Shown here: positions 1 to 64,000 of the stretch, piece by piece
Numbering within the stretch: the first letter of the stretch is position 1
Layout: the number at the start of each line of letters is the position of its first letter
Source of the DNA: Pisolithus tinctorius
Taxonomy: Eukaryota; Basidiomycota; Agaricomycetes; Boletales; Pisolithaceae
Direction: 5' to 3'
DNA: 64,000 nucleotides
Assembly (NCBI GenBank): GCA_024663395.1
Contig: JANFAH010000002.1
Span: forward strand, 1,612,001-1,676,000
The notes under the pieces: model-generated
What the model was told of the DNA's origin: nothing
Database searches by the model: none
The model's input: the letters and a program-made list of their open reading frames with translations, nothing else
Position numbers and translations under genes: made by a program

Positions 1-653
1 GCTTGTCTGTAGGCTACTACCAACCTTCGCATAGAATTTGGACAACTTGAAGCAGTTGACAATTTTGTCGCTCCAATCGAACCGGATAACCAAGATTGAG
101 AATTTGGAGAAGTTAGAAAACCTCGAGCAGCTGCTTCTCAGCCACAATGGTATAGAGAGGTTGGAGGGACTTGAACGGAATGTGAGAGAACTTCTAAGTC
201 ACCGTCATATGTGACGTGCTCTAACACAAATATGTCCAGACGAAACTCAAGATGTTAGATGTGGGTTCGAACTTCATTTCAGCCATTGAGAACGTCTCCC
301 ATCTTACGTCGTTGGAGGACCTTTGGGTGGGTTATGCCTACGCCGCACGGACCGGTGCTGACATGATCGTACCCTCTACTCAGCTGGGAGGGAACAAGAT
401 CCCAGATCTACATGCGCTTGAACCCCAGCTCAGACACATTTCCGCACTTGAAACAATATATCTTGAAGCAAACCCTTGTCAAAGCACTGAGGGCGCGAAC
501 TATATGAGAAAGATAAGGTTAGCTCTCCCACATCTTACTCAGATCGATGCAACGTGGGTACCTCACCCTTTCCTTGGTGGTGATGTCGTAGCTGACTTTG
601 GGAATATGTTTCAGATATCTGTAGGCTGTAGTTGTGACCATTGTGCATCGTGA
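1..653 (+). CDS. sds22: SDS22-like protein phosphatase 1 regulatory subunit, 3' part
   Basis: The gene is cut by the left window edge. Exons read 35-181, 240-326 and 384-653, all phase 0, with introns GTGAGA...CCAG (182-239) and GTGGGT...TCAG (327-383), and a TAG acceptor at 32-34. The translation is a run of about 22-residue leucine-rich repeats (LKQLTILSLQSNRITKIEN, LENLEQLLLSHNGIERLEGL, LKMLDVGSNFISAIENV) ending in a cap that reads YMRKIRLALPHLTQIDATW, the typical SDS22 C-terminus. SDS22 binds the PP1 catalytic subunit, mainly in the nucleus, and acts in mitosis; this is family knowledge. One oddity is an extension of about 33 residues after the cap (ending CSCDHCAS), where family members usually stop. 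Another LRR protein is the main alternative. Confidence 0.85.
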
Positions 654-828
654 CATATGTAGACTGCTTGACCACCTGCTTTCGTTGGACTATGCACATG
701 CATTTCAAAATTTGAATGGGTGTCCGTCTCTAGTTGGTATGCCCCTAGACGATTTGGTCACGTGAGCTCACTAGGCGCTTGCCCGCGAACCTTTCAACGT
801 ATACCCGACCCATTACAATCAGCAGACG

Positions 829-2271
829 ATGGCGCCCGCGACTAAGGGTAAGGCCGGCGGTGTCAGCGCAACGTCTTTCTTTGATTTGAAGTCTGAGCTC
901 GCAAAGCAAGCGGAGGAATTTACAAAGAACAAAGCTACAACTGGCGCCAAGTATCTCAGCGAAGCCAAGAAGACCAAGGTATGCAATATGTGTTCGAGTT
1001 TTGCCGAAACGACTGATGTAGGCTGTGTGCGCGTGCAAGTCGACGACATGGGCTCGGTCTAACAAGGGTGTTGAGGCTCGGGCGAGGCGAGACATTGAGC
1101 TGGAGGAGGTCAGCAGGTCGACAGTGGAATCGGCGCGGGCTGCTCTCGAGCGCAAAGCTCAGCTGTACGAGAAGCTGAGGAAAGGAAAGTCTGGTGGTCT
1201 CAGCGAACAGCAGTATGACGCGCTGCTAGTGGATGTGAGTGACATTGGTTAATTGGATTGCTGTTGGTGCGGATACTGAGTATTTGGCTTTACGGTGTCA
1301 GTTTGATTCGAAGACCATGGATCGCTATGAATCCGATAGCGACGACGTCGACGAGTCTCTTACTGTTCCAAGAGCACAAGAGTATGATGTAGGTTCATCT
1401 AGAACACTGTTCATCATCGCCGCCTCACACATTCTTCAGGATGATCCGGTCATCGAATACGAGGATGAATTTGGTCGCATACGGACCGCACGCAGGTCCG
1501 AAGTGCCCCGACATCTGTTGCCCACTTCTAAAGACCAAGAAATAGGGGACGAGTAAGTTGACCTAACCTTGTCACTGTGTAACCACAATTGCTGATGGCG
1601 ATCTTCTAGGGACGTCATATGTACGTATATACGGGCTTTACAATATTACAAATGACTGATTACTGACACTGATCATAGACAACCCTGTGGACTTCTTCCC
1701 AGTTTATGAGCCTTCTGCAGAGCGAGTCCAGGCTGTGGCAGAGGAGCTAGCCGAGGCACAGAAACGCCCTGAAATGCATTACGATGCAGCGAAAGAAGTG
1801 CGCGCAAAGGGTGCTGCGTTCTACCAGTTCTCCGCAGATGAGGAAACCAGGAGGCAGCAGATGGAAGAGCTTCGATCCGTCCGCGAGGAGACGAAGAAAA
1901 CGCGAGAGGAGACGGGTGCGGTGGACGTGATTCCTGGTGAAGTGGAGGGTATGCGTGCCGAAGATTCTGGCAGTCGAGCGCTTGAGAAGCGCAAGAGAGA
2001 AATTGAAAGCAGGCGTGCTTTGCTCGAGGCGAAACGGAAGAAACTGAAAACTGAGGGGGATGTGGTACCAAATTCGCAACCAAAGTCGATCTTACAGAAC
2101 CCCGCTGCCACTTCATCTAAGGATCCCTTCGCTGCATTAGAACGGCAGGTACCTAAACCGCCGTCACCTGAACCTAAGCGAGCAGCAGTTCGTTCACAAG
2201 CGGCGAAGACGACGGATGCGGATGCTTTTTTGGCTCAGCTTGAGCAAGAAGTCCTTAAAAAACGAAAGTAG
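829..2271 (+). CDS. CCDC174-like coiled-coil nuclear protein
   Basis: Six exons: 829-978, 1040-1234, 1302-1388, 1440-1552, 1610-1620 (an 11-nt micro-exon) and 1679-2271. All junctions are GT-AG and keep frame. The N-terminus pairs a short FDLKSELAKQAEEF segment with a WARSNKGVEARARRDIE motif, then an ERKAQLYEKLRKG coiled coil, an acidic stretch (YESDSDDVDES), a VIEYEDEFGRIRTARRSEVP motif and a charged HYDAAKEVRAKGAAFYQFS...ETRRQQMEELRSVREE helix. This order matches animal CCDC174, a nuclear protein linked to the exon junction complex and RNA processing. Lysine/arginine clusters near the C-terminus could act as nuclear targeting signals. ATG 829 is the first in-frame start and gives the conserved N-terminus. 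The gene appears intact. Confidence 0.85.
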
Positions 2272-3539
2272 CGGTTAATAGGTATTTTTCATCGTGCTGT
2301 AAGTTCCGTCGGACTCTAAATAGTTGATACCTTCAGATTGTCATGACCTTTCTGGCTTCTAGTCTTTCTGGATGCCAGAGAATGTCGCCTGCTCCTCTGT
2401 TTATATCCGACCACCCACTGTCCCCTTCTCTGAAAACGCCTTTAAACGGTTTTGTCCCCGATACCCTCCAATACCACCTCCATTATGGACTCTTTCGTTG
2501 CCCGAAGGACTTCGATTTCCGGTTTCATGGCTGTTGCACGGCTGCAATTGACTTGGACATTGTCGGGTCCGGCTGTTTGCTAACGAAGGCGAGCAGGTCA
2601 TCAACCGTAACACCCCAGTCAGGGGAAGCTACTCTCAAATGATGCCGTCGTGTTCATAGGTGTCACCGACGTTGGGCTTGCTTTCGTTGGCGTCCCAGAA
2701 TGCCGGTTCATCCTGAGTGTGTGCAGGAGAATGCAACACGGTAACTTCCAGGGATACCTAGTTGGCGGAAACAATGTGATGGAGATGGGACATAAGATGG
2801 AACCTGTAAAGCGGTGTTCTAATATCTGGGAAATCATGGAGCGAATGAGCCCCTGGGGAAGGTTTTCTGGTGAGGCGAAGGTTAGGTACTCATGTCTGGA
2901 GCCAAGGATCACGATCACGCCACTCGAAGCAAACGTTTCCACTCCCACCGGGCGGACCAACATGAAATAGTTGTTATTGCACAGCACAAGTCCAAAGCTA
3001 CATACGTCTCACAACTTTCATACATTCTACTTTTATGGCAGGCAAGTGCTTACCAACATCATCTGATGATACAGAACGCTTTCCGTACATCCAATACAAC
3101 ATGTATGTATACCAATCCAAATCGTGGCACACCTAGTGGTCTTCTGATTTTTCCTTGATACGTTTGATGGGCTTTTTCGCTAACTGTGTGTAGCTCATGG
3201 CGCTCACCCTGTCGTGCCCTTCTCCGCACACACTACCCATGACGCAATGCAAGTACACATGCTCCCGAGTTGCTGAGATGCACCTGGCAGACAATGCTGA
3301 AGTTACATTTAGGGCTCATTTCGTCCCCGTTCAAGAGATAGTATGCATATGATACAGGGTTGGCACTGTCGTGGATGCCTCTTCAGGAGTATATATCAGT
3401 GGCGCCAATCAGACATGCAGAAACGTGATCGAACAGCGCCCTAATATCACTGAAATTCAATTTTTGTGGTTATCCCTTATAACCCCTTTATAAAGTCTGT
3501 TAAATCAACCAACGCGTAAATTTTGGTAAAATCTGCTAA
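2272..3539. other. Unassigned stretch with short open frames
   Basis: No gene is recognised. The longest frames are about 100-120 codons on both strands (2343-2642 +, 2650-2970 +, 2619-2987 -), with no splice structure I could join and no family motif I trust. About 3200-3290 resembles 60315-60390 (see the dispersed repeat entry). The rest looks non-coding. Confidence 0.4.
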
Positions 3540-3760
3540 CACACATGATAAATCGATATATACCTTTAAAACGCTATGTTCCCCGGCCAACCCTAAAATT
3601 TATGTTTGTCACGTGGTACAAGTCAACCTTCTGGACGCAATGTTACTTGCCCTAAAATGGATTCCGTTGGATATCACTCTTGGATTATCCGCCATTAATT
3701 ATATTCTATGCCCAGGTGATGACCCCTGCAAGTTACATTGCAATTAGAGCCGCCATATGC
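3540..3760 (+). repeat. Diverged direct repeat, copy 1
   Basis: This copy aligns by eye with 3825-4040. Shared blocks in order are: a segment around TTAAAACGCTATGT; CCAAyCCTAA followed by TTTAT; GATATyACTCTTGG followed by yTTATC; and GyAATTAGArCC near the end. Spacing is about 286 bp. Divergence is substantial with small indels, so the duplication is old. No coding function is visible. Confidence 0.55.
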
Positions 3761-3824
3761 CTGTTTTTCCCAAGACCCTACTCATCTCCTTCCTTCTCCC
3801 AAATTTCCCGAATCCCACTCATAT

Positions 3825-4040
3825 CGTAAAGTTGCATATACCCTTAAAACGCTATGTCGCTTTGCCAATCCTAAGCTTTATTGTGGTCGTGTGGCGGAAT
3901 GTACACTTCTGTGTATTTGACTGTTCGCCCTCCAAGTGAGTTCATCTGATATTACTCTTGGCTTATCTATTATTAAGTATGCTCTCTGTCGAACACAGAC
4001 CATCAGAAAGTAGAGTGTAATTAGAACCCTATGGATCCGC
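3825..4040 (+). repeat. Diverged direct repeat, copy 2
   Basis: Second copy of the repeat at 3540-3760, same orientation, with the same ordered blocks. The unit could be an old transposon relic or a local tandem duplication; the sequence alone does not decide. Confidence 0.55.
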
Positions 4041-4883
4041 CTTTGCAATGTTCGTGTGCGTCCATCCTTTTCCTCATACCTGACACCCTGTGACTGCCAG
4101 CCCAAACAACCATGCCATGGTCGTAACACACAAAAAGGTGCCTTTTTGGCTGCACATCTGCTTCCTCCCATGATGGCGGTATGTCTATCAGCCCTTAACA
4201 TGTCATGGCTCTAATCCTGCCTTTGGTCCACGGCAAATCTTGGGTGCGTAAGGATCATTTGAATGACGATGGCGCTCATTAAGCGAATCAACAATCTTGT
4301 GTCTTTGGCCCCGCATGCCAATGCTTGATCAACGAGTGGCAACTATAACTACCAGCCAGTCATGGTAAATCCCTACGGAACTAGGGCATATGCTACTGAG
4401 GGTACCATTGAGATACGTACGTTAAGGATACATGTTTACTTGTTAAGACTATAGTGCAAGTGAACCGCATCGTGAATCGTCACCCCCCCACCAAGCGTGG
4501 CATCACCTCACCTCGTTGACATTTGATATCTGTTCTTGTTGCATTGCTGGGCGTGTGCCATGTTATGGTACAGGTCCGATGGAAGTCAAGGTGTGCAGGA
4601 CACGCAAAGTTACCAACGCAGTAAAGGGTGTAGAGTGACCCCCATCACCGATGTGAGGTACACATCAGCAACATGAGTGGGATGTCTACACATTGCGGGA
4701 AACAGTCCATAGATGCTACTTGTCCGCAAATCTGGGTGCCAGACCAACCAGCGTTCCTCCCTGCTGATCCTTTCAGATTCCTTCCGTGACATATTTTCAG
4801 TATGCCATCCCACATTGTGGCGCGTTGCATATACAACATAGCTAGCTACAACATACAGGTACTAGTGTATCTTCGTGAAAGTA
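4041..4883. other. Intergenic stretch, nothing recognised
   Basis: Only short, low-quality frames are present. Its right part is the 3' flank of the minus-strand DUF6698 gene that ends at 4884. Confidence 0.4.
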
Positions 4884-6371
4884 TTACACCCTAGGCTTCG
4901 ACAGCGCAACAGATAGTTTCTCAGCATGTAAAGGACGGTACGAGGCTGCATTTCGCCGACCAAAGACCAAGCTATTCAATAGGTTATCCTGGCACGAACT
5001 CTACAGTAGCACGACTGCTTACCGATTCCACAATAAAAGGAGTGTATCAATCTCCTTTTGTCGTTCTGGTGAACCTGGATGCTCGAAGTAGTCGATGATA
5101 TTTTGATAGAATACTTCGTAATCGAAATCTTCGTCCTTGATCCGCCATGATTCGCAGCTTGAGAGTGCGAAACGAAGCTGGTTCAATTAAGTTAGCCCAA
5201 CTAGGATATCGAAAGTCTCCATTTTGCACCTGGACAGCAACATACGCCATTGCTTGTGGTTGGACAGACCTCATCCGTAGCAAACCAGAAACATCACAAC
5301 GTGTCCGGTTTGTTCTAGCATTTCTCTGTGATTCAGAAGGGCGTTCTGCACTGCCAACCTGTACATTTGCCGAGCTAGGTGAAGTGAAAATGCATCGGAA
5401 AGCCTAGAATTTCAACGTGAACATATGGATAAATCGGCTTGAGTAGCCATACCCTAATTAGCAACTCTCCACAAAAGAGGCCATTGGTCGGGTTCTTGGA
5501 GTCGTATTCACCGTTGCGATACAGGAATGAAGGCCATGAATACGCAGTAACCAGGTAGTCTGGATGGAATTCTCGAATAGCGGCTTTGACCCTAGAGTCC
5601 GTGAGTTAGCTTCAATACACTTTTGGAATAGGGCCCTACGATGCGCAGTTCCAGTCATAATCAACTGGACATAACAGCCGACCAGTGACTTCATGATGAA
5701 AACCTCGCATACTTTTACTATGACTGTCAATAACAGGGTCCAGGGTTGGACGCTGTTCCATCAACCACATGGCTACTATAGGTTTCAGGGTGCAAGCGTC
5801 ATCTCCCCTGGCGCCGTCAGCCCCACTATTCAGCTGCAAAATAAGATTAATGCTATGAATAGAAAAACGACATGCAAAACCTGCCTGACGATAGATCATG
5901 GTCAGTTGGTGACTGTCCACATCAGCGTTCAAAAGCTTTTGGACGGACGGACACCATCTTATAAGTTTCAAGCAAGAACGGAAGATCCGATTTTCACTAA
6001 AGGAAAGATGGTCAAGATAACTGAGTCGATCATGAACGCAACGCCTACTCAGCAGATGAAGGTATAGACTCGATATCAACATCATTTGAGTCAGCCACAA
6101 TCAGGCCACGCCAGTCGTATTCAGCAATTAAATCTTCAACACGATCAACAAGGCTGACAAGTCTGCGTATTGCGCGCCCCTCGAGGAGATAGGTATCACT
6201 ACGTCTGTGAGAAGGGATGTTAGTAATGTCAATAGCGGGCCAACTGCTTACATACGGTTTTTTGTCTAATTTTTTCAAAAGCTGAGAGTTCTCATCCTCA
6301 AGCGCAGCTATACGTCTCTTCAAAGCTACTTGAGGATCCATTCCAGAGGTAAGAGGTAGCTCGGAAGTCAT
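4884..6371 (-). CDS. DUF6698 family protein, intact, eight exons
   Basis: Reading the minus strand, exons are 6371-6256, 6204-6049, 5996-5885, 5833-5640, 5591-5453, 5403-5230, 5177-5023 and 4971-4884. Phases agree throughout and give 377 aa with a TAA stop. Hallmarks in order: a short N-terminal coiled coil (ALKRRIAALEDENSQLLKKL), LEGRAIRRLVSLVDRVEDLI, RWCPSVQKLL, SGADGARGDDACTLKPIVAM, GFHHEVTGRLLCPVDYDWN, PDYLVTAYSWPSFLYRNGEY, FTSPSSAN, MRSVQPQAMAYVAVQLRFAL, FDYEVFYQNIIDYFE and a C-terminal VFGRRNAASYRPL. This is the agaricomycete DUF6698 family; its function is unknown. Intron 3 (5884-5834) starts GCAGGT and so would be GC-AG. The start could be the upstream ATG at 6422, or the internal Met of the MDPQ motif. 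Confidence 0.85.
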
Positions 6372-6716
6372 GACGGCGCCGAAAGGGATTGCATGGCAGG
6401 ATGGCGGCGATCTTGATACCAACTTATAGTAGGCACGGCCACCGTCCTATGATCCACTGCTAACATGATCCGTGCATACTCTTAGGGTAAGAGGTCAGCT
6501 TATCATGGCTTACGATAGACGTTGTGCCAAGGTTGGATCGCGCACAGACTAGTGATATATAGCTAGGTCAATTTGCGGCAATGAGGATTAGGTTTAGGAC
6601 TAAACCTTACCAAAACCCGCCCAGGGTCGTGACGGATGATCTTCGATGAAGCCGTTAGTGTCAGCTGCACAGTGTCTCCGTGCGGTCAACTGGATGGAAT
6701 GAATTACTATTAAACA
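6372..6716. other. Promoter-side spacer of the DUF6698 gene
   Basis: No convincing open frame. It lies upstream of the minus-strand DUF6698 gene and should hold its promoter, but no clear TATA element or binding motif was identified. Confidence 0.35.
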
Positions 6717-7229
6717 ATGTGCAGAGGGGACAATGAAAAAAAAACCTACCAGTGCGGAACACAACTGATTGGTGTCATCCAACCCGCGCATCTGATGCCT
6801 ACGAACGACATATCTGAGTCATCCATCTTGGCCAACATAGAGATTAAGACATGCCCTCATGTCACATACCTCTCGCTGGAGGAATTCACAGGACTACTCG
6901 AACAGAAGGAGCCAGGGCGACGATGGCGGGAAGTGTTTCTGCCCCCGCTGATATACCTGGGTGCGAGAGACCTCGGAGACATGGAAATTATCTCTCTGGA
7001 AAGCCTATTCGTGTTTCGCCAGCTGTGCCCCCTCATGATCATGGACTTCTACGTCCATGTGATAGATCACCTGGCTGATATCGATGTAAAGTCCAGAATG
7101 GAAGCATGCAATATCTGTAAAGGTGAGCATACTACCAGGATTACCAGGATTACGAAACAGATCACCTACTACATCATGCAGGGGCTTGACAGTTGGTTGA
7201 GCGTGTTGGTCACAGGCGTCCAGTTCTGA
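6717..7229 (+). CDS. Hypothetical 170-aa ORF
   Basis: An uninterrupted frame of 170 codons with no recognised domain. The middle reads LEEFTGLLEQKEPGRRWREV and then a hydrophobic stretch (LESLFVFRQLCPLMIMDFYV), which could be a helix. There is no family match I can name and no splice partner. It may be a chance frame in degenerate DNA; length is the only argument for it. Confidence 0.25.
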   Translation: MCRGDNEKKTYQCGTQLIGVIQPAHLMPTNDISESSILANIEIKTCPHVTYLSLEEFTGLLEQKEPGRRWREVFLPPLIYLGARDLGDMEIISLESLFVFRQLCPLMIMDFYVHVIDHLADIDVKSRMEACNICKGEHTTRITRITKQITYYIMQGLDSWLSVLVTGVQF

Positions 7230-7889
7230 AAGTTAAGGCTGATTGATGGTGGAAACCCGGTAGTTAACGGAGTGATACGGAGATGTATCATACACTGTTC
7301 AATAATAGTATAATGTAAATGTACCAGAAGTGAAACTGAACACAAACCTTAGTCCAGAGAAAAAACCGGAAACCTGTAAAACTATGGCCACAGGATTGCG
7401 GTCAGAACACGCAGAGTCACCAGGAAACAAAGATACTTACTGTCGGTGAGGGGTTGACACTCACTGCCATACAATATCCAAAAACGAAGCACGGACTGCT
7501 AGGAAAGCATGGCAGTGAACCGGAGAGATCAGAAGAGCACAAGAGGGCAAAGTTCACGGGTAAGGATGATCCACATGATATCGTACAGCAGCAAGGCCAC
7601 AGGAAACACACCAAGATCACCCCAGGCCTGACGAGGTCAGGATGCTGGAAGTGCGGGAGGTTTTTCCGGAGAGCAAGTAACGCGATGGGAGTGTAACAAA
7701 GTCGCCAATACAAAGGAACGGCTTCAGGCCCGGAATGCGGAACATAGCTGAGGGGATGCGTGTGGTGGGTTGGAAAGCAGTACGCTCGGGTATGGTCTCG
7801 AGTGTGATAGGCAGGGAATGACATAAACCAGCTTTCTGGCAGAATCACGACCGTGATCGACTCAGAGTTCATGAACGTCCAGCCATTTA
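7230..7889. other. Unassigned spacer
   Basis: Frames of up to 151 codons occur on both strands (for example 7417-7872 minus), but their composition is irregular and I recognise no motif. Treated as non-coding. Confidence 0.3.
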
Positions 7890-9190
7890 GTAGGGTTTGA
7901 GGACTGACGATCAGGTACTACCAGCGTGGACCCAACAGACACCAAGGTAGGTGCCATTGCAGGGCTGTCTATCAGAAATATCTGTCACAATCCATCAATA
8001 GACAAGGTTGGCACTCACGAAGCCATATCGCCCACAACTGCGCATGTCTCTGCGGGGCGATGTCTGGCTCTGCTTGAGGTGGTGGGTTTTGCCTCTATTT
8101 CCGAATCAGTCGTTGATCAATGGAGTGCCAGCCCAGGCGGATGGGATGGGGAGCTTCTTCTAGTAGTGGTGGGACGTCAGGAGGCCCTGGCGAACCCCCA
8201 CCATCGGCATCGGTTGCCACTTTGGTTGCAAATCACTAGTAGTGGTTGTTGAGTGACGAACAAATCTCCGTGGAATTCTCTACCTGGAGAATATTGCACT
8301 GTCATCATCATTAATAACCCGATTTCACCAAGGGAAAGGCGTTCATCCACGGGCACATATAGTCATCAAACAAAACATACTGTGGAATGGCCCTTCACTC
8401 CTCACGCAGTTTACCAGTAGCAAGGGCTTTGGTGAATTCGTCCAGGTACTGGTAGCTATCATTAGAGCAGTACGCAAAGAGAGAAAATATATTCATACCT
8501 CTTGCGCATTATAGGGCACCTGCTTATCGACTGGGGCACAAACGGCGTCAACGAGTTGACCATCATGCGACCATGGAATTGCACGCTTGGGTGTCGGTGG
8601 CGCCCGAGCGTGTCAAGCAATTTCACTGGGAAGGTGTCCTTCGTCTCCCCGCGCAATGGTAGGTGGAGTGGACCACCTCACGACAGCACGTGTGATGGCA
8701 TGTGTCGGTGATCATGTACATCGTAAGGCTCTACAACTGAGCCAGTAAAATATGTTGAAAAGGATGTCTCTCACCAATATCTGTAGGCGAACAAGGTATA
8801 ACAGTCTCACCACGGAGCACATGCCTCAACTCCCTTCCATATGGAAGGCCGGAGAAACCAGTTGGTCGGCAATAGTTCAGTACTAAAATCAACAGGCTTC
8901 CATATAATCTTACCTGCATAAGGCCTCGGTGACCATGGTAATGAGGAAATAACAACAGGAGGTGAGCGGGATTGTGAGGGCCCTCGCATGCAGCTGGATG
9001 GGTACCCGATCCTAGTGGCACAGTGCCTTGTGGTTCTCTTGGTTGTGTAGGTTGCGAGGGCTCTGCTTCACCAGTCGCGGGTTGACGTCCATGCAAATGG
9101 CGAGGACCATGATGATCCTCATCAGAATCAGAATCGGGATGGCGACGCCAATGCTGGCAGTAATCGTAGTCACCATCGTAGTAGGGTGAG
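7890..9190 (-). pseudogene. Coding-like minus-strand fragments of an unidentified gene
   Basis: Several minus-strand segments read like coding sequence without forming one clean gene. 9190-8940 gives YYDGDYDYCQHWRRHPDSDSDEDHHG and a proline-rich continuation. 8940-8830 gives KIIWKPVDFSTELLPTNWFLRPSIWK. About 8605-8500 gives PPTPKRAIPWSHDGQLVDA followed by CAPVDKQVPYNAQE, a GTATGA donor, a TAG acceptor and YQYLDEFTKALATGKLREE. About 8225-8100 gives GGGSPGPPDVPPLLEEAPHP. Stops and frame breaks lie between them. A degraded gene or transposon ORF is likely; the family is unknown. Confidence 0.3.
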
Positions 9191-9239
9191 TGACGCGTGA
9201 CGTCTCAACGCCGCATATTCTGTTTACATACATTTACAT

Positions 9240-9434
9240 ACAGAAGCATCTCTTGTCTTGCTCAGCGTCGTCCACCTCCCTGGCTTCCTCCACACCCCCA
9301 CCTATACCCGCTGGCATTGAAGGCCTATCAGCCAAAATCGTGTCCGCATTGTCTTTGCTGGGATACTCCTCGATGGAGCATGTACCCATCCTGTCGTCGA
9401 AGACGAAGGCGTTCGCATTTGCTCCGCCTGCCAT
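9240..9434 (-). pseudogene. Short ORF family, truncated copy A
   Basis: The minus frame from 9434 reads MAGGANANAFVFDDRMGTCS and then IEEYPSKDNADTIL, closely matching the spliced ORF at 45030-45378 and the relic at 48965-48620. The same pre-start context (TTACCAAATGGCAGG) is kept. The frame is open until it leaves the duplicated block, so exon 2 (FCGV...FFV motif) is missing here. Function unknown. Confidence 0.6.
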
Positions 9435-9540
9435 TTGGTAAACTTGGCCTAAATGATATTAGGTACCCACCATGACACTGCAATTGTAACCTATTGATGC
9501 GTGTTTCTCCGATGCCCCCCGCATTTTTTTTCAGGTACCG

Positions 9541-10165
9541 TGCGCATCCAAGGATATCGATGGTGAAGCACTCACTGCTTGCATCCTAAACAAACTCCGT
9601 GATCAACTCCAGGTCGCAGCTATCAGGGTTCCCGGATTCGGTGATAACCGCAAGTTCCGTCCTTGGCGACCTTACCATCCTCACCGGCGGTACGATCTTC
9701 ACCGACGAGCTCGGTGTCAAGCTTGAGAAGTCAAGGCCTGACCTCCTCGATTCGTCCGGCTCCATCATCATCACCAAGGAGGACACCATCGTCCTTAACA
9801 GTGAGGTTTCCAAGGATATCATTCAGGCGCGCTGCGAACAGATCCGCACTCTTCTTGCAGACCCCTCGACGAGCGAATATGATAAGTCCAAACTCCAAGA
9901 GCGTTTTGCCAAGTTGAGCGACGGTGCCGCTGTCATCAAGGCCGATGATGGCGGCGATGTAGATGTTGGCGAAAAGAAGGATATGTACGACTACCCTTTG
10001 AACGCTGAACGTGCAGCCGTCGAGGAAGGTATTCTTCCTGGTAGCGGTGCAGCATCCCTTAAGGCATCCCTTGCCCTCGCCACCAACACTCCTGGATCAT
10101 CCAGCTCGCCGACGCGCCCCCATGCCAAAGTTGTCCCTTATGACGCTGCAACTGCAACATACTGA
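9541..10165 (+). pseudogene. HSP60: Mitochondrial HSP60 (GroEL-type) fragment A1
   Basis: The translation gives [20 protein letters not shown], then VPGFGDNRK, then after a +1 shift [89 protein letters not shown]. This is the apical and return-intermediate part of the group I chaperonin HSP60; the equatorial parts at both ends are absent. Two frames are needed, so it cannot encode a chaperonin. From 9599 a single frame stays open for 188 codons. Confidence 0.85.
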
Positions 10166-10214
10166 TGCGTGTTTCTCTGATGCCCCCGTATTTTTTCCTT
10201 AGGTACCGTACGCA

Positions 10215-10862
10215 TTTCTATTACCCTGTGCATCCAAGGATGACGATGGTGAAGCACTCGCTGCTTACGCTCCCAGTAAACTTCGTGGTCAACTGCAGGT
10301 CGTAGTTGCCAAGGTCCCGGATTTGATGATAACGGAAATCCATCCTTGACGGCCTTGCCATCCTCACCGGTGGTACCGTCTTCACCGACGAGCTCAATGT
10401 CAAGCTTGAGAAGGCAAGCCCTGACCTCCTTGGTTCGTCCGACTCCATCTCCATCACCAGGAGGACACCATTTTCCTTAATGGTGAGGTTTCCAAGGATA
10501 TCATTCAGGCGCGCTGCGAACAGATCTGCGCTCTTCTTGCAGACCCCTCGACGAGCGAATATGACAAGACCAAACTCCAAGAGCGTTTTGCCAAGTTGAG
10601 CGGCGATGTTGCCAACATCAAGGTCGGCGGTAGTCGGAAAATAGAGATTGGCTAAGAGAAGGATAAGTATGACTACGCTTTGAACGCTACACGTGCAGCT
10701 GCCGAGGAAGGCATTCTCCTTGACGGTGGTGTGGCCCTCAAGGCATCCCTTGCCCTCGCCTCCAACACTCCTGGATCATCCAGCTCGCCGACGCCCCCTC
10801 GATGCCAAGGTTGTTCTTAGTCGTCTTATCAAGGAACCTCTGTTCGACGATGCGTTGTAATC
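10215..10862 (+). pseudogene. HSP60: Mitochondrial HSP60 fragment A2 (tandem)
   Basis: A second, more decayed copy of the same HSP60 region directly follows A1. GEALAAYA-, LRGQLQVVVAKVPDL-, [20 protein letters not shown] and [24 protein letters not shown] pieces appear in different frames, and the motif after KVGGS ends in a TAA. The linker before it (10130-10215) matches the sequence before A1, so A1 and A2 arose by tandem duplication of a unit of about 675 bp. Confidence 0.8.
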
Positions 10863-11090
10863 AATCGACATGCAATGAATTCATCTTTAGGCTTCTTCCG
10901 TTTTTCTCATGTAGACGGTTCAATAATTTTCGTGCACTATGTCATATATTGTATGGAATGGACACCGAGCGTGCGCAGAGTAGAGAAATGCGCACGGTAG
11001 CTAAGAAAAAAATGCGGGAGGCATCGGAAAAACACGTATCAATGTGTTACAGTTGCAGATCACTAGTAGTACAGCATATGTTGTGAATCC

Positions 11091-11798
11091 TTACAAAGTC
11101 TTCCTGTACCGTATAGCACGCAGAATATCCAATAGTATGGCATTCTGCTTAACTAATGCCTCCGCTATCTCGTTCCCAGCTTCCTCGATGGCTCCTTTAA
11201 CGCCCACGATGTTTGCCTGTTGCACGCCGCCGCTGAGCTCAAAAGGGCTAGCCAATCTTCGACGTTTCTGGGGAGGAGAGGAAGGCACAGACTTGGCCCG
11301 CCCAGCATTGGTAACACTGCCTCCGAGGGGGGTTGAAGCCTTAGGAAAATTGTAAGGCTGTACGTCCTCATCCTCAATCATCACAGTAAATGAACTTACT
11401 CTGGGAGCATATATCACATCGGACAGCTTTCGTTTCATGCCCATGGGAGGGCTGGCTCCCGACTTCGTCACGGCTTCGATTAGTTCGGAATTTCCTTTGT
11501 CACCTTCCGCAGCCGCACTGACTTCGGAGTTGTCTGGAGATGGCAGGGGTTCAGCAAAGCGGGCTTCGTCAAGCTGCCAATATGGCCCTTCCAGACTGTA
11601 AATATAACGACCATTATGATCAAGCGGAGCGCCTTGTCCCGCACCACTCCATTTGAGACATCCCGAGTCAGAGTCAGAGTCCTCTGCGGCGTCCCCACTG
11701 TCAGCGGCTGACTTGTTACCCAGGATTATGGAGGCATCATCATTGAAATCGGGAGAGCGCGAGCCGTGGTTCGGGCTGTAGCCGCGCGACCTTGTCAT
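11091..11798 (-). CDS. Hypothetical 235-aa protein with nuclear localisation-like motif
   Basis: A single uninterrupted minus-strand frame. Visible features are a serine/aspartate-rich N-terminus (DSGDAAEDSDSDSG), an aromatic WSGAGQGAPLDHNGRYIYS segment, a KRKLSDVIYAPRVSSFTV block, a basic PQKRRRLASPFEL motif that could be a nuclear signal, and a C-terminal amphipathic helix (AIEEAGNEIAEALVKQNAIL). No domain is recognised. Codon use looks like a host gene and there are no stops, so it is probably real. A short intron cannot be excluded near AGAGTAAGTT (about 11393-11402). Confidence 0.55.
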   Translation of the reverse strand: MTRSRGYSPNHGSRSPDFNDDASIILGNKSAADSGDAAEDSDSDSGCLKWSGAGQGAPLDHNGRYIYSLEGPYWQLDEARFAEPLPSPDNSEVSAAAEGDKGNSELIEAVTKSGASPPMGMKRKLSDVIYAPRVSSFTVMIEDEDVQPYNFPKASTPLGGSVTNAGRAKSVPSSPPQKRRRLASPFELSGGVQQANIVGVKGAIEEAGNEIAEALVKQNAILLDILRAIRYRKTL

Positions 11799-12227
11799 AG
11801 CTAAGATAATCTTTCTGGGAGAGAGACCGAGATGCAGTAACCACCACCCTTGCAGAATATAACTAGTGATGATCCGTCCGTCCCTCGAAGAAAGGACTCA
11901 AGAAGTACTCCATGTCGTTCCACAAGGTTAGAAATTTGCTCCATATCACTCATTCGCTAACCAAAGATTACTTCCAGGTCGTGAACGTTCGCAGCCGAGA
12001 CCAGCTTTAGTCCCGTTACACCCAGAACTTTAATCCGAAAATGATCACCTCAATAACCTAGGAAGTATACGGACATCTGTAAAGTTTCATTTCAGTTCTA
12101 ATTCTAATGGAATCTTAATCGCTTAATACAGTGTCAAACCAGGCCCTGATTGGCCCCTTAAAACCCTAATAAGAAAGCGGATTCTCCAAAGAAGTACAGT
12201 TCTCGCCACCCGCGGCCACAGCATAGT
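11799..12227. other. Intergenic spacer
   Basis: No coding frame. It separates the minus-strand 235-aa ORF from the small plus-strand ORF and may hold both promoters. Confidence 0.35.
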
Positions 12228-12422
12228 ATGACCTCAAAGATCTCTTCACCACTTTCAGATTTACTGGTGGCCCCAAGGACGGTCATAGAGGCGACAGCGC
12301 ATTCGATCATGCGCTTCAACGTCTGGGACCGTTTCTACTTGCTTTCTCGGTTTCGGTGAGTCATATGGCTATCTGACATTAACGTTCACGGCAGCCGTAA
12401 GGACGCGAAGCAGGTGCTCTAA
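12228..12422 (+). CDS. Small spliced ORF, 51 aa, unknown function
   Basis: Exon 1 is 12228-12355 and exon 2 is 12395-12422. The intron would be only 39 nt, GTGAGT...GCAG, with CTGACAT as a possible branch site. Joined at phase 2 it gives a clean peptide starting MTSKISSPLSDLLVAPRTV, with FNVWDRFYLLSRFR across the junction and ending KDAKQVL. The peptide looks non-random (basic, aromatic patch, N-terminal Ser/Thr), but I do not recognise it. The very short intron is a reason for caution. Confidence 0.4.
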
Positions 12423-13054
12423 CACTCAGAGACTCCTGTTTGGAGACTAATCAGCAGGCGTCCACTTAGGCCATCATTCACTATATGTGATATGATTGGA
12501 ACACAACTGAATACATAATACAGGGCCAGTACATTCCAATTTCATGCCGAGTGATCGTCTCACCAAAAATTGTGTTGTAAGGTGGTTATGGTCGCCGCTT
12601 TCCCTGGGATCTGGACACTGCAATACGATTTAATCCAAAGAAGTGTTCTCCGCCCTCCCATGGCAGTGCGTTGAGTAAGGTATGTCACATGTGTGTCATC
12701 ATCGTTGCAAAACGGAGTGGTAGGGTAGTCACCAGTGAGGTGCCAGGTTAGCAAGAATCTATTGACGCTTTGATCTATGTAGATTGCCTCCATTCTTGAT
12801 GAGACGCGGTAGTCGTGATTGTACTTCGCCCTGTGTTAGTCCGAATTCCGCAGTCCACCTATGCATCAGTGCGGTACGGAGAAGCCGGTGTCCAGGTTCC
12901 CCATCGTGAGCCTTGTAGATCCTATGCTCGCTAGTCGTCACTCACTCTCTTCGCCACAGTACTAGCAGTGATACCGTGTGCTGCTCACATCCTGCACATG
13001 CGGCCACACTGTGGCACATTGCTGTTCATCCTTGCTATCGTCCTGCTCATCACT
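12423..13054. other. Spacer upstream of the Plavaka element
   Basis: No gene recognised. The 5' end of the transposon probably lies within it, but I could not find a terminal inverted repeat or target-site duplication. Confidence 0.35.
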
Positions 13055-16000
13055 ATGACAGATAACAGGTTCAAATGCTGTGGTCCTTGTCCACGGTCCT
13101 ATGATACTCCAAGTTCGCTGACTCGCCACCGCTCAAGCTGCCCACACTGGGGGCAGCAGCTAAACTCACAGGTGCAACGACGAAGGCGGAATGCCCAACT
13201 GAGCCTAAATGGCACGCCTCCAAAGAGGGCAAAACTGAATTTGGATACAAATGTGAGCCCAGCTTTTTGCCTTCGTCCCTGGTGTTGCTGACTTGAGAAT
13301 GGTAGGCCGACGTTGGCACGCTGGAGCTCGCAGAAAAGGACTCTACTTCATGCTCTCCAAGTTTCTCGAGCTCTCATGATTATCCCGCACCTATCAGCAG
13401 TCTCCAATCTGAGCTCGCATCCTTCAGTGCGGCCACTACTGATCCAGTATCTTCCGTACAAGTGCTCCCCGAGTCCGTGCCCCTACCTGAGAACACGCAG
13501 AACGCTGAGTCATCTGGAAGCCACCGGCCCGCTCGGTCACGGCGTTTACCTGCGCGATTCCGAGACATTTTGCCAGAACCACCTGTTCCTGCTTTGCAGC
13601 CAGGGGCTTCTTTATCTGCTTCGCAACCCCAGTCTTCCGGCCTCCCACGTGTTATCCTTCATGTATTTGATTCTATCCAAACGTCTTTCAATAAATTTGG
13701 CATTGCATGAGCGTATCGTCACAGACCATCCTATGACCCAGATTCATTCGTCTCGCTCGATGAGCTCTCCGATGCATATATTAACCCTGAGCAAACGGAC
13801 ACAATTCCTGCATCACTACCGGCGTTGCCACCCCAGCCTTGGAAAAACATGAGCATTTGGAGACTGATGACGTGGATGATGTCTGGAAGCAAGCAGAAGT
13901 CCGAGGCTGAGGTCACTCGCCTCGTAAATTCTGTGCTCAGGTCAGATGACTTCAGCATCGAAGACTTGGATGGGTTCAACGCTCGTACAGAGATGAAACA
14001 TTTTGATGCTTCTGAATCCACGCTAGGACCAAGTGATATTGTCCACCAGGACGGCTGGAAGGAGAGTAGTGTGGATGTTCTTGTACCGACTAGGGAGCCG
14101 GACGCGAATGGAAATGGCCGGATGTTCACCGTTCCAGGGCTCTTGTATCGCCAACTTGTTGCAGTCATTCGCTCCGCCTTCACTGAAGATAATGCAAAGT
14201 GGTTCCATCTCACTCCATTCAGACGGGTATGGAGATCTGCCATCACTGGTTGTGAGATGCGGCTGTATGATGAACTTTACACATCGGATGCGTGGAACAG
14301 AGCCCATGACGAATTGCAAAAACAAAGCCGCAGCGATGGCTGTAAACTGGAACGCGTGATCGCCGGGTTGATGTTCTGGTCCGATGCTACTCATCTCGCA
14401 CAATTTGGCGACGCCTCTGCATGGCCTATCTACTTATTTTTTGGGAATCAGTCGAAATATACACGTGCATGTCCTAGCTCCGGTGCATGCCATCCAATAG
14501 CGTTTATGCCGACTGTGAGTTACTCCGGTACCTACTGATTACGTCATAGCTGACACATGCATTTATTATGTAGCTTCCACCATCTATCGCCGAGTTCATA
14601 TCCAAGTTTACAAAGAAAAAAAATTACGATGACATTATTGCCCACTGTAAGCGAGAGTTATTCCATGGGGTATGGAAAGTGTTGTTGGACGAGGAGTTTG
14701 TCGAGGCATATAAGGATGGCATTGTAATCAGATGCTATGATGGAGTATGCCGGCGAGTTTTCCCACGCATCTTCACTTACGCAGCAGATTATCCAGAGAA
14801 GTATGACTGCTGCGCTGCTCAACTCATTGACAAAACTTATGGTTTTATTTACAGGGTACTTTTGGCTGCCATCCGTGACAAAGGCAATTTTCCATGCCCA
14901 CGGTGCCTCATAGCAAAGGAAGACTTTAGTCGTCTTGGGCTCCGGTCAGATGCATCCAGAAGATTCACAAAAATACGCCAGTACTTCTCGGATCGAATTT
15001 TGGCAGCCCGCAATGCTATCTACAGGTTAGGGTGCCCAATCAAAGGGGTAATTCCAGAACACTACTTGAAGGGGTTTTCACTGGTGCCAACCTTTGTACG
15101 TTCGCCTCTTCATCGGTCTTCCATGACTTTACAAGTCGCCACAGAATTCATTTGCTGATATTCTCGGACCTCTTGGGCTCGACGTCTACTCCATTGTTAC
15201 GGTAGATCTCCTTCACGAGTTCGAGCTGGGGATCTTCAAATCAGTCTTTAGGCACTTGTTAAGGCTACTGTACGTGATACATCCTGATACAGTGATCCAG
15301 CTTAATGAGCGGTATGGAGTTTTTATTTAACTTTCATACAGTGTGCTAAAAGATGGTGCTTAATAAGGTTCCATCTAATTTCGTCCTTTGGAAAAGATGC
15401 AATTCGTCGCTTTCCCCATAATATATCAGATGTATGTCAACAAGCAGCACAAAATTTTGAAGACATCCTGCAGGTAATTTAAGCTTCTGGATCCTCATTT
15501 TCCAAGAAATAATGTTTTTCTCATCGTCAGTGTGCAATTCCAGCGTTTGAAGGGCTTTTCCCTTCTGAGCATGACGGAGTCGTGCGTACCTTGCTTTTTT
15601 GGCTAGCCCACTGGCATGCACTCGCAAAGCTTCGTCTCCACAGTGAAGATTCACTTCATCAACTCGACGAAACCACCCAGCTGCTTGGACATCAGCTTCG
15701 CAAGTTTCGAGACTTTACTTGTACCGCGTTCATGACAATGGAGCTACCCTCGGAGGTCGCTGCTCGGCGTCGAAGAAAGGACAGTAAACCTAATCTCACA
15801 TCTAATACTACCTCTGCTACGACCAGTGCCCGACCGAAGACCTTCAACCTTGCAACATACAAGTTTCATGCCCTCGGAGATTATGTGAATACAATACGCA
15901 CTTTTGGAACAACTGACTCATATACTACTCAAATCGTAAGCTATATCATTGTCTTTCATGATAGATGACGCGCTGACCCTGGTTGTTAGGGTGAACATGC

Positions 16001-17259
16001 TCATTGCCTTCTGAAGAAGTTCTATCGAAGTACGAATAAACAAAAACCTGCAAAGCAACCCGCAAAGCAGGAGAGACGACATACACGTATTAGACGTCAA
16101 TTGGATGCCGCAGGCGAATCCTCCACAAAGTTGGAAGAGACAGCTGCCCCGTCTAAGTTTCACCACCACTTGTCAGATTCTCCGAGCAATGCCATCAACT
16201 TGGCCGCGTTTCTCAGTCAAAACTCCGAAGATCCAGCCGTGAAGGTGAGAGGTTGTACTGGACCCCAAGTTAACTGTCCTCACCGTCTTTTACAAGGACT
16301 TCATTCCGAAGCTGAAAGATCATCTTCTTTCATGATTACTGGGCTTGGATTATGATGGAGATGAATGCTCATTCTCTAGTGAAGAACGAAATAAAGTGAC
16401 CTTCAAGAATGGTCTCAACCGAGTTATTCAATCAAAGCGCTTCCAAATAAATTACACGACCTACGATATACGCCGTGGCCAGGATACCCTACGCCCAGGA
16501 CATGGTGCCACAGTTATGATGCTATCACGAGAGGAGAGTCCTAACGCTCATCCATTCTGGTACGCACGAGTATTGGGCGCTTTCCTTATAAATGTTTGTT
16601 ATAGTGGAACGGAGCAAACCATGGAATTTCTCTGGGTTAGGTGGCTTGGCGTTGTACCAAGCTACCAATGGGGCCTTCAGAAGGGACGTCTCCCGAAGAT
16701 TGGGTTCGTCCCAGATTCGCCTGGCGCCTTTGGTTTTCTTGACCCTTCCCTCGTAATCCGCGCTTGCCATCTTATTCCTGCATTCGTTAACGGGCACACT
16801 GATTCACTCCTTCGATGTGGACCTTCGATGGGCCGTCCTGCCAATGAGGTTGATGACTGGGAAGCGTACTACGTCAATATGTGAGCTTTTCTGAGGGACT
16901 ACTACTTCGCTTCACTGAAACATTATTCTTATAGCTTTGCAGATCGCGATATGTTCGCTCGCTTTTCTGGTATCGGCATCGGGCATGATGCTCAGTATTC
17001 CCTACCTGAATTGGTACCCAAAACGTCCTCAGACTCGGACCTGGATCTCACCGATGCCAGTGACCATTCCGACCAAGAAAGTCCCACTGATGAAGACATA
17101 GGCAGCGAGGGGGATGAAGGTCTTAATGATGGCGATGACGTTGAGGATGAAAGCGGTGACTTGGATTCCTCCCAGACAGACGGTGAGCGCTCAGAGGACA
17201 GCAGTGAGGATGTAAACTACTCTGATGCAGAGGATGACAACAACGGTCCCGAGTTCTGA
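13055..17259 (+). mobile_element. Plavaka-type DNA transposase, ten exons, two in-frame TGA
   Basis: Exons: 13055-13252, 13306-14514, 14574-14800, 14855-15095, 15145-15311, 15368-15473, 15531-15935, 15990-16244, 16297-16880 and 16935-17259. All junctions are GT-AG and phases close, giving 1239 codons. The N-terminus has a C2H2-like finger (FKCCGPCPRSYDTPSSLTRH). Later motifs include LHVFDSIQTSFNKFGIA, KNMSIWRLMTWMMSGS, LERVIAGLMFWSDATHLAQF, WPIYLFFGNQSKYTR, CPRCLIAKEDFSRLGL, INYTTYDIRRGQD, HPFWYARVLGAF and an acidic tail. This is the agaricomycete Plavaka (CACTA-like) transposase type. TGA at 13708-13710 replaces Arg after FGIA, and TGA at 16333-16335 replaces Arg in HLLSxLLG. Both fit CGA to TGA. 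Otherwise the gene is well preserved, so inactivation is recent. Confidence 0.85.
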
Positions 17260-18877
17260 GCGTTGTATAATACCTGTATATTATAGCTATCCGATGAATG
17301 TGTTTACAAGCGTTTGTGTCTACTGAGTGGTGTCTACGTGATTGAACGTTGAGGGTGCATCGACCCTCGGCTTATATACTGTGATCGGGAGTAGCTCACA
17401 TTTCGCAACATGGTTCTGGTCATGGTACCCGCAATCAAAGGACATACGACCAGCACGCTCGCTGACCTTTTCCCATTCCTGGCCAAGGTCTACGGTGACT
17501 CTATGCGGTGAAGCAATCAGTTGAGTCTACGTTTACTAAACTCAGGCGAGAACAGACTGTTTCGGTAGGTTAACCTCTTCTGGGGTCCATTTTCCCTGTC
17601 GCTTTTCGGGCTGGAAGGCGCTTCAAACACAATGATAGACATACTAGGGCATGGCTACTACTGCAGAGAGTATGGTTAGATGCGTTGGGGATATATGAAT
17701 ACTTGACGTACTGGTCTCCAACCGAAACGTGTTGTCTACCCTTCTCTTTCCATTGGACGATGGTTTGCAGTATCTGATTGTCAGTGAGTCCCTGACCCTA
17801 GAGGTAAAGTTGGGCGAAGGGTATCAGTCAAGGTTATTAGCACCTGAAAGTGTTTCAACAACTCACGGCCTTGGACAGCTTAATGGCTGTTTTCGGCTGC
17901 TTCTCTTTCGACTGCCAAGAACTTCTTGCAAACAAGTCCTTCGCTCATGATTAACAACACACTCACCCTTCAGTTTTTACGGGCTCAGCTCATTTATTCG
18001 CAAGGACATGCGCGTGTTCCAGGGTGGAAGGCGCGGGGCCTGGAAGATTCACATCCGACACAGGTTTATGTGACGGTTTGGTTGACTTCGGGGCAGTACT
18101 TCGGTTAGCCCTTGAGGTGGACAATACATTGGCTACCAGTGCTAATCGACACGGGGCATCAGTGTCACTGGGCGATGGAGGAACAAAACGAGGGGTTCTC
18201 GCCTGCAGCATCAGCAGTAACAGCAACGTTTCCCAGCATCTTGAATACACTGACTATTTTGGGCATGTCCATGTCCTGGATGGCGCGCAGTATATCATTG
18301 CGAATGGGAATTGGGCACAAGACCGCCTAATGCTGGAAAGAGTGCTTGCGAGTGTGGTAAATGCAAGGGGTCAAATCGGGGAACTTCGTTGAAACCGTAG
18401 TGTACAGCGGGGATGTGCAGTGACCCTTCAGAAAGGCGGCAGACGCAACATGATAGTTATCTCCTGAGAGATTGGGGTGGTGTAAGCCACTCAGAAGGGG
18501 ATCTGCGCCTCTAGCGGGCTCGTCACGCAGTGTGCGCCTCCCACCGCATCGTCTTGTGACGGTCCCAGTTGGGTGTATTGGATCGTCGTGACCATGACAG
18601 GTCTGTGTGCGGGGTGGATACAGGGCTGACAAGACAAGGTCAAATTTGTGGACAGCATGGGAGAAATGCCCGTACATAATATATACGGGGAGAGTGATGG
18701 AACTAGAACAGGGCCGTCGCCACTGGTAGACACCTTGTTTACCACACCGGAGCCCTGGGCTCAAACAACACACTAATTGAAACAGCAATATGAGCCACTA
18801 CATTTAAGCAGGCATTACGATGATTGTCATCAGAAAAGCCGATGGATGATAGAGTGACGACATACTTTTTACCTCGA
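17260..18877. other. Spacer right of the Plavaka element
   Basis: No recognised gene. The longest frame (18024-18392 +, 122 codons) overlaps equally open minus frames and shows no motif. A small hairpin occurs at about 17351-17368 (GAGGGTGCATCGACCCTC). The right end of the Plavaka element should lie near here. Confidence 0.35.
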
Positions 18878-19456
18878 TCATTGTTTCCCGGAGACCAGAA
18901 TCTCATAGTCTGCTTTCTCCGCTCCAGAAGCAGGATGCGGAGGACCAGCAGTCAGGATACGCTTCACCGTTTTCCCCAGCCTCATACCAGCCTCCCATGC
19001 ACGCATATCCTCGAGAAAACCAGAAGACACGAGCAAATCCTCTACACTAGGTTCTCCCTTGTTCGGTGCGTTAATTAAAGTATAAGGGGGAGGAGGGTTT
19101 GAAGTGATGAGCGTCGTGCCTGCCATCAATGGAGTGAGCGAAATGAAACAATTACTTGACAAAACGTCCGAACTCTCCTGCATATTCTCAGCTTCCCGGC
19201 CAACATCATTTGCCTTCCTGATCTCGCATTTACTCCCTGCATTGCTCCCGGATGCAGATCCTGCGCCACAGATCGAACCGTCGGTACCACTCAAACTCCC
19301 CAACGATTATTGTCGCTTTCCTCGGTGTCGACAAGACGTTGAACCCTTCCCCTCCTTTGAGTGCGTATGTGGGCGAGGTGGCACATGAAAGACTCGGAGA
19401 CCTAGTGTGAAGGTGTAAAGTGAGAGGAGGGGATAATGGGTTTTCGGTATCCATGG
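18878..19456 (-). CDS. Hypothetical ORF pair with a frame change
   Basis: Two overlapping minus frames could form one protein. From about 19456 the frame reads MDTENPLSPPLTLHLHTRSP and GGEGFNVLSTPRKATIIVGE. From 19303 another reads DGSICGAGSASGSNAGSKCE, SNPPPPYTLINAPNKGEPS, VEDLLVSSGFLEDMRAWEAG and ends ADYEILVSGKQ. A short intron or a frameshift around 19300 would join them. Neither half matches a family I know. The second half looks like genuine coding sequence. Confidence 0.35.
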
Positions 19457-19959
19457 TCATGTTGGGAGAAGATGTTGATAGGTCCACCGACAAGATAAAA
19501 TTCCGGAAATGGAGATGAACTCAGCGTTTATTGCATTGGACGAGCCCGTCCTATACGTCTTCGCAGTGAACCAGCACAAAGGATACGGAGTTTTCCAATA
19601 TGAAAGAAACTGAACGTTGGAGCGGGATGTGCTACGAGACCTGTAACACTTCAGCAAGAGTAGTCTGAGTAACACTCGTACATACCCAGAATTAGCAAGG
19701 TAGCCGGAACTACTGTCTCCCAGTCAAACTGCGTTACTCTACTGCTTTGGTTCGGAAAGCAGAGAGTATTATCAGTCAAAGGAGTATCGTTGGAGTGATC
19801 ATGGAAAGGTGATGAGGACATAGGAAGACGGCGTCCCACTGCTGAGCCCCAGTGAAAACTGGTTATCACGCCGTGTGACCCTAGCTGACGGGATATGCCC
19901 AAACGAGGGAAGTAAGATGTAGTCATACCAGGTTGGAATTCCGTAGTAAAATGAGACTA
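19457..19959. other. Left flank of the CpG-poor block
   Basis: No gene recognised. CG dinucleotides are still present here and largely vanish to the right of about 19950, which I take as the left edge of the transposon block. Confidence 0.4.
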
Positions 19960-20469
19960 ATACAATATGCAGGGGCACAACTCCATAGCACCCTAGATGA
20001 CTTTTTTGTGCATCCTCACATGGGCACATATCAGGGCATATCTTGGTCTCCCCTTACCATGTTTATGCCATATGCTTGTGTGTGACAACATATGCCCTTG
20101 TATTACAAAGTCATATCTGCTCATATATATGCACATTTATTTATTACCCACACACACTGCATTAATATGCTTCAAAATGACAATTTATTACATGGTAGCA
20201 CTCTACATAGTACAGGAAATTTTCCTGGGGGGTAATAAATACACAATGATGATGATGCAGACAGTGTGGCAGGCAATGCAAATGATGGAAAACCCTGCCA
20301 TGTGATGCAAGTGCAATGCAAGTACAATGCAAATATGATGTGAGTGGATGATGTGAGTGGATAATGCAGGCAGATGGCATGAAAAAATATTGTGGATGGA
20401 CTTCTGTTTGAGCAAAATGGATTGTTATCTAGTGAAGGTTGCCATTCTCGATAACAGCCTTAACCCAGG

Positions 20470-22224
20470 CATTGTCTTGGACCTGATAATGTGTTAGCAT
20501 GGTTTCTTGCTGGCCTGTCACTTACAAGCTGTTTGGCTTCCTTGTTGTACTCCTGGTTTTTGCTGTCTTGTGAGCAATTCATGAACAAACCAAATGAGAC
20601 ATACCTCATGTTGAGTTGCAGTCAATGTCTTGTCATAGTAGAAGCAGAACTGTTCTTTTTTGCTGTTTGGGTTGACATGCTTCAGCCATCGCAAGATGCA
20701 GAGGTTGCTAATGACTATATTAGCAAGTAAATCTATACTGCATTTGTGCTTACCATCTGTTCTTGGTACCTGAGGGCTGAAACTTTTTCTTGGAAGCATC
20801 CTCCATTTGAGAGACACATGGTGGTACTGACTCACACTTGACAGGAGAGTCTGGAATAGGCAGCACAGGTAAAGTCTTGACTTTCGAGGCAGCCACAGCA
20901 AGTAAGCTCCTTCCCAAGTGATGTGAGTTAGTGAAGACTCAGATAGTCAAATAGAAACTTACATTGGATCATATGATACTGGAGGCTGAGTGATATTTGT
21001 GTGATTGATGACTGGTATATTTTCCTTGTTGTCTGGGGCAGTAAAAAACTTGGGTGGGTTTGATTGTGTTGCTGGGATTTCTGCAGGTCTTGTCTCAGGT
21101 TGTCCATTCCTGAGAGTAGTGACCTCAGGAGGCTCAGCTGCTGCCATGTTGTCCACTGCCATGGCTCAATAAATCAGTAGAGTATGCAATACAATGTGCT
21201 CACCTTTTGCTTTCTTATTGTGCAGTGCTTCCAATTCTGTTTGATATCACTGTTTCTTGCTGGGTTTGTGGTCTTGGAGGTCTTTGTCTGCATCATCAAG
21301 GGCTTCTTCTTTCATAGTGTTGTGCATTTCCCTCTTCAGCTTTCCATCATCATCCAGGTAGTGCTTACTCCACACCAGGTATCCCCTTGTACAAATATAC
21401 TCTAGCTTCCATCCATTTTCAGCAAACTTGAAGAGTGGGAATGCTGTCTCCATGATCAAGCATATGAACTGCTGAGCACTCATACTGGCTTTGCCCCAGG
21501 TTTCCAGGGTTGTGTTGCACTGGCTGAGCTCTTGCCATGCCCCACATAAAGTCTTCTGCATATTGGCTAGTGTTTCCAATGAGGGGACATTGCCATTTGT
21601 GTCTTTGAGGTATGCATATATGCCACGATTGCTACCCTTGGCCTCAGCAGACTTGAGCCAGTTGTTGAAGTCCTTCTTGGTCCAGAACTGCACATTAGGG
21701 TGCAATTCATGTGTTGGAGCCTTCTCATCAGTCATGGTAAGGGTTGGTAAGGGCATGCTGGCATCAAGGAGCCTGGGACTGCATGACATGGATTTAAGTG
21801 CATTCATGAGCTGGTCAAAGAGATTTCTATAGGAAAATCAGTAAACAATCCATGTTCATACAGAAAATGAAAAGACTTGCCTAACTGTGTTGTATTCAGA
21901 TGTTACTTTGACCAAATGCTGCTCAAGTGTCTTGCAGTGGTCCTGCAGGTAAATGACTTGGGAGTCCTGCATATATGTGCCCTAGACAATGTTAACCCCT
22001 CCAAAACTACCCATTCCACTTACATTTACTTGATTCATCAAGTTCTGGGGCAGGTATGATGCAAAGGATTGCTGTGTGCCAGATAGGAGACCCAGACTGG
22101 TGTTCTGCAAAGGAGACAAGATTGGTGGGTCTTCAACATGATCAGCAGCTGGAGAGAGTAAAGAACTTGTCATTGGAGACAATAATGAAGAGCTACTGCT
22201 GAAATTGAAGTGAGACTTGCTCAT
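20470..22224 (-). pseudogene. Transposon-associated accessory gene, unknown function
   Basis: Minus-strand exons can be followed from ATG 22224 (MSKSHFNFSSSSSLLSPM; LPQNLMNQ) through DSQVIYLQDHCKTLEQHLVK, RNLFDQLMNALKS, a conserved-looking core (FWTKKDFNNWLKSAEAKG; NRGIYAYLKDTNGNVPSL; TWGKASMSAQQFICLIMETA; FAENGWKLEYICTRGYLVW) and a tail with YQTELEALHNKKAK, DNKENIPVINHTN and CVSQMEDASKKKF. This type recurs as an agaricomycete hypothetical protein. TGA at 21247-21249 interrupts KKQxYQTEL, probably from CGA. One intron begins GCAAGT (GC-AG). The 3' end is uncertain. Confidence 0.5.
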
Positions 22225-23718
22225 GGTGAGCAGGTATATGATAACTTAATGGTGGGAAGGTGGCAGAAGAGGCAGAAATTTGGCTAAGGTAAAATTCCCA
22301 TCCCTTTGCTAATTAGGCTCTAGGCTCTTGACTATGACCTTACCTTATTAACTGCAACTGAGAACAAATGCTGCTGACACCAACTAATTTAGCTTTTGCT
22401 CCTGCTCCTGCCATTACCATGGTCAATAATGTCATCCTCATTGACCTTGAAGGCCTTGTCACAGATTGGGACATGTATACATTTTCATTGAACATACTTT
22501 CAGCTGGTGTCACCCACCAAAGGTGTTGTGGACATGGTTATAGCTGACTCTGCCTAACTTGTTGATGAGTTGTGTGCAATGCCCATGCATGCAGATGAAG
22601 ACTAAAGGCCTCATGCATAGAAAGACTGCCAGATGTGAGCAGTCATCCATCAGTAAACCACTTTGTGTGCTGGCAGTCCTAGGGAATCTGTCCAGTGCTG
22701 GACAGCTCTGGACAGCTCTGGACAGCAAAAGTGATTTACTGATGTCCTTCACACAAGAATGAGTCATCAGTGCTAAAGAGAAAAGAGGAAGCGAGTTGAG
22801 TGTGCATTAAAAGTTTTTAGTGCCTGTGTACGGCATTCCGGTTTTCATCATATCTCCACCATTTCCAAAGATATTGACTCCATTCTCACACTTGCTTAAA
22901 GTGCTCTGCCATGTGATTCTGCCTTCCAAATCTGGAGAGGATCCTCACACCCTATGCATTTCTACAGCACTCCATACATCAGATGCTCATTTCACTAAGT
23001 CCATCAATCATGGCCACCTCTTCATCAATCATCTCACTTGTCTCATTTGCCAGAGACAGTGGCTACATATATCTGCCAGGCATTCCCACCAGCTTCCATC
23101 CTGAAGCCCCCTGGTTCATCCCATCATTGTCAGCCCCATCTCATCCCATGCAGCTTGGTTGGTGTGTTCTCCTTGTCAGTATGACTTCCAGAAGGATGTT
23201 CTTTGGTCATCTCAGGTCTGTCATTTGGTTAGAAAGGTCTTATGTGGTTGTTTCGGTCTCCCCTCTTGATGAAGCATATGGATCATTCCTCCCTGCTCCC
23301 TGCACCATCTTTATTCCAATCTTGTCCATCATTCTTCCTGCATTGCAACAGCTGCAGCATAATCTACTGTTCTCCAGCCTCCCTGATCACATTCATGACA
23401 AGTATGATGTGCATCTTGCCTTCTTACTGCAAGATCCAGCAGAAGACATCCCCCCTTCTCCTCCTCCATCAGAGCCCTGTTCATCCTGTTCATGAAGTTT
23501 TTGTTAACTTTGCTGGAGGATGAAAGGGTGGGAGACACGATCACATATGCTCCTGTTTCCCCACAGACCCCCAATGCCCTAGCCTCTTTGATGCCTGACT
23601 CATGCCCTTCAATTCTGGAATTAATACTTCCCTATCTGGAAACACTGCCCATCTGTCATGCCATCTTTGGATCTAGAGATGTCTCTGCCAAGATCTGACT
23701 TGCATCACCACCCCCTAA
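22225..23718. other. CpG-poor spacer, no gene recognised
   Basis: Frames of up to 170 codons occur (22983-23495 +, rich in Ser, Pro and Leu), but none shows a known motif. This may be a decayed internal region of a retroelement or of the surrounding transposon. Confidence 0.3.
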
Positions 23719-24340
23719 TGTGATATCAGTGCACTTACTCAGTTTCTGATTCTATTTGACTCATTCTGTGATGTTTTGACTATCCTTGACTCGTTTATTG
23801 CCAATACTTACCAATCCTCTCTGCTTGCTTACTTTTCATTTCTCACTTACTCATCATGATTACTCAGTCCTTACTCATTACTTACCAAGCATTTGTGCCT
23901 TGTTTGTCATGAGCTGTCCTCCCCCCACAGTATATAAACCCCCATGTACTTAGCTACACCCCCAAGTGAATCAAGAAGTCACTCAGCAGTCAGTTCAGTG
24001 CATATCTTGTCATCAACAGTTGAGGCTTATTTGGAAGAGTCTAACTGTCCCATTTCATATTATTGGTAGTTGAGGCTCTATGAAGGGGTCTATCTACCTC
24101 CATTCCTTATCTGAAGCTTTATCCCCTCTTAGTCAGCAGTCTTGCTTAGTCATCCCTCCACTCCTGTGTAACTTGTCATCAACTTGTGCCAGGAGCATGT
24201 TAAGTCCTTTCAGCTGAACACCTTCACTCTGTTCAGCATCCCTCATCCAGTCATCACTCACTCATCTTCTCCTGCATAACTCATCGACAACTTGCACCAG
24301 GAGCACCTGCCATTGAACTCCCCCCCCCACATTAGATTTT
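23719..24340 (+). repeat. Candidate LTR remnant with TATA box
   Basis: The stretch opens with TGTGATATCAGTGCAC, holds AGTATATAAACCCCC near 23930 followed by a pyrimidine-rich leader, and contains a 37-bp direct repeat at about 24171 and 24273 (CCTGyrTAACTyrTC... CCAGGAGCA) whose copies differ by TG/CA pairs. This layout resembles an LTR with its promoter, but no partner LTR is in the window and the end is not defined. Confidence 0.3.
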
Positions 24341-25113
24341 CTTCTGCACTCCAGGTTCTGTGGAGGCAAACCACCACTTGCTCATATTTGTCTTTGGTGT
24401 TGGATTTGTTTGGTTTTCACCACCTTTCCACACTTTGACTCACACTGGTACTGAGGTAAGTTTTTTGTGATGGCCTTTTTTGACTTTGCTAACCTCATTG
24501 AATGCATTAGAGAATTGTGTTGTGCATCAAACACCCTGAATTCCACAAGCATGGCTGCCCTTGAGTCAAGGAACCATACACACAACCTGTGCAGGTCAAG
24601 AACATCATGCTTGAATACACAGATCCAGTCAAGGTGGAGGATGCTAGCCAGGTGCTTGGCAATTCAAAGCTCAAAGAATCTGGCAAGTCAGAGGATCCAA
24701 CTGATTGTGAGAAGAGCCTGTAAGTGCATCTACCTACTAATTCTGTGGAATCCAATGATCAGTGCCAGGCAGACTGCTAGCATAACTCCATTCCCTTGCA
24801 TGCTCCTCACTTGGCAAGGTAGGAATCTGCAAGGTGTTGAGGAGGAAGTACTCCCCCAGCCTTGGAAGTACTACCTTTGTTCATTCAATCCCTTGATTCT
24901 TCTCATTGAAATCATGCATAGGAGGGAAGCTATGGAAAAATATGAGGATAGGCTTGAGAGAGAAGAGAAATGCCATAGACTAGATTGAATGTTTTGATAC
25001 CTTCTGCAATTGCTTGTACTTTCATGCATACATTGAACAATTCAACTGCTGTTAACTCATGCAGTAAACCCAAATGCATTGATTTCAACTTGGTAGTACT
25101 ACAGCATATGATC
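24341..25113 (+). other. Possible retroelement coding remnant
   Basis: Just right of the LTR-like stretch, a plus frame around 24600-24722 reads VKNIMLEYTDPVKVEDASQV and LKESGKSEDPTDCEKS, charged and coding-like. Other frames are broken. It may be a gag remnant; no motif confirms it. Confidence 0.25.
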
Positions 25114-28100
25114 CTACTTGACATCTTCTCCACCTTCATCATCATCCCCATTGCAGTAAACACTGTATGGTATGCCCCATGTAGACATGTCAAATCCAGG
25201 TCATTCCATCATACAGTATACATCTTGTTTGATGCCTGATGGCAATGCCATGCACTGAGGAATCATTGTGACAATGCTGACAATCTGTTTGACACAGATT
25301 ACTGATAACAAGTTGAGTAGAGTTGAAGCAAGGACAACATGATTCGAAAGTCGAAGTAGATCTTCATCAGGTGTTGAGTAATCGCAGACAATGGCAATGT
25401 TGATATATTCCCAGCTACCCCCATCTCTGATGTTGGTCAACCTAGTGAAATATTGTACCTCTCCACATTGGGTCTCACCATCACTTAGAAACTACATATA
25501 CTTTTAGCCTTATGATAGAGTTTGTAACATGAGTGAACTGACCTTAACATTTCATGACATGTGGAGTTGTTCTGGTGGACGGAGTTTCTCTCTCCAAGCT
25601 GACCATGCAATCTGCCCATTTGGTAGGCACAACCAGGCCCATTTCTTGATGCATGGGAGGACATGTCCAGGGCCAAGAAATTGAGAAATTGAGGCAGCTT
25701 TGTCACCCCAGGGGATTATGGAGTTCTTCATGCATTTGCAAAGCAAAATGTACCCATCATGGAGGTTCTCAGCACCAGAGGGGAGTCCATTGCCAGAGTC
25801 ATTGAGCTCAGGCATTGCGGATAGGAGGGAATTTACCTGACAATGTCGGATACCCTCACAAGCTAAGTTGGCAAAAGGTTTTGATGGTTGTCAAATTTGC
25901 TTGCCAAGACTCCCAATCATGCATTCCATAGTCCACTGGGCATAGCAGCTTGGAGGACCCTTGTGTATTGCCTCAGAGACCAGATGGATGACTTGATGGA
26001 TGCAAGGGCAAATGAAGTGGATACAAGACTCAAGGAGGCCATAGTAAGTGAGTTCAAACTTGTACTCCCAGCTGCAGAGAAGGGCATGGGCATCAAGAAG
26101 TTCATCCTTTGTCAATGTGCTTTGGCACATGATCTGAAAGCCATGGATGAGCTTGCAGTAGTTTTCCCAGAAAGGGCTAGGTAGGATGGAACAAAGGAGG
26201 ATGGGCATGAGGGTGAACATGTATAATTGGAATTCCCAGGTCTTGTACTGGGTATTTATCTTTTCAGCAATGTTGCAGGGCTTGCGATCATAAGAGCCAG
26301 GGAGATGGAAGCCAGCATGCATGACAGCCTCCCCATGAGCATGCCATACTTCTTCATCGGCAAGGACTGCCCATGGCCAGCACTCTGGGTCATCGCTATC
26401 AGCATGATTGATTGTACCATGCCAAAGAGGGAGGAGAAGGTCACTGATATTACTGGCAAGATGCATTGTATCAGTGGTTATGCAAAGGGGGATGCTGGGA
26501 CACTGATTTGGATGGAGTCTGAGAAGGAGGGGGGGTTTGGTTAGGCCTGTCTCAGTCTTCTTTTTGTCCCACTGAGTCTGATTGCAAATGGTAACAATGG
26601 TTTTGAGGTTAGCAAGATAGTTGGTACATCCACCAAACAGAAGATTAAAGACATTGACATCAGGGTGGTCACTCCCTCTGATGCAATGATCACAAGGTTG
26701 GAGGAGGGCTGGGTAGTAGTGTTTCCCTTGTGACTTATGCCTGCTAATAACACTGCAATACATGTGATAGCCATTCTTTCCACTATGTCCCACCATGCCA
26801 TTCCAGTAGACAAGACTGGGGCCATCTGTGGTGGTGAATAAGAGATATATATCAGAGAGGTAATGTGAATCCATGTGGGCATTCCAAATGGGGAGCCCTT
26901 CAGCCTGAAGAGCAGAAAGGTGGTGTAGACCTGGGAAGAGGAACGAGTCAAGATGTTTGAGTTTATTTGGGCCAGGGATAAAGCCTCCAGGGTGGACATG
27001 AAGCTTGTGGTATCATTTGTCTGGGGGTAAGTTGACGATGATCCAAATATATATCCAACAGTCTGACTCCTTGCTATCATACAACTGCACTCCATCAATT
27101 GAAACCATGAGAATGATATCATTTGGCTTGATGTCACTGTTGAGAATGGCACCAAGGTAATCCCACCCCATCAAGACATTGTTGATGACAGGGATACTCC
27201 CTGTCTCCTGTAACTGCCAAAGGATCTCTTGCATATGTCTATGCAAATAGTCCATGTCAATAGCACTGTCTTTGTGCTGGTAAAGAGCCTGCAGCTGAGG
27301 CCCAATTGGAATTGTGGTGAATGTTTGAGCAGTGACTTTGGATCATCTGCAATTGCCTTGCAACCATTCCTCCTTCCAGCAAGAAACTTCACATGTAGGA
27401 AAAACTTTGAGTTGGGAGAACAGACCAGTATATGCAATGCAGGTGTTACAACACATGTCATGTTCAATAGAAATGACCCCCATGTAGGATGTGATAAGTT
27501 TTTTGACATTATAGAAGGATAGAATATCATCAGCACCCAGGGAACCAACAAAACTACTGCGAGCTGCTTGGCAGACATGATTGTACACATTTTGAGATGT
27601 GCTCTCAAGAGCTAGGTAAGTGGATATGGAGAAACACATGCCTGGGTTCTCAATAGATATTGGTTGACTTGGGAGGTTGTGTAACCATTCAAGAGCATCC
27701 TCATCAAGCTTGGAGACTGAATCATTCAAGGACATGTTCTTGAGCTTGGCAACAAAGTTCATGGTCTCTTGCATAGATGGGAATATGGCAGTTGCCACAA
27801 GCACCTCTATATTGACAATGGGACAAGCCTGACACTGATGCTGTATGTTGAGGGTATGCAGGGAATCGATGTCGTCCAATGGTCAAACCACATTGGTTGA
27901 TGGATTGCTGGGAAGATCAGATTCTACAGGTTGCTATGATGTGGATTGATGTCAGCAGTCCAGATAATACTGTAAGTATATAGTGACTAACCTCATCATT
28001 GGGCAGGTGGAGGATTGCATCTGGTACATCAGGTGTGTGCAATGGTAGATTCTATTGGAACAAGTTGGATTAGTGGGCAAAAAAACCACTGGCACTTGTA

Positions 28101-28877
28101 ACTTACCTTGTCACGTGGGGGATCAAAGTCATCCTCAGGGAGATCTGGGAAGTGTGGAGGCATATCCTACAGAGGCATTTGGATCAGTGAATGTGAATGT
28201 GAATATCGATGGAGTTCTTACCTTGTCAGGTGGGGGATCAAAGTCATCCTCAGGGAGATCTGGGAAGTGTGGAGGTGTATCCTATGAAGGCATTTGGATC
28301 AGTGAATGTGAATGTGAATATCGATGGAGTACTTACCTTGTTGGCTGGTGTGTTGAGAGGAAGACCAGGTATACTTGGAGACATGTCCTATAGAAAAAAT
28401 TGGTGTCAGAGCATCAGAGCATCAGCATGGATGAATTGATGACATACCTCGTTGGCTGGATGACTGAAGCCTTCCTCAAGGAATGCTGGTGTGGGTGGGG
28501 GTACACCCTATGGTAGGCTTTGAAGTTAGTGCTGCTACATGAAAATAACTCAGAAAACTCACCATGTCAGCACTGCAAGCATGCTTCTGATGCCCAACAT
28601 GCCTGCAGGCATCTTCAACCATCTCAAGACACCTTTTTGCCATGGCCTGGAGAATGGCTACATGGCAAGCTGCAGTGGAAGTGGATTGCCTGGCAAAGTT
28701 GAGCCCCTCATAGGTTTTGGTAGATCGTAAATGTGCTTTCTCTTCTTCAGTGTCCACCTCATCAATATGACAGTAGAAAGTTGCCTTGGAGACTGCATGA
28801 GGGTGACTGAAGTTGTACTTGGTGCAGTTGCACATGTACCACACTGTTGATCCAAGTTCACCCATATTCAAAGCCAT
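25114..28877 (-). pseudogene. CACTA (En/Spm-like) tnp2 transposase, degenerate
   Basis: ATG at 28877. Read on the minus strand: an N-terminal STVWYMCNCTKYNFSHPHAV zinc-like motif; five micro-exons of Pro-rich repeats (see 28102-28331); MNFVAKLKNMSLNDSVSKLD; VISIEHDMCCNTCIAYTG; TTIPIGPQLQALY; DIILMVSIDGVQLYDSKESD; CWIYIWIIVN; HPGGFIPGPNKLKHLDSFLF; WNGMVGHSGKNGYHMYC; HYYPALLQPCDHCI; TDTMHLASNISDLLLPLWHG; YKTWEFQLYMFTLMP; KLIHGFQIMCQSTL; LPNGQIAWSAW; VCDYSTPDEDLLRLS. These are the tnp2 (transposase family 21) signatures. In-frame TGA codons stand at 27343-27345, 27013-27015, 25891-25893 and 25201-25203; the first three fall where the family has Arg. Missense changes such as Arg to Trp/Cys fit the same process. 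Confidence 0.85.
28102..28331 (-). repeat. 115-bp tandem duplication of a micro-exon plus intron
   Basis: Two copies with a period of exactly 115 bp (28102-28216 and 28217-28331). On the minus strand each holds one exon of about 60 nt encoding DxPPHFPDLPEDDFDPPxDK, a GTAAG donor at its end and an intron ending in TAG. Adjacent, more diverged micro-exons of the same size encode GVPPPTPAFLEEGFSHPANE, DMSPSIPGLPLNTPANK and NLPLHTPDVPDAILHLPNDE. All join at phase 0. Confidence 0.8.
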
Positions 28878-29366
28878 GGGCATCAAGGAGGAGTTGTAGA
28901 GAGGACAGCACACCTGCACTGTGTAGTGTACCACATAGCTGCTGCACTGTGCCAAGGATGCAGTCAATGCTACATATCACATCACACATTGCTACATAGC
29001 ACAGTCCATAAAAGGCAAGTCTCATAAACATTATTGACCACATCATATTTTTCATATTGATTTCATATCTCATTAGCTAGGGTCACATGGCATGATAACC
29101 AGTTTTCACTGCATCAGCAAATTAACAAAAATCTTATTGAATCTTATTTGACCTTATTGAGCTTAAATCTCAAGCCAAGTATAATAAGCCAAAATTGTCA
29201 ATAAGGAGAAAAAGACTTAGTGTCAAAATCTAACTTGCCATGCTTTGCAGCTTATTGAGCTTGCATGACTTGAGATATACAAAATGAGTCACATGAGATA
29301 GAATAGACAGTGCTATCTATGGAATACAATGGATGTGACTATGAAAGCACAATGGAGGAGATGAAA
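28878..29366. other. AT-rich spacer between tnp2 and DUF6532 genes
   Basis: No gene. It contains TTATTGAGCTT twice (about 29153 and 29253); a related TTTATTGAGCTTATGG lies near 43360. These could be sub-terminal binding repeats of a CACTA element, which are usual in that class, but three occurrences are few. Confidence 0.3.
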
Positions 29367-31785
29367 TCATGAAAGAAGCATGACATATAATTGGGGAAAA
29401 ATTCTGTACTGCAAATGATCATGAAAGGTAAAAAGATCTTCATACTCACTATCATCTTCTCCCAAGCCCATAGCACTGGAGGTCACCATTCCTTTCTTGA
29501 CATACATCTGCATGTCCTCAACCACAAGCACAAAATTCTCCTTGGACAATCCTTTGATGGGCTCCAGGTAATGCCTTGTCGCTGCACCACAGACAGTATC
29601 ATTAAACTCATACTGGTTACCTTTGGGAGTGGTGGTAGTCCACACACTGGCAGAATTGGAAGACCTGAAAGCAAGATGGTCATCTGTGACCAACATGAGA
29701 GTTCGACAGACCTACAAATAAATTGTATCAGTATGATTCAGTGGAGGGAAATAAAATAGCATGTCACCACTGCACAGGCCAATGCAAGCACTGTACAAGA
29801 TCCAGCCAACTTGCCATCTAAGGCCAGGACTTCCATTTAGCCCTGGATGAAGTTGAAGTGATGGGCAAAGGTTTGGAGCACAAATGGTGCCCTCTGCAAT
29901 CCAGACCACATCTATTTAGCTCTTTAAGTTAATGTGATGCAAGAAGGCATGAAAACTTTTTACCTTGTTGTCTGTCCCCCTGTTGTGGCTGAAAAGAAAT
30001 CAGTTCCTCTTGAGCATTGCCTTTGTGAATTCAACACATTGCTTGGGATCCTCGAAGTCAGCATCATTGGCAAAGAATGTTGTGATGACAGCTGTGGCAG
30101 CTGCAGTGAACCTGCCACACCAGTTATTAAGACCTTGTTTAGCCTAAAATGAAATATGGCATTAGTGCTAAGATGTTGACACATACAATAATACTTACAA
30201 TGTGGAAAACAGGCCCACCATTGGTGACAGTGTGCTCAATCTCACCCTCATATACCCTGTCCCATATCACCTGCAGGATTGTCATGAATTTCTTGGTGGG
30301 AATGGCCCAAGGATTGTTGTATCCAGCAGCAAAGTGTGCAAGTGCAGAGATGAAGAATTGTCTCCATATGTTGTCAACCATGGAGCCAAGGGGGAGGTCA
30401 TCCTTGACATACTTCCTGTTCACTCCACTGCCAGAGTGCTGAGATCCAGATGCACTGCATTGTGATGGCTTGGGTTGTTTGGATGGCAGAGCATCTGATT
30501 TGGACTCCCCTGCATCTACCTACAGTGCATGTCAGTCAATAAAAATGTGTGGTGTGGGATACAAGCCTACCTGAATTTGCTGGGTTTGTTTTTTCTTCAA
30601 GCTCCCAAAAGACTTGTCACTGGCAGCATGTGTGATATTTCCTTTAAGAGCACCTTTCTGGGCAGATGATTGGGTAGCAGCAGGTGGGGGTGATGGTTCC
30701 CACTCATCTATCTTGGAACCGCTAACAACTTCAGTGATGTCCTACACAAAAAAATCAAGATGGAATTAGAAATCATAGAAAGAATCTTACCATAGAGTCT
30801 GTCCATCAACCAACTGCCTCTGTGAGGGGTTCAAGATCACCCTCATCAATATAAAACCTATAGTCACCATGGTTGAGCTGAGATGGAGGAGTAAGGTGGT
30901 CTGGAAATGAGTGCTGGGAGATGGCAGAGGAAGCCAGAGTTGAATGCAGAACTTTGAATGCAGAGTCAGTGCTAGCACTGGAGATGGACCTTGGTACACA
31001 AGAGTTGGTGGGGGTGGACCTCAGTGCATGAGAGTTGGTGGAAGTGGACCACTGAGAGAGCAAGGTGTGGAGTGATCTTGACAAGGCAAGCTTGTCCACC
31101 CAATCCTTCACTTCTCCAATGCCAGCAAAGTTGCCTTTTGCTGATGCTTGGCTACATTGATGATAGAAATGGTCAAGGCAATCCCAGTAGAAGAGAACAG
31201 CTTCAGTGAGCAAAATCATGTGGAAAGATGGGGGATAACATACACAGATGCCTGGTGCTTCCCTTTCTCAGGCTGATTCTTATCAACACTGTCAGCAAAC
31301 TCATTGCCACCTTGCACTGCCTCTACCATGTCCCAAGTTGAAGTTTTCTGATTTCTTTGTTTCCTTACCACTTGCATAGGTGATTCACCATTGACCTCAA
31401 CTTGTTGACTGTTAACATCACCATCCAGGTCAGCACTTTCTCCTGACATTGTATCTTTGCTGACATCCATTCCAGCAATGGGCTTGATGTCCAGTTCAGA
31501 TTCCTCAGAGGGCCTGACTGGTGTTGTTGACACAACATGTGGTTTAGGCCTGGGCTTTGGGATATTGGTGAGTAGCATTTTCTCTTGGCACTCTGTTTCT
31601 TCAACAATATTGGCCAGGCATTTGATACCTCACTCTCAAGTTGCTGCCTGTTCCAGCCTTGCTTGTTCAGTCCAGGCATTGTCAGCTTGTTTTTGCTCTG
31701 AGGTACACCACACCTGTTTCCCTTCAAGTAGGATATATCCAGGGTGCTGATGAGCATTCTTTGCATGGGTTGTAGGGTGGGACAT
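29367..31785 (-). pseudogene. DUF6532 protein, degenerate
   Basis: From ATG 31785 the minus strand reads HPGYILLEGKQV, SEQKQADNAWTEQARLEQAA, GIKCLANIVEETECQEKMLL, then a proline-rich linker, a charged region, KYVKDDLPLGSMVDNIWRQF, NNPWAIPTKKFMTILQVIWD, YEGEIEHTVTNGGPVFHIV, GRFTAAATAVITTFFANDAD and, at the C-terminus, CGAATRHYLEPIKGLSKENF. This is the DUF6532 family common in agaricomycetes. Several GT-AG introns are evident. TGA at 31630-31632 interrupts TRExGIK, where CGA is expected. Function unknown; it sits head-to-head with the Plavaka-type gene starting near 32000. Confidence 0.75.
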
Positions 31786-34700
31786 TGTAGCAAAACTGGG
31801 GGCACAAAGGACAAGGGTTGGTAATGGGGGTTACAGCAAAGGGATGTTGGACTCTGTATTTTTTTCTGAGGCACACTACATGCTTCAGGTATGTATGCTA
31901 TTGCTGACCCATGGGCACTAATGCTTTGTGACTAGCTCCCAACAGGCACAACAGTTCACGTCACACACCAGCGTAGTGTTAATCCACTCTTCCCCACCAT
32001 GCCTCAGTCTGGTCCTTGGTCACACCTGTCTCACCATGCATTTACTGTCTGCTGTATTCCATGTCCTCATGCAGGTTGTAACTGCTTATTCAAAACAGTT
32101 CCCAGTTTAAAACAGCACCAGTCATTGGATCACAACTATTCTTTTAACCCAGTGGGTTCTGAAAATAGCCCTCATCAACATTTGCCACCTTCTAAACCAG
32201 CCCCCAGGGTTCTTCGTGCCCATATGGTAGCCAGCTCCGATTTGAAACTGCAGAGTTTCTTTTCCAGAATACTGAGATGTCAGCTACTAACATTGATAGG
32301 CTTTGTGATTTATGGGGGCAGTTGCTACATACTGAGCAAGGCAGCAACATGCCACCATTTGCAGACCACAAGGAGCTATATAACACAATTGATACTACAC
32401 TACTTGGCAACATTCCATGGGACAGTTTCAAGTTAAAGTACAGTGGTGAACACCCCATGGGAGCTGTTCCTCCTTGGATGGACCAGACATATGAGTTCTG
32501 GTTCCACCCAGCCCATTCTCTCATAGTGGATATGCTTGCCAATGCAGAGTTTGACAGTGAGTTCAACTACACTCCTTACCAGGACTTTTCGAAGGACAGT
32601 GAGAAGTGACAGTATGAAAACTTCATGTCAGGGGATTGGGCATGGATGCAAGTGGTATGCATTTCCATTTGTCCCTGTACAATGGCTCATGCACCATAGG
32701 ACAAGATATGTGAGGATGAATCAACACACAATGGAACTTTTGTTCCCATTATTCTTGGGAGTGACAAGACTACAGTGTCTGTGGCCACAGGCCAGAATGA
32801 CTACTGGCCTGTATATGTATCTATTGGGAACATTCATAACAATGTCCAGCATGCTCATTGAAATGGTGTTGAACTCCTTGCATTCCTCACCATCCCAAAA
32901 GGTTTGTTTTCATTGTTACTGGATTCAGAGCCTGTATTGACTTGTAAGTCTTACAGCAGTGAAGAAATATGTTGATGACCCCTATATTTCGGTGGTTCAA
33001 AAAACAACTTTTCCATGTCACTATGTCAAGGATACTGGCCTCCCTCAAGCCCAGCATGACAATGCCCCAAATCATGAAACTGCCCAGATCATCATTTTTG
33101 CCACATTATTTTTGGCCTCAGTCCATACACTGCTGACTATCCTGAGCAAGTTCTCATTTCAGGGATCATTCAAAACTGGTGTGGAAGGTTCATTCACAAT
33201 CCATCTCATACTTTTCTACCCAACATATTTCAACAGATGCATTGCTTTCCCTAATGACCTCAATGGCAGTGGGGCACCACAGACCTTGGAACTTACTCAA
33301 GCACTGATTGAAGAACTGCCTCTTGGCATTCTTTGGGATGAGTGGGGGATTGATGGAAATGTTGTGGTAAGTCATTGAATCTTAAGCTGGAACCTTGCTA
33401 CTATAAATTCTTCATGCAGCCATTTACTGATGATTTCCCTTGCACTGATATTCATCAACTCCTTGCACTGGACCTTCTCCATCAGCTTGTGAAAGGAACA
33501 TTCAAAGATCACCTGGTCAAGTGGGTCAGAAAATATCTGGAGTTGGAGTATGGCAAGACTGGTGCCAAGGAATGGTTAGCAGATATCAATCGATGGTAAG
33601 TCTAATTGATGCAATGAATTAACATATCTGACGTGTACTGTCAGTATTGCCTCAGTGCTGCCATTTCCAGGGTTGCAACAGTTTCCTGATGGGTGGGGGT
33701 TCAGCCAATGGACTGGGGATGATTCAAAAGCACTGATGAAGGTGGGCCATTTCCCATTACTCTGTTTCAATGCCATCTCATTCTGTGTAGGCATGCCTAC
33801 CTGCCATTGAGGGCCATGTTCCAGAAGATATCATATGAACATTCTGCACATTCTTAGAGGTTTGCTACATTGTCTGCTGGAATGTCATAACTGAAGATAC
33901 TCTTGCTGAGTTCAAAGACATGTTGGATTGGTTTCATCAGTACTGCAAAATTTTCAGGGACATTGGCATCTGTGTGGACAGCTTCTCCCTTCCATGCCAG
34001 CATGCTCTCATCCACTATGAATCATTGATTTGCCTTTTTGGTGTGCCAAACAGTTTGTGTACATCAATTACTGAATCAAAGCACATCACTGCAGTTAAGA
34101 AACCTTGGCACCACTCAAACAAGTATAATGCCCTCAGACAAATCCTGCAAACCAACCAATGCATTTCTCAGCTTGCTGCAGCTCATGCTGGTTTTGAAGC
34201 CCAAGGGATGCTGCCAGCTTCACATCAACCCTATCATCCTCCACTGAATGGTACATTCACGATTTTCTCTTATTTGGATAATAACCCTTACATGCCCACA
34301 GCCACTCTCCACTATGATACAGGCATTGACCAGGTTGGGGGCAGGGAAAATAGTGATGTTGCACAGCATGAAGATGGAGAGGTTTCAACCTTGGATGAGG
34401 ATGATGACAACACAGGAATTGTGGATGAACACCCTGGGTTGATACATTCAGACATGAAGCTCTCATGCACCCCTGGTGAGTGACATCACACTGTCAATGT
34501 GCCCGAGTTGGCTTGAGCATACTAACATGAACTCTTGTCAAGCTTGTAACCATGCAAAGAATGCTCTTGCACTGGCAATTGAGCTGGGTATCCCTTCGCT
34601 CCCTGGGCTCATTGCTCGATTTATCTTTGAACAACTCCACCCAGATTCTACAATGCTGATTGCTTCCCACCATGTTACTCCCTTCACCAGTCATGTCAAG

Positions 34701-34834
34701 ATTTTTCATTCAGCCACTGCAACCTTTGTAGCCCCAAGTGACCCAAGTGGTATTGGCAGCATGTGGCACAAATACATTCGTGCAATGCCTTCATGGCATC
34801 AAGGTTCTGGATGGTATGACTGTGTCTTTGTGAG

Positions 34835-34839
34835 CACAG
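34835..34839 (+). repeat. Target-site duplication CACAG, left
   Basis: The 5 bp before the left LTR (CACAG) are repeated exactly after the right LTR at 42962-42966, the usual signature of LTR-retrotransposon integration. Confidence 0.9.
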
Positions 34840-35558
34840 TGTTATGCCCAAGCCAAGTGACTTCATCAAATGGACTAGTCACGAGTGGCGCGAGGGGGAG
34901 TCTACAGGCCAAACTTGTTGTAACCCCTATGGCTCAACTTGTTATTGACAAGTACTGGCAAGGGTTACCTCTACTGGCGAGTTCTTCTGAGATCACGATG
35001 GAGAGGGAACAGAGTATGAGTCAAAGATAACAGCTGAGTTGCAAGCTATCAAAAAACTGAGGATACAAGGTATGGTACATGCATATTTATATGTAACTGA
35101 TAGGGTACCATACCAGTCATGCTGTCAAGGTGGTAAGTATCCACAGCAATAAACAATCAAACAGAAAAGGAAACACACGGTGTCAGACAGAGTGGGGGAA
35201 GGATGAAGCAAGGGCTATACTGGCTGTGCAATCAATGTGCAGCAAGGAGCCAGACACCAGAACTAGGAAGTAAACATACGAGCAATATAAATGAGTCAAA
35301 GGAACATGGAAGGGAGATCAGGACATAAATGAAATACTGTCCATCAGCTGCAGGTGCAGCTACGAGTCAGAGTGACGAGGGCATATGCAGCATCAGTAGG
35401 TATTGGAAATACCTCCACTGCTGGTGATCCAAAGGCTCTGGGTGCCAACAGACTGAGGACTACCATTGCAAGGACAAACAACGTGATGATGACCCACATG
35501 ACCCACATGACCTTGCAGTTTGGGCGAAAAAGGAAAAAGCCCCTATATGGGCATAACA
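34840..35558 (-). repeat. Left LTR (3' LTR of the element)
   Basis: 719 bp, from TGTTATGCCC to GGGCATAACA, a perfect 10-bp terminal inverted repeat. It aligns without length change to 42243-42961. Differences between the two LTRs are nearly all transitions at TG/CA positions. Confidence 0.93.
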
Positions 35559-35571
35559 TTCCCCCCTCTAA
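35559..35571 (-). other. Polypurine tract
   Basis: Directly inside the left LTR the minus strand reads AGAGGGGGGAA, the expected plus-strand primer next to a 3' LTR. It confirms the minus-strand orientation of the element. Confidence 0.75.
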
Positions 35572-35729
35572 GGTCCTCAGACCCTTGAGGACAAGGCATG
35601 GGTGTTGGTGGATAAGTTGCAAAGCGGGCAGTGGGAACGAGTGTGAGAGGCAATGGGCAATGGAGTCGGTGAAGATGATGGTTCCTCGCTTGCTCAGGTC
35701 CAACGTGAACCTTGTCCATTGTGGCAGGA

Positions 35730-36917
35730 TCAATGTCCCAGGTAACGACACTGGTAGCAAGCGTACTTGTAGAGGGGGTGTCCCTCAGGAACTGCAGTAT
35801 GTCCTCTGGTGTAGAACCAAAGTTGATCAGTAGGGATGGGGAGGAAGGGAGTCGGAGGGAGAGGACCAGCGGCATGGACAGCATTATGATAGTTCTTGTC
35901 AAGGCCGGCCCACAAAGTGTCTGTTAGAAAAACCTCCCAACCAGAGTTGTTATGTCCCATCCCCAGACGAGCACCAACCTCTTTAAAAACCATCACGTTA
36001 TCAGCCATTTCCAACAGGGGATCCCACTGGACTTCCTGATCAGTGGAAGGCTTCATTTCAGGTATGACTGGAGACATTTCTTTAGGTTTGATCCAGTCGA
36101 GAAGCCGAGAAGCCATAGGGGCGGGAAACTCACCGATCTGTCAGTTGCGAAGGTGATGGTAGGCTCCTCCAGTTGCCGCTTCTAAAATGTCCACATATCC
36201 CTTTTTGAGCATGGAGGTCATAATGACCTCTGCCAGGGGAGTGGTCCCAGAAAGTTGCCAGGTCCTAAGCTTGGAGGCACACCATCTGATCATGTCTGCT
36301 GCTCTGTAGATTTCAGACAACAGCCCAAAATACTTAACTTGTTCCTGTGTGCACCCGTCAATGTCGTCCCCATTGTTGAAGACATCAAGTGCCCTAGTAA
36401 TGTCCAGGTAGTCACTCGCTGAGACTGGTAGTCGTGGCTTGTCATCCCTGGCAAGGGCGACTGAGGCAAGCATGTCGAGGGTGGCATTGTGACTGGTGAC
36501 AGGTTCTGCTGGATGGGCGGGGCAAACGTGGGGAGAGACAGGAGCATTGGTGGAGTGGCTGCTGGCTGCTCCTTGATCGGTGCCATGGTGAGGCTTCTCT
36601 TTACCCTTTCCCTTTCCCTTGCAGTTACTGTCCCCGACTGGGGGGACTCTGGCCTTGGGGAGCAGTACTCGGCAGACCGAGAAACCCTGGTGTGGATGCG
36701 ATCTTGGAGGTTTGGCGAGAGAGGGCAGTACGGACTGTGACAAGAGGGATGTGGAGTCCAATCCAGGAAAGCAGGAGGAGGGGGACAGGGGAGGGGAGTT
36801 GCAATAGACGATGGGCGGGACCTGTAAGAAGTCTCGGTCGGCTGAGGGGTCATAAACAGATTCTCCAATGAGGTCGGCATAGTCATTTTCAGTGTTGACA
36901 GAGTGAGGGGAGTCCAT
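35730..36917 (-). pseudogene. Chromovirus ORF3 downstream of pol
   Basis: A 396-codon frame that starts at ATG 36917-36915, overlapping the pol TAA by one base (TAATG). It reads through one TGA (36141-36143, in HHLRNxQIGEF, probably from CGA) to 35730. Features are a Pro/Ser-rich N-terminal half, a KGKGKGKEKPHHG basic patch, SASDYLDITRALDVFNN, CTQEQVKYFGLLSEIYRA, and DWIKPKEMSPVIPEMKPS further on, ending YKYACYQCRYLGH. No known domain. Most Gypsy elements have nothing between integrase and the polypurine tract, so this is an additional gene of unknown role. Confidence 0.6.
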
Positions 36918-38219
36918 TAATTTCTGAGGTGGTGAGTGAGCTTGTACTGATCAAGGGCATCCATTGCATGGTCTTTTATATGTTCTTCGGGTTCCCACGT
37001 ATTTGATGAATGTGGGAACCCTTTCCACTTGAATTTGCACTGTCCTCTGCGCCCATCTGTTTTGTGATTCAGTATCGCCTCAACCTCCCACTCCACCTCA
37101 TCATCTACCAACTCCGGTAATGGTGCTGCAGGTGCAGCGCCATATGTTTTGTTTTTGGTGAATGGAAAGATGCGGGACCCATGGAACACCGGATGAACCT
37201 TCCAAGTAGAGGGAAGGTCCAATTGGAAGGTGACAGGTGACACGACCTGAGTCACTTTGAAAGGTCCAAGATGTTGGGGTGCAATCTTGTCGCACTGGTT
37301 TTTGATCCTAAGGTGCCCAGTATCCAACAGCACCTGATCTCCGACTTTCGGTGGCACATACAAACCTTTGCTGCATGAACGCATCAATTCCTGTGCCTTT
37401 CTGTGCACAAGGATGGCAACATCCTGGCTTGATGCAAGTCGTTCTAGCCTTTCATCTATGGAGGGGACCAGGGTGAGTCATACTTCAGGGTAGGGGGAAG
37501 GGTCATATCTGAGGATGAGGGAGAACGGGGTCATCTTGTGAACGGAGTGGATCCGGGAGTTGTGAGCAAACTCGGCGGAGGGTAGTTTCATGCTCCATGA
37601 GTTAGGGAACTCGGAGCAGTACAGGCGAAGGTACCCCTCAACCTCCTGATTAACCCTGTTTGCTTTCTCCATTAGTTTGTGGATGGTACCCAGTACTTAG
37701 CTTGGTTTTTACCCCTATTGCTTTGTACAGCTCTTTGGTAAACAAAGATGCAAACTGTGGACCACAATCTGAGATTACCAATTCCAGTACCCCAAATCAG
37801 GAATAAATGAATTGATGGAAGAGTCAGGTGATCCCGACGGAGTCAATTGTTTTGTGACATGGGGTGAACAACGTGGCTTTGGTGAGGCCCTGATCAACAA
37901 CTGTGAGAATAGAGTCATATTTTTGTTCTTCCAAGACTGGGAGATTGGTAATGAGATCCATTGACACCTGCTGGAACAGGAAGGTGGTTTTAGGAGTAGT
38001 GTGGGGAGTAACTGGGGGTGTGGGTGGATGCATGACGACCTTGGTAGTTTGACATGCAGGGCATCCTGCGACATAAGTCTTGATGTCTTTTCCCATACCT
38101 TCCCACCATACTCCCTTTCTCATTTTAGCGAACATCGCTTTTTGTCCAGGGTGTCCAGTGGACTCATGATCATGATAGGAATGCATGCAGTGGTGGCAAT
38201 CCTCAGGTGGGATATACAA
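36917..38219 (-). pseudogene. Integrase with chromodomain (pol 3' part)
   Basis: From 38219: a zinc-binding HHCMHSYHDHESTGHPGQKA...CPACQ region, then catalytic-core pieces SMDLITNLP, VISDCGPQFASLF, and HPQTNGESK. A one-base insertion near 37650 shifts frame before VNQEVEGYLRLYCSEFPNSW. It continues PKVGDQVLLDTGHL, a GPFKVTQVVSPVTFQLDLP SH3-like module, and a chromodomain (VEWEVEAILNHK...KFKWKGFPHSSNTWEPEEHI). Chromodomains of this kind guide integration to marked heterochromatin in related elements. A TGA also interrupts the core at VGITxLFHQF. Confidence 0.9.
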
Positions 38220-38351
38220 GTGAGTAGTTCTGAATTGTTTTGTTCCGTCTTCTGCTATGGTTATATTGTCGCTTGGCTCTGGGCCTGTTGAACCTTTTGA
38301 TGTATTGTTCTTGACACGTTCATACAGGTCAGTTGAGATGGTGTAAACCCC

Positions 38352-40403
38352 TCAAGCTCCTTTTATGGGTTCCCTTGTGGGGCGAGCTTTGGAGGCCAAA
38401 CTCTCCTTTGCAGATTCCTCAAGTGGGTGAGAGTAAGGCTTGGTTTTTGAGCAGTTAACACGAGCAGGAAGATGACTGATCCTTGCTAGTTGATTTATTT
38501 TTAACTGTTTTTGAATTTTTGTAAGCAAAAATAACAGGGAAACAAGTTGAATTTGTGGTTTTGAAGGGTCCACCCCCTTCGAAAGCCAAAGGTTCTCCAG
38601 GAGAACCGTGGCCACTGGGGTGGGTTCCTCTGAAGAATTTCTATGGGAAAGAGTATTGGCAGGGACCTGAAGGCAGCCAGCCTGCCACGAGAACCGAATA
38701 GGGTAGGACTGGATAGTAGCAGCCCAGCGTGCTTGACGTGGGGTGAGCTGCTGAGGTTCCCGGTAATATTTGAGGTTTTTATGATCTGTAAAAACAATGG
38801 TTGGTTCGACCAGCAAAAGTAGATACAGGCAAAAGGCTTTGAGTGCCCATATGACTGCCAACATCTCCAAGTCATAGACCTGGTAGCACTGTTCCACACC
38901 AACCAATGACTGCAAAAGATAGGAACAGGGGTGCCACTCATTGTCCAAGCCCTTTTGGGCGAGCATGGCACCTGTTCCGAGTTTTGAAGTGTCAGTGAAA
39001 AGTGCAAAAGGCTTGGAGAAGTTGGGCATTGTGAGGACCGGAGACAAACATAACAAAGTTTTTAGTCTTTCAAAAGTGGCCACTCGCTCAGGGGTCCATT
39101 GATACGACATGCCTTTCTTGGTAAGGTCGTGGAGCAGGCATGCAACGCTTGAGAAAGAAGGGATGAACTTCCAGTAGAAATTGCAGAATCTGAGGAATCT
39201 ATGAAGACCTGTAAGATTTTCAGGGGCCTCCCACATACTAATGGCATCAGTCTTCGTCAGCAAAGTCTCCATACACCCTTTTCTGATTATCATTCTGAGG
39301 AACTCCACTTCTTCAACTTCGAAGCAGCACTTGCTGATCTTGAGGCGAAGTTCTTCCTTTTCACAGATTTTCAGGAACTCTGTTACATGTTTCCGGAGTT
39401 CTTCGATAGTCTTTGCATGGACAATGTCGTTGTCCATGTACCCTACTTGCTTTCCTCATTGAGATTCGAAAGTTTTGTCCATATACCTTTGAAAAGAGGG
39501 AGGTGAGTTACACTGGCCAAAGAACATTACTGTGGGTTCAAACAGCCCTCTGGGGGTTATGAATGCCCCCTTCCACTCATCTCCTTCTTTTACTTGAAGG
39601 TTAGTAAACCCCCATCGAATATCAAATTTAGCATAATATTTTGATTTGACCAACTCATTGAACAGCGCCTGCGCATTCGGTAGTGGATGCACATCTTGGA
39701 TGGTAAAGGAATTGAGGTAGCAATAGTCTTGGATTAGTTGCTTCTTTCCATCCTTCTTGGCAACAAAGAACACCGGTGCCACTTGAGGTGAGGTGGACAG
39801 TTGAATCTTTTTGCATTTTAAATTTTCATCAAGGAATTCATCTAGGATTTTTAGTTCGTCAGGAGACATCAGATATACCATTGCTTTCTTGGGTTTAAAA
39901 TCATCCTTCAGGCATATTTCGTGATCAAGCCTGGGACGATGTTTTGGCAGCAGGATATCGTCTTCTGTGAAGACCTTGGCGAATTCCTTATATCACTCTG
40001 GAAGATGGACCTCTTCCTTGGTCGAAGCTTGTGTGGCTTCTAGTTCTGTGGATAAAGTAGTTTTATTAATAAACACTTCCAACTTCTTGGAAGGTTGCTC
40101 CTCGACGGAGACTTCCTTAACATTAGCTTTTTCTGGATACATGAAACTATCATCCCAGCATGTGATCTTACCGGTTTCCCAGTTCATGTGGGGTTTGAAC
40201 TCTTTTAGGAATGGCATTCCCAAAAGTACATGTTCCTTTCCAACAAGTGGCCCTACACAGCATTTGACCCGAATGACATGTTCCTTGATTTCCATCTTCA
40301 GGGTGCACTTGTGCATCACCCACTCTTCGTCTTTCCCAGTAAATGAGGTAGTTTTGAACTTGCTTGATACATGGTACGTTGGTATCTTCAACTTGTTTAC
40401 CAT
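38352..40403 (-). pseudogene. Protease, reverse transcriptase and RNase H (pol)
   Basis: Just upstream in the same frame is CIDSGAEVSLISK, the aspartic protease active site (DSGA). RT signatures are VAPVFFVAKKDGKKQLIQDY, INxPLP-like HPLPNAQALFNELVKSKYYA, KFDIRWGFTNLQV, and a catalytic box that reads YMDNDIVHAK where Y-x-D-D is expected. RNase H signatures are FALFTDTSKLGTGAMLAQKG, YDLEMLAVIWALKAF and FTDHKNLKYY. TGA codons at 40404, 39993 and 39456 break the frame, each plausibly from CGA. Confidence 0.92.
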
Positions 40404-40594
40404 TCATTTGGAAATTAAGGAAACCTCTGCACCTGAGTCAATACAGGCCCATATTCCTGCCTTGAAGTTGGGTAGGATAATGAGTCCAAGAGGAGAACAG
40501 ATTCACATATTGGATTCATCATCTATAGAAGTACATTTAGCTGACAACACAGAAACCAGACTGACTGATGCAGGAATTGGTTCAGCAGTCCTCT

Positions 40595-42004
40595 TTAAAA
40601 ACCCAACAACTTCTTTTCTTCGTCGTTTGCTTCCCTATTGCCTACATAGGCAGTTTTGCTTCCATCCTTGGAAACCACAATGTGAACTCCAGTGAGTTGT
40701 TTGGCTTTGCAGTCACTCTTGTAGTGACCCTTCTTGTTACAATTAAAACATGTGATGTCAGTGGCAGACCTCTGGACGTTCTTCTTTCGCTTATCAACAT
40801 CCATAGCATCAGGGTCTTGGTTATTACTTCAGAAATGAACATACTTCCTTTCATACTGAGACTCCTTCCCTTCTAGGATATGTTTGGTGGTGATAGCAGT
40901 TTGTGCTTCTCCCACAACCTTGATCCATTCCAAAATGGTAATAGGGGCACAGCCACTGTTGAGGATCCAGTCTCGGTATTCCTTCAAGAGACCTTTTCCA
41001 AAGAAGATTCCTGCTTCACGGGACTCATCCTTCAACTGTGCCTTGTTGACAAGGCCTGTAAATTCCACGATGTAGGCTTCAAGTTCGCATTTTCCTTGTT
41101 CGGTACTCAAGAGACAAAGGATGGCAAGGGTGGTTTGATCGCTGGACTCGAACGTAGCTTTGAGACGTTTGACAAACATCTGGAAGGTATCCATGTAGTA
41201 AATGGAGCCATCATTAAGCTTGTTCTCGTTTTGATAATTTTCAGCGAAAGAGACTGTGGCCCCCTTTGTCATATATGTGAGAGCAAACAAGATCTTGAGA
41301 GCTTCGGTGTTGTAAACATGTTTGTTAATGTTGAGATAACCTTCAACTTGGGTAAGCCACATCTGAAGACTATTGTGGCTTCCATCATATTCTCCTGGGC
41401 ACCCAACATTAAACTCACAACCCCTGTTAGGAGGGCAAGGGTGGTAATCGTCATCATCATCATACTTGGATTTCCCCTTACTGCCACCACCAGTGGATGG
41501 CTCTGGGAGTATGTCCTTTCTGAAATTCTGAGTGTACCATCTTTTCAACATTTCTTTGGTGGGCACACTAGAGGGAAATGGGTCAACATTCTCGCAGATG
41601 AGGCAATATGCCTCTTCTGCCATAAACAACTGTTGATCTTCAACTTTCTGCCTCAACTCCTCCTTGGTATACATTTTGGGAGGCATTTCCAGGGCAGACT
41701 CTCTGTGACCTTGGGTCATGGACATTATGGGTGTTTGTGCTTCTTCCTGTTCTTCTTTGAGGACTGATCCGAGGGAAGAACTAGACTTCTGATCATCTTC
41801 TTCTTCTGAACTTAAAGTGACTTCTTCTTCACGATAATGCGACAAAAAGGAAATACAAGGGTTTGTGGCGGAGTAAGATGGTCCGAGTTGCCCACGAGGG
41901 ATAGGGGGCAAAGGTGGGTTCCTTCCTAGACCTAAAGAAATGGGGCAAGGGGGAACCGGAGGCTTACTCTTAGAGGGTGAAGACACTTTTACAGATAGTG
42001 ACAA
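40595..42004 (-). pseudogene. gag polyprotein with CCHC zinc knuckle
   Basis: ATG 42004. A Pro/Ser-rich N-terminus precedes a capsid-like part (CPGEYDGSHNSLQMWLTQVE, KILFALTYMTKGATVSFAEN, FESSDQTTLAILCLLS, CELEAYIVEFTGLVNKAQL, GIFFGKGLLKEYRDWILN) and a nucleocapsid knuckle CFNCNKKGHYKSDC. TGA at 40829-40831 (KYVHFxSNNQD) splits the frame and is probably a mutated Arg codon. The frame ends at TAA 40595-40597, just after a GGGTTTT heptamer. Confidence 0.88.
40598..40604 (-). promoter_or_regulatory. Candidate -1 ribosomal frameshift heptamer (gag to pol)
   Basis: On the minus strand the gag frame reads TTG GGT TTT TAA. The heptamer G GGT TTT matches the X XXY YYZ slippery pattern, directly before the gag stop. 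A -1 slip continues TTA AAG AGG into the frame that holds the protease, RT, RNase H and integrase. This explains how pol would be expressed. A downstream stimulatory structure was not assessed. Confidence 0.6.
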
Positions 42005-42242
42005 TGGAGACTGAGGGAGGAATTATATCCCGAAGGAAACCTGTCAGTGTGATTTGGGTTTGGTGACCGAGTTACTTTTCATGAAGGGAGTAACAAGGTC
42101 GAGCTCAAGGGAGGCGATCTATTAAAGCCCAAGGGCTGCCTGTAGAGCAATGAGTTGATTTGAAGGAAGGGTTTGTTGAAGTTCAGAAAACCCTAGGATG
42201 AGCGGTCACAAGTCCTGGAAAGCTGCAAGAGTTTTTCAATTT

Positions 42243-42961
42243 TGTTATGCCCAAGCCAAGTGACTTTGTCAAATGGACTAGTCACAAGTGGTGCGAGGGG
42301 GAGTCTACGGGCCAAACTTGTTGTAACCCCTATGGCTCAACTTGTTATTGACAAGTACTGGCAAGGGTCACCTCTACTGGCGAGTTCTTCTGAGATCACG
42401 ACAGAGAGGGAACAGAGTATGAGTCAAAGATAACAGCTGAGTTGCAAGCTATCGAAAAACTGAGGATACAAGGTATGGTACACACATATTTATACATAAC
42501 TGATAGGGTACCATACCAGTTGCACTGTCAAGGCAGTAAGTATCCGCAGCAATAAACAATCGAACAGAAAAGGAAACACACAGTGTCAGACAGAGCGGGG
42601 GAAGGATGAAGCGAGGGCTATACCAGCTGTGCAATCAATGCACAGTGAGGAGCCAGACACCAGAACTAGGAAGTAAACATACGAGCAATATAAACAAGTC
42701 AAAGGAACATGGAAGGGAGATCAGGACATAAATGAAATACTGTCCATCAGCTGTGGGTGCAGCTACAAGTCAGAGTGATGAGGGCATATGCAGCATCAGT
42801 AGGTATTGGAAATACCTCCACTGCCGGTGATCCAAAGGCTCTGGGTGCCAACAGACTGAGGACTACCATGGCAAGGACAAATGACGTGACAATGACACAC
42901 ATGACCCACATGACCTTGCAGTTTGGGTGAAAAAGGAAAAAGCCCCTATACAGGTGTAACA
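42243..42961 (-). repeat. Right LTR (5' LTR of the element)
   Basis: 719 bp, starts TGTTATGCCC and ends CAGGTGTAACA. The right terminus has decayed from the GGGCATAACA seen in the left LTR. The primer-binding site should lie at 42242 leftwards (minus strand AAATTGAAAAACTC), but it matches no tRNA 3' end I can name. Confidence 0.92.
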
Positions 42962-42966
42962 CACAG
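42962..42966 (+). repeat. Target-site duplication CACAG, right
   Basis: An exact repeat of 34835-34839. Joining the flanks with one copy gives GTG AGC ACA GAT GAT, an uninterrupted Plavaka reading frame. Confidence 0.9.
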
Positions 42967-43322
42967 ATGATATGAAGGAAGGAATGCTCAGCATGAATGT
43001 TGCTCAAGTTTTGTGTCTTTTCTCTTTTGTTCATACCAATGGCCAGACATTCCCATACACACTGATCCATTGGTTTGATTGAATTGCTGATGAACCCAAT
43101 GAATTGACAGGCATGTGGATGGTTGCACCATCTTTTGTGGAGGACAGCTCACACCTTGCAGTAATACATATTGACAGTATCATTTGTAGCACACATCTCC
43201 TACCAATTTCTGGGGACAAGTATGTCCCACCATATGTCAACTGTCACAATTCGTTGGACATATTCTGCAGATTCTATGTCAATCATTTTGCAGACCACCA
43301 CATGTTCAAGCTGGTGTCATAA

Positions 43323-44040
43323 TTCTTTTGTAAATTGCACTACTTGATTTACTTTAGAATTTATTGAGCTTATGGAACTCTATGCCAAAACAGCTGTAAG
43401 ACCACTAAGATCCATAAGACATGTGAGATAACAAAATAGTTGGCTCTTTTGTCTTAATGTTCTCAACAAACACAGCATGCTTAGCCCAGCACCACAAGCA
43501 GTCACAAGTACATTAAGCTGACATAAGTGTGTTTTAAGTATGAATAAGACTTTTGTTAATTTCCTGATGTGGGGCTGAGCACTGAGGTCTAAGACATGAC
43601 ATAAAGGCCCTTCGCTGTCACTTGCAACGTTGAAGAGCGTGGGAACTGTAAATGACGGGGCACTTCACAGTGGTGAATGCTAGTGGCGCATGAGAGAGTG
43701 AGTGAGATCCCGGCACTGCATAATACTGTCACAATGCATTTCATGGATTCCGAGTGCATCGCGGTAGGCTGCGTGAGTGGTGGGTATCTGAAAATTGTGT
43801 CCAGCCCTAGACTAGCCACCCTTGAGTAGACCAACAAGGTCTTGACCAGACTCCGAAGATAATTGTTTCTTCTTGACTGTCGTAGCCGTGCATCCACCGA
43901 CTCTCCCTAACGCTCTAGTCACAGTTAGTCCCACTTACTGCCATTTCAGTGTAACTGACAAGCGGTTTTTCCTGGTCCACGTTCTCATACAGTCAGTGGA
44001 GTCTCACTGGCGGGTGGGCCGGAGCCAGTGATATCGTTCG
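43323..44040. other. Right end of the CpG-poor block and F-box gene upstream region
   Basis: CG remains rare to about 43560 and then returns. The part right of 43600 is the upstream region of the gene at 44041. No coding frame and no clear transposon terminus. Confidence 0.4.
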
Positions 44041-44855
44041 ATGCCTCAAACCCTTCCAAATGAGCTGCTAATGCGAATTTTCCGCATCAGTATGTTATCT
44101 ACGCACGATCCATACACCTTGCTTGTTGCCAGGAAAGTTCACACATGGTCAGTTTCTTTTTTCTTGCATCGTCTTCTACGAAGATTCACAGTTCGCTCAC
44201 AGTGTTGAGCAGGACAGAACGCTTTCTCTATGAGAAGGTCGTCTTGGCAGAAGAAGCACAGGCATCGTACTTCCTTTCGTCTCTCCAGTCTCGGCCAGAA
44301 TTTGCAGCAAGATCTGTCCGATTCTTGCGGATCAAGCCTGCTGTTCAACTTCGTACTGCCATTGAGATCCTTCAGCTGTGCTGTGGACTGGTAGATCTCA
44401 TTCTGCAAATTGTACCATGCGTTCCTGGACGTTCATACTGTCTTATCGACACGCTCAATACTCTCCCCCTGAAATCCCTCTCCCTTTCACTTTCTTTAGT
44501 TTTTGACAACTCCCCATCATTCTCTCTCCACTCGGTCGCATTCTTCCGTCAACTCACGCACTTGGAAATCAAAGAGGGGTGGGTACTCTGGGGATCCACC
44601 ATCGGGTTGGAGCAACTCAACCACCTTACTCACCTGGCTGTGTGCCTCAGCACCCAGTGGACCCAGGCTTCTCTTATCAAGCAGATCCTTACCAACTGTT
44701 CTAGGTTGAAACTTCTCGTCCTGTGGAGTACAGAAGCTTCAGATGAGGTAAAAGCTTATATGAGGTACTGGGAAATTTCCGATAAACACATCATCCTGGC
44801 TGATTGGTCATGGAGCTGGGGTGGCTTAGAGCCAGAGCAAGACGAGTTTTTTTAG
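44041..44855 (+). CDS. F-box / leucine-rich-like protein
   Basis: Exon 1 is 44041-44147 and exon 2 is 44192-44855, joined at phase 2 across a 44-nt GTCAGT...ACAG intron, giving 256 aa. The N-terminus, MPQTLPNELLMRIFRISML, has the shape of an F-box helix (LPNEL...I). Next comes YTLLVARKVHT and then SLTVLSRTERFLYEKVVLAE, followed by leucine-rich segments (LPLKSLSLSLSLVF, FRQLTHLEIKEGW, LNHLTHLAVCLST, NCSRLKLLVLWS). Many small F-box-like proteins of this kind exist in agaricomycetes, presumably as SCF ubiquitin-ligase adaptors. The call rests on shape, not on a strict motif. Confidence 0.6.
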
Positions 44856-45029
44856 TGGTCTTGCCGTAGCAGAGTTAATCGTTTCCATACCGTGTCCATT
44901 AAATAACGTGCCCTGGATGACCGGAGAGGGAACAATACTGTATATAATGCATTTGTGGCCATCATCAAGACAGATGGAAACAGATCTAGTAGACATAAGA
45001 AACGTGCGGAGCCAACAATTAGTTACCAA

Positions 45030-45378
45030 ATGGCAGGTGACGCGAACGCGAACATCTTCGTCTTTGACGACAGGGTGTGTATGTGCTCTATCAAGGAGTA
45101 CCCTGGCGAAGAAGAAGCAGAGACGACTTTTGTGGAAAAGTCTTCGACGCCGACAGGCACGGGTGGGCGCGTGGAGGAAGCTGGAAAGGTGGATGACGAA
45201 GAGTAAGACTGGGACACCTCGAGGGGTGGAATACGAAGGCGGCAGAATGTACACGGACCGCGGGGGGGATAGATGGCAGTGCGAGCGAGGGAGCAACAGG
45301 GCAAAGCCTGTATTCTGCGGGGTGAAAGGGTTCACGGACGGAGGGAGAGTCGACTTTTTTGTTAACGGTAGGATGTAA
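45030..45378 (+). CDS. Short spliced ORF family, best-preserved copy (83 aa)
   Basis: Exon 1 is 45030-45202 and exon 2 is 45300-45378, joined at phase 2 across a GTAAGA...CAACAG intron. The protein reads MAGDANANIFVFDDRVCMCS, IKEYPGEEEAETTFVEKSST, an acidic hinge, then AKPVFCGVKGFTDGG and RVDFFVNGRM. Related copies are at 9434-9240 (-) and 48965-48620 (-). Exon-like parts and the sequence before ATG (TTACCAAATGGCAGG) are conserved in all three. No family is recognised. It is either a small host gene family or a gene carried by an unknown element. Confidence 0.5.
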
Positions 45379-47546
45379 GTGAGAATCACGGTCGTCGACA
45401 TTGGGGCGAATCGTCAGGGTACTAATGAGGTGGAAAAGGTGATCGACGAGGGCAAGATGTCAACTCGGACACGGCATCTGGTGCTTCTGACTCATCCTTC
45501 GATTCCTAATGTTCATTACTTGCAAAAGGACTACGGTAACGGCCGTAGTCAGGGCCCCGATCGCACGACTACAACGCCACCTGGCCATGGGTGGGGCTCG
45601 TGCCGAGCTCGAATCATCTGAGTCTGAGGTTAAATCCGAATCTGAGTCGTCCGACGAAGCAGAATTGGACGTCATGGAAATAGTCGAAAACGAGCACGTT
45701 TGCTTTCGGAGAGTTTTCCATCAGAAACGCGCCCACTTCACGCTTGAACCCAACCGCAGTCTCAATCGAATCATCCATCCGGTATTTGAGGAGGGGTGAG
45801 GGTTCCGAGCGCAATAATCTCGTGTGCGACACCTTGATTGACAGGATGAACAATGAAAGTTGTCGAAGAATGACAAACGGTCTGTCCGGCATGACATCAA
45901 CGACTCGAATCAAACAGAAAAGAGAATTGCGATTTACCTTGTCATTACACTTAAATGTACTCCGCGACTGGCTTATCATCTAGGTCAAGACGGTGGAACT
46001 CACCAAGGAGGGGTGAGTACACTCAACGATCACAACCGCAACGACAGAACATGGACAGGCGTGTGGGATTAACGATCAAGCGTATACGCGATACAGACGA
46101 TCGACAGAGAGAGAGAAAGGGGGGAAAGAAGAGATGACCCCATGAACACTGACAGCACCAGTATATATACCCCCAGAGTCCAAACAACGCAACACATCCG
46201 CATGGCCGGACGAAAGCGCAATAGGAGGTGTGATAGTGTGACATGTTAGCAAGAGTGACGTCAATAGTGTGAGTGGCGTGTTAGTGGTAAGCGTACGCTT
46301 ACAGACAGGTTCTCCTACCTGAGGAAGTTTTGTGTTGATAATGGCCACCAGGGCGACGAAAATGGGTGTGAAGGGTAAGCTGGATATCTGTCCTTTCATG
46401 ACGCAGCGCGCGAACAGGCCACGTCCTCGTATGAGCCTTTCCGATAATAACTCGGTAACAACCTACTTGTGTAGTGTTGGCAGCGTTGACTCAGCTAACA
46501 ATACCGATGATTGATTTGCTCAGCGCACCCGGGAACAACCGAGATTGGTACTCTTGACTTGACGTGTCCGTTGCGGCAGCAGCCTGCATGGCATGGAGTT
46601 GAGCAGCTAGGGGGAACGTTAGATCGGGTTGCAACCATATCCGCGTCGCTGTAGTACAGGCGAAAGTGGCGAAGAGCACTCCAAGTGCGTTCACATAACC
46701 GTTGCCACTCCATAGTAAGCGTGCTGACAAAGACGACAAATCCTTGTCCGTTCGCAGGCACCGTACTTCCAGTTTGATGTCCATGACCAGCACCATTCAC
46801 GAAGAGAGTATGTGGCTCTTGCAGTTGCAATGACATGATTTTAACCCTTGAGCAGCCAAAGAAGAACAAGGTATATCTCACTACCATGAGCGCTCTCAAC
46901 TACGAAGAAGCTGTCCACAATCTTGAAGATTCAGTTCGAGGAAGGAGAAGAGGTGAGTACTGGTCTTAATTGCTGCAAAAACCATCGTCATAACTGCGAT
47001 GTCTGGAGTTTCGAGAACGTTGAGACGTTGCAGAATGCCTTGTGTCTAGTAGAACAAACGCTGCACACTGCTCGAGCAAGAACCCTCATCTCCTGATTCT
47101 GATTCATCAGATGACTCTGATTTCGACTCGGAATCGGACACCACATTCAATTCTACTGACTCATCCTCATCTGTGGTTCCCGATGGCAGTGCCCGACGCT
47201 CACCCCATAGTTGGCCCAGCCCATACAACTACAAGGCCACCTGTTCATGGGAGTGACGGAGAATGTAGACGGGAACATGATCGTGTCTACGAGCGAGACA
47301 AATATTGCGAGAACTCGTGCTCGCCATCTTCCCCTTGTCGATCTCCTTCGTCCTGTAGATCTCCTTCTCCACCTCGCCGGTACGGTGATAGTCACATGAC
47401 GAGAAGGGAAGACTCGCCACCCCACCGCTGCTACGATTCACCACTACATCAACCTCGAAAAGACGGGAACGTGGAAGGCCACGTGCCGATGGGTACTATC
47501 AGCGCAGAATGTAAATCTATTAGCGCCGAGTGAGTCTGAAGATCCT
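45379..47546. other. Region with acidic Ser/Asp/Glu repeats and unassigned frames
   Basis: No gene could be assembled. Two plus-strand stretches encode similar acidic runs (ELESSESEVKSESESSDEAE at about 45605; SPDSDSSDDSDFDSESDTTF at about 47087), and both lie near a shared nucleotide block (CGACTACAACGCCACCTGG-like at 45566; ACAACTACAAGGCCACCTG at 47226), so part of the region is duplicated. A minus frame 46899-46495 (134 codons, QLQEPHTLFVNGAGHGHQTG) is coding-like but unrecognised. Confidence 0.3.
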
Positions 47547-48425
47547 ATGACTGGTGATGGTGCCAACGATGCCCCTGCCGTTTCCCGTGAAAAACGTTGG
47601 CATTGCTGTTGAGGGTGCTACTGACGCTGCTTGAGGTGCCACTGATATCGTCCTGACGGAACCCGGTCTCGCCACTATCATCCATACCATCCGTGGCTCC
47701 CGTATCATCCTCGAATGTATGCGTAGCTGCTCCATCTACGCTTGTGCCATTACTATCCGTATTGTCGTCTGCTCCACCTTTCTTGTATTCGCATTCCACT
47801 ACGACTTCCCTCCTCTCATGGTGCTGATCATCGCCCTGCTCAACGATGGTACCGTCATGACGCCAGATTTGTGGGACTCGGAATATGTATGGGATTGTAC
47901 ATGGTCTTTACTTGACTCCTTCTACGTGGGTGTTTCCCCTTGGTTCTATGAGATCGCGTACTCATTGTGTCTAGCATTGCCCTCATTGCCATTGTTTTGA
48001 AGATGTCGTTCTTCCACGATAACTTTGGCGTTATGTGGCCCACAAGCAGCAGTGGCCCTCAGTCACACAAGATCACGTACCTCCAAGTTGCCATAATCTC
48101 GTAAGTATTGAGCTTCGTCACCGTCACGCGTTCGCATGAATTCTTCGTGGAACATCCGTCCTACGGTCTTATGGGTGCATTCCGCGTCATACAACTTATT
48201 TCATGGATCATTGCTGCTCGTGCCGATTGGGGTTTTACGAACATCCACTTATTGGCTTCTGATGGCCGGATTGGCATTGCTTGGGTCTGAGTGGGTTTCC
48301 ACGTCGAATATTTGGCGCGCACTTGAGTTTATTTGTCATCGTAGAACATCATCTGGTTTATCCCCCTTGATTGGATCAAGTTCGCAATGAAGGCTACAAT
48401 CATATGGAGATCCGCAAGCACCACT
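47547..48425 (+). pseudogene. PMA1: Plasma-membrane H+-ATPase 3' fragment
   Basis: It starts sharply at MTGDGANDAPAVSR, the P-type ATPase hinge motif, and continues NVGIAVEGATDAA, then TGA, then GATDIVLTEPGLATIIHTIR, MRSCSIYACAITIRIVVC, YDFPPLMVLIIALLNDGT, SIALIAIVLKMSFFHDNFGV, ITYLQVAIIS, VTRSHEFFVEHPSYGLMGAF, ADWGFTNIHLLASDGRIGIA, and WFIPLDWIKFAMKATIIW. This covers the last transmembrane part of the fungal proton pump. Several frameshifts, a TGA and the lack of the phosphorylation and nucleotide domains show it is a truncated pseudogene. A GTAAGT at the VAIIS junction suggests an intron is retained. Confidence 0.9.
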
Positions 48426-48619
48426 GTGATTAGTGAGGAAGGGATGGTTCGTGGAAGGAGCAGGATAATGGCTGCTATTTGAGGGATGAAGGCTGGAGTA
48501 TTGCCGCGCAGGGTACGTTTCAACTGAGAGATAAATCAGATGGAGAGGGAGAAGTAGCAGCACGCTGAGTGGGCTTGGAGCTATCATATAGAGGGTTTTC
48601 ACAGGGATTGGCCCTTATA
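48426..48619. other. Spacer between fragments
   Basis: A short stretch with no recognised feature, between the H+-ATPase fragment and the short-ORF relic. Confidence 0.3.
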
Positions 48620-48965
48620 TCCTGCCGTCGACAAAAAAGCTGACTCCTCCATTCGTCAACCTGTTCACGCCACAGAACTCAAGCTTTACCCCATCACCGC
48701 CTGCTATTTATCCACCCCCGTGGTCTGTGTATGTCCCGCTACCTTTGTGGCACTTTACCCCTCCTGATACCCCAGAAGCATCCCTGTCTTGCTCCGTGTC
48801 GTCCACCTCCCTGGCTCCCTCCACACCCCTACCTATACCTGCCGGCATTGAAGGCCTATCAGTCAAAATCGTGTCCGCATTGTCTTTGCTGGGATACTCC
48901 TCGATGGAGCATGTACCCATCCTGTCAGTCGAAGACGAAGGCATTCGCATTTGCTTCGCCTGCCA
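48620..48965 (-). pseudogene. Short ORF family, relic copy C
   Basis: The minus strand reads MAGEANANAFVFD and then shifts frame by one extra base (GACTGACAGG versus GACGACAGG in the other copies). It continues RMGTCSIEEYPSKDNADTIL, VDDTEQD and, further on, FCGVNRLTNGG and SFFVDGRI, matching exon 2 of the copy at 45030. Where that copy has a GTAAGA donor, this one has GCAAGA. It overlaps the left end of segmental copy B. Confidence 0.6.
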
Positions 48966-49073
48966 TTTGGTAAACTTGGCCTAAATGATATTAGGTACCC
49001 ACCATGACACTGCAATTGTAACCTATTGATGCGTGTTTCTCCGATGCCCCCCGCATTTTTTTTTCAGGTACCG

Positions 49074-49700
49074 TGCGCATACAAGGATATCGATGGTGAA
49101 GCACTCACTGCTTGCATCCTAAACAAACTCCAGTGATCAACTCCAGGTCGCAGCTGTCAAGGTTCCCGGATTCGGTGATAACCGCAAGTTCATCCTTGGC
49201 GACCTTACCATCCTCACCGGCGGTACGATCTTCACCGACGAGCTCGATGTCAAGCTTGAGAAGTCAAGCCCTGACCTCCTCGATTCGTCCGGCTCCATCA
49301 CCATCACCAAGGAGGACACCGTCGTCTTTAACTGGCGAGGGTTCCAAGGATGCCATTCAAGCACACTGCGAACAGATCCACACTCTTCTTGCAGACCCCT
49401 CGACGAGCGAATATCACAAGACCAAACTCCAAGAGCGTTTTGCCAAGTTGAGCGAAGGTGCTGCTGTCATCAAGGCCGGTGATGGCACCGACGTAGATGT
49501 TGGCGAAAAGAAGGATATGTACGACTACCCTTTGAACGCTGAACGTGCAGCCATCGAGGAAGGTATTCTTCCTGGTAGCGGTGCGGCATCCCTTAAGGCA
49601 TCCCTTGCCCTCGCCACCAACACTTCTGGATCATCCAGCTCGCCGACGCGCCCCCATGCCAAAGTTGTCCCTTATGACGCTGCAACTGCAACATACTGAT
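49074..49700 (+). pseudogene. HSP60: Mitochondrial HSP60 fragment B1
   Basis: [15 protein letters not shown], then a one-base insertion, [40 protein letters not shown], a second shift at TVVFN, then [40 protein letters not shown]. Same span of HSP60 as fragment A1, but the frameshifts lie elsewhere: A1 breaks at NRKF, B1 at NKLQ and VFN. The two copies have decayed independently. Confidence 0.85.
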
Positions 49701-49747
49701 GCGTGTTTCTCTGATGCCCCCTGTATTTTTTCCTTAGGTACCGTACG

Positions 49748-50400
49748 CATTTCTATTACCCTGTGCATCCAAGGATGCCGATGGTGAAGCACTCGCTGCT
49801 TACGCTCTCAGTAAACTTCGTGGTCAACTGCAGGTCGTAGTTGCCAAGGTCCCGGATTTGATGATAACGGAAATCCATCCTTGACGGCCTTGCCATCCTC
49901 ACCGGTGGTACCGTCTTCACCTGACGAGCTCGATGTCAAGCTTGAGAAGGCAAGCCCTGACCTCCTTGGTTCGTCCGACTCCATCTCCATCACCAGGAGG
50001 GCACCATTTTCCTTAACGGTGAGGTTTCCAAGGATATCATTCAGGCGCGCTGCGAACAGATCCGCGCTCTTCTTGCAGACCCCTCGACGAGCGAATATGA
50101 CAAGACCAAACCCTAAGAGCGTTTTGCCAAGTTGAGCGGCGATGTTGCCAACATCAAGGTCGGCGGTAGTCGGAAAATAGAGATTGGCTAAGAGAAGGAT
50201 AGGTATGACTACGCTTTGAATGCTACACAGTGCAGCTGCCGAGGAAGGCATTCTCCTTGACGGTGGTGTGGCCCTCCTAAGGCATCCCTTGCCCTCGCCT
50301 CCAACACTCCTGGATCATCCAGCTCGCCGACGCCCCCTCGATGCCAAGGTTGTTCTTAGTCGTCTTATCAAGGAACTTCTGTTCGACGATGCGTTGTAAT
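49748..50400 (+). pseudogene. HSP60: Mitochondrial HSP60 fragment B2 (tandem)
   Basis: Counterpart of A2 with the same linker in front (GATGCGTGTTTCTCTGATGC). It carries extra single-base insertions relative to A2, for example CACCTGACGAG at about 49918, and the same TAA after KIEIG. It ends near the shared GATGCGTTGTAATCAATCG. Confidence 0.8.
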
Positions 50401-50706
50401 CAATCGACATGCAATGAATTCATCTTCAGGCTTCTTCCGTTTTTCTCATGTAGACGGTTCAATAATTTTCGTGCACTATGTCATATATTGTATGGAATGG
50501 ACTCCGAGAATTCGCATGGTACACAAAAACACGCGCAGGGTGAGAGAAATGTGTGTGGGACCTAAGAAATGCAGAGGGCATCGGCAAAACACGTGTTAAT
50601 ACGTTACAGTTGCAGCGTCATAGTGGACGTAAGGCAAAAAGAAGGGAAGGCGAACGAACCAAAACCAAGTATATGGAAGAGCGTGGGACGCATGTCAGAA
50701 GGCGAT

Positions 50707-52125
50707 TTACTCTTTCTTCTCCTCAGAGCCTTGCGTTGACTCCTTGGAAGACGCATTCTCTGTGCTACGCTTCTCGTACACCTTCTGGAAAAGGCCTAGC
50801 GAAGCTTGTTGAATCTCACTGATCTTCTCCTTGATTTGCTCGGCAGTGACAGAAGCATTGCTGGTGAGGCCTTTTGAGGCCAATTTACGAAGTTCGCCAG
50901 CGAGTTTTGACACCTTCCTCTCGGCAGCATCGAGTTGGTCCTTGAACTCGTTCATTGCTATAACAAATGTGAATTAGTGCAAGAGAGCGAAGCACCATTC
51001 GACAAATACATACCCTTCTCTGTGTCCACACAGATCGATTCACCCTTGTTTGCTTCCTCGATGAGTCCCTGGTGTGCCTTATCGGTATCGGCATACTTCT
51101 CGGCGTCGGAGATCATGCGCTTGATGTCCTTGTCGCTCAAACCCGACGAGGACGCGATCATCATAGACTGGTCCTCGTTAGTTGCCTTGCCCTGGGCGGT
51201 GACGTAGACAATATCATCTACAAGAGGTGAGGAAATTATCTGAACACCTACATGAGGGACATACCAGCATCGATGTCGAGAGTGTTCTCAATCTGAGAGA
51301 TGCCCTTCGGAGCCGGAGGAATGCCAATGAGATTGAAGTTGCCAAGGAGTTTGTTGTCCTCGACGAGTTCACGTTCACCCTGGAATATCTTGACCTCAAT
51401 AGCGGTCTGGCCGTCGGCAGCGGTGGAGAAAACTTGCAACCCTTCGTTGGGATAGTCGTATTGCGGTTGATGAGTTTCGTCACGATATCACCGAGATTCG
51501 TCTCAATGCCGAGGGAGAATAGGGTGGGCGACGTCGAGAAGTAGAATGTCAGTGACATTTCTGGCGAGAACACCACCCTGGATAGCAGCACCAATGGCAA
51601 CGGCTTCATCGGGATTGACACCTTTACCTGGGTCGCGACCGAAGATCGACTTCAGTCTCGCCAACCTTGAGCATACGGGTCATACCACCAACGAGGATGA
51701 CCTCATTCACCTCACTAGGCTTGACTCCGGCATCCGACAATGCCTTCCTGCAGGGATTGACAATGGTATGTTGGATGAGAGGGCTGGTGAGAGTCTCAAA
51801 CTGAGTGCGGTTGAGCTTCAAGTTAATATGCTTGGGACCGGTTGTGTCTGCGGTGGTGAAAGGTAGCCTCGCGGATGCGGTGACTGGCCATGCAGTCTTG
51901 ACTGAGGTCAATGCTCGACTGTTTCTTGAATTCGTTTAAAATTAAGGATGTGAGTAACAAAAGCGATGTCGAAATCCTCGCCACCAACGCGGGTGTCTCC
52001 ATTGGTAAACTTGACCTCGAAGACTCCTTTATGCATCTCCAGAATGGAGATATCAAAAGTACCACTGCTGAGATCGTACACAGCGATCACTGACGACTCG
52101 GCATGGTCAAGGGTCATCCCCAAAA
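50707..52125 (-). pseudogene. SSC1: Mitochondrial HSP70 (SSC1-type), 5'-truncated, frameshifted
   Basis: Read on the minus strand: [72 protein letters not shown], a region of several shifts around GRDPG...[28 protein letters not shown], then [76 protein letters not shown] and a tail ending EEKKE. This is the end of the ATPase domain plus the substrate-binding domain and lid. At least two introns are kept (donors after DIDA and after DTEKG), so it came from genomic DNA, not from cDNA. Not functional. Confidence 0.9.
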
Positions 52126-52974
52126 AAAGTTACAGACCGTATATATTAAAAGTACCGGTGACTGCAAAAGTTGCGCAGTAATGCAAAATTTGTCGCGCAA
52201 TCACCACCGTTTTATTTTGCTTGTTTAATGTTACAGACGCAACGTTATATTGTGACGCTGCACCATCCAGGGTGAAATTTTTCCTGACGATCGGATAGCC
52301 AGTAGATGACAATTAGAAGCAACAGCTCATGCTATCTTTATGCCTGCCTGTTCTTCGCCCTACACTAAATAAATCTTCGCACATGCAGCCCACCACCGTT
52401 AAATGTGCCTATAGCGAAAGGCCGTTTCTTATTGTACTTATCTTTCATTCATCTGTGATTAACATGTGGATTTATGGAAGCATCCACAGCCCTTGTATCG
52501 GACATGCAAAGATGAAGGTCCCGCTAAAACCAAACCAGATTCCCGTTTGCCTATATTGCAACTATAGGTTGCTGCAGGGTGATAACTATTTTAGCGACCT
52601 CAGTGACCCTACACCAGTTTTTGAATGTGGCGGAATTTTGCAGAATTAGTTGAAGTTGGCTTCTAGAATTTGGTCATGCCGTTCATAGATTAGAAGGTAC
52701 TCTGTCTGAATGTCCCCTAGATACCCATATGTAGCCCTCATGGCTAAAGCATTTTGAAATGTCGAGAATTACAATGCCTTTTCAATGCATACCATGATTG
52801 GCAGGATTGGTTACTTCAACCAGATTTCACACGTTCTTCATATCTCATACCAACCAGTCTAATGTAAATGCAGTACACGGCATTTCGGTGCTTATTCAGC
52901 ATTGTCAGAAGGGTATAGCACGCGATGAAGGTTTCAGTGATAAAGGGGTAGAGACATGTGCATGATGTCCCGTA
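52126..52974. other. Spacer, nothing recognised
   Basis: Only short frames. Its left edge is where the mitochondrial HSP70 fragment breaks off. No repeat partner was noticed. Confidence 0.35.
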
Positions 52975-53455
52975 CTTTTTGTAAGTCATAGCCATCTGCC
53001 CTCTCTCCCACAGACGTCCACCAACTGCTGGGCTGCGGGTGAGCTCCCGCCATGTTCTGTCTGCTCTCTGCATGACTTACTCTTACTCAAGGAGCACAGC
53101 CAAATTCCCGGTCGCTTCTCCACCCAATTTCCACTATTCGCGTCTACCGGTGAGGTTCCTATCAGCTAATCGTTGGGTTATATGCATTGACCTCCATCCA
53201 GTATTATCCCTTCGCACCGACAGCGCTCAAGATTGTTATATACTTTGGCTTTAGCTGTGGGTTCAATCACTCTCTTCGGTTAGTATCGGCGACATCGCTG
53301 ATGTAGGTCGTAGTGTTCTGACGCTCAAGATTACCTTCCTCGTTTCGAGGGATAAAGTATGGCTCCGTTGTTCTTTCATCGCAGCTGATCGACGGACCTA
53401 ACGCTAAGGCGAAACGATTCCCACCGAGTATATGATCCCAGCGTAACGACACTCA
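52975..53455 (+). repeat. Duplicated upstream region of the TPR-HET genes, copy 1
   Basis: Aligned blocks are shared with 60760-61234: ACAGrCGTCCACCAAC, TGCATGACTTrCTC...AGsAGCACAGCCA, GTTATATGCryTGACC and CTGTGGGTT. The duplication that made the two TPR-HET genes therefore included at least 450 bp of upstream DNA, probably with the promoter. Divergence here is higher than in the coding sequence. Confidence 0.6.
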
Positions 53456-56400
53456 ATGGCTTCAACAGACGACGTTTCCCGCTGGCGAGCAAAGTTGGAA
53501 CGCCGTCCTCCGGGGCGTGATGGCCGTGATATCGTCTTCGCCAATCTGGCTAGGGCCCTCTACGAGAGATTCGAGAAAGAGCGTAACATCAACGACCTCA
53601 ACGAGGCGATCACTTTCCACCATGCTGCTTTGGAACTCCGACCCCTCGGGAATGACAATCGGGCTTTGTCACTCGGCTGTCTTGCCATTTGCTTTTCGAA
53701 GAGATACGACGCGCGGCGGGTACTTAATGACTTGGAGGAAGCCATCATCCTTGGACGGGCAGCGCTAGAGCTCCGTCCACTTGGGCATCCCGATCGCGCC
53801 GCTTCTCTCTACAATCTCGCTTGCGACCTCGGGGTGAGGTTCCAGAAACAAGCTGACATGCGCGATCTAGAAGAGATGATCGAGCTGCACCGTACAGCTT
53901 TGGAACTACATCCCTCTCAACATCCTCAGCGGTCCTCATCGCTCTGCCAACTAGCTATCTGTCTTTCGAGTAGATACGACAATCAGGACACAGTTGCCGA
54001 TCTGGAAGAAGCTGTGACACTCGGACGCGCCGCACTGGAGCTCCGTCCACCAGGACATCCTGGCCGTGGTGGAGTTCTCCATAATCTCGCTTGCGACCTC
54101 AGGAAGAAATTTCAGAGGCAAACCGACATACGCGACTTAGAGGAGGCGATTGAGCTTCTCCATGCAGCCTTGGAACTACGTCCCTCTGGACTCCCTCAAC
54201 GGTCCTCATCGCTCCATCAACTTGCTATCTGTCTTTCGGGTAGATACGACAATCGGGGAACAGTTACCGACCTAGAAGAAGCTGTGACGCTCGGACGTGC
54301 CGCACTGGAGCTCCGTCCAACAGGACATCCTAGTCGTGTCGTATCTCTATACAACCTCGCCTGCGACCTCGGGACGAGATTCAAGAAACAAGCTGACACA
54401 CGCGACTTAGAGGAGGCGATTGAGCTGCATCGTGCAGCTTTGGAACTACATCCTCCTGGACATCCTCAACGGTCCTCATCACTCCATCAACTTTCCATCT
54501 GTCTGTCGAGTAGATATGATAGTCGGAGAACAGTGGCCGACCTAGAGGAGGCTGTGATGCTCGGACGTGCTGCACTAGAGCTCCGTCCACAAGGGCATCC
54601 CGATCGTGGCAATTGTCTCAGTAGTCTCGGTACCACCCTCAGGAAGAAGTTTCAGAAACAAGAGAACATCGTCGAGTTGGATGAAGCGATCGAGCTGCAC
54701 CGTGCAGCTTTGCAACTCCGTCCCGCTGGACATCCTCAACGACCTTCATCGCTCCACAGCCTTGCTCTCTGTCTTTCAGATAGATATGACAATCAGAGCG
54801 TAGTTGCTGGCTCGAGAGAAACCGCGGCGCTTGGCCAGGTGGCACCGGCATTCCGTCCACCGGGGCATCCTGATCGTGGCCCAGCTGATCTGGACGAGGC
54901 TATCGTGCTCGAGCAGGAAGCCGTGCAGCTACTTACGCCCGGAGACCCTAGTTACGACATATCTCGGCGGTGTCTCACGGCCTATCTCCAAGTGAAGACC
55001 AGGTCACAGGTTGCTACACCACCCTCCAATACCTCACTTGCCGTCCACTTTGACATTAAGGAAGTCATCCATAATATTGCGTTTGAAACCCTCAAAGCCT
55101 CCCCGCCCAGGCTGCTCCACACGCTTACTGGCGTCCTATGCAATCGGGACGAACAGATATCCCATTTTATGGCCAGTCAGCAATACAATCAACTGCTGTC
55201 TTCGTGTATAACTTGCAACCGGGATGAGCGAATGAACCTCATCCGTACTGAAGTCTCAAGATACTTTCGGTTCGCCACACTTTCTCACCGCTGGGGCGAA
55301 GGCGAGCCATCGTTGCGCGACATTGAGGGCCGCCGAATATATGGTATGTCAGGAAGGCGGGGCTTGAGAAAGCTTCAAGCCTTTTGTGCTGCCGCCTGTG
55401 AGCTGGATTACCTATGGGCGTGGAGTGACACGTGCTGCATAGACAAAGGTAGCAGCGCCGAGTTTCAGGAAGCGATAGGATCAATGTTCGCGTGGTATCG
55501 ACACTCCTTCCTGACCATTGTCTACCTTTCTGACGTTCCTGATACCGGTTCAATTTGGAGGAGCGAATGGTTCAGACGTGGGTGGACCCTTCAAGAACTA
55601 CTAGCGTCCCGAAGTGTACTTTTCTACACCCAAACCTGGTCACTCTACAAGAATCTCACGTCTTCAAACCATAAAGCCGATGCAGCTGTACTGGAAGAGC
55701 TGGAGAGGGCAACCGGAATAGAATCTCGGTTCCTCACCAATTTTTCTCCGGGTGTGAATGATGCACGTTCGAGGCTGCAATGGGCATCGTTGCGTCGTAC
55801 CACCCGACCTGAGGATATTGCCTATTCACTTTTCGGGATCTTTAATATCCACCTACCGGTTCTGTATGGTGAATCTGCCGAGAATGCACTTGGCCGTCTC
55901 CTGGCCGAACTCATATCGCAGTCTGGAGACATCTCGATTCTGGATTGGACAGGAGAAGCGTCGCCGTTTCATAGCTGTTTTCCTGCTCACATCACTTCGT
56001 ACCAGAAGCTACCATTGCCTCTACTCCAACCTGCTGCAGAAGAACATGTGACAACAAGACTGGCGCCGAGGATGAGAGAGGAACCCACGTCGTCGTCACT
56101 ACAGACGTTGTATCGCTCACTTGCTAAGTCACCCCTCCCGCGATTTTCCAGTCACCGCCTTGCATTGCCATGCATCTCCTACGTTGCTACAGCGGTTCTG
56201 CGCAGAAGGGCAGATGCATCTGCACCGAGTTACACGTACAAAATCGAGGCATCCGGTCTGAAACCACTCGAAATTACACTGCCAAGCGAGTTAGAAAATG
56301 GTGCTCTGCAGCTCGTTCGTCCTTGGCACTCGAAGCTGCTTGGTCCATCAACCCAGCTATACTCCACGACTGAAGAGCAGCTACTTTTTACACTGGGGAG

Positions 56401-56539
56401 GCCGTTTAATGCTCTTTTGTTGAACGAACTACCTCACAACGAGTACAAAAGGATTGCATCTTCTACCTCTATCATTGCTCGGCCTTTAGACTCAGCCAGC
56501 ATTTTGCAAAACGAAGTTAGGACATTGGAGATTGTGTAG
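53456..56539 (+). CDS. TPR-HET protein 1 (heterokaryon-incompatibility type), 1027 aa
   Basis: One uninterrupted 1027-codon frame starting MASTDDVSRWRAKLERRP. Residues of about 45 to 490 form eleven 45-residue TPR-like units (for example DLEEAIELHRAALELHPPGH, then SSLHQLAICLSSRYDN). The HET domain follows: LSHRWGEGEPSLRDIEGR near residue 608, YLWAWSDTCCIDK near 650, FAWYRHSFLTIVYLSDV, EWFRRGWTLQELLASRSVLF near 705, and RRTTRPEDIAYSLFGIFNIH with LPVLYGES near 780. HET domains trigger cell death in fungal non-self recognition, usually cytoplasmic. Here the repeat array is N-terminal and there is no nucleotide-binding module, unlike HET-E. It is intact and intronless. Confidence 0.9.
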   Translation: MASTDDVSRWRAKLERRPPGRDGRDIVFANLARALYERFEKERNINDLNEAITFHHAALELRPLGNDNRALSLGCLAICFSKRYDARRVLNDLEEAIILGRAALELRPLGHPDRAASLYNLACDLGVRFQKQADMRDLEEMIELHRTALELHPSQHPQRSSSLCQLAICLSSRYDNQDTVADLEEAVTLGRAALELRPPGHPGRGGVLHNLACDLRKKFQRQTDIRDLEEAIELLHAALELRPSGLPQRSSSLHQLAICLSGRYDNRGTVTDLEEAVTLGRAALELRPTGHPSRVVSLYNLACDLGTRFKKQADTRDLEEAIELHRAALELHPPGHPQRSSSLHQLSICLSSRYDSRRTVADLEEAVMLGRAALELRPQGHPDRGNCLSSLGTTLRKKFQKQENIVELDEAIELHRAALQLRPAGHPQRPSSLHSLALCLSDRYDNQSVVAGSRETAALGQVAPAFRPPGHPDRGPADLDEAIVLEQEAVQLLTPGDPSYDISRRCLTAYLQVKTRSQVATPPSNTSLAVHFDIKEVIHNIAFETLKASPPRLLHTLTGVLCNRDEQISHFMASQQYNQLLSSCITCNRDERMNLIRTEVSRYFRFATLSHRWGEGEPSLRDIEGRRIYGMSGRRGLRKLQAFCAAACELDYLWAWSDTCCIDKGSSAEFQEAIGSMFAWYRHSFLTIVYLSDVPDTGSIWRSEWFRRGWTLQELLASRSVLFYTQTWSLYKNLTSSNHKADAAVLEELERATGIESRFLTNFSPGVNDARSRLQWASLRRTTRPEDIAYSLFGIFNIHLPVLYGESAENALGRLLAELISQSGDISILDWTGEASPFHSCFPAHITSYQKLPLPLLQPAAEEHVTTRLAPRMREEPTSSSLQTLYRSLAKSPLPRFSSHRLALPCISYVATAVLRRRADASAPSYTYKIEASGLKPLEITLPSELENGALQLVRPWHSKLLGPSTQLYSTTEEQLLFTLGRPFNALLLNELPHNEYKRIASSTSIIARPLDSASILQNEVRTLEIV
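53861..54940 (+). repeat. 270-bp TPR super-repeats, four in tandem
   Basis: Equivalent points recur at exactly 270-bp spacing: 53861, 54131, 54401 and 54671 (CGCGAyyTAGArGArr and its counterpart GTCGAGTTGGATGAAG). Each unit encodes 90 aa, two 45-residue TPR motifs of alternating type. Nucleotide identity between units is high, which suggests recent duplication or gene conversion. The paralogue at 61235 has one such unit. Confidence 0.85.
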
Positions 56540-57194
56540 ATAGTGATGGCGTTATGACATCCACAGCGCACGGGTAATATGTGTGTGGCAGGTTATTTAC
56601 AGCTATCCTTTGACTCGCACTCGACCCCGTTCTTGTTACTCGTCTCCCGCCTTCTGAGTGGCTCAGGTTACGAGAATGGTCACAGGGGTTATATTAATTT
56701 CAATGTACTCGCTGTGTTGGGTGTCCTTGGTTACCACTTGGCCCATTCCTTAGCCTCGTTTATCGAGCTTCCACACCTCCGTGCCGTTTTCAGGTTAGGA
56801 ATGCGAGGGAACACGAATCGATGACGAACTTTCCCAAACGACGCAGGCAGAGGTGTTCTCGTTTTGCTTATGGCGACTCCCTCGATGAATTCTGTCAAAC
56901 TTTTCACTCCGATACAAGGGTTGTTGAATGCCCCTCCACACCTGTGTCAAGGGTCAAGACAGCTTGGGCGGATGACACGGTTTCGCAAAGATAAACAGGT
57001 GCTAGTTATAGATGTCATCCTCAGATGTACTCGGTGGTCGAGAACGTGCTTGACGTTAATTGGCGAACACATGGAATGCTCGGAGAGATGAGAGTTAAGG
57101 CTACGCAGTCGTACGACTACTTTATCGTGTTTTTATGCTTATCGTGAGTTGTGATGAGAAGATATCAGATGCTGTTCTCTCACCACGCCAAATA
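56540..57194. other. 3' flank of TPR-HET gene 1
   Basis: The first about 100 bp resemble the 3' flank of TPR-HET gene 2 (63491 onward: shared TATGACATCCACA and TGGCAGGTT). The rest holds an 81-codon frame with hydrophobic segments (56579-56824) that I do not regard as a gene. Confidence 0.4.
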
Positions 57195-57458
57195 TTATCC
57201 ACCTGACACTGGTGGGATAATCGCCACCTCTTCCCCACCCTTGAGGTGGCAGGTCGCCGGTTCGTATACCATTTCTTCATTTACGCTCCATGTGCTGGTG
57301 GCCAGCACCTTGTCAAGACCCGTACCCGGGTAAAGTGAGTTGAGGTGAGACGCCAAGGATGAGAGGGGAAACGGCGTCATTGGGAGCGTCACCGTGTCCT
57401 CGTAGCGACCAGTAGCGGTGGACGCCCCAGCGAAGTAAAGAACTGTAATTTTGGCCAT
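57195..57458 (-). CDS. MOCS2A: Molybdopterin synthase small subunit (MOCS2A / MoaD-like)
   Basis: A single 87-aa exon starting MAKITVLYFAGASTATGRYE and ending GGEEVAIIPPVSGG. The ubiquitin-like fold pattern (ITVLYFAGAS, FPLSSLASHLNSLY, LKGGEEVAIIPPVSGG) and the C-terminal Gly-Gly, which is thiocarboxylated to donate sulfur, identify MOCS2A/MoaD. With the large subunit MOCS2B it converts precursor Z to molybdopterin in the cytosol. In humans both subunits come from one bicistronic gene; here no large subunit is nearby. ATG 57458 is preferred over the upstream in-frame ATG at 57581 because it gives the usual family length. It lies 100 bp downstream of the thiamine pyrophosphokinase gene on the same strand. 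Confidence 0.9.
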   Translation of the reverse strand: MAKITVLYFAGASTATGRYEDTVTLPMTPFPLSSLASHLNSLYPGTGLDKVLATSTWSVNEEMVYEPATCHLKGGEEVAIIPPVSGG

Positions 57459-57558
57459 GTCGTTACTTGTAGTAGATAGCTTTACAGTAAGTAGCAAGTA
57501 TCGACGACGATATTGTCCATTTTCGGTGCCTAATCCCAGACACGCCAGACAAGATACG

Positions 57559-58681
57559 TCAGTCCTTCTGAAGCTCCACACACCACCAGATCGGTCTTGA
57601 AGTATTGATCGTCACGAAAAATTCCCCAGGGACCAGATGGTTCGACGTGGAAACCAACCCATCTAACGATGATTCGGCCTCAGCTTGAAGAAGTCAGTAA
57701 GGGCACCATAGCAAGGATCGCCTTCGCGTACTTAGGTTCCAGCGAAGACCGGTGGTCGTCAATATCGTGGACTCGACTCCAACGGGTAGCAGTCCACACG
57801 TAGGACCCAGTATGTCGTGATCAATGCGAATACGATGTTGCCCCTTGGGGCGCTTGTTAGTACTAGCGCTACACGATCACACAATGTATACCTCGTCAAG
57901 TACCCAGGCAATATTGTCATCTGTGACCACGAACACCTTCTTTCGCGTCCGCCGCAGTTTGTGCAAGTACGAGAGAGTATGTACCGTCTGGTCCAATCTC
58001 CCTCCCAGCCCACCAAGGATGATGATTTCGTACTGCGTAACAGTCTTGCAATTGAGCAAATTTTGTCCAATAAAACTCAGAAAAGCCCACCACCAGATTT
58101 TCTGGTTTCTCCAGTTCTCGAATAGATTGAACACATTTCATTAGGTCTGTCGAATTTTGGTCCTGGTCTTGTATGACCGGAACGCCCTACGCGATACCGA
58201 GACGTGAAGAAGACTAAGAATTCAACATCGATAGTCAAACCTTGGAGATATAGTAATCCCGTACGTCGGTCCGCAAGGAGTCCAGGTCACCTTTAATCAA
58301 GTCCGGAACATACCTGCGATCCTGTCAGGTGAAGGAATCACAGTGGTTCAACAATAGCAAAACCCACGAGCAACGAAGATCGTCCGGAATGAGATCGAAC
58401 ACTCGGTTGGCACCTCCGTCTGCACAACAATGCCACGAACAAACGTTCCATAGTGTGTCCAGTAGATCCCGGGAGAATGGTTGGTTTAGGATGATCAACC
58501 CGCGTGCGACCGGCGGTGCGTCCAGGTTAGAAGGGTTTAGGAACGACACGTCCCAGTCTGTAATCCCAGGATCATTGCGTGCATAGAATAGTGTGCTTAG
58601 ACCTGCGCCCATGTCATCTCCAAGCACGTCTGCGACTTGTTTGGACTGCGTTCGGCGTCGGCCATTTGTTGGTATTCCCAC
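57559..58681 (-). CDS. THI80: Thiamine pyrophosphokinase with probable one-base frameshift
   Basis: Minus-strand exons: 58681-58368, 58313-58241, 58186-58094, 58044-57892, 57843-57732 and 57684-57559. Motifs: GLIILNQPFSRDLLDTLWNV, CADGGANR, YVPDLIKGDLDSLRTDVRDY, GVPVIQDQDQNSTDLMKC, YEIIILGGLGGRLDQTVHTL, VTDDNIAWVLDE, LGPTCGLLPVGVES, TTTGLRWNL, and STSNH...INTSRPIWWCVEL. The enzyme transfers pyrophosphate from ATP to thiamine in the cytosol. The last exon fits the family only if one base is removed from a run of four C (57658-57661, plus strand): TEAESSLDG is in one frame, LVSTSNH in the next. Either a sequence error or a real C-terminal mutation. The start is uncertain (58681 or an internal Met before DWDVSFL). 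Confidence 0.88.
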
Positions 58682-59242
58682 CTGGGCTTAGATTACACTG
58701 CGACGTCATAGCTGCCATGTAGCGCGCCGAAGTAACATGAACACACCGGGAATCGCTGCTGCAGTCGCCAGAGAGCGGATAATAGTATCAGACTATTAGC
58801 CTGTGCGGAAAAGGTGCCAGTGGCCCTAAATATCGACCCACAGTGACCGAGCATGCCAGTTTGTGAAGCAGCGCGCATGTGTGAGTTGGCACATCGAACG
58901 AACTCGAACACCCACGGGACCCAGTGGAACAACTGAACACGCTACATTGGTTGAAGGACGACGAAGTACGTCTAATAGTGCCGCAACTCCAGCCGCGCGC
59001 TCATTTTCTTGCAGATAGAAGCCCTCGGACGCTAGCTGTGCTAGAGGCTTTACAGTGCTCGGGCAGTGGGTACCTACCACTCACACTTTCGGTTACTCCA
59101 AACCGTGGTCGTCTTAGACCTGCTGCGGGCACGACGTGCTCCGGAAATCTCACACTACAGAGCAGGGCTTGCATGTGACGTCGACCGATGCCATGCCGTC
59201 TCCAAACCATTGGGGGTCGAGTAAGGTGAGACGAAGGAGGAT
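58682..59242. other. Spacer upstream of the thiamine pyrophosphokinase gene
   Basis: Probable promoter region of the kinase gene. An 84-codon plus frame (58924-59178) and minus shadows are present without motifs. No THI-box or other element was identified. Confidence 0.35.
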
Positions 59243-59590
59243 GTGGTAAAGGATCTCATTGAGAAAATGTATGTGGCATCCTTGCCTAGTGTCTGGCCTC
59301 CTGACGGATCCGTTTACATAGTTCAGATGGACTCAGTGGCTTTGCAGTCGCATGAAAATGTTCTCCACCTTCCCGCGATTTTTACGCTGTTCGCATCGTC
59401 ACTCACGTCTCGAGCCTTGGTCGCTCACCAGATGCCGACGACGACTGCGGAGAAGGAAATTATCCATGAGACAACCTCTTCCTCAAGCCCTATTGAGAAG
59501 CTGGCAATGACGTTCAATCGTTCAGCCAGTATCAATTCTGAGGAGGAATCATTCGAGGTATTTCACTCTCTGCACAATACACCATTTTGA
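59243..59590 (+). CDS. Hypothetical 115-aa ORF
   Basis: The frame contains SLPSVWPPDGSVYIVQMDSV, LPAIFTLFASSLTSRALVAH, and a Ser/Glu-rich tail. Composition looks plausible for a protein, but the start is arbitrary and no domain is recognised. A second frame at 59674-59859 (GYFYGHYQHSSEEGGNLFNA) may be related. It could be a decayed gene. Confidence 0.25.
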   Translation: MVKDLIEKMYVASLPSVWPPDGSVYIVQMDSVALQSHENVLHLPAIFTLFASSLTSRALVAHQMPTTTAEKEIIHETTSSSSPIEKLAMTFNRSASINSEEESFEVFHSLHNTPF

Positions 59591-60759
59591 GAAGAGGGTG
59601 TAGCTTACCATAATGCCCACCGAGCGTAATCACTAGTCTTGCGCACAGATCACCCGGACCTTACATTTGGGCAATGGGATACTTTTATGGACACTACCAG
59701 CATTCCTCTGAAGAGGGTGGCAACCTCTTCAATGCACCGGAAAAGTCAACCAAAAAGACGCTACTTCTGAACAAATTCCTTCGCCGGCTCCCCGGACAGA
59801 GTCTACTCTCATTCTGCTCCCTACTGGCAATTCTCGACCCCTACATTCTCTCTTTGTAGTGCTCGAAGGATCTCCTGTAAAGGTGAAAGAGCGTCTTCGT
59901 GTGATATCCATGCAATCATTTGTTTATTCCCGAGGTTCGTACGCAGCCGGTGAAACTGGCGAGACGTCGTCGGTGTAACAGTCTTCCCTCCGACATGGTG
60001 TACAAGACAGGCCAATCGCAACCCTATTCGTGGGGCCCTTAATACACGTTTCCCTACTTCTGAGTAGGTACGCTATACTGTTCTTGTGTCTTCTTGTCAC
60101 TTACTTTTGTTCTCCTCTGTCTCATGATTAGTGGTGAGAGTACTCGCAAATAATACATGTCTGGACAATCGAGTGCTTCACAATCACAGGCCAGGGGCAT
60201 CTAAGATGGCAAGCAGTGCGACAGGTATATGAACCGACCCGAGCAACTGCGGCATACTATTGATATGTTTGGTGGGCTCTTCTACCTGTGCACAGCCCTT
60301 GGTATTTACCCTATGATGCCCTTCTCTGCACATGCAGCACAAGGCAAGTGCGCATACTCCGAAGTCGCTGAGGTGGTGGGCAACGCTAAGAGTATATAGA
60401 GTCTGTCACTTTTATAGAAAGCGTTTTCGAGGGGACGAATGCGACTTCATATGCAGCAGCTTCAAGTGCAACCGGGGAGGCGCCATGTATGAGCAGCACT
60501 ATGAGAGTGCTGAACGAGTGCTTCAGGCGAAGGGCGGCGCCTATGCGGTAGCTTTGAATTTCGCTGACAATAGCTCAACCAGCGACGAAATCAGTGAGTG
60601 ACCATGAAAAATTAGCGCCTGCGGTTCAGTAATGAGGACCGTTTCACACGGAAATCCGCTACTGCAGCCTCGGAACGCAGGTTCTGAGAGGAGAACCGAT
60701 TAGGAATTCGCTACTGTTTGAGATTAGTGGCGGCGTCAGGCGTGCGGGAACATGTTCAG
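59591..60759. other. Spacer with a dispersed repeat
   Basis: At about 60315-60390 the sequence (CCCTTCTCTGCACATGC...TACTCCGAAGTCGCTGAG) resembles 3210-3290 (CCCTTCTCCGCACACAC...TGCTCCCGAGTTGCTGAG). A short element in two places is likely. An 89-codon frame (60332-60601) covers it, with no motif. Confidence 0.35.
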
Positions 60760-61234
60760 GCCGGATCCCTTTTCGCACGTCGTAGCCGCCTGCCGCCTTT
60801 CTCTCGTACAGCCGTCCACCAACCGTTCGGCTACTGGTGAACTGCTCCCCATCACCAATCTGCATGACTTGCTCAAGAAGCACAGCCATTTTCCCTTTCG
60901 CTTTTCCAACCAACTTGCTTCTCACTTGCCGGTGAGGATCCTACTGGACCATCGTTGCGTTATATGCGCTGACCACTATGAAGTGCTATCGGCGCTTTGC
61001 TCCCACCGATACACAAGATTGCCTCTTGTATGCTCTGTGTCTTTACCTGTGGGTTTTTTCGCGTTGCTTAGTTAGCCTCGCTGATTTGGATAGCATTTTG
61101 ACCCTCAAAATTGCCTACCTCGCTCGTTCGTCGATTCTAAGGATAACGTATGGTCCTACTGTTCTTGTCTTATTGCCCCTGATTACCGAACCTGACATGA
61201 AGGTGCAACCGTTTCCACTGCGTACCGGCATTCG
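60760..61234 (+). repeat. Duplicated upstream region of the TPR-HET genes, copy 2
   Basis: Counterpart of 52975-53455, just before TPR-HET gene 2. The same ordered blocks are kept. Confidence 0.6.
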
Positions 61235-63490
61235 ATGGAATCGACAGACGAGGTTTCCCGCAAGCGGGCAGAGTTGAGACGTTGTCCCCCAGGACGTCGT
61301 GGCCGGGATGACGCCCTCTTCGACCTGGCGTGGGTCCTTTACGAGAAATTCAAAAAAGAGCGTAGAATCGACGACTTGAATGAAGCCATCACACTACTCC
61401 GTGATGTTTTGGAACTCCGACCACTAGGGAATCACAAGCGGGCCGTCCCACTCAACAGTCTTGCTGTTTGTCTTTCAAGTAGATATGACGAGCAGGGGGA
61501 AATCAACGACTTAGAAGAAGCTATAATGCGTGGACGTGCAGTACTTGAGCTCTGTCCACCAGGGCATCCCGATCGTGGCGCAGTTCTTTACGATCTGGCA
61601 TGCGACCTCAGGACGAGGTTTATGCAAAAAGCTGACATGCATAACCTGGATGAAGCAATTGGGCTGCACCGTGCAGCTTTGGACCTACGTCCCCCTAAAC
61701 ATCCGCATCGGCCTTTATCGCTCCATGGACTTGCTCTCTGTCTTGTGGACAGATTTGACAATCAGGGAGTAGTTGCTGACTTCAGAGAAGCCGAGACGGC
61801 TGGCCGTGCAGGACTAGTAGTCCGGCCACCTGGGCATCCTGATCGTGGCACAGCTGATCTGGACGAGGCTATCGTGCGCGAGCAAGAAGCCGTACAGCTA
61901 CTCATACCCGAAAATCCTTTTTACGACTCATTTCGGCGCTCACTTACATCCTACCTCCAAAAGAAGATCCGGTTACAAGCTCCTACACCGTCTTTTGATT
62001 CTCCACCTGTCGCCAGCTTTGACATTACGCAAATTGTCCGTAATGTTGCACTTGAAACACTCAAAACCGCCCCGCCCAGGCTACTGCACACAGTTACTGG
62101 CACCCTGTGTAACCGAGACACACAGATATCACATTTTATGGGCAGTCAACAGTATAATCAGCTGCAGTCTTCGTGCGTAACGTGCGACCCGGATCAACGA
62201 ATGAAACTCATCCATACCGAAGTCTTGAGATACTTTCGGTTCGTTAAGCTTTCTCACCGCTGGGGTGAAGCCGAACCATCATTACGTGACATCGAGGGCC
62301 GCTCAATATATGATATGCCACCAAAGGGAGGCTTGAGAAAGCTCCAATCCTTCTGTACTGTTGTTTGCGAGTGGGATTACCTATGGGCATGGAGCGACAC
62401 GTGCTGCATCGACAAACACAGCAGTGCGGAGGTGCAAGAAACGATAGGATCAATGTTTGCGTGGTATCGACGGTCTGCCTTGACTATCGTATACCTTTCT
62501 GACGTTCCCGATACTGGTTCGTTTGGGAACAGCGAATGGTTCAAACGTGGGTGGACGCTCCAAGAACTACTGGCTCCTCGAGCTATACTATTCTACACCC
62601 AGAACTGGTTACCTTACAAGAACCTCGTATCTTCGAACCACAAAACCGATGCCACTGTGCTGGACGAACTGGAGAGAGCAACTGGAATAGAATCTCAGTT
62701 CCTCACCAACTTTTCACCAGGTACGGATGACGCACGGTCGAGGCTGCAATGGGCATCGTTGCGTCGTACCACCCGGCCCGAGGATATCGCCTATTCACTT
62801 TTCGGGATCTTTCATATCCACCTCCCCATTCTGTATGGCGAATCTGTTGAGAATGCGCTTGGCCGGCTTCTGGCCGAAATCATATCACAGTCTGGGGACA
62901 TCTCGGTTCTGGATTGGACGGGAGAAGCGTCGTCGTACCACAGCTGTTTCCCTGCTCAGATTTCTTCGTATCAAGAACTGCCATTGCCTCATGTGCCGAT
63001 GGAGTCTTCGTCGTGGCTGACAGACCAACCCGCGACGTCGCCCGCAGCGCTACGAACCCTCTATCGCTCACTCTCTAAATCGCCCCTTCCGCGATTTCTC
63101 AGTCGTCGCCTCACGCTGCCATGCATCGCCTACGCTGTTACAGCGGTTCAGCGGAGAAGGACAAATCCATCTGCATGGAGTTACACGTACAGAATCCAGG
63201 CATCTGGTCTTAAACCGCTCGAGATTACACTGCCAAGCAAGTTAGAAAATGGTGCTCTCCAACTCGTTCGCCCTTGGCACTCGAAGCTACTTGGTCCATC
63301 GGCCGAGTTGTACACCACGACCGAAGAGCAGCTGCTTTTTACGCTGGGAAGGTCATTTAACGCTCTTCTATTGATCGAAGTACGTCAGAACGAGTACAAA
63401 CGGATTGTATCTTTTACCCCCATCACTGCTCAACCTGTAGATTCGGCCAGCATTCTGCGAAGCGCAGTTAGGATATTCGATATTGTGTAG
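61235..63490 (+). CDS. TPR-HET protein 2, 751 aa
   Basis: One uninterrupted frame starting MESTDEVSRKRAELRRCPPG. It has five TPR-like units (DDLNEAITLLRDVLELRPLG; NDLEEAIMRGRAVLELCPPG; NLDEAIGLHRAALDLRPP; a degenerate ADFREAETAGRAGLVVRPPG; ADLDEAIVREQEAVQLL) against eleven in protein 1. The HET domain is complete: LSHRWGEAEPSLRDIEGRS near residue 338, YLWAWSDTCCIDKHSSAEV, EWFKRGWTLQELLAPRAILF near 435, RRTTRPEDIAYSLFGIFHIH. The C-terminal part (LKPLEITLPSKLENGALQLV) is nearly identical to protein 1. Same strand, 4.7 kb after protein 1 ends. Intact. Confidence 0.9.
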   Translation: MESTDEVSRKRAELRRCPPGRRGRDDALFDLAWVLYEKFKKERRIDDLNEAITLLRDVLELRPLGNHKRAVPLNSLAVCLSSRYDEQGEINDLEEAIMRGRAVLELCPPGHPDRGAVLYDLACDLRTRFMQKADMHNLDEAIGLHRAALDLRPPKHPHRPLSLHGLALCLVDRFDNQGVVADFREAETAGRAGLVVRPPGHPDRGTADLDEAIVREQEAVQLLIPENPFYDSFRRSLTSYLQKKIRLQAPTPSFDSPPVASFDITQIVRNVALETLKTAPPRLLHTVTGTLCNRDTQISHFMGSQQYNQLQSSCVTCDPDQRMKLIHTEVLRYFRFVKLSHRWGEAEPSLRDIEGRSIYDMPPKGGLRKLQSFCTVVCEWDYLWAWSDTCCIDKHSSAEVQETIGSMFAWYRRSALTIVYLSDVPDTGSFGNSEWFKRGWTLQELLAPRAILFYTQNWLPYKNLVSSNHKTDATVLDELERATGIESQFLTNFSPGTDDARSRLQWASLRRTTRPEDIAYSLFGIFHIHLPILYGESVENALGRLLAEIISQSGDISVLDWTGEASSYHSCFPAQISSYQELPLPHVPMESSSWLTDQPATSPAALRTLYRSLSKSPLPRFLSRRLTLPCIAYAVTAVQRRRTNPSAWSYTYRIQASGLKPLEITLPSKLENGALQLVRPWHSKLLGPSAELYTTTEEQLLFTLGRSFNALLLIEVRQNEYKRIVSFTPITAQPVDSASILRSAVRIFDIV

Positions 63491-64000
63491 ATACTCGTGG
63501 TGTTAGTATGACATCCACAATTGTGCTATGGCAGGTTTCGGCCGTCCGTTCAATCCCTTTCTTATAGCTTTCCGGAAGAGGACGTAGCCAATCGCTGAGG
63601 ACAATTTCACGTGGTTTGAGGCTCGCGAGGGTAAGCGCCACCTCTTAGCTTCTCCATTTATTGGTGCCCAGCTCCTTACTGAATTTCCTGCCATCGCGGT
63701 TATCCTAGAGTCGCCGTGGGCACAGTGGGGAGGGAATGATTGTCTTCCGTCGAGTCTTCGGTTTGCTTAGGGGAGACCAACCGTAAGAGGACTTGCAAGG
63801 GACCCTCAGTGCTTCCGATTCTGGTGCGAGCTGTTCAACGATTGGCGTGCTGTGTTCACTTTTCTCCGCTGTTTTACGCTCTCCAAGTCGCTCGACACCC
63901 TACCACTTGGGTCGAGTGAGCACGATGTTCTGAGATATGCTGATGGCCTAACCCCTTCTTGCAAATATGCACACCGACACGTCAATACTGCTACCCACCC
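63491..64000. other. 3' flank of TPR-HET gene 2, right window edge
   Basis: No gene recognised. The beginning shares short blocks with the 3' flank of TPR-HET gene 1. Confidence 0.35.

Follow-up and report, generated by a model that had tools for sequence, protein, structure and literature searches.

Two TPR-HET genes of Pisolithus tinctorius as members of a large family of candidate NOD-less sensor-effector proteins

The window analysed here, a stretch of 64,000 nucleotides that forms part of contig C2 of the root-symbiotic mushroom Pisolithus tinctorius, carries two open, intronless reading frames whose predicted products join an N-terminal array of TPR units to a C-terminal HET domain (Table 1). 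Both proteins match TPR_10 and TPR_12 in Pfam, protein 2 at scores slightly below the curated cut-offs, and both match HET (PF06985; E-values of 4e-10 for protein 1 and 3e-10 for protein 2, i.e. 40.5 and 41.1 bits against a gathering score of 22.5). The AlphaFold2 model of protein 1 (mean pLDDT 86) predicts TPR helices over residues 6–517, a low-confidence linker at 519–532 and a HET module from residue 535. A NOD (NACHT or NB-ARC) was absent from both proteins in Pfam searches at E 0.1, and in protein 1 the model would leave no space for one, since the TPR part reaches residue 517 and the HET module begins at 535. Pfam likewise gave no match to CHAT (PF12770) in either protein. The first-pass annotation of an N-terminal TPR array coupled to HET without NACHT is thus borne out by Pfam and by the model. 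The matches listed by structure searches fall on the TPR part and include OGT, LGN and kinesin light chain; comparison of the HET part with solved structures by sequence returned nothing credible (best E 0.58). The S-H-x-W and W-T-x-x-E residues of the HET domain are kept in all 68 proteins of an alignment of protein 1 with 67 of the best 120 listed matches to its TPR part, and E714 of protein 1 and E444 of protein 2 are presumably the counterpart of the TIR glutamate.

Table 1. Features of the two TPR-HET genes and of the interval between them (positions in the window).
Feature	Position	Strand	Basis
Protein 1 gene, TPR-HET, 1027 aa, intronless	53456..56539	+	open frame, Pfam, AlphaFold2 model
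Protein 1 TPR array, aa 12–517: ten 45-aa units, a 26-aa truncated unit and a degenerate last unit	53489..55006	+	
Super-repeats S1–S3 of gene 1, 270 bp each, aa 102–371, absent from protein 2	53759..54568	+	
Protein 1 HET (PF06985) match, aa 606–693; modelled HET module aa 535 to ~825	55271..55534	+	
Protein 1 C-terminal beta-rich domain, aa 880–1026	56093..56533	+	contains nearly invariant columns (family alignment)
Small ThiS/MoaD-like protein, in the interval separating the TPR-HET genes	57195..57581	-	
Thiamin pyrophosphokinase-like exons, between both genes	57877..58681	-	one above, one below Pfam cut-off
Protein 2 gene, TPR-HET, 751 aa, intronless; P. orientalis orthologue P0002	61235..63490	+	
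Protein 2 TPR array, aa 12–247: four 45-aa units and two degenerate	61268..61975	+	
Protein 2 HET (PF06985) match, aa 336–423	62240..62503	+	

The starts of the two HET matches lie exactly 270 aa apart (residues 606 and 336), the length of six 45-aa units or three 90-aa super-repeats, and the size gap of 276 aa consists of these 270 aa and 6 aa that differ elsewhere, as had been proposed from the first inspection. The eleven and five units counted then come close to the ten full plus two degenerate units of protein 1 and the four full plus two degenerate units of protein 2. The periodicity is far beyond chance: self-identity over residues 1–520 of protein 1 reaches 0.56 and 0.57 at lags of 90 and 180, respectively, whereas lags 20–199 average 0.077 (SD 0.067). 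The 270-bp period of gene 1 was also recovered by Tandem Repeats Finder (53806–54796, 3.7 copies, 78% matches), but the near-identity claimed for these repeats was not. Super-repeats S1–S3 share 78–83% of nucleotides and 73–81% of amino acids pairwise at a dS of 0.41–0.80, which rules out near-identical, concerted repeats, and their age is about that of the split of the two genes (HET block dS 0.62). A recent repeat expansion in protein 1 was also rejected: the middle super-repeats of this protein resemble super-repeats of other genes to about the same degree as they resemble one another, S2 being 81% identical to P0037 and 73% identical to both S1 and S3.

The unit layout and array length (548) of protein 1 recur in P0007. 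Since the array length of protein 1 is that of an outgroup, short arrays look like losses, and protein 2 has probably lost three super-repeats while protein 1 has retained the long array. The hypothesis of one loss shared by the short-array relatives is not rejected (p-AU 0.16), although the free tree is better by 17.4 log units; that tree places protein 1 among short-array members and is weak near protein 1 (88/57). Protein 2 is a stable, conserved family member, with 98.0% amino acid identity to its P. orientalis orthologue P0002 at equal length and without gaps, 98.75% identity over the first 240 residues and no change at six ligand-contact positions (see below). This near-invariance between two species argues against fast-evolving repeats. 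The first-pass annotation had supposed that the two proteins carry quantised, near-identical and fast-evolving repeats, and had named invariance between strains as evidence to the contrary; the super-repeats are old, and such invariance is what protein 2 displays, here between species rather than strains.

A search of the P. tinctorius genome with protein 2 found at least 60 HET-bearing places (60 of 788 candidates were scored, haplotype copies included), 27 of them within 0.95 Mb of contig C2 (1.58–2.53 Mb). Stop codons interrupt the matched stretch in 5 of the 60 places and are lacking from the other 55, indicating active birth and death. Array sizes differ by steps of 45 aa between several close paralogues. 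Among the 60 scored places, neither protein 1 nor protein 2 has a second allele; the place that ranks next after protein 2 itself matches it at 71%. That the two genes form a special receptor pair is not supported, since two other genes separate them (Table 1) and they belong to a linked group of at least four relatives.

Matches to the TPR part point to an exchange of effectors. Among the best 120 of 2234 matches, 53 carry HET, 56 carry CHAT, 11 neither and none both; all named HET carriers in this set belong to Pisolithus, Scleroderma or Astraeus, and its CHAT carriers to Boletus, Suillus, Paxillus, Mycena and others. Spacing of 45 aa is found in 687 of 729 unit steps of the CHAT proteins and in 581 of 693 of the HET proteins. 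The TPR-CHAT proteins of Agaricomycetes (PF13374/PF13424 with PF12770) have an N-terminal 45-aa array, 34–50% identical to that of protein 1 in the 56 matches listed, but end in a caspase-like CHAT protease instead of HET. HET is joined here to the kind of TPR array that precedes CHAT elsewhere, and HET would have been the newcomer. CHAT itself yielded only three matches in the P. tinctorius genome (three of three candidates scored, CHAT part only), located at C2:3702784, C41:218414 and C81:113858.

Other known proteins share parts of this design. HET-E, HET-D and HET-R of Podospora anserina (HNWD NLRs) also couple HET to a superstructure-forming repeat array, but are reported to have an N-terminal HET, a NACHT and WD40 repeats with about 85% internal amino acid identity under concerted evolution (PMC4986451), whereas HET is C-terminal here, the repeats are TPRs and the super-repeats are old. 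The super-repeats, at 73–81% amino acid identity, fall short of the internal identity of at least 85% over 100 aa that characterizes HNWD proteins, and both proteins lack the central NACHT or NB-ARC. TPR NLRs of P. anserina such as Pa_2_10340, as reported, resemble the present family in variable sites on concave helices and in whole-repeat length changes, but carry NB-ARC or NACHT with other effectors and vary in repeat number between strains (PMC4986451), unlike the arrays of those Pisolithus allelic pairs that were read. In P0072 of Suillus hirtellus the C-terminal HET module is the same (42% identical over 92% of the query) and sensor repeats precede it; the 25 Pfam matches shown, of 42 in all, include no NOD, and the sensor is WD40 instead of TPR.

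Change at ligand-facing positions was analysed using the contact positions reported from TPR co-crystals (canonical 2, 5, 6, 9, 12 and 13; PMC1261162), mapped by our own alignment of the conserved L-L-A-L pattern (canonical position equals unit position minus 13). Pooled over six paralogue pairs, dN at contact positions is 2.9 times that of the rest (2.3–3.6), with an interval above 1 in four of the six, although dS is also raised at these positions (0.247 vs 0.167) and the alignment may be wrong in places for pairs that differ in array length. The pooled omega is 1.07 (0.77–1.58), about 1 and not above, against 0.55 at the constrained framework positions of the same genes; among the six individual pairs, L039/L043 alone clearly exceeds 1 (3.9, 1.8–12.7), and L015/L035 lies clearly below it (0.38, 0.16–0.82). 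Nonsynonymous changes between paralogues cluster at unit positions 12, 15, 19, 22 and 26. Because this face was chosen post hoc (omega 1.01, 0.75–1.40; 0.99 with positions chosen on other pairs), the estimate rests on the six literature positions. Positive selection across the whole array was ruled out (pooled pN/pS 0.57), and five allelic pairs showed no enrichment at the ligand face (dN ratio 0.60, 0.00–1.45). Ligand-facing residues change faster in some clustered members, and selection may be the cause; with a pooled omega near 1, relaxed constraint may be as well. Hypervariable concave positions have been described as a general property of TPRs (PMC1261162), and so indicate diverse ligands rather than immunity as such. 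At the level of the family, stepwise arrays and fast ligand-face divergence, first suggested for the two window genes, do apply to some other members.

Repeat number does not differ between alleles in three pairs whose arrays were read completely and in two whose arrays were read in part, all of them family members other than proteins 1 and 2; the pair C12/C55, taken from the genome listing outside this array comparison, has unequal open frames (859 vs 1343 aa). L008 and L023, outside the window, are probably allelic and are unusually diverged over the TPRs. They are 85% identical in amino acids, the match that ranks next for L008 being at 60%, and nucleotide identity, taken per kb, is 95.6–99.8% along 9 kb of the 3′ flank and then drops to 89.0, 86.8 and 85.5% towards the TPR part, where the ligand-face dN ratio is 3.0 (1.9–4.5). 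A 270-column gap in their nucleotide alignment was taken as an end-overhang effect and discarded, the protein match (2–1194) running in one piece over 3594 bp. The haplotigs differ by about 22 kb between L008/L023 and the next shared genes, the open frames are unequal (1684 vs 1605 aa) and the 3′ flank alone was compared, so that differential paralogue loss is another possible origin of this pair. In the allelic pair C19/C8, where no such gene is present, flank identity drops as low as 92.9% per kb.

We consider it probable, with some reservation, that the large family of Sclerodermatineae TPR-HET proteins to which proteins 1 and 2 belong consists of NOD-less intracellular sensor-effectors. 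A ligand would be bound in the concave groove of the N-terminal superhelix of 45-aa units, and binding or altered binding would free or cluster the C-terminal, TIR-related HET domain. By analogy with HET proteins elsewhere, local death of the hyphal compartment might follow; HET domains of other fungi are reported to induce cell death (PMC12881547). Such a family would have arisen when HET joined a TPR array of the kind that other fungi place before the CHAT protease. Between paralogues, array length changes through in-frame recombination, in steps of 45 or 90 aa, and some clustered members may diversify their ligand-facing residues, while the conserved protein 2, its three super-repeats presumably lost, probably has a fixed partner.

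That the two genes are instead allorecognition (het) genes proper, a non-self receptor pair with specificity set by repeat number as in HET-E/HET-D, is quite improbable. The union of HET with arrays differing by exactly three super-repeats would fit, as would the repeat-number polymorphism and concave selected sites reported for Podospora TPR NLRs (PMC4986451), but the repeats are old, protein 2 keeps its repeat number and almost all of its sequence between two species, those allelic pairs of other members that were read have arrays of equal size, and neither gene has an allele among the scored places. Non-self receptors, for allo- or xenorecognition, might rather be sought among the fast-evolving members, with proteins 1 and 2 as conserved helpers or as guards of a fixed host protein. 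The ligand-face dN of paralogues, the omega of L039/L043, the divergence of L008/L023 towards and within the TPR part and the conservation of protein 2 all agree with this; yet there is only one such divergent pair, itself open to differential paralogue loss, and the C19/C8 flanks also lose identity although they hold no such gene, so that we see this as a possibility on the unlikely side. Somewhat more doubtful is an ordinary repeat-protein family without immune role, in which a TPR scaffold with HET serves signalling or development and concave variability reflects drift after duplication. It would account for a pooled ligand-face omega near 1 and for the internal stops of an active birth-and-death process, and incompatibility is reportedly controlled by only 5 of 125 Podospora HET genes (PMC10197012); against it, the framework is constrained in the same genes in which one helical face is not, and the matched stretch is free of stops in 55 of 60 places.

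We recognised no description of a TPR-to-HET architecture in the open-licence literature. According to a survey of fungal NLRs, those of basidiomycetes lack HET altogether, and HET occurs in this phylum in other architectures (PMC9815663); the TPR-HET family is one such, large and receptor-like, with sensor repeats fused straight to HET. It is tempting to speculate further, as a tentative and rather unlikely extension of the sensor-effector reading, that in Sclerodermatineae a TIR-like HET replaced CHAT on an old TPR sensor and gave rise to dozens of NOD-less receptors per genome. Diversifying selection would then act on the ligand face of some of them, balanced alleles would be present on the two haplotypes in at least one case (L008/L023), and the whole would be a system of non-self recognition that basidiomycetes built without NLRs. 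If true, this would place NLR-free non-self recognition in a phylum whose NLRs reportedly lack HET. The family offers named candidate genes for non-self recognition in a mushroom, and the natural swap by which one kind of sensor occurs with either CHAT or HET would allow the role of the sensor to be tested apart from that of the effector.

Re-read in place, the open frames of both genes lie where the first-pass annotation had put them, and each product carries TPR_10/TPR_12 and HET in Pfam, the TPR scores of protein 2 being below the curated cut-offs. The TPR units are 45 aa long and of two types; because these alternate, the array shows a period of 90 aa (270 bp). The start of HET is at aa 606 in protein 1 and aa 336 in protein 2, 270 aa apart. 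The repeat geometry first measured was right. Protein 1 is laid out as S0-[S1-S2-S3]-S4 (S, 90-aa super-repeat) and protein 2 as S0-S1, with corresponding degenerate units in each. Since S0 and S4 of protein 1 pair by position with S0 and S1 of protein 2 (73% nucleotide identity in both cases), S1-S3 constitute the difference between both arrays. To call the repeats near-identical was an overstatement: S1-S3 share 78-83% nucleotide identity among themselves, with dS of 0.41-0.80 compared with 0.62 between the two HET blocks, which puts their age close to that of the split between the genes. A tandem repeat at 28101-28341 of the window (115 bp, 2.1 copies, 93%) is unrelated to the TPR-HET genes.

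The protein 1 model (mean pLDDT 86) is matched by that of protein 2, which is similar at lower confidence (76), and Foldseek and VIA-align find matches for the TPR region in OGT, LGN and kinesin light chain. There is no space for a NOD in the predicted TPR-HET architecture.

Location of features in and around the TPR-HET genes
Feature	Location	Strand	Remarks
ThiS/MoaD-like gene	between protein 1 and protein 2 genes	opposite	
Thiamin pyrophosphokinase-like exons	between protein 1 and protein 2 genes	opposite	
Paired helices (TPR)	protein 1, aa 6-517		AlphaFold2 model
Low-confidence linker	protein 1, aa 519-532		AlphaFold2 model
Alpha/beta HET module	protein 1, from aa 535		AlphaFold2 model
Beta-rich C-terminal domain	protein 1, aa 880-1026		AlphaFold2 model
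L008	C77:49983-53564		TPR-HET, probable allele of L023
L023	C25:49820-53413		TPR-HET, probable allele of L008

As ThiS- and thiamin-related sequences intervene, the two genes are not an adjacent pair, and their reading as a receptor pair for non-self recognition is not supported. They belong to a large family. The window covers C2:1612001-1676000 of the Pisolithus tinctorius genome searched here (92.5 Mb, 221 contigs), which is described as an assembly of allelic primary and secondary scaffolds (PMC10066745), with the allelic contig pairs C25/C77, C8/C19 and C3/C102 recognised here. With protein 2 as query, at least 60 places bearing HET came to light among 788 first-look candidates, of which 60 were scored; haplotype duplicates are counted in this minimum. 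C2:1.58-2.53 Mb holds 27 of the 60, about one per 35 kb, as well as four of the five with stop codons within the matched stretch, and two further relatives lie just beyond the window (C2 positions 1678565 and 1684457). Two 4485-bp copies, at C31:146474 and C160:3806, are 100% identical and probably reflect an uncollapsed duplicate scaffold. HET as a family has at least 150 matches (150 of 371 candidates scored), mostly in shorter frames; heterokaryon incompatibility-related proteins are listed in the Pisolithus genome paper among the genes most commonly near transposable elements or repeats (PMC10066745).

The expectation of a fast-evolving array fails for protein 2: it aligns without gaps to P0002, its orthologue in P. 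orientalis, at 98.0% identity over 751 aa and 98.75% over the first 240; of 15 differences, two fall in full units (unit positions 32 and 35) and none at contact positions. Neighbouring locus L003 and its orthologue P0005 are 93.1% identical and equal in length. Five pairs compare named species at HET identities of 89% or above and have complete arrays: four are equal in array length, and P0024/P0026 differ by 88 aa; the metagenome proteins P0077/P0104, at the same HET identity level, differ by 92. All three allelic pairs read over the whole array are equal (L005/L006, L017/L019, L036/L040), and two read in part, L018/L020 and L007/L021, lack internal gaps, their open frames being of the same length (1215/1215 and 1533/1533). 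At C12:4695-6869 and C55:27323-29497, apparently duplicate or allelic TPR-HET matches of the same score differ in their open frames (859 and 1343 aa). C77:68441/C25:90109 is a further apparent allelic pair, with a stop in the C77 copy. Close cluster paralogues often have arrays one or more units apart, e.g. by 45 aa in L038/L042 and L012/L015 and by 135 + 26 + 19 aa in L039/L042, those of L012/L013 being equal. The proposed quantised change thus stands for paralogues, with their 45-aa steps, and not for the alleles read; array change is quantal and takes place mostly on the paralogue time scale. L039 and L042, whose arrays differ in length, are also unevenly diverged (HET part 97.1% nucleotide identity, dS 0.040; TPR part 85.7%, dS 0.229), a pattern suggestive of exchanged arrays or of gene conversion in the effector half.

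The direction of change around protein 1 may be a loss. P0007, outside its clade in the first tree, has the same layout and, like it, a 548-aa array, and S1-S3 are up to 81% identical in amino acids to middle units of other genes, about as similar as to each other. In close relatives of protein 1 (protein 2, L002, L003, L005/L006) the array measures 270-278 aa. The best tree places protein 1 among these with weak support, and a single array loss in the short relatives is not rejected by the tree test (p-AU 0.16).

In 12 disjoint gene pairs (pN/pS 0.57 over all unit positions), nonsynonymous changes cluster on one side of the first helix, at unit positions 12, 15, 19, 22 and 26. Canonical positions 2, 5, 6, 9, 12 and 13, which make the contacts in TPR-peptide crystals (PMC1261162), map to unit positions 15, 18, 19, 22, 25 and 26. 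For six pooled paralogue pairs, dN is 0.265 at contacts versus 0.091 elsewhere (ratio 2.9, 2.3-3.6; interval above 1 in four of six), and omega 1.07 (0.77-1.58) versus 0.55. Individual contact omegas are 3.90 (1.83-12.74) for L039/L043, 1.07 for L032/L033, 0.85 for L014/L016, 0.38 (0.16-0.82) for L015/L035 and 0.35 for L038/L042, which has no dN excess (ratio 1.03); that of L012/L013 is undefined (six nonsynonymous, zero synonymous changes). Among the 320 contact codons of five allelic pairs, three changes are nonsynonymous (dN ratio 0.60, 0.00-1.45). The paralogue pattern is receptor-like, short of proving positive selection.

L008 and L023, which occupy corresponding positions on C77 and C25, are probable alleles that match over aa 2-1194 in one piece (open frames 1684 and 1605 aa); the next best match of L008 is at 60%. 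Their 3' flank is 95.6-99.8% identical per kb over 9 kb, and identity within the gene falls from 94.3-94.9% at the 3' end to 89.0, 86.8 and then 85.5% as the TPR part is approached. Control flanks go down to 92.9% per kb in the allelic pair C19/C8, other profiles staying at or above 96.9%. The HET part has a dS of 0.16 and the TPR part one of 0.27, compared with 0.004-0.13 in the five other allelic pairs, and ligand-facing positions change three times faster than the rest. The two are candidates for old, balanced alleles; differential loss of paralogues would give the same pattern in the gene and on its 3' side.

The HET part as query matches 3596 of 7998 scored database candidates, and named sources among the best 120 are all Pisolithus, Scleroderma, Suillus or Rhizopogon. 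P0072 of Suillus hirtellus has an N-terminal WD40 array ahead of the same HET module, which here is coupled to a second type of sensor. The TPR part matches 2234 of 7992; the best 120, many of them metagenome proteins, carry HET (53), CHAT (56), neither (11) or both (0), and our HET-module profile also matches six of the 11 and one of the 56. Named HET proteins in this set come from Pisolithus, Scleroderma and Astraeus, all Sclerodermatineae; named CHAT proteins come from Boletus, Suillus, Paxillus, Tylopilus, Melanogaster, Mycena, Coprinopsis and others, including two ascomycetes and one bacterium. Successive units are 45 aa apart at 687 of 729 steps with CHAT and 581 of 693 with HET. Read plainly, these sequences show a single kind of sensor array combined with two effectors. 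HET is reportedly absent from all basidiomycete NLRs and occurs in that phylum in other architectures (PMC9815663). In fungal protease sensors, direct fusion to WD40, TPR or ANK repeats is described as frequent (PMC12881547). The open-licence literature searched yielded no published description of the TPR-HET family, a strong contender for recognition without a NOD via effector swap.
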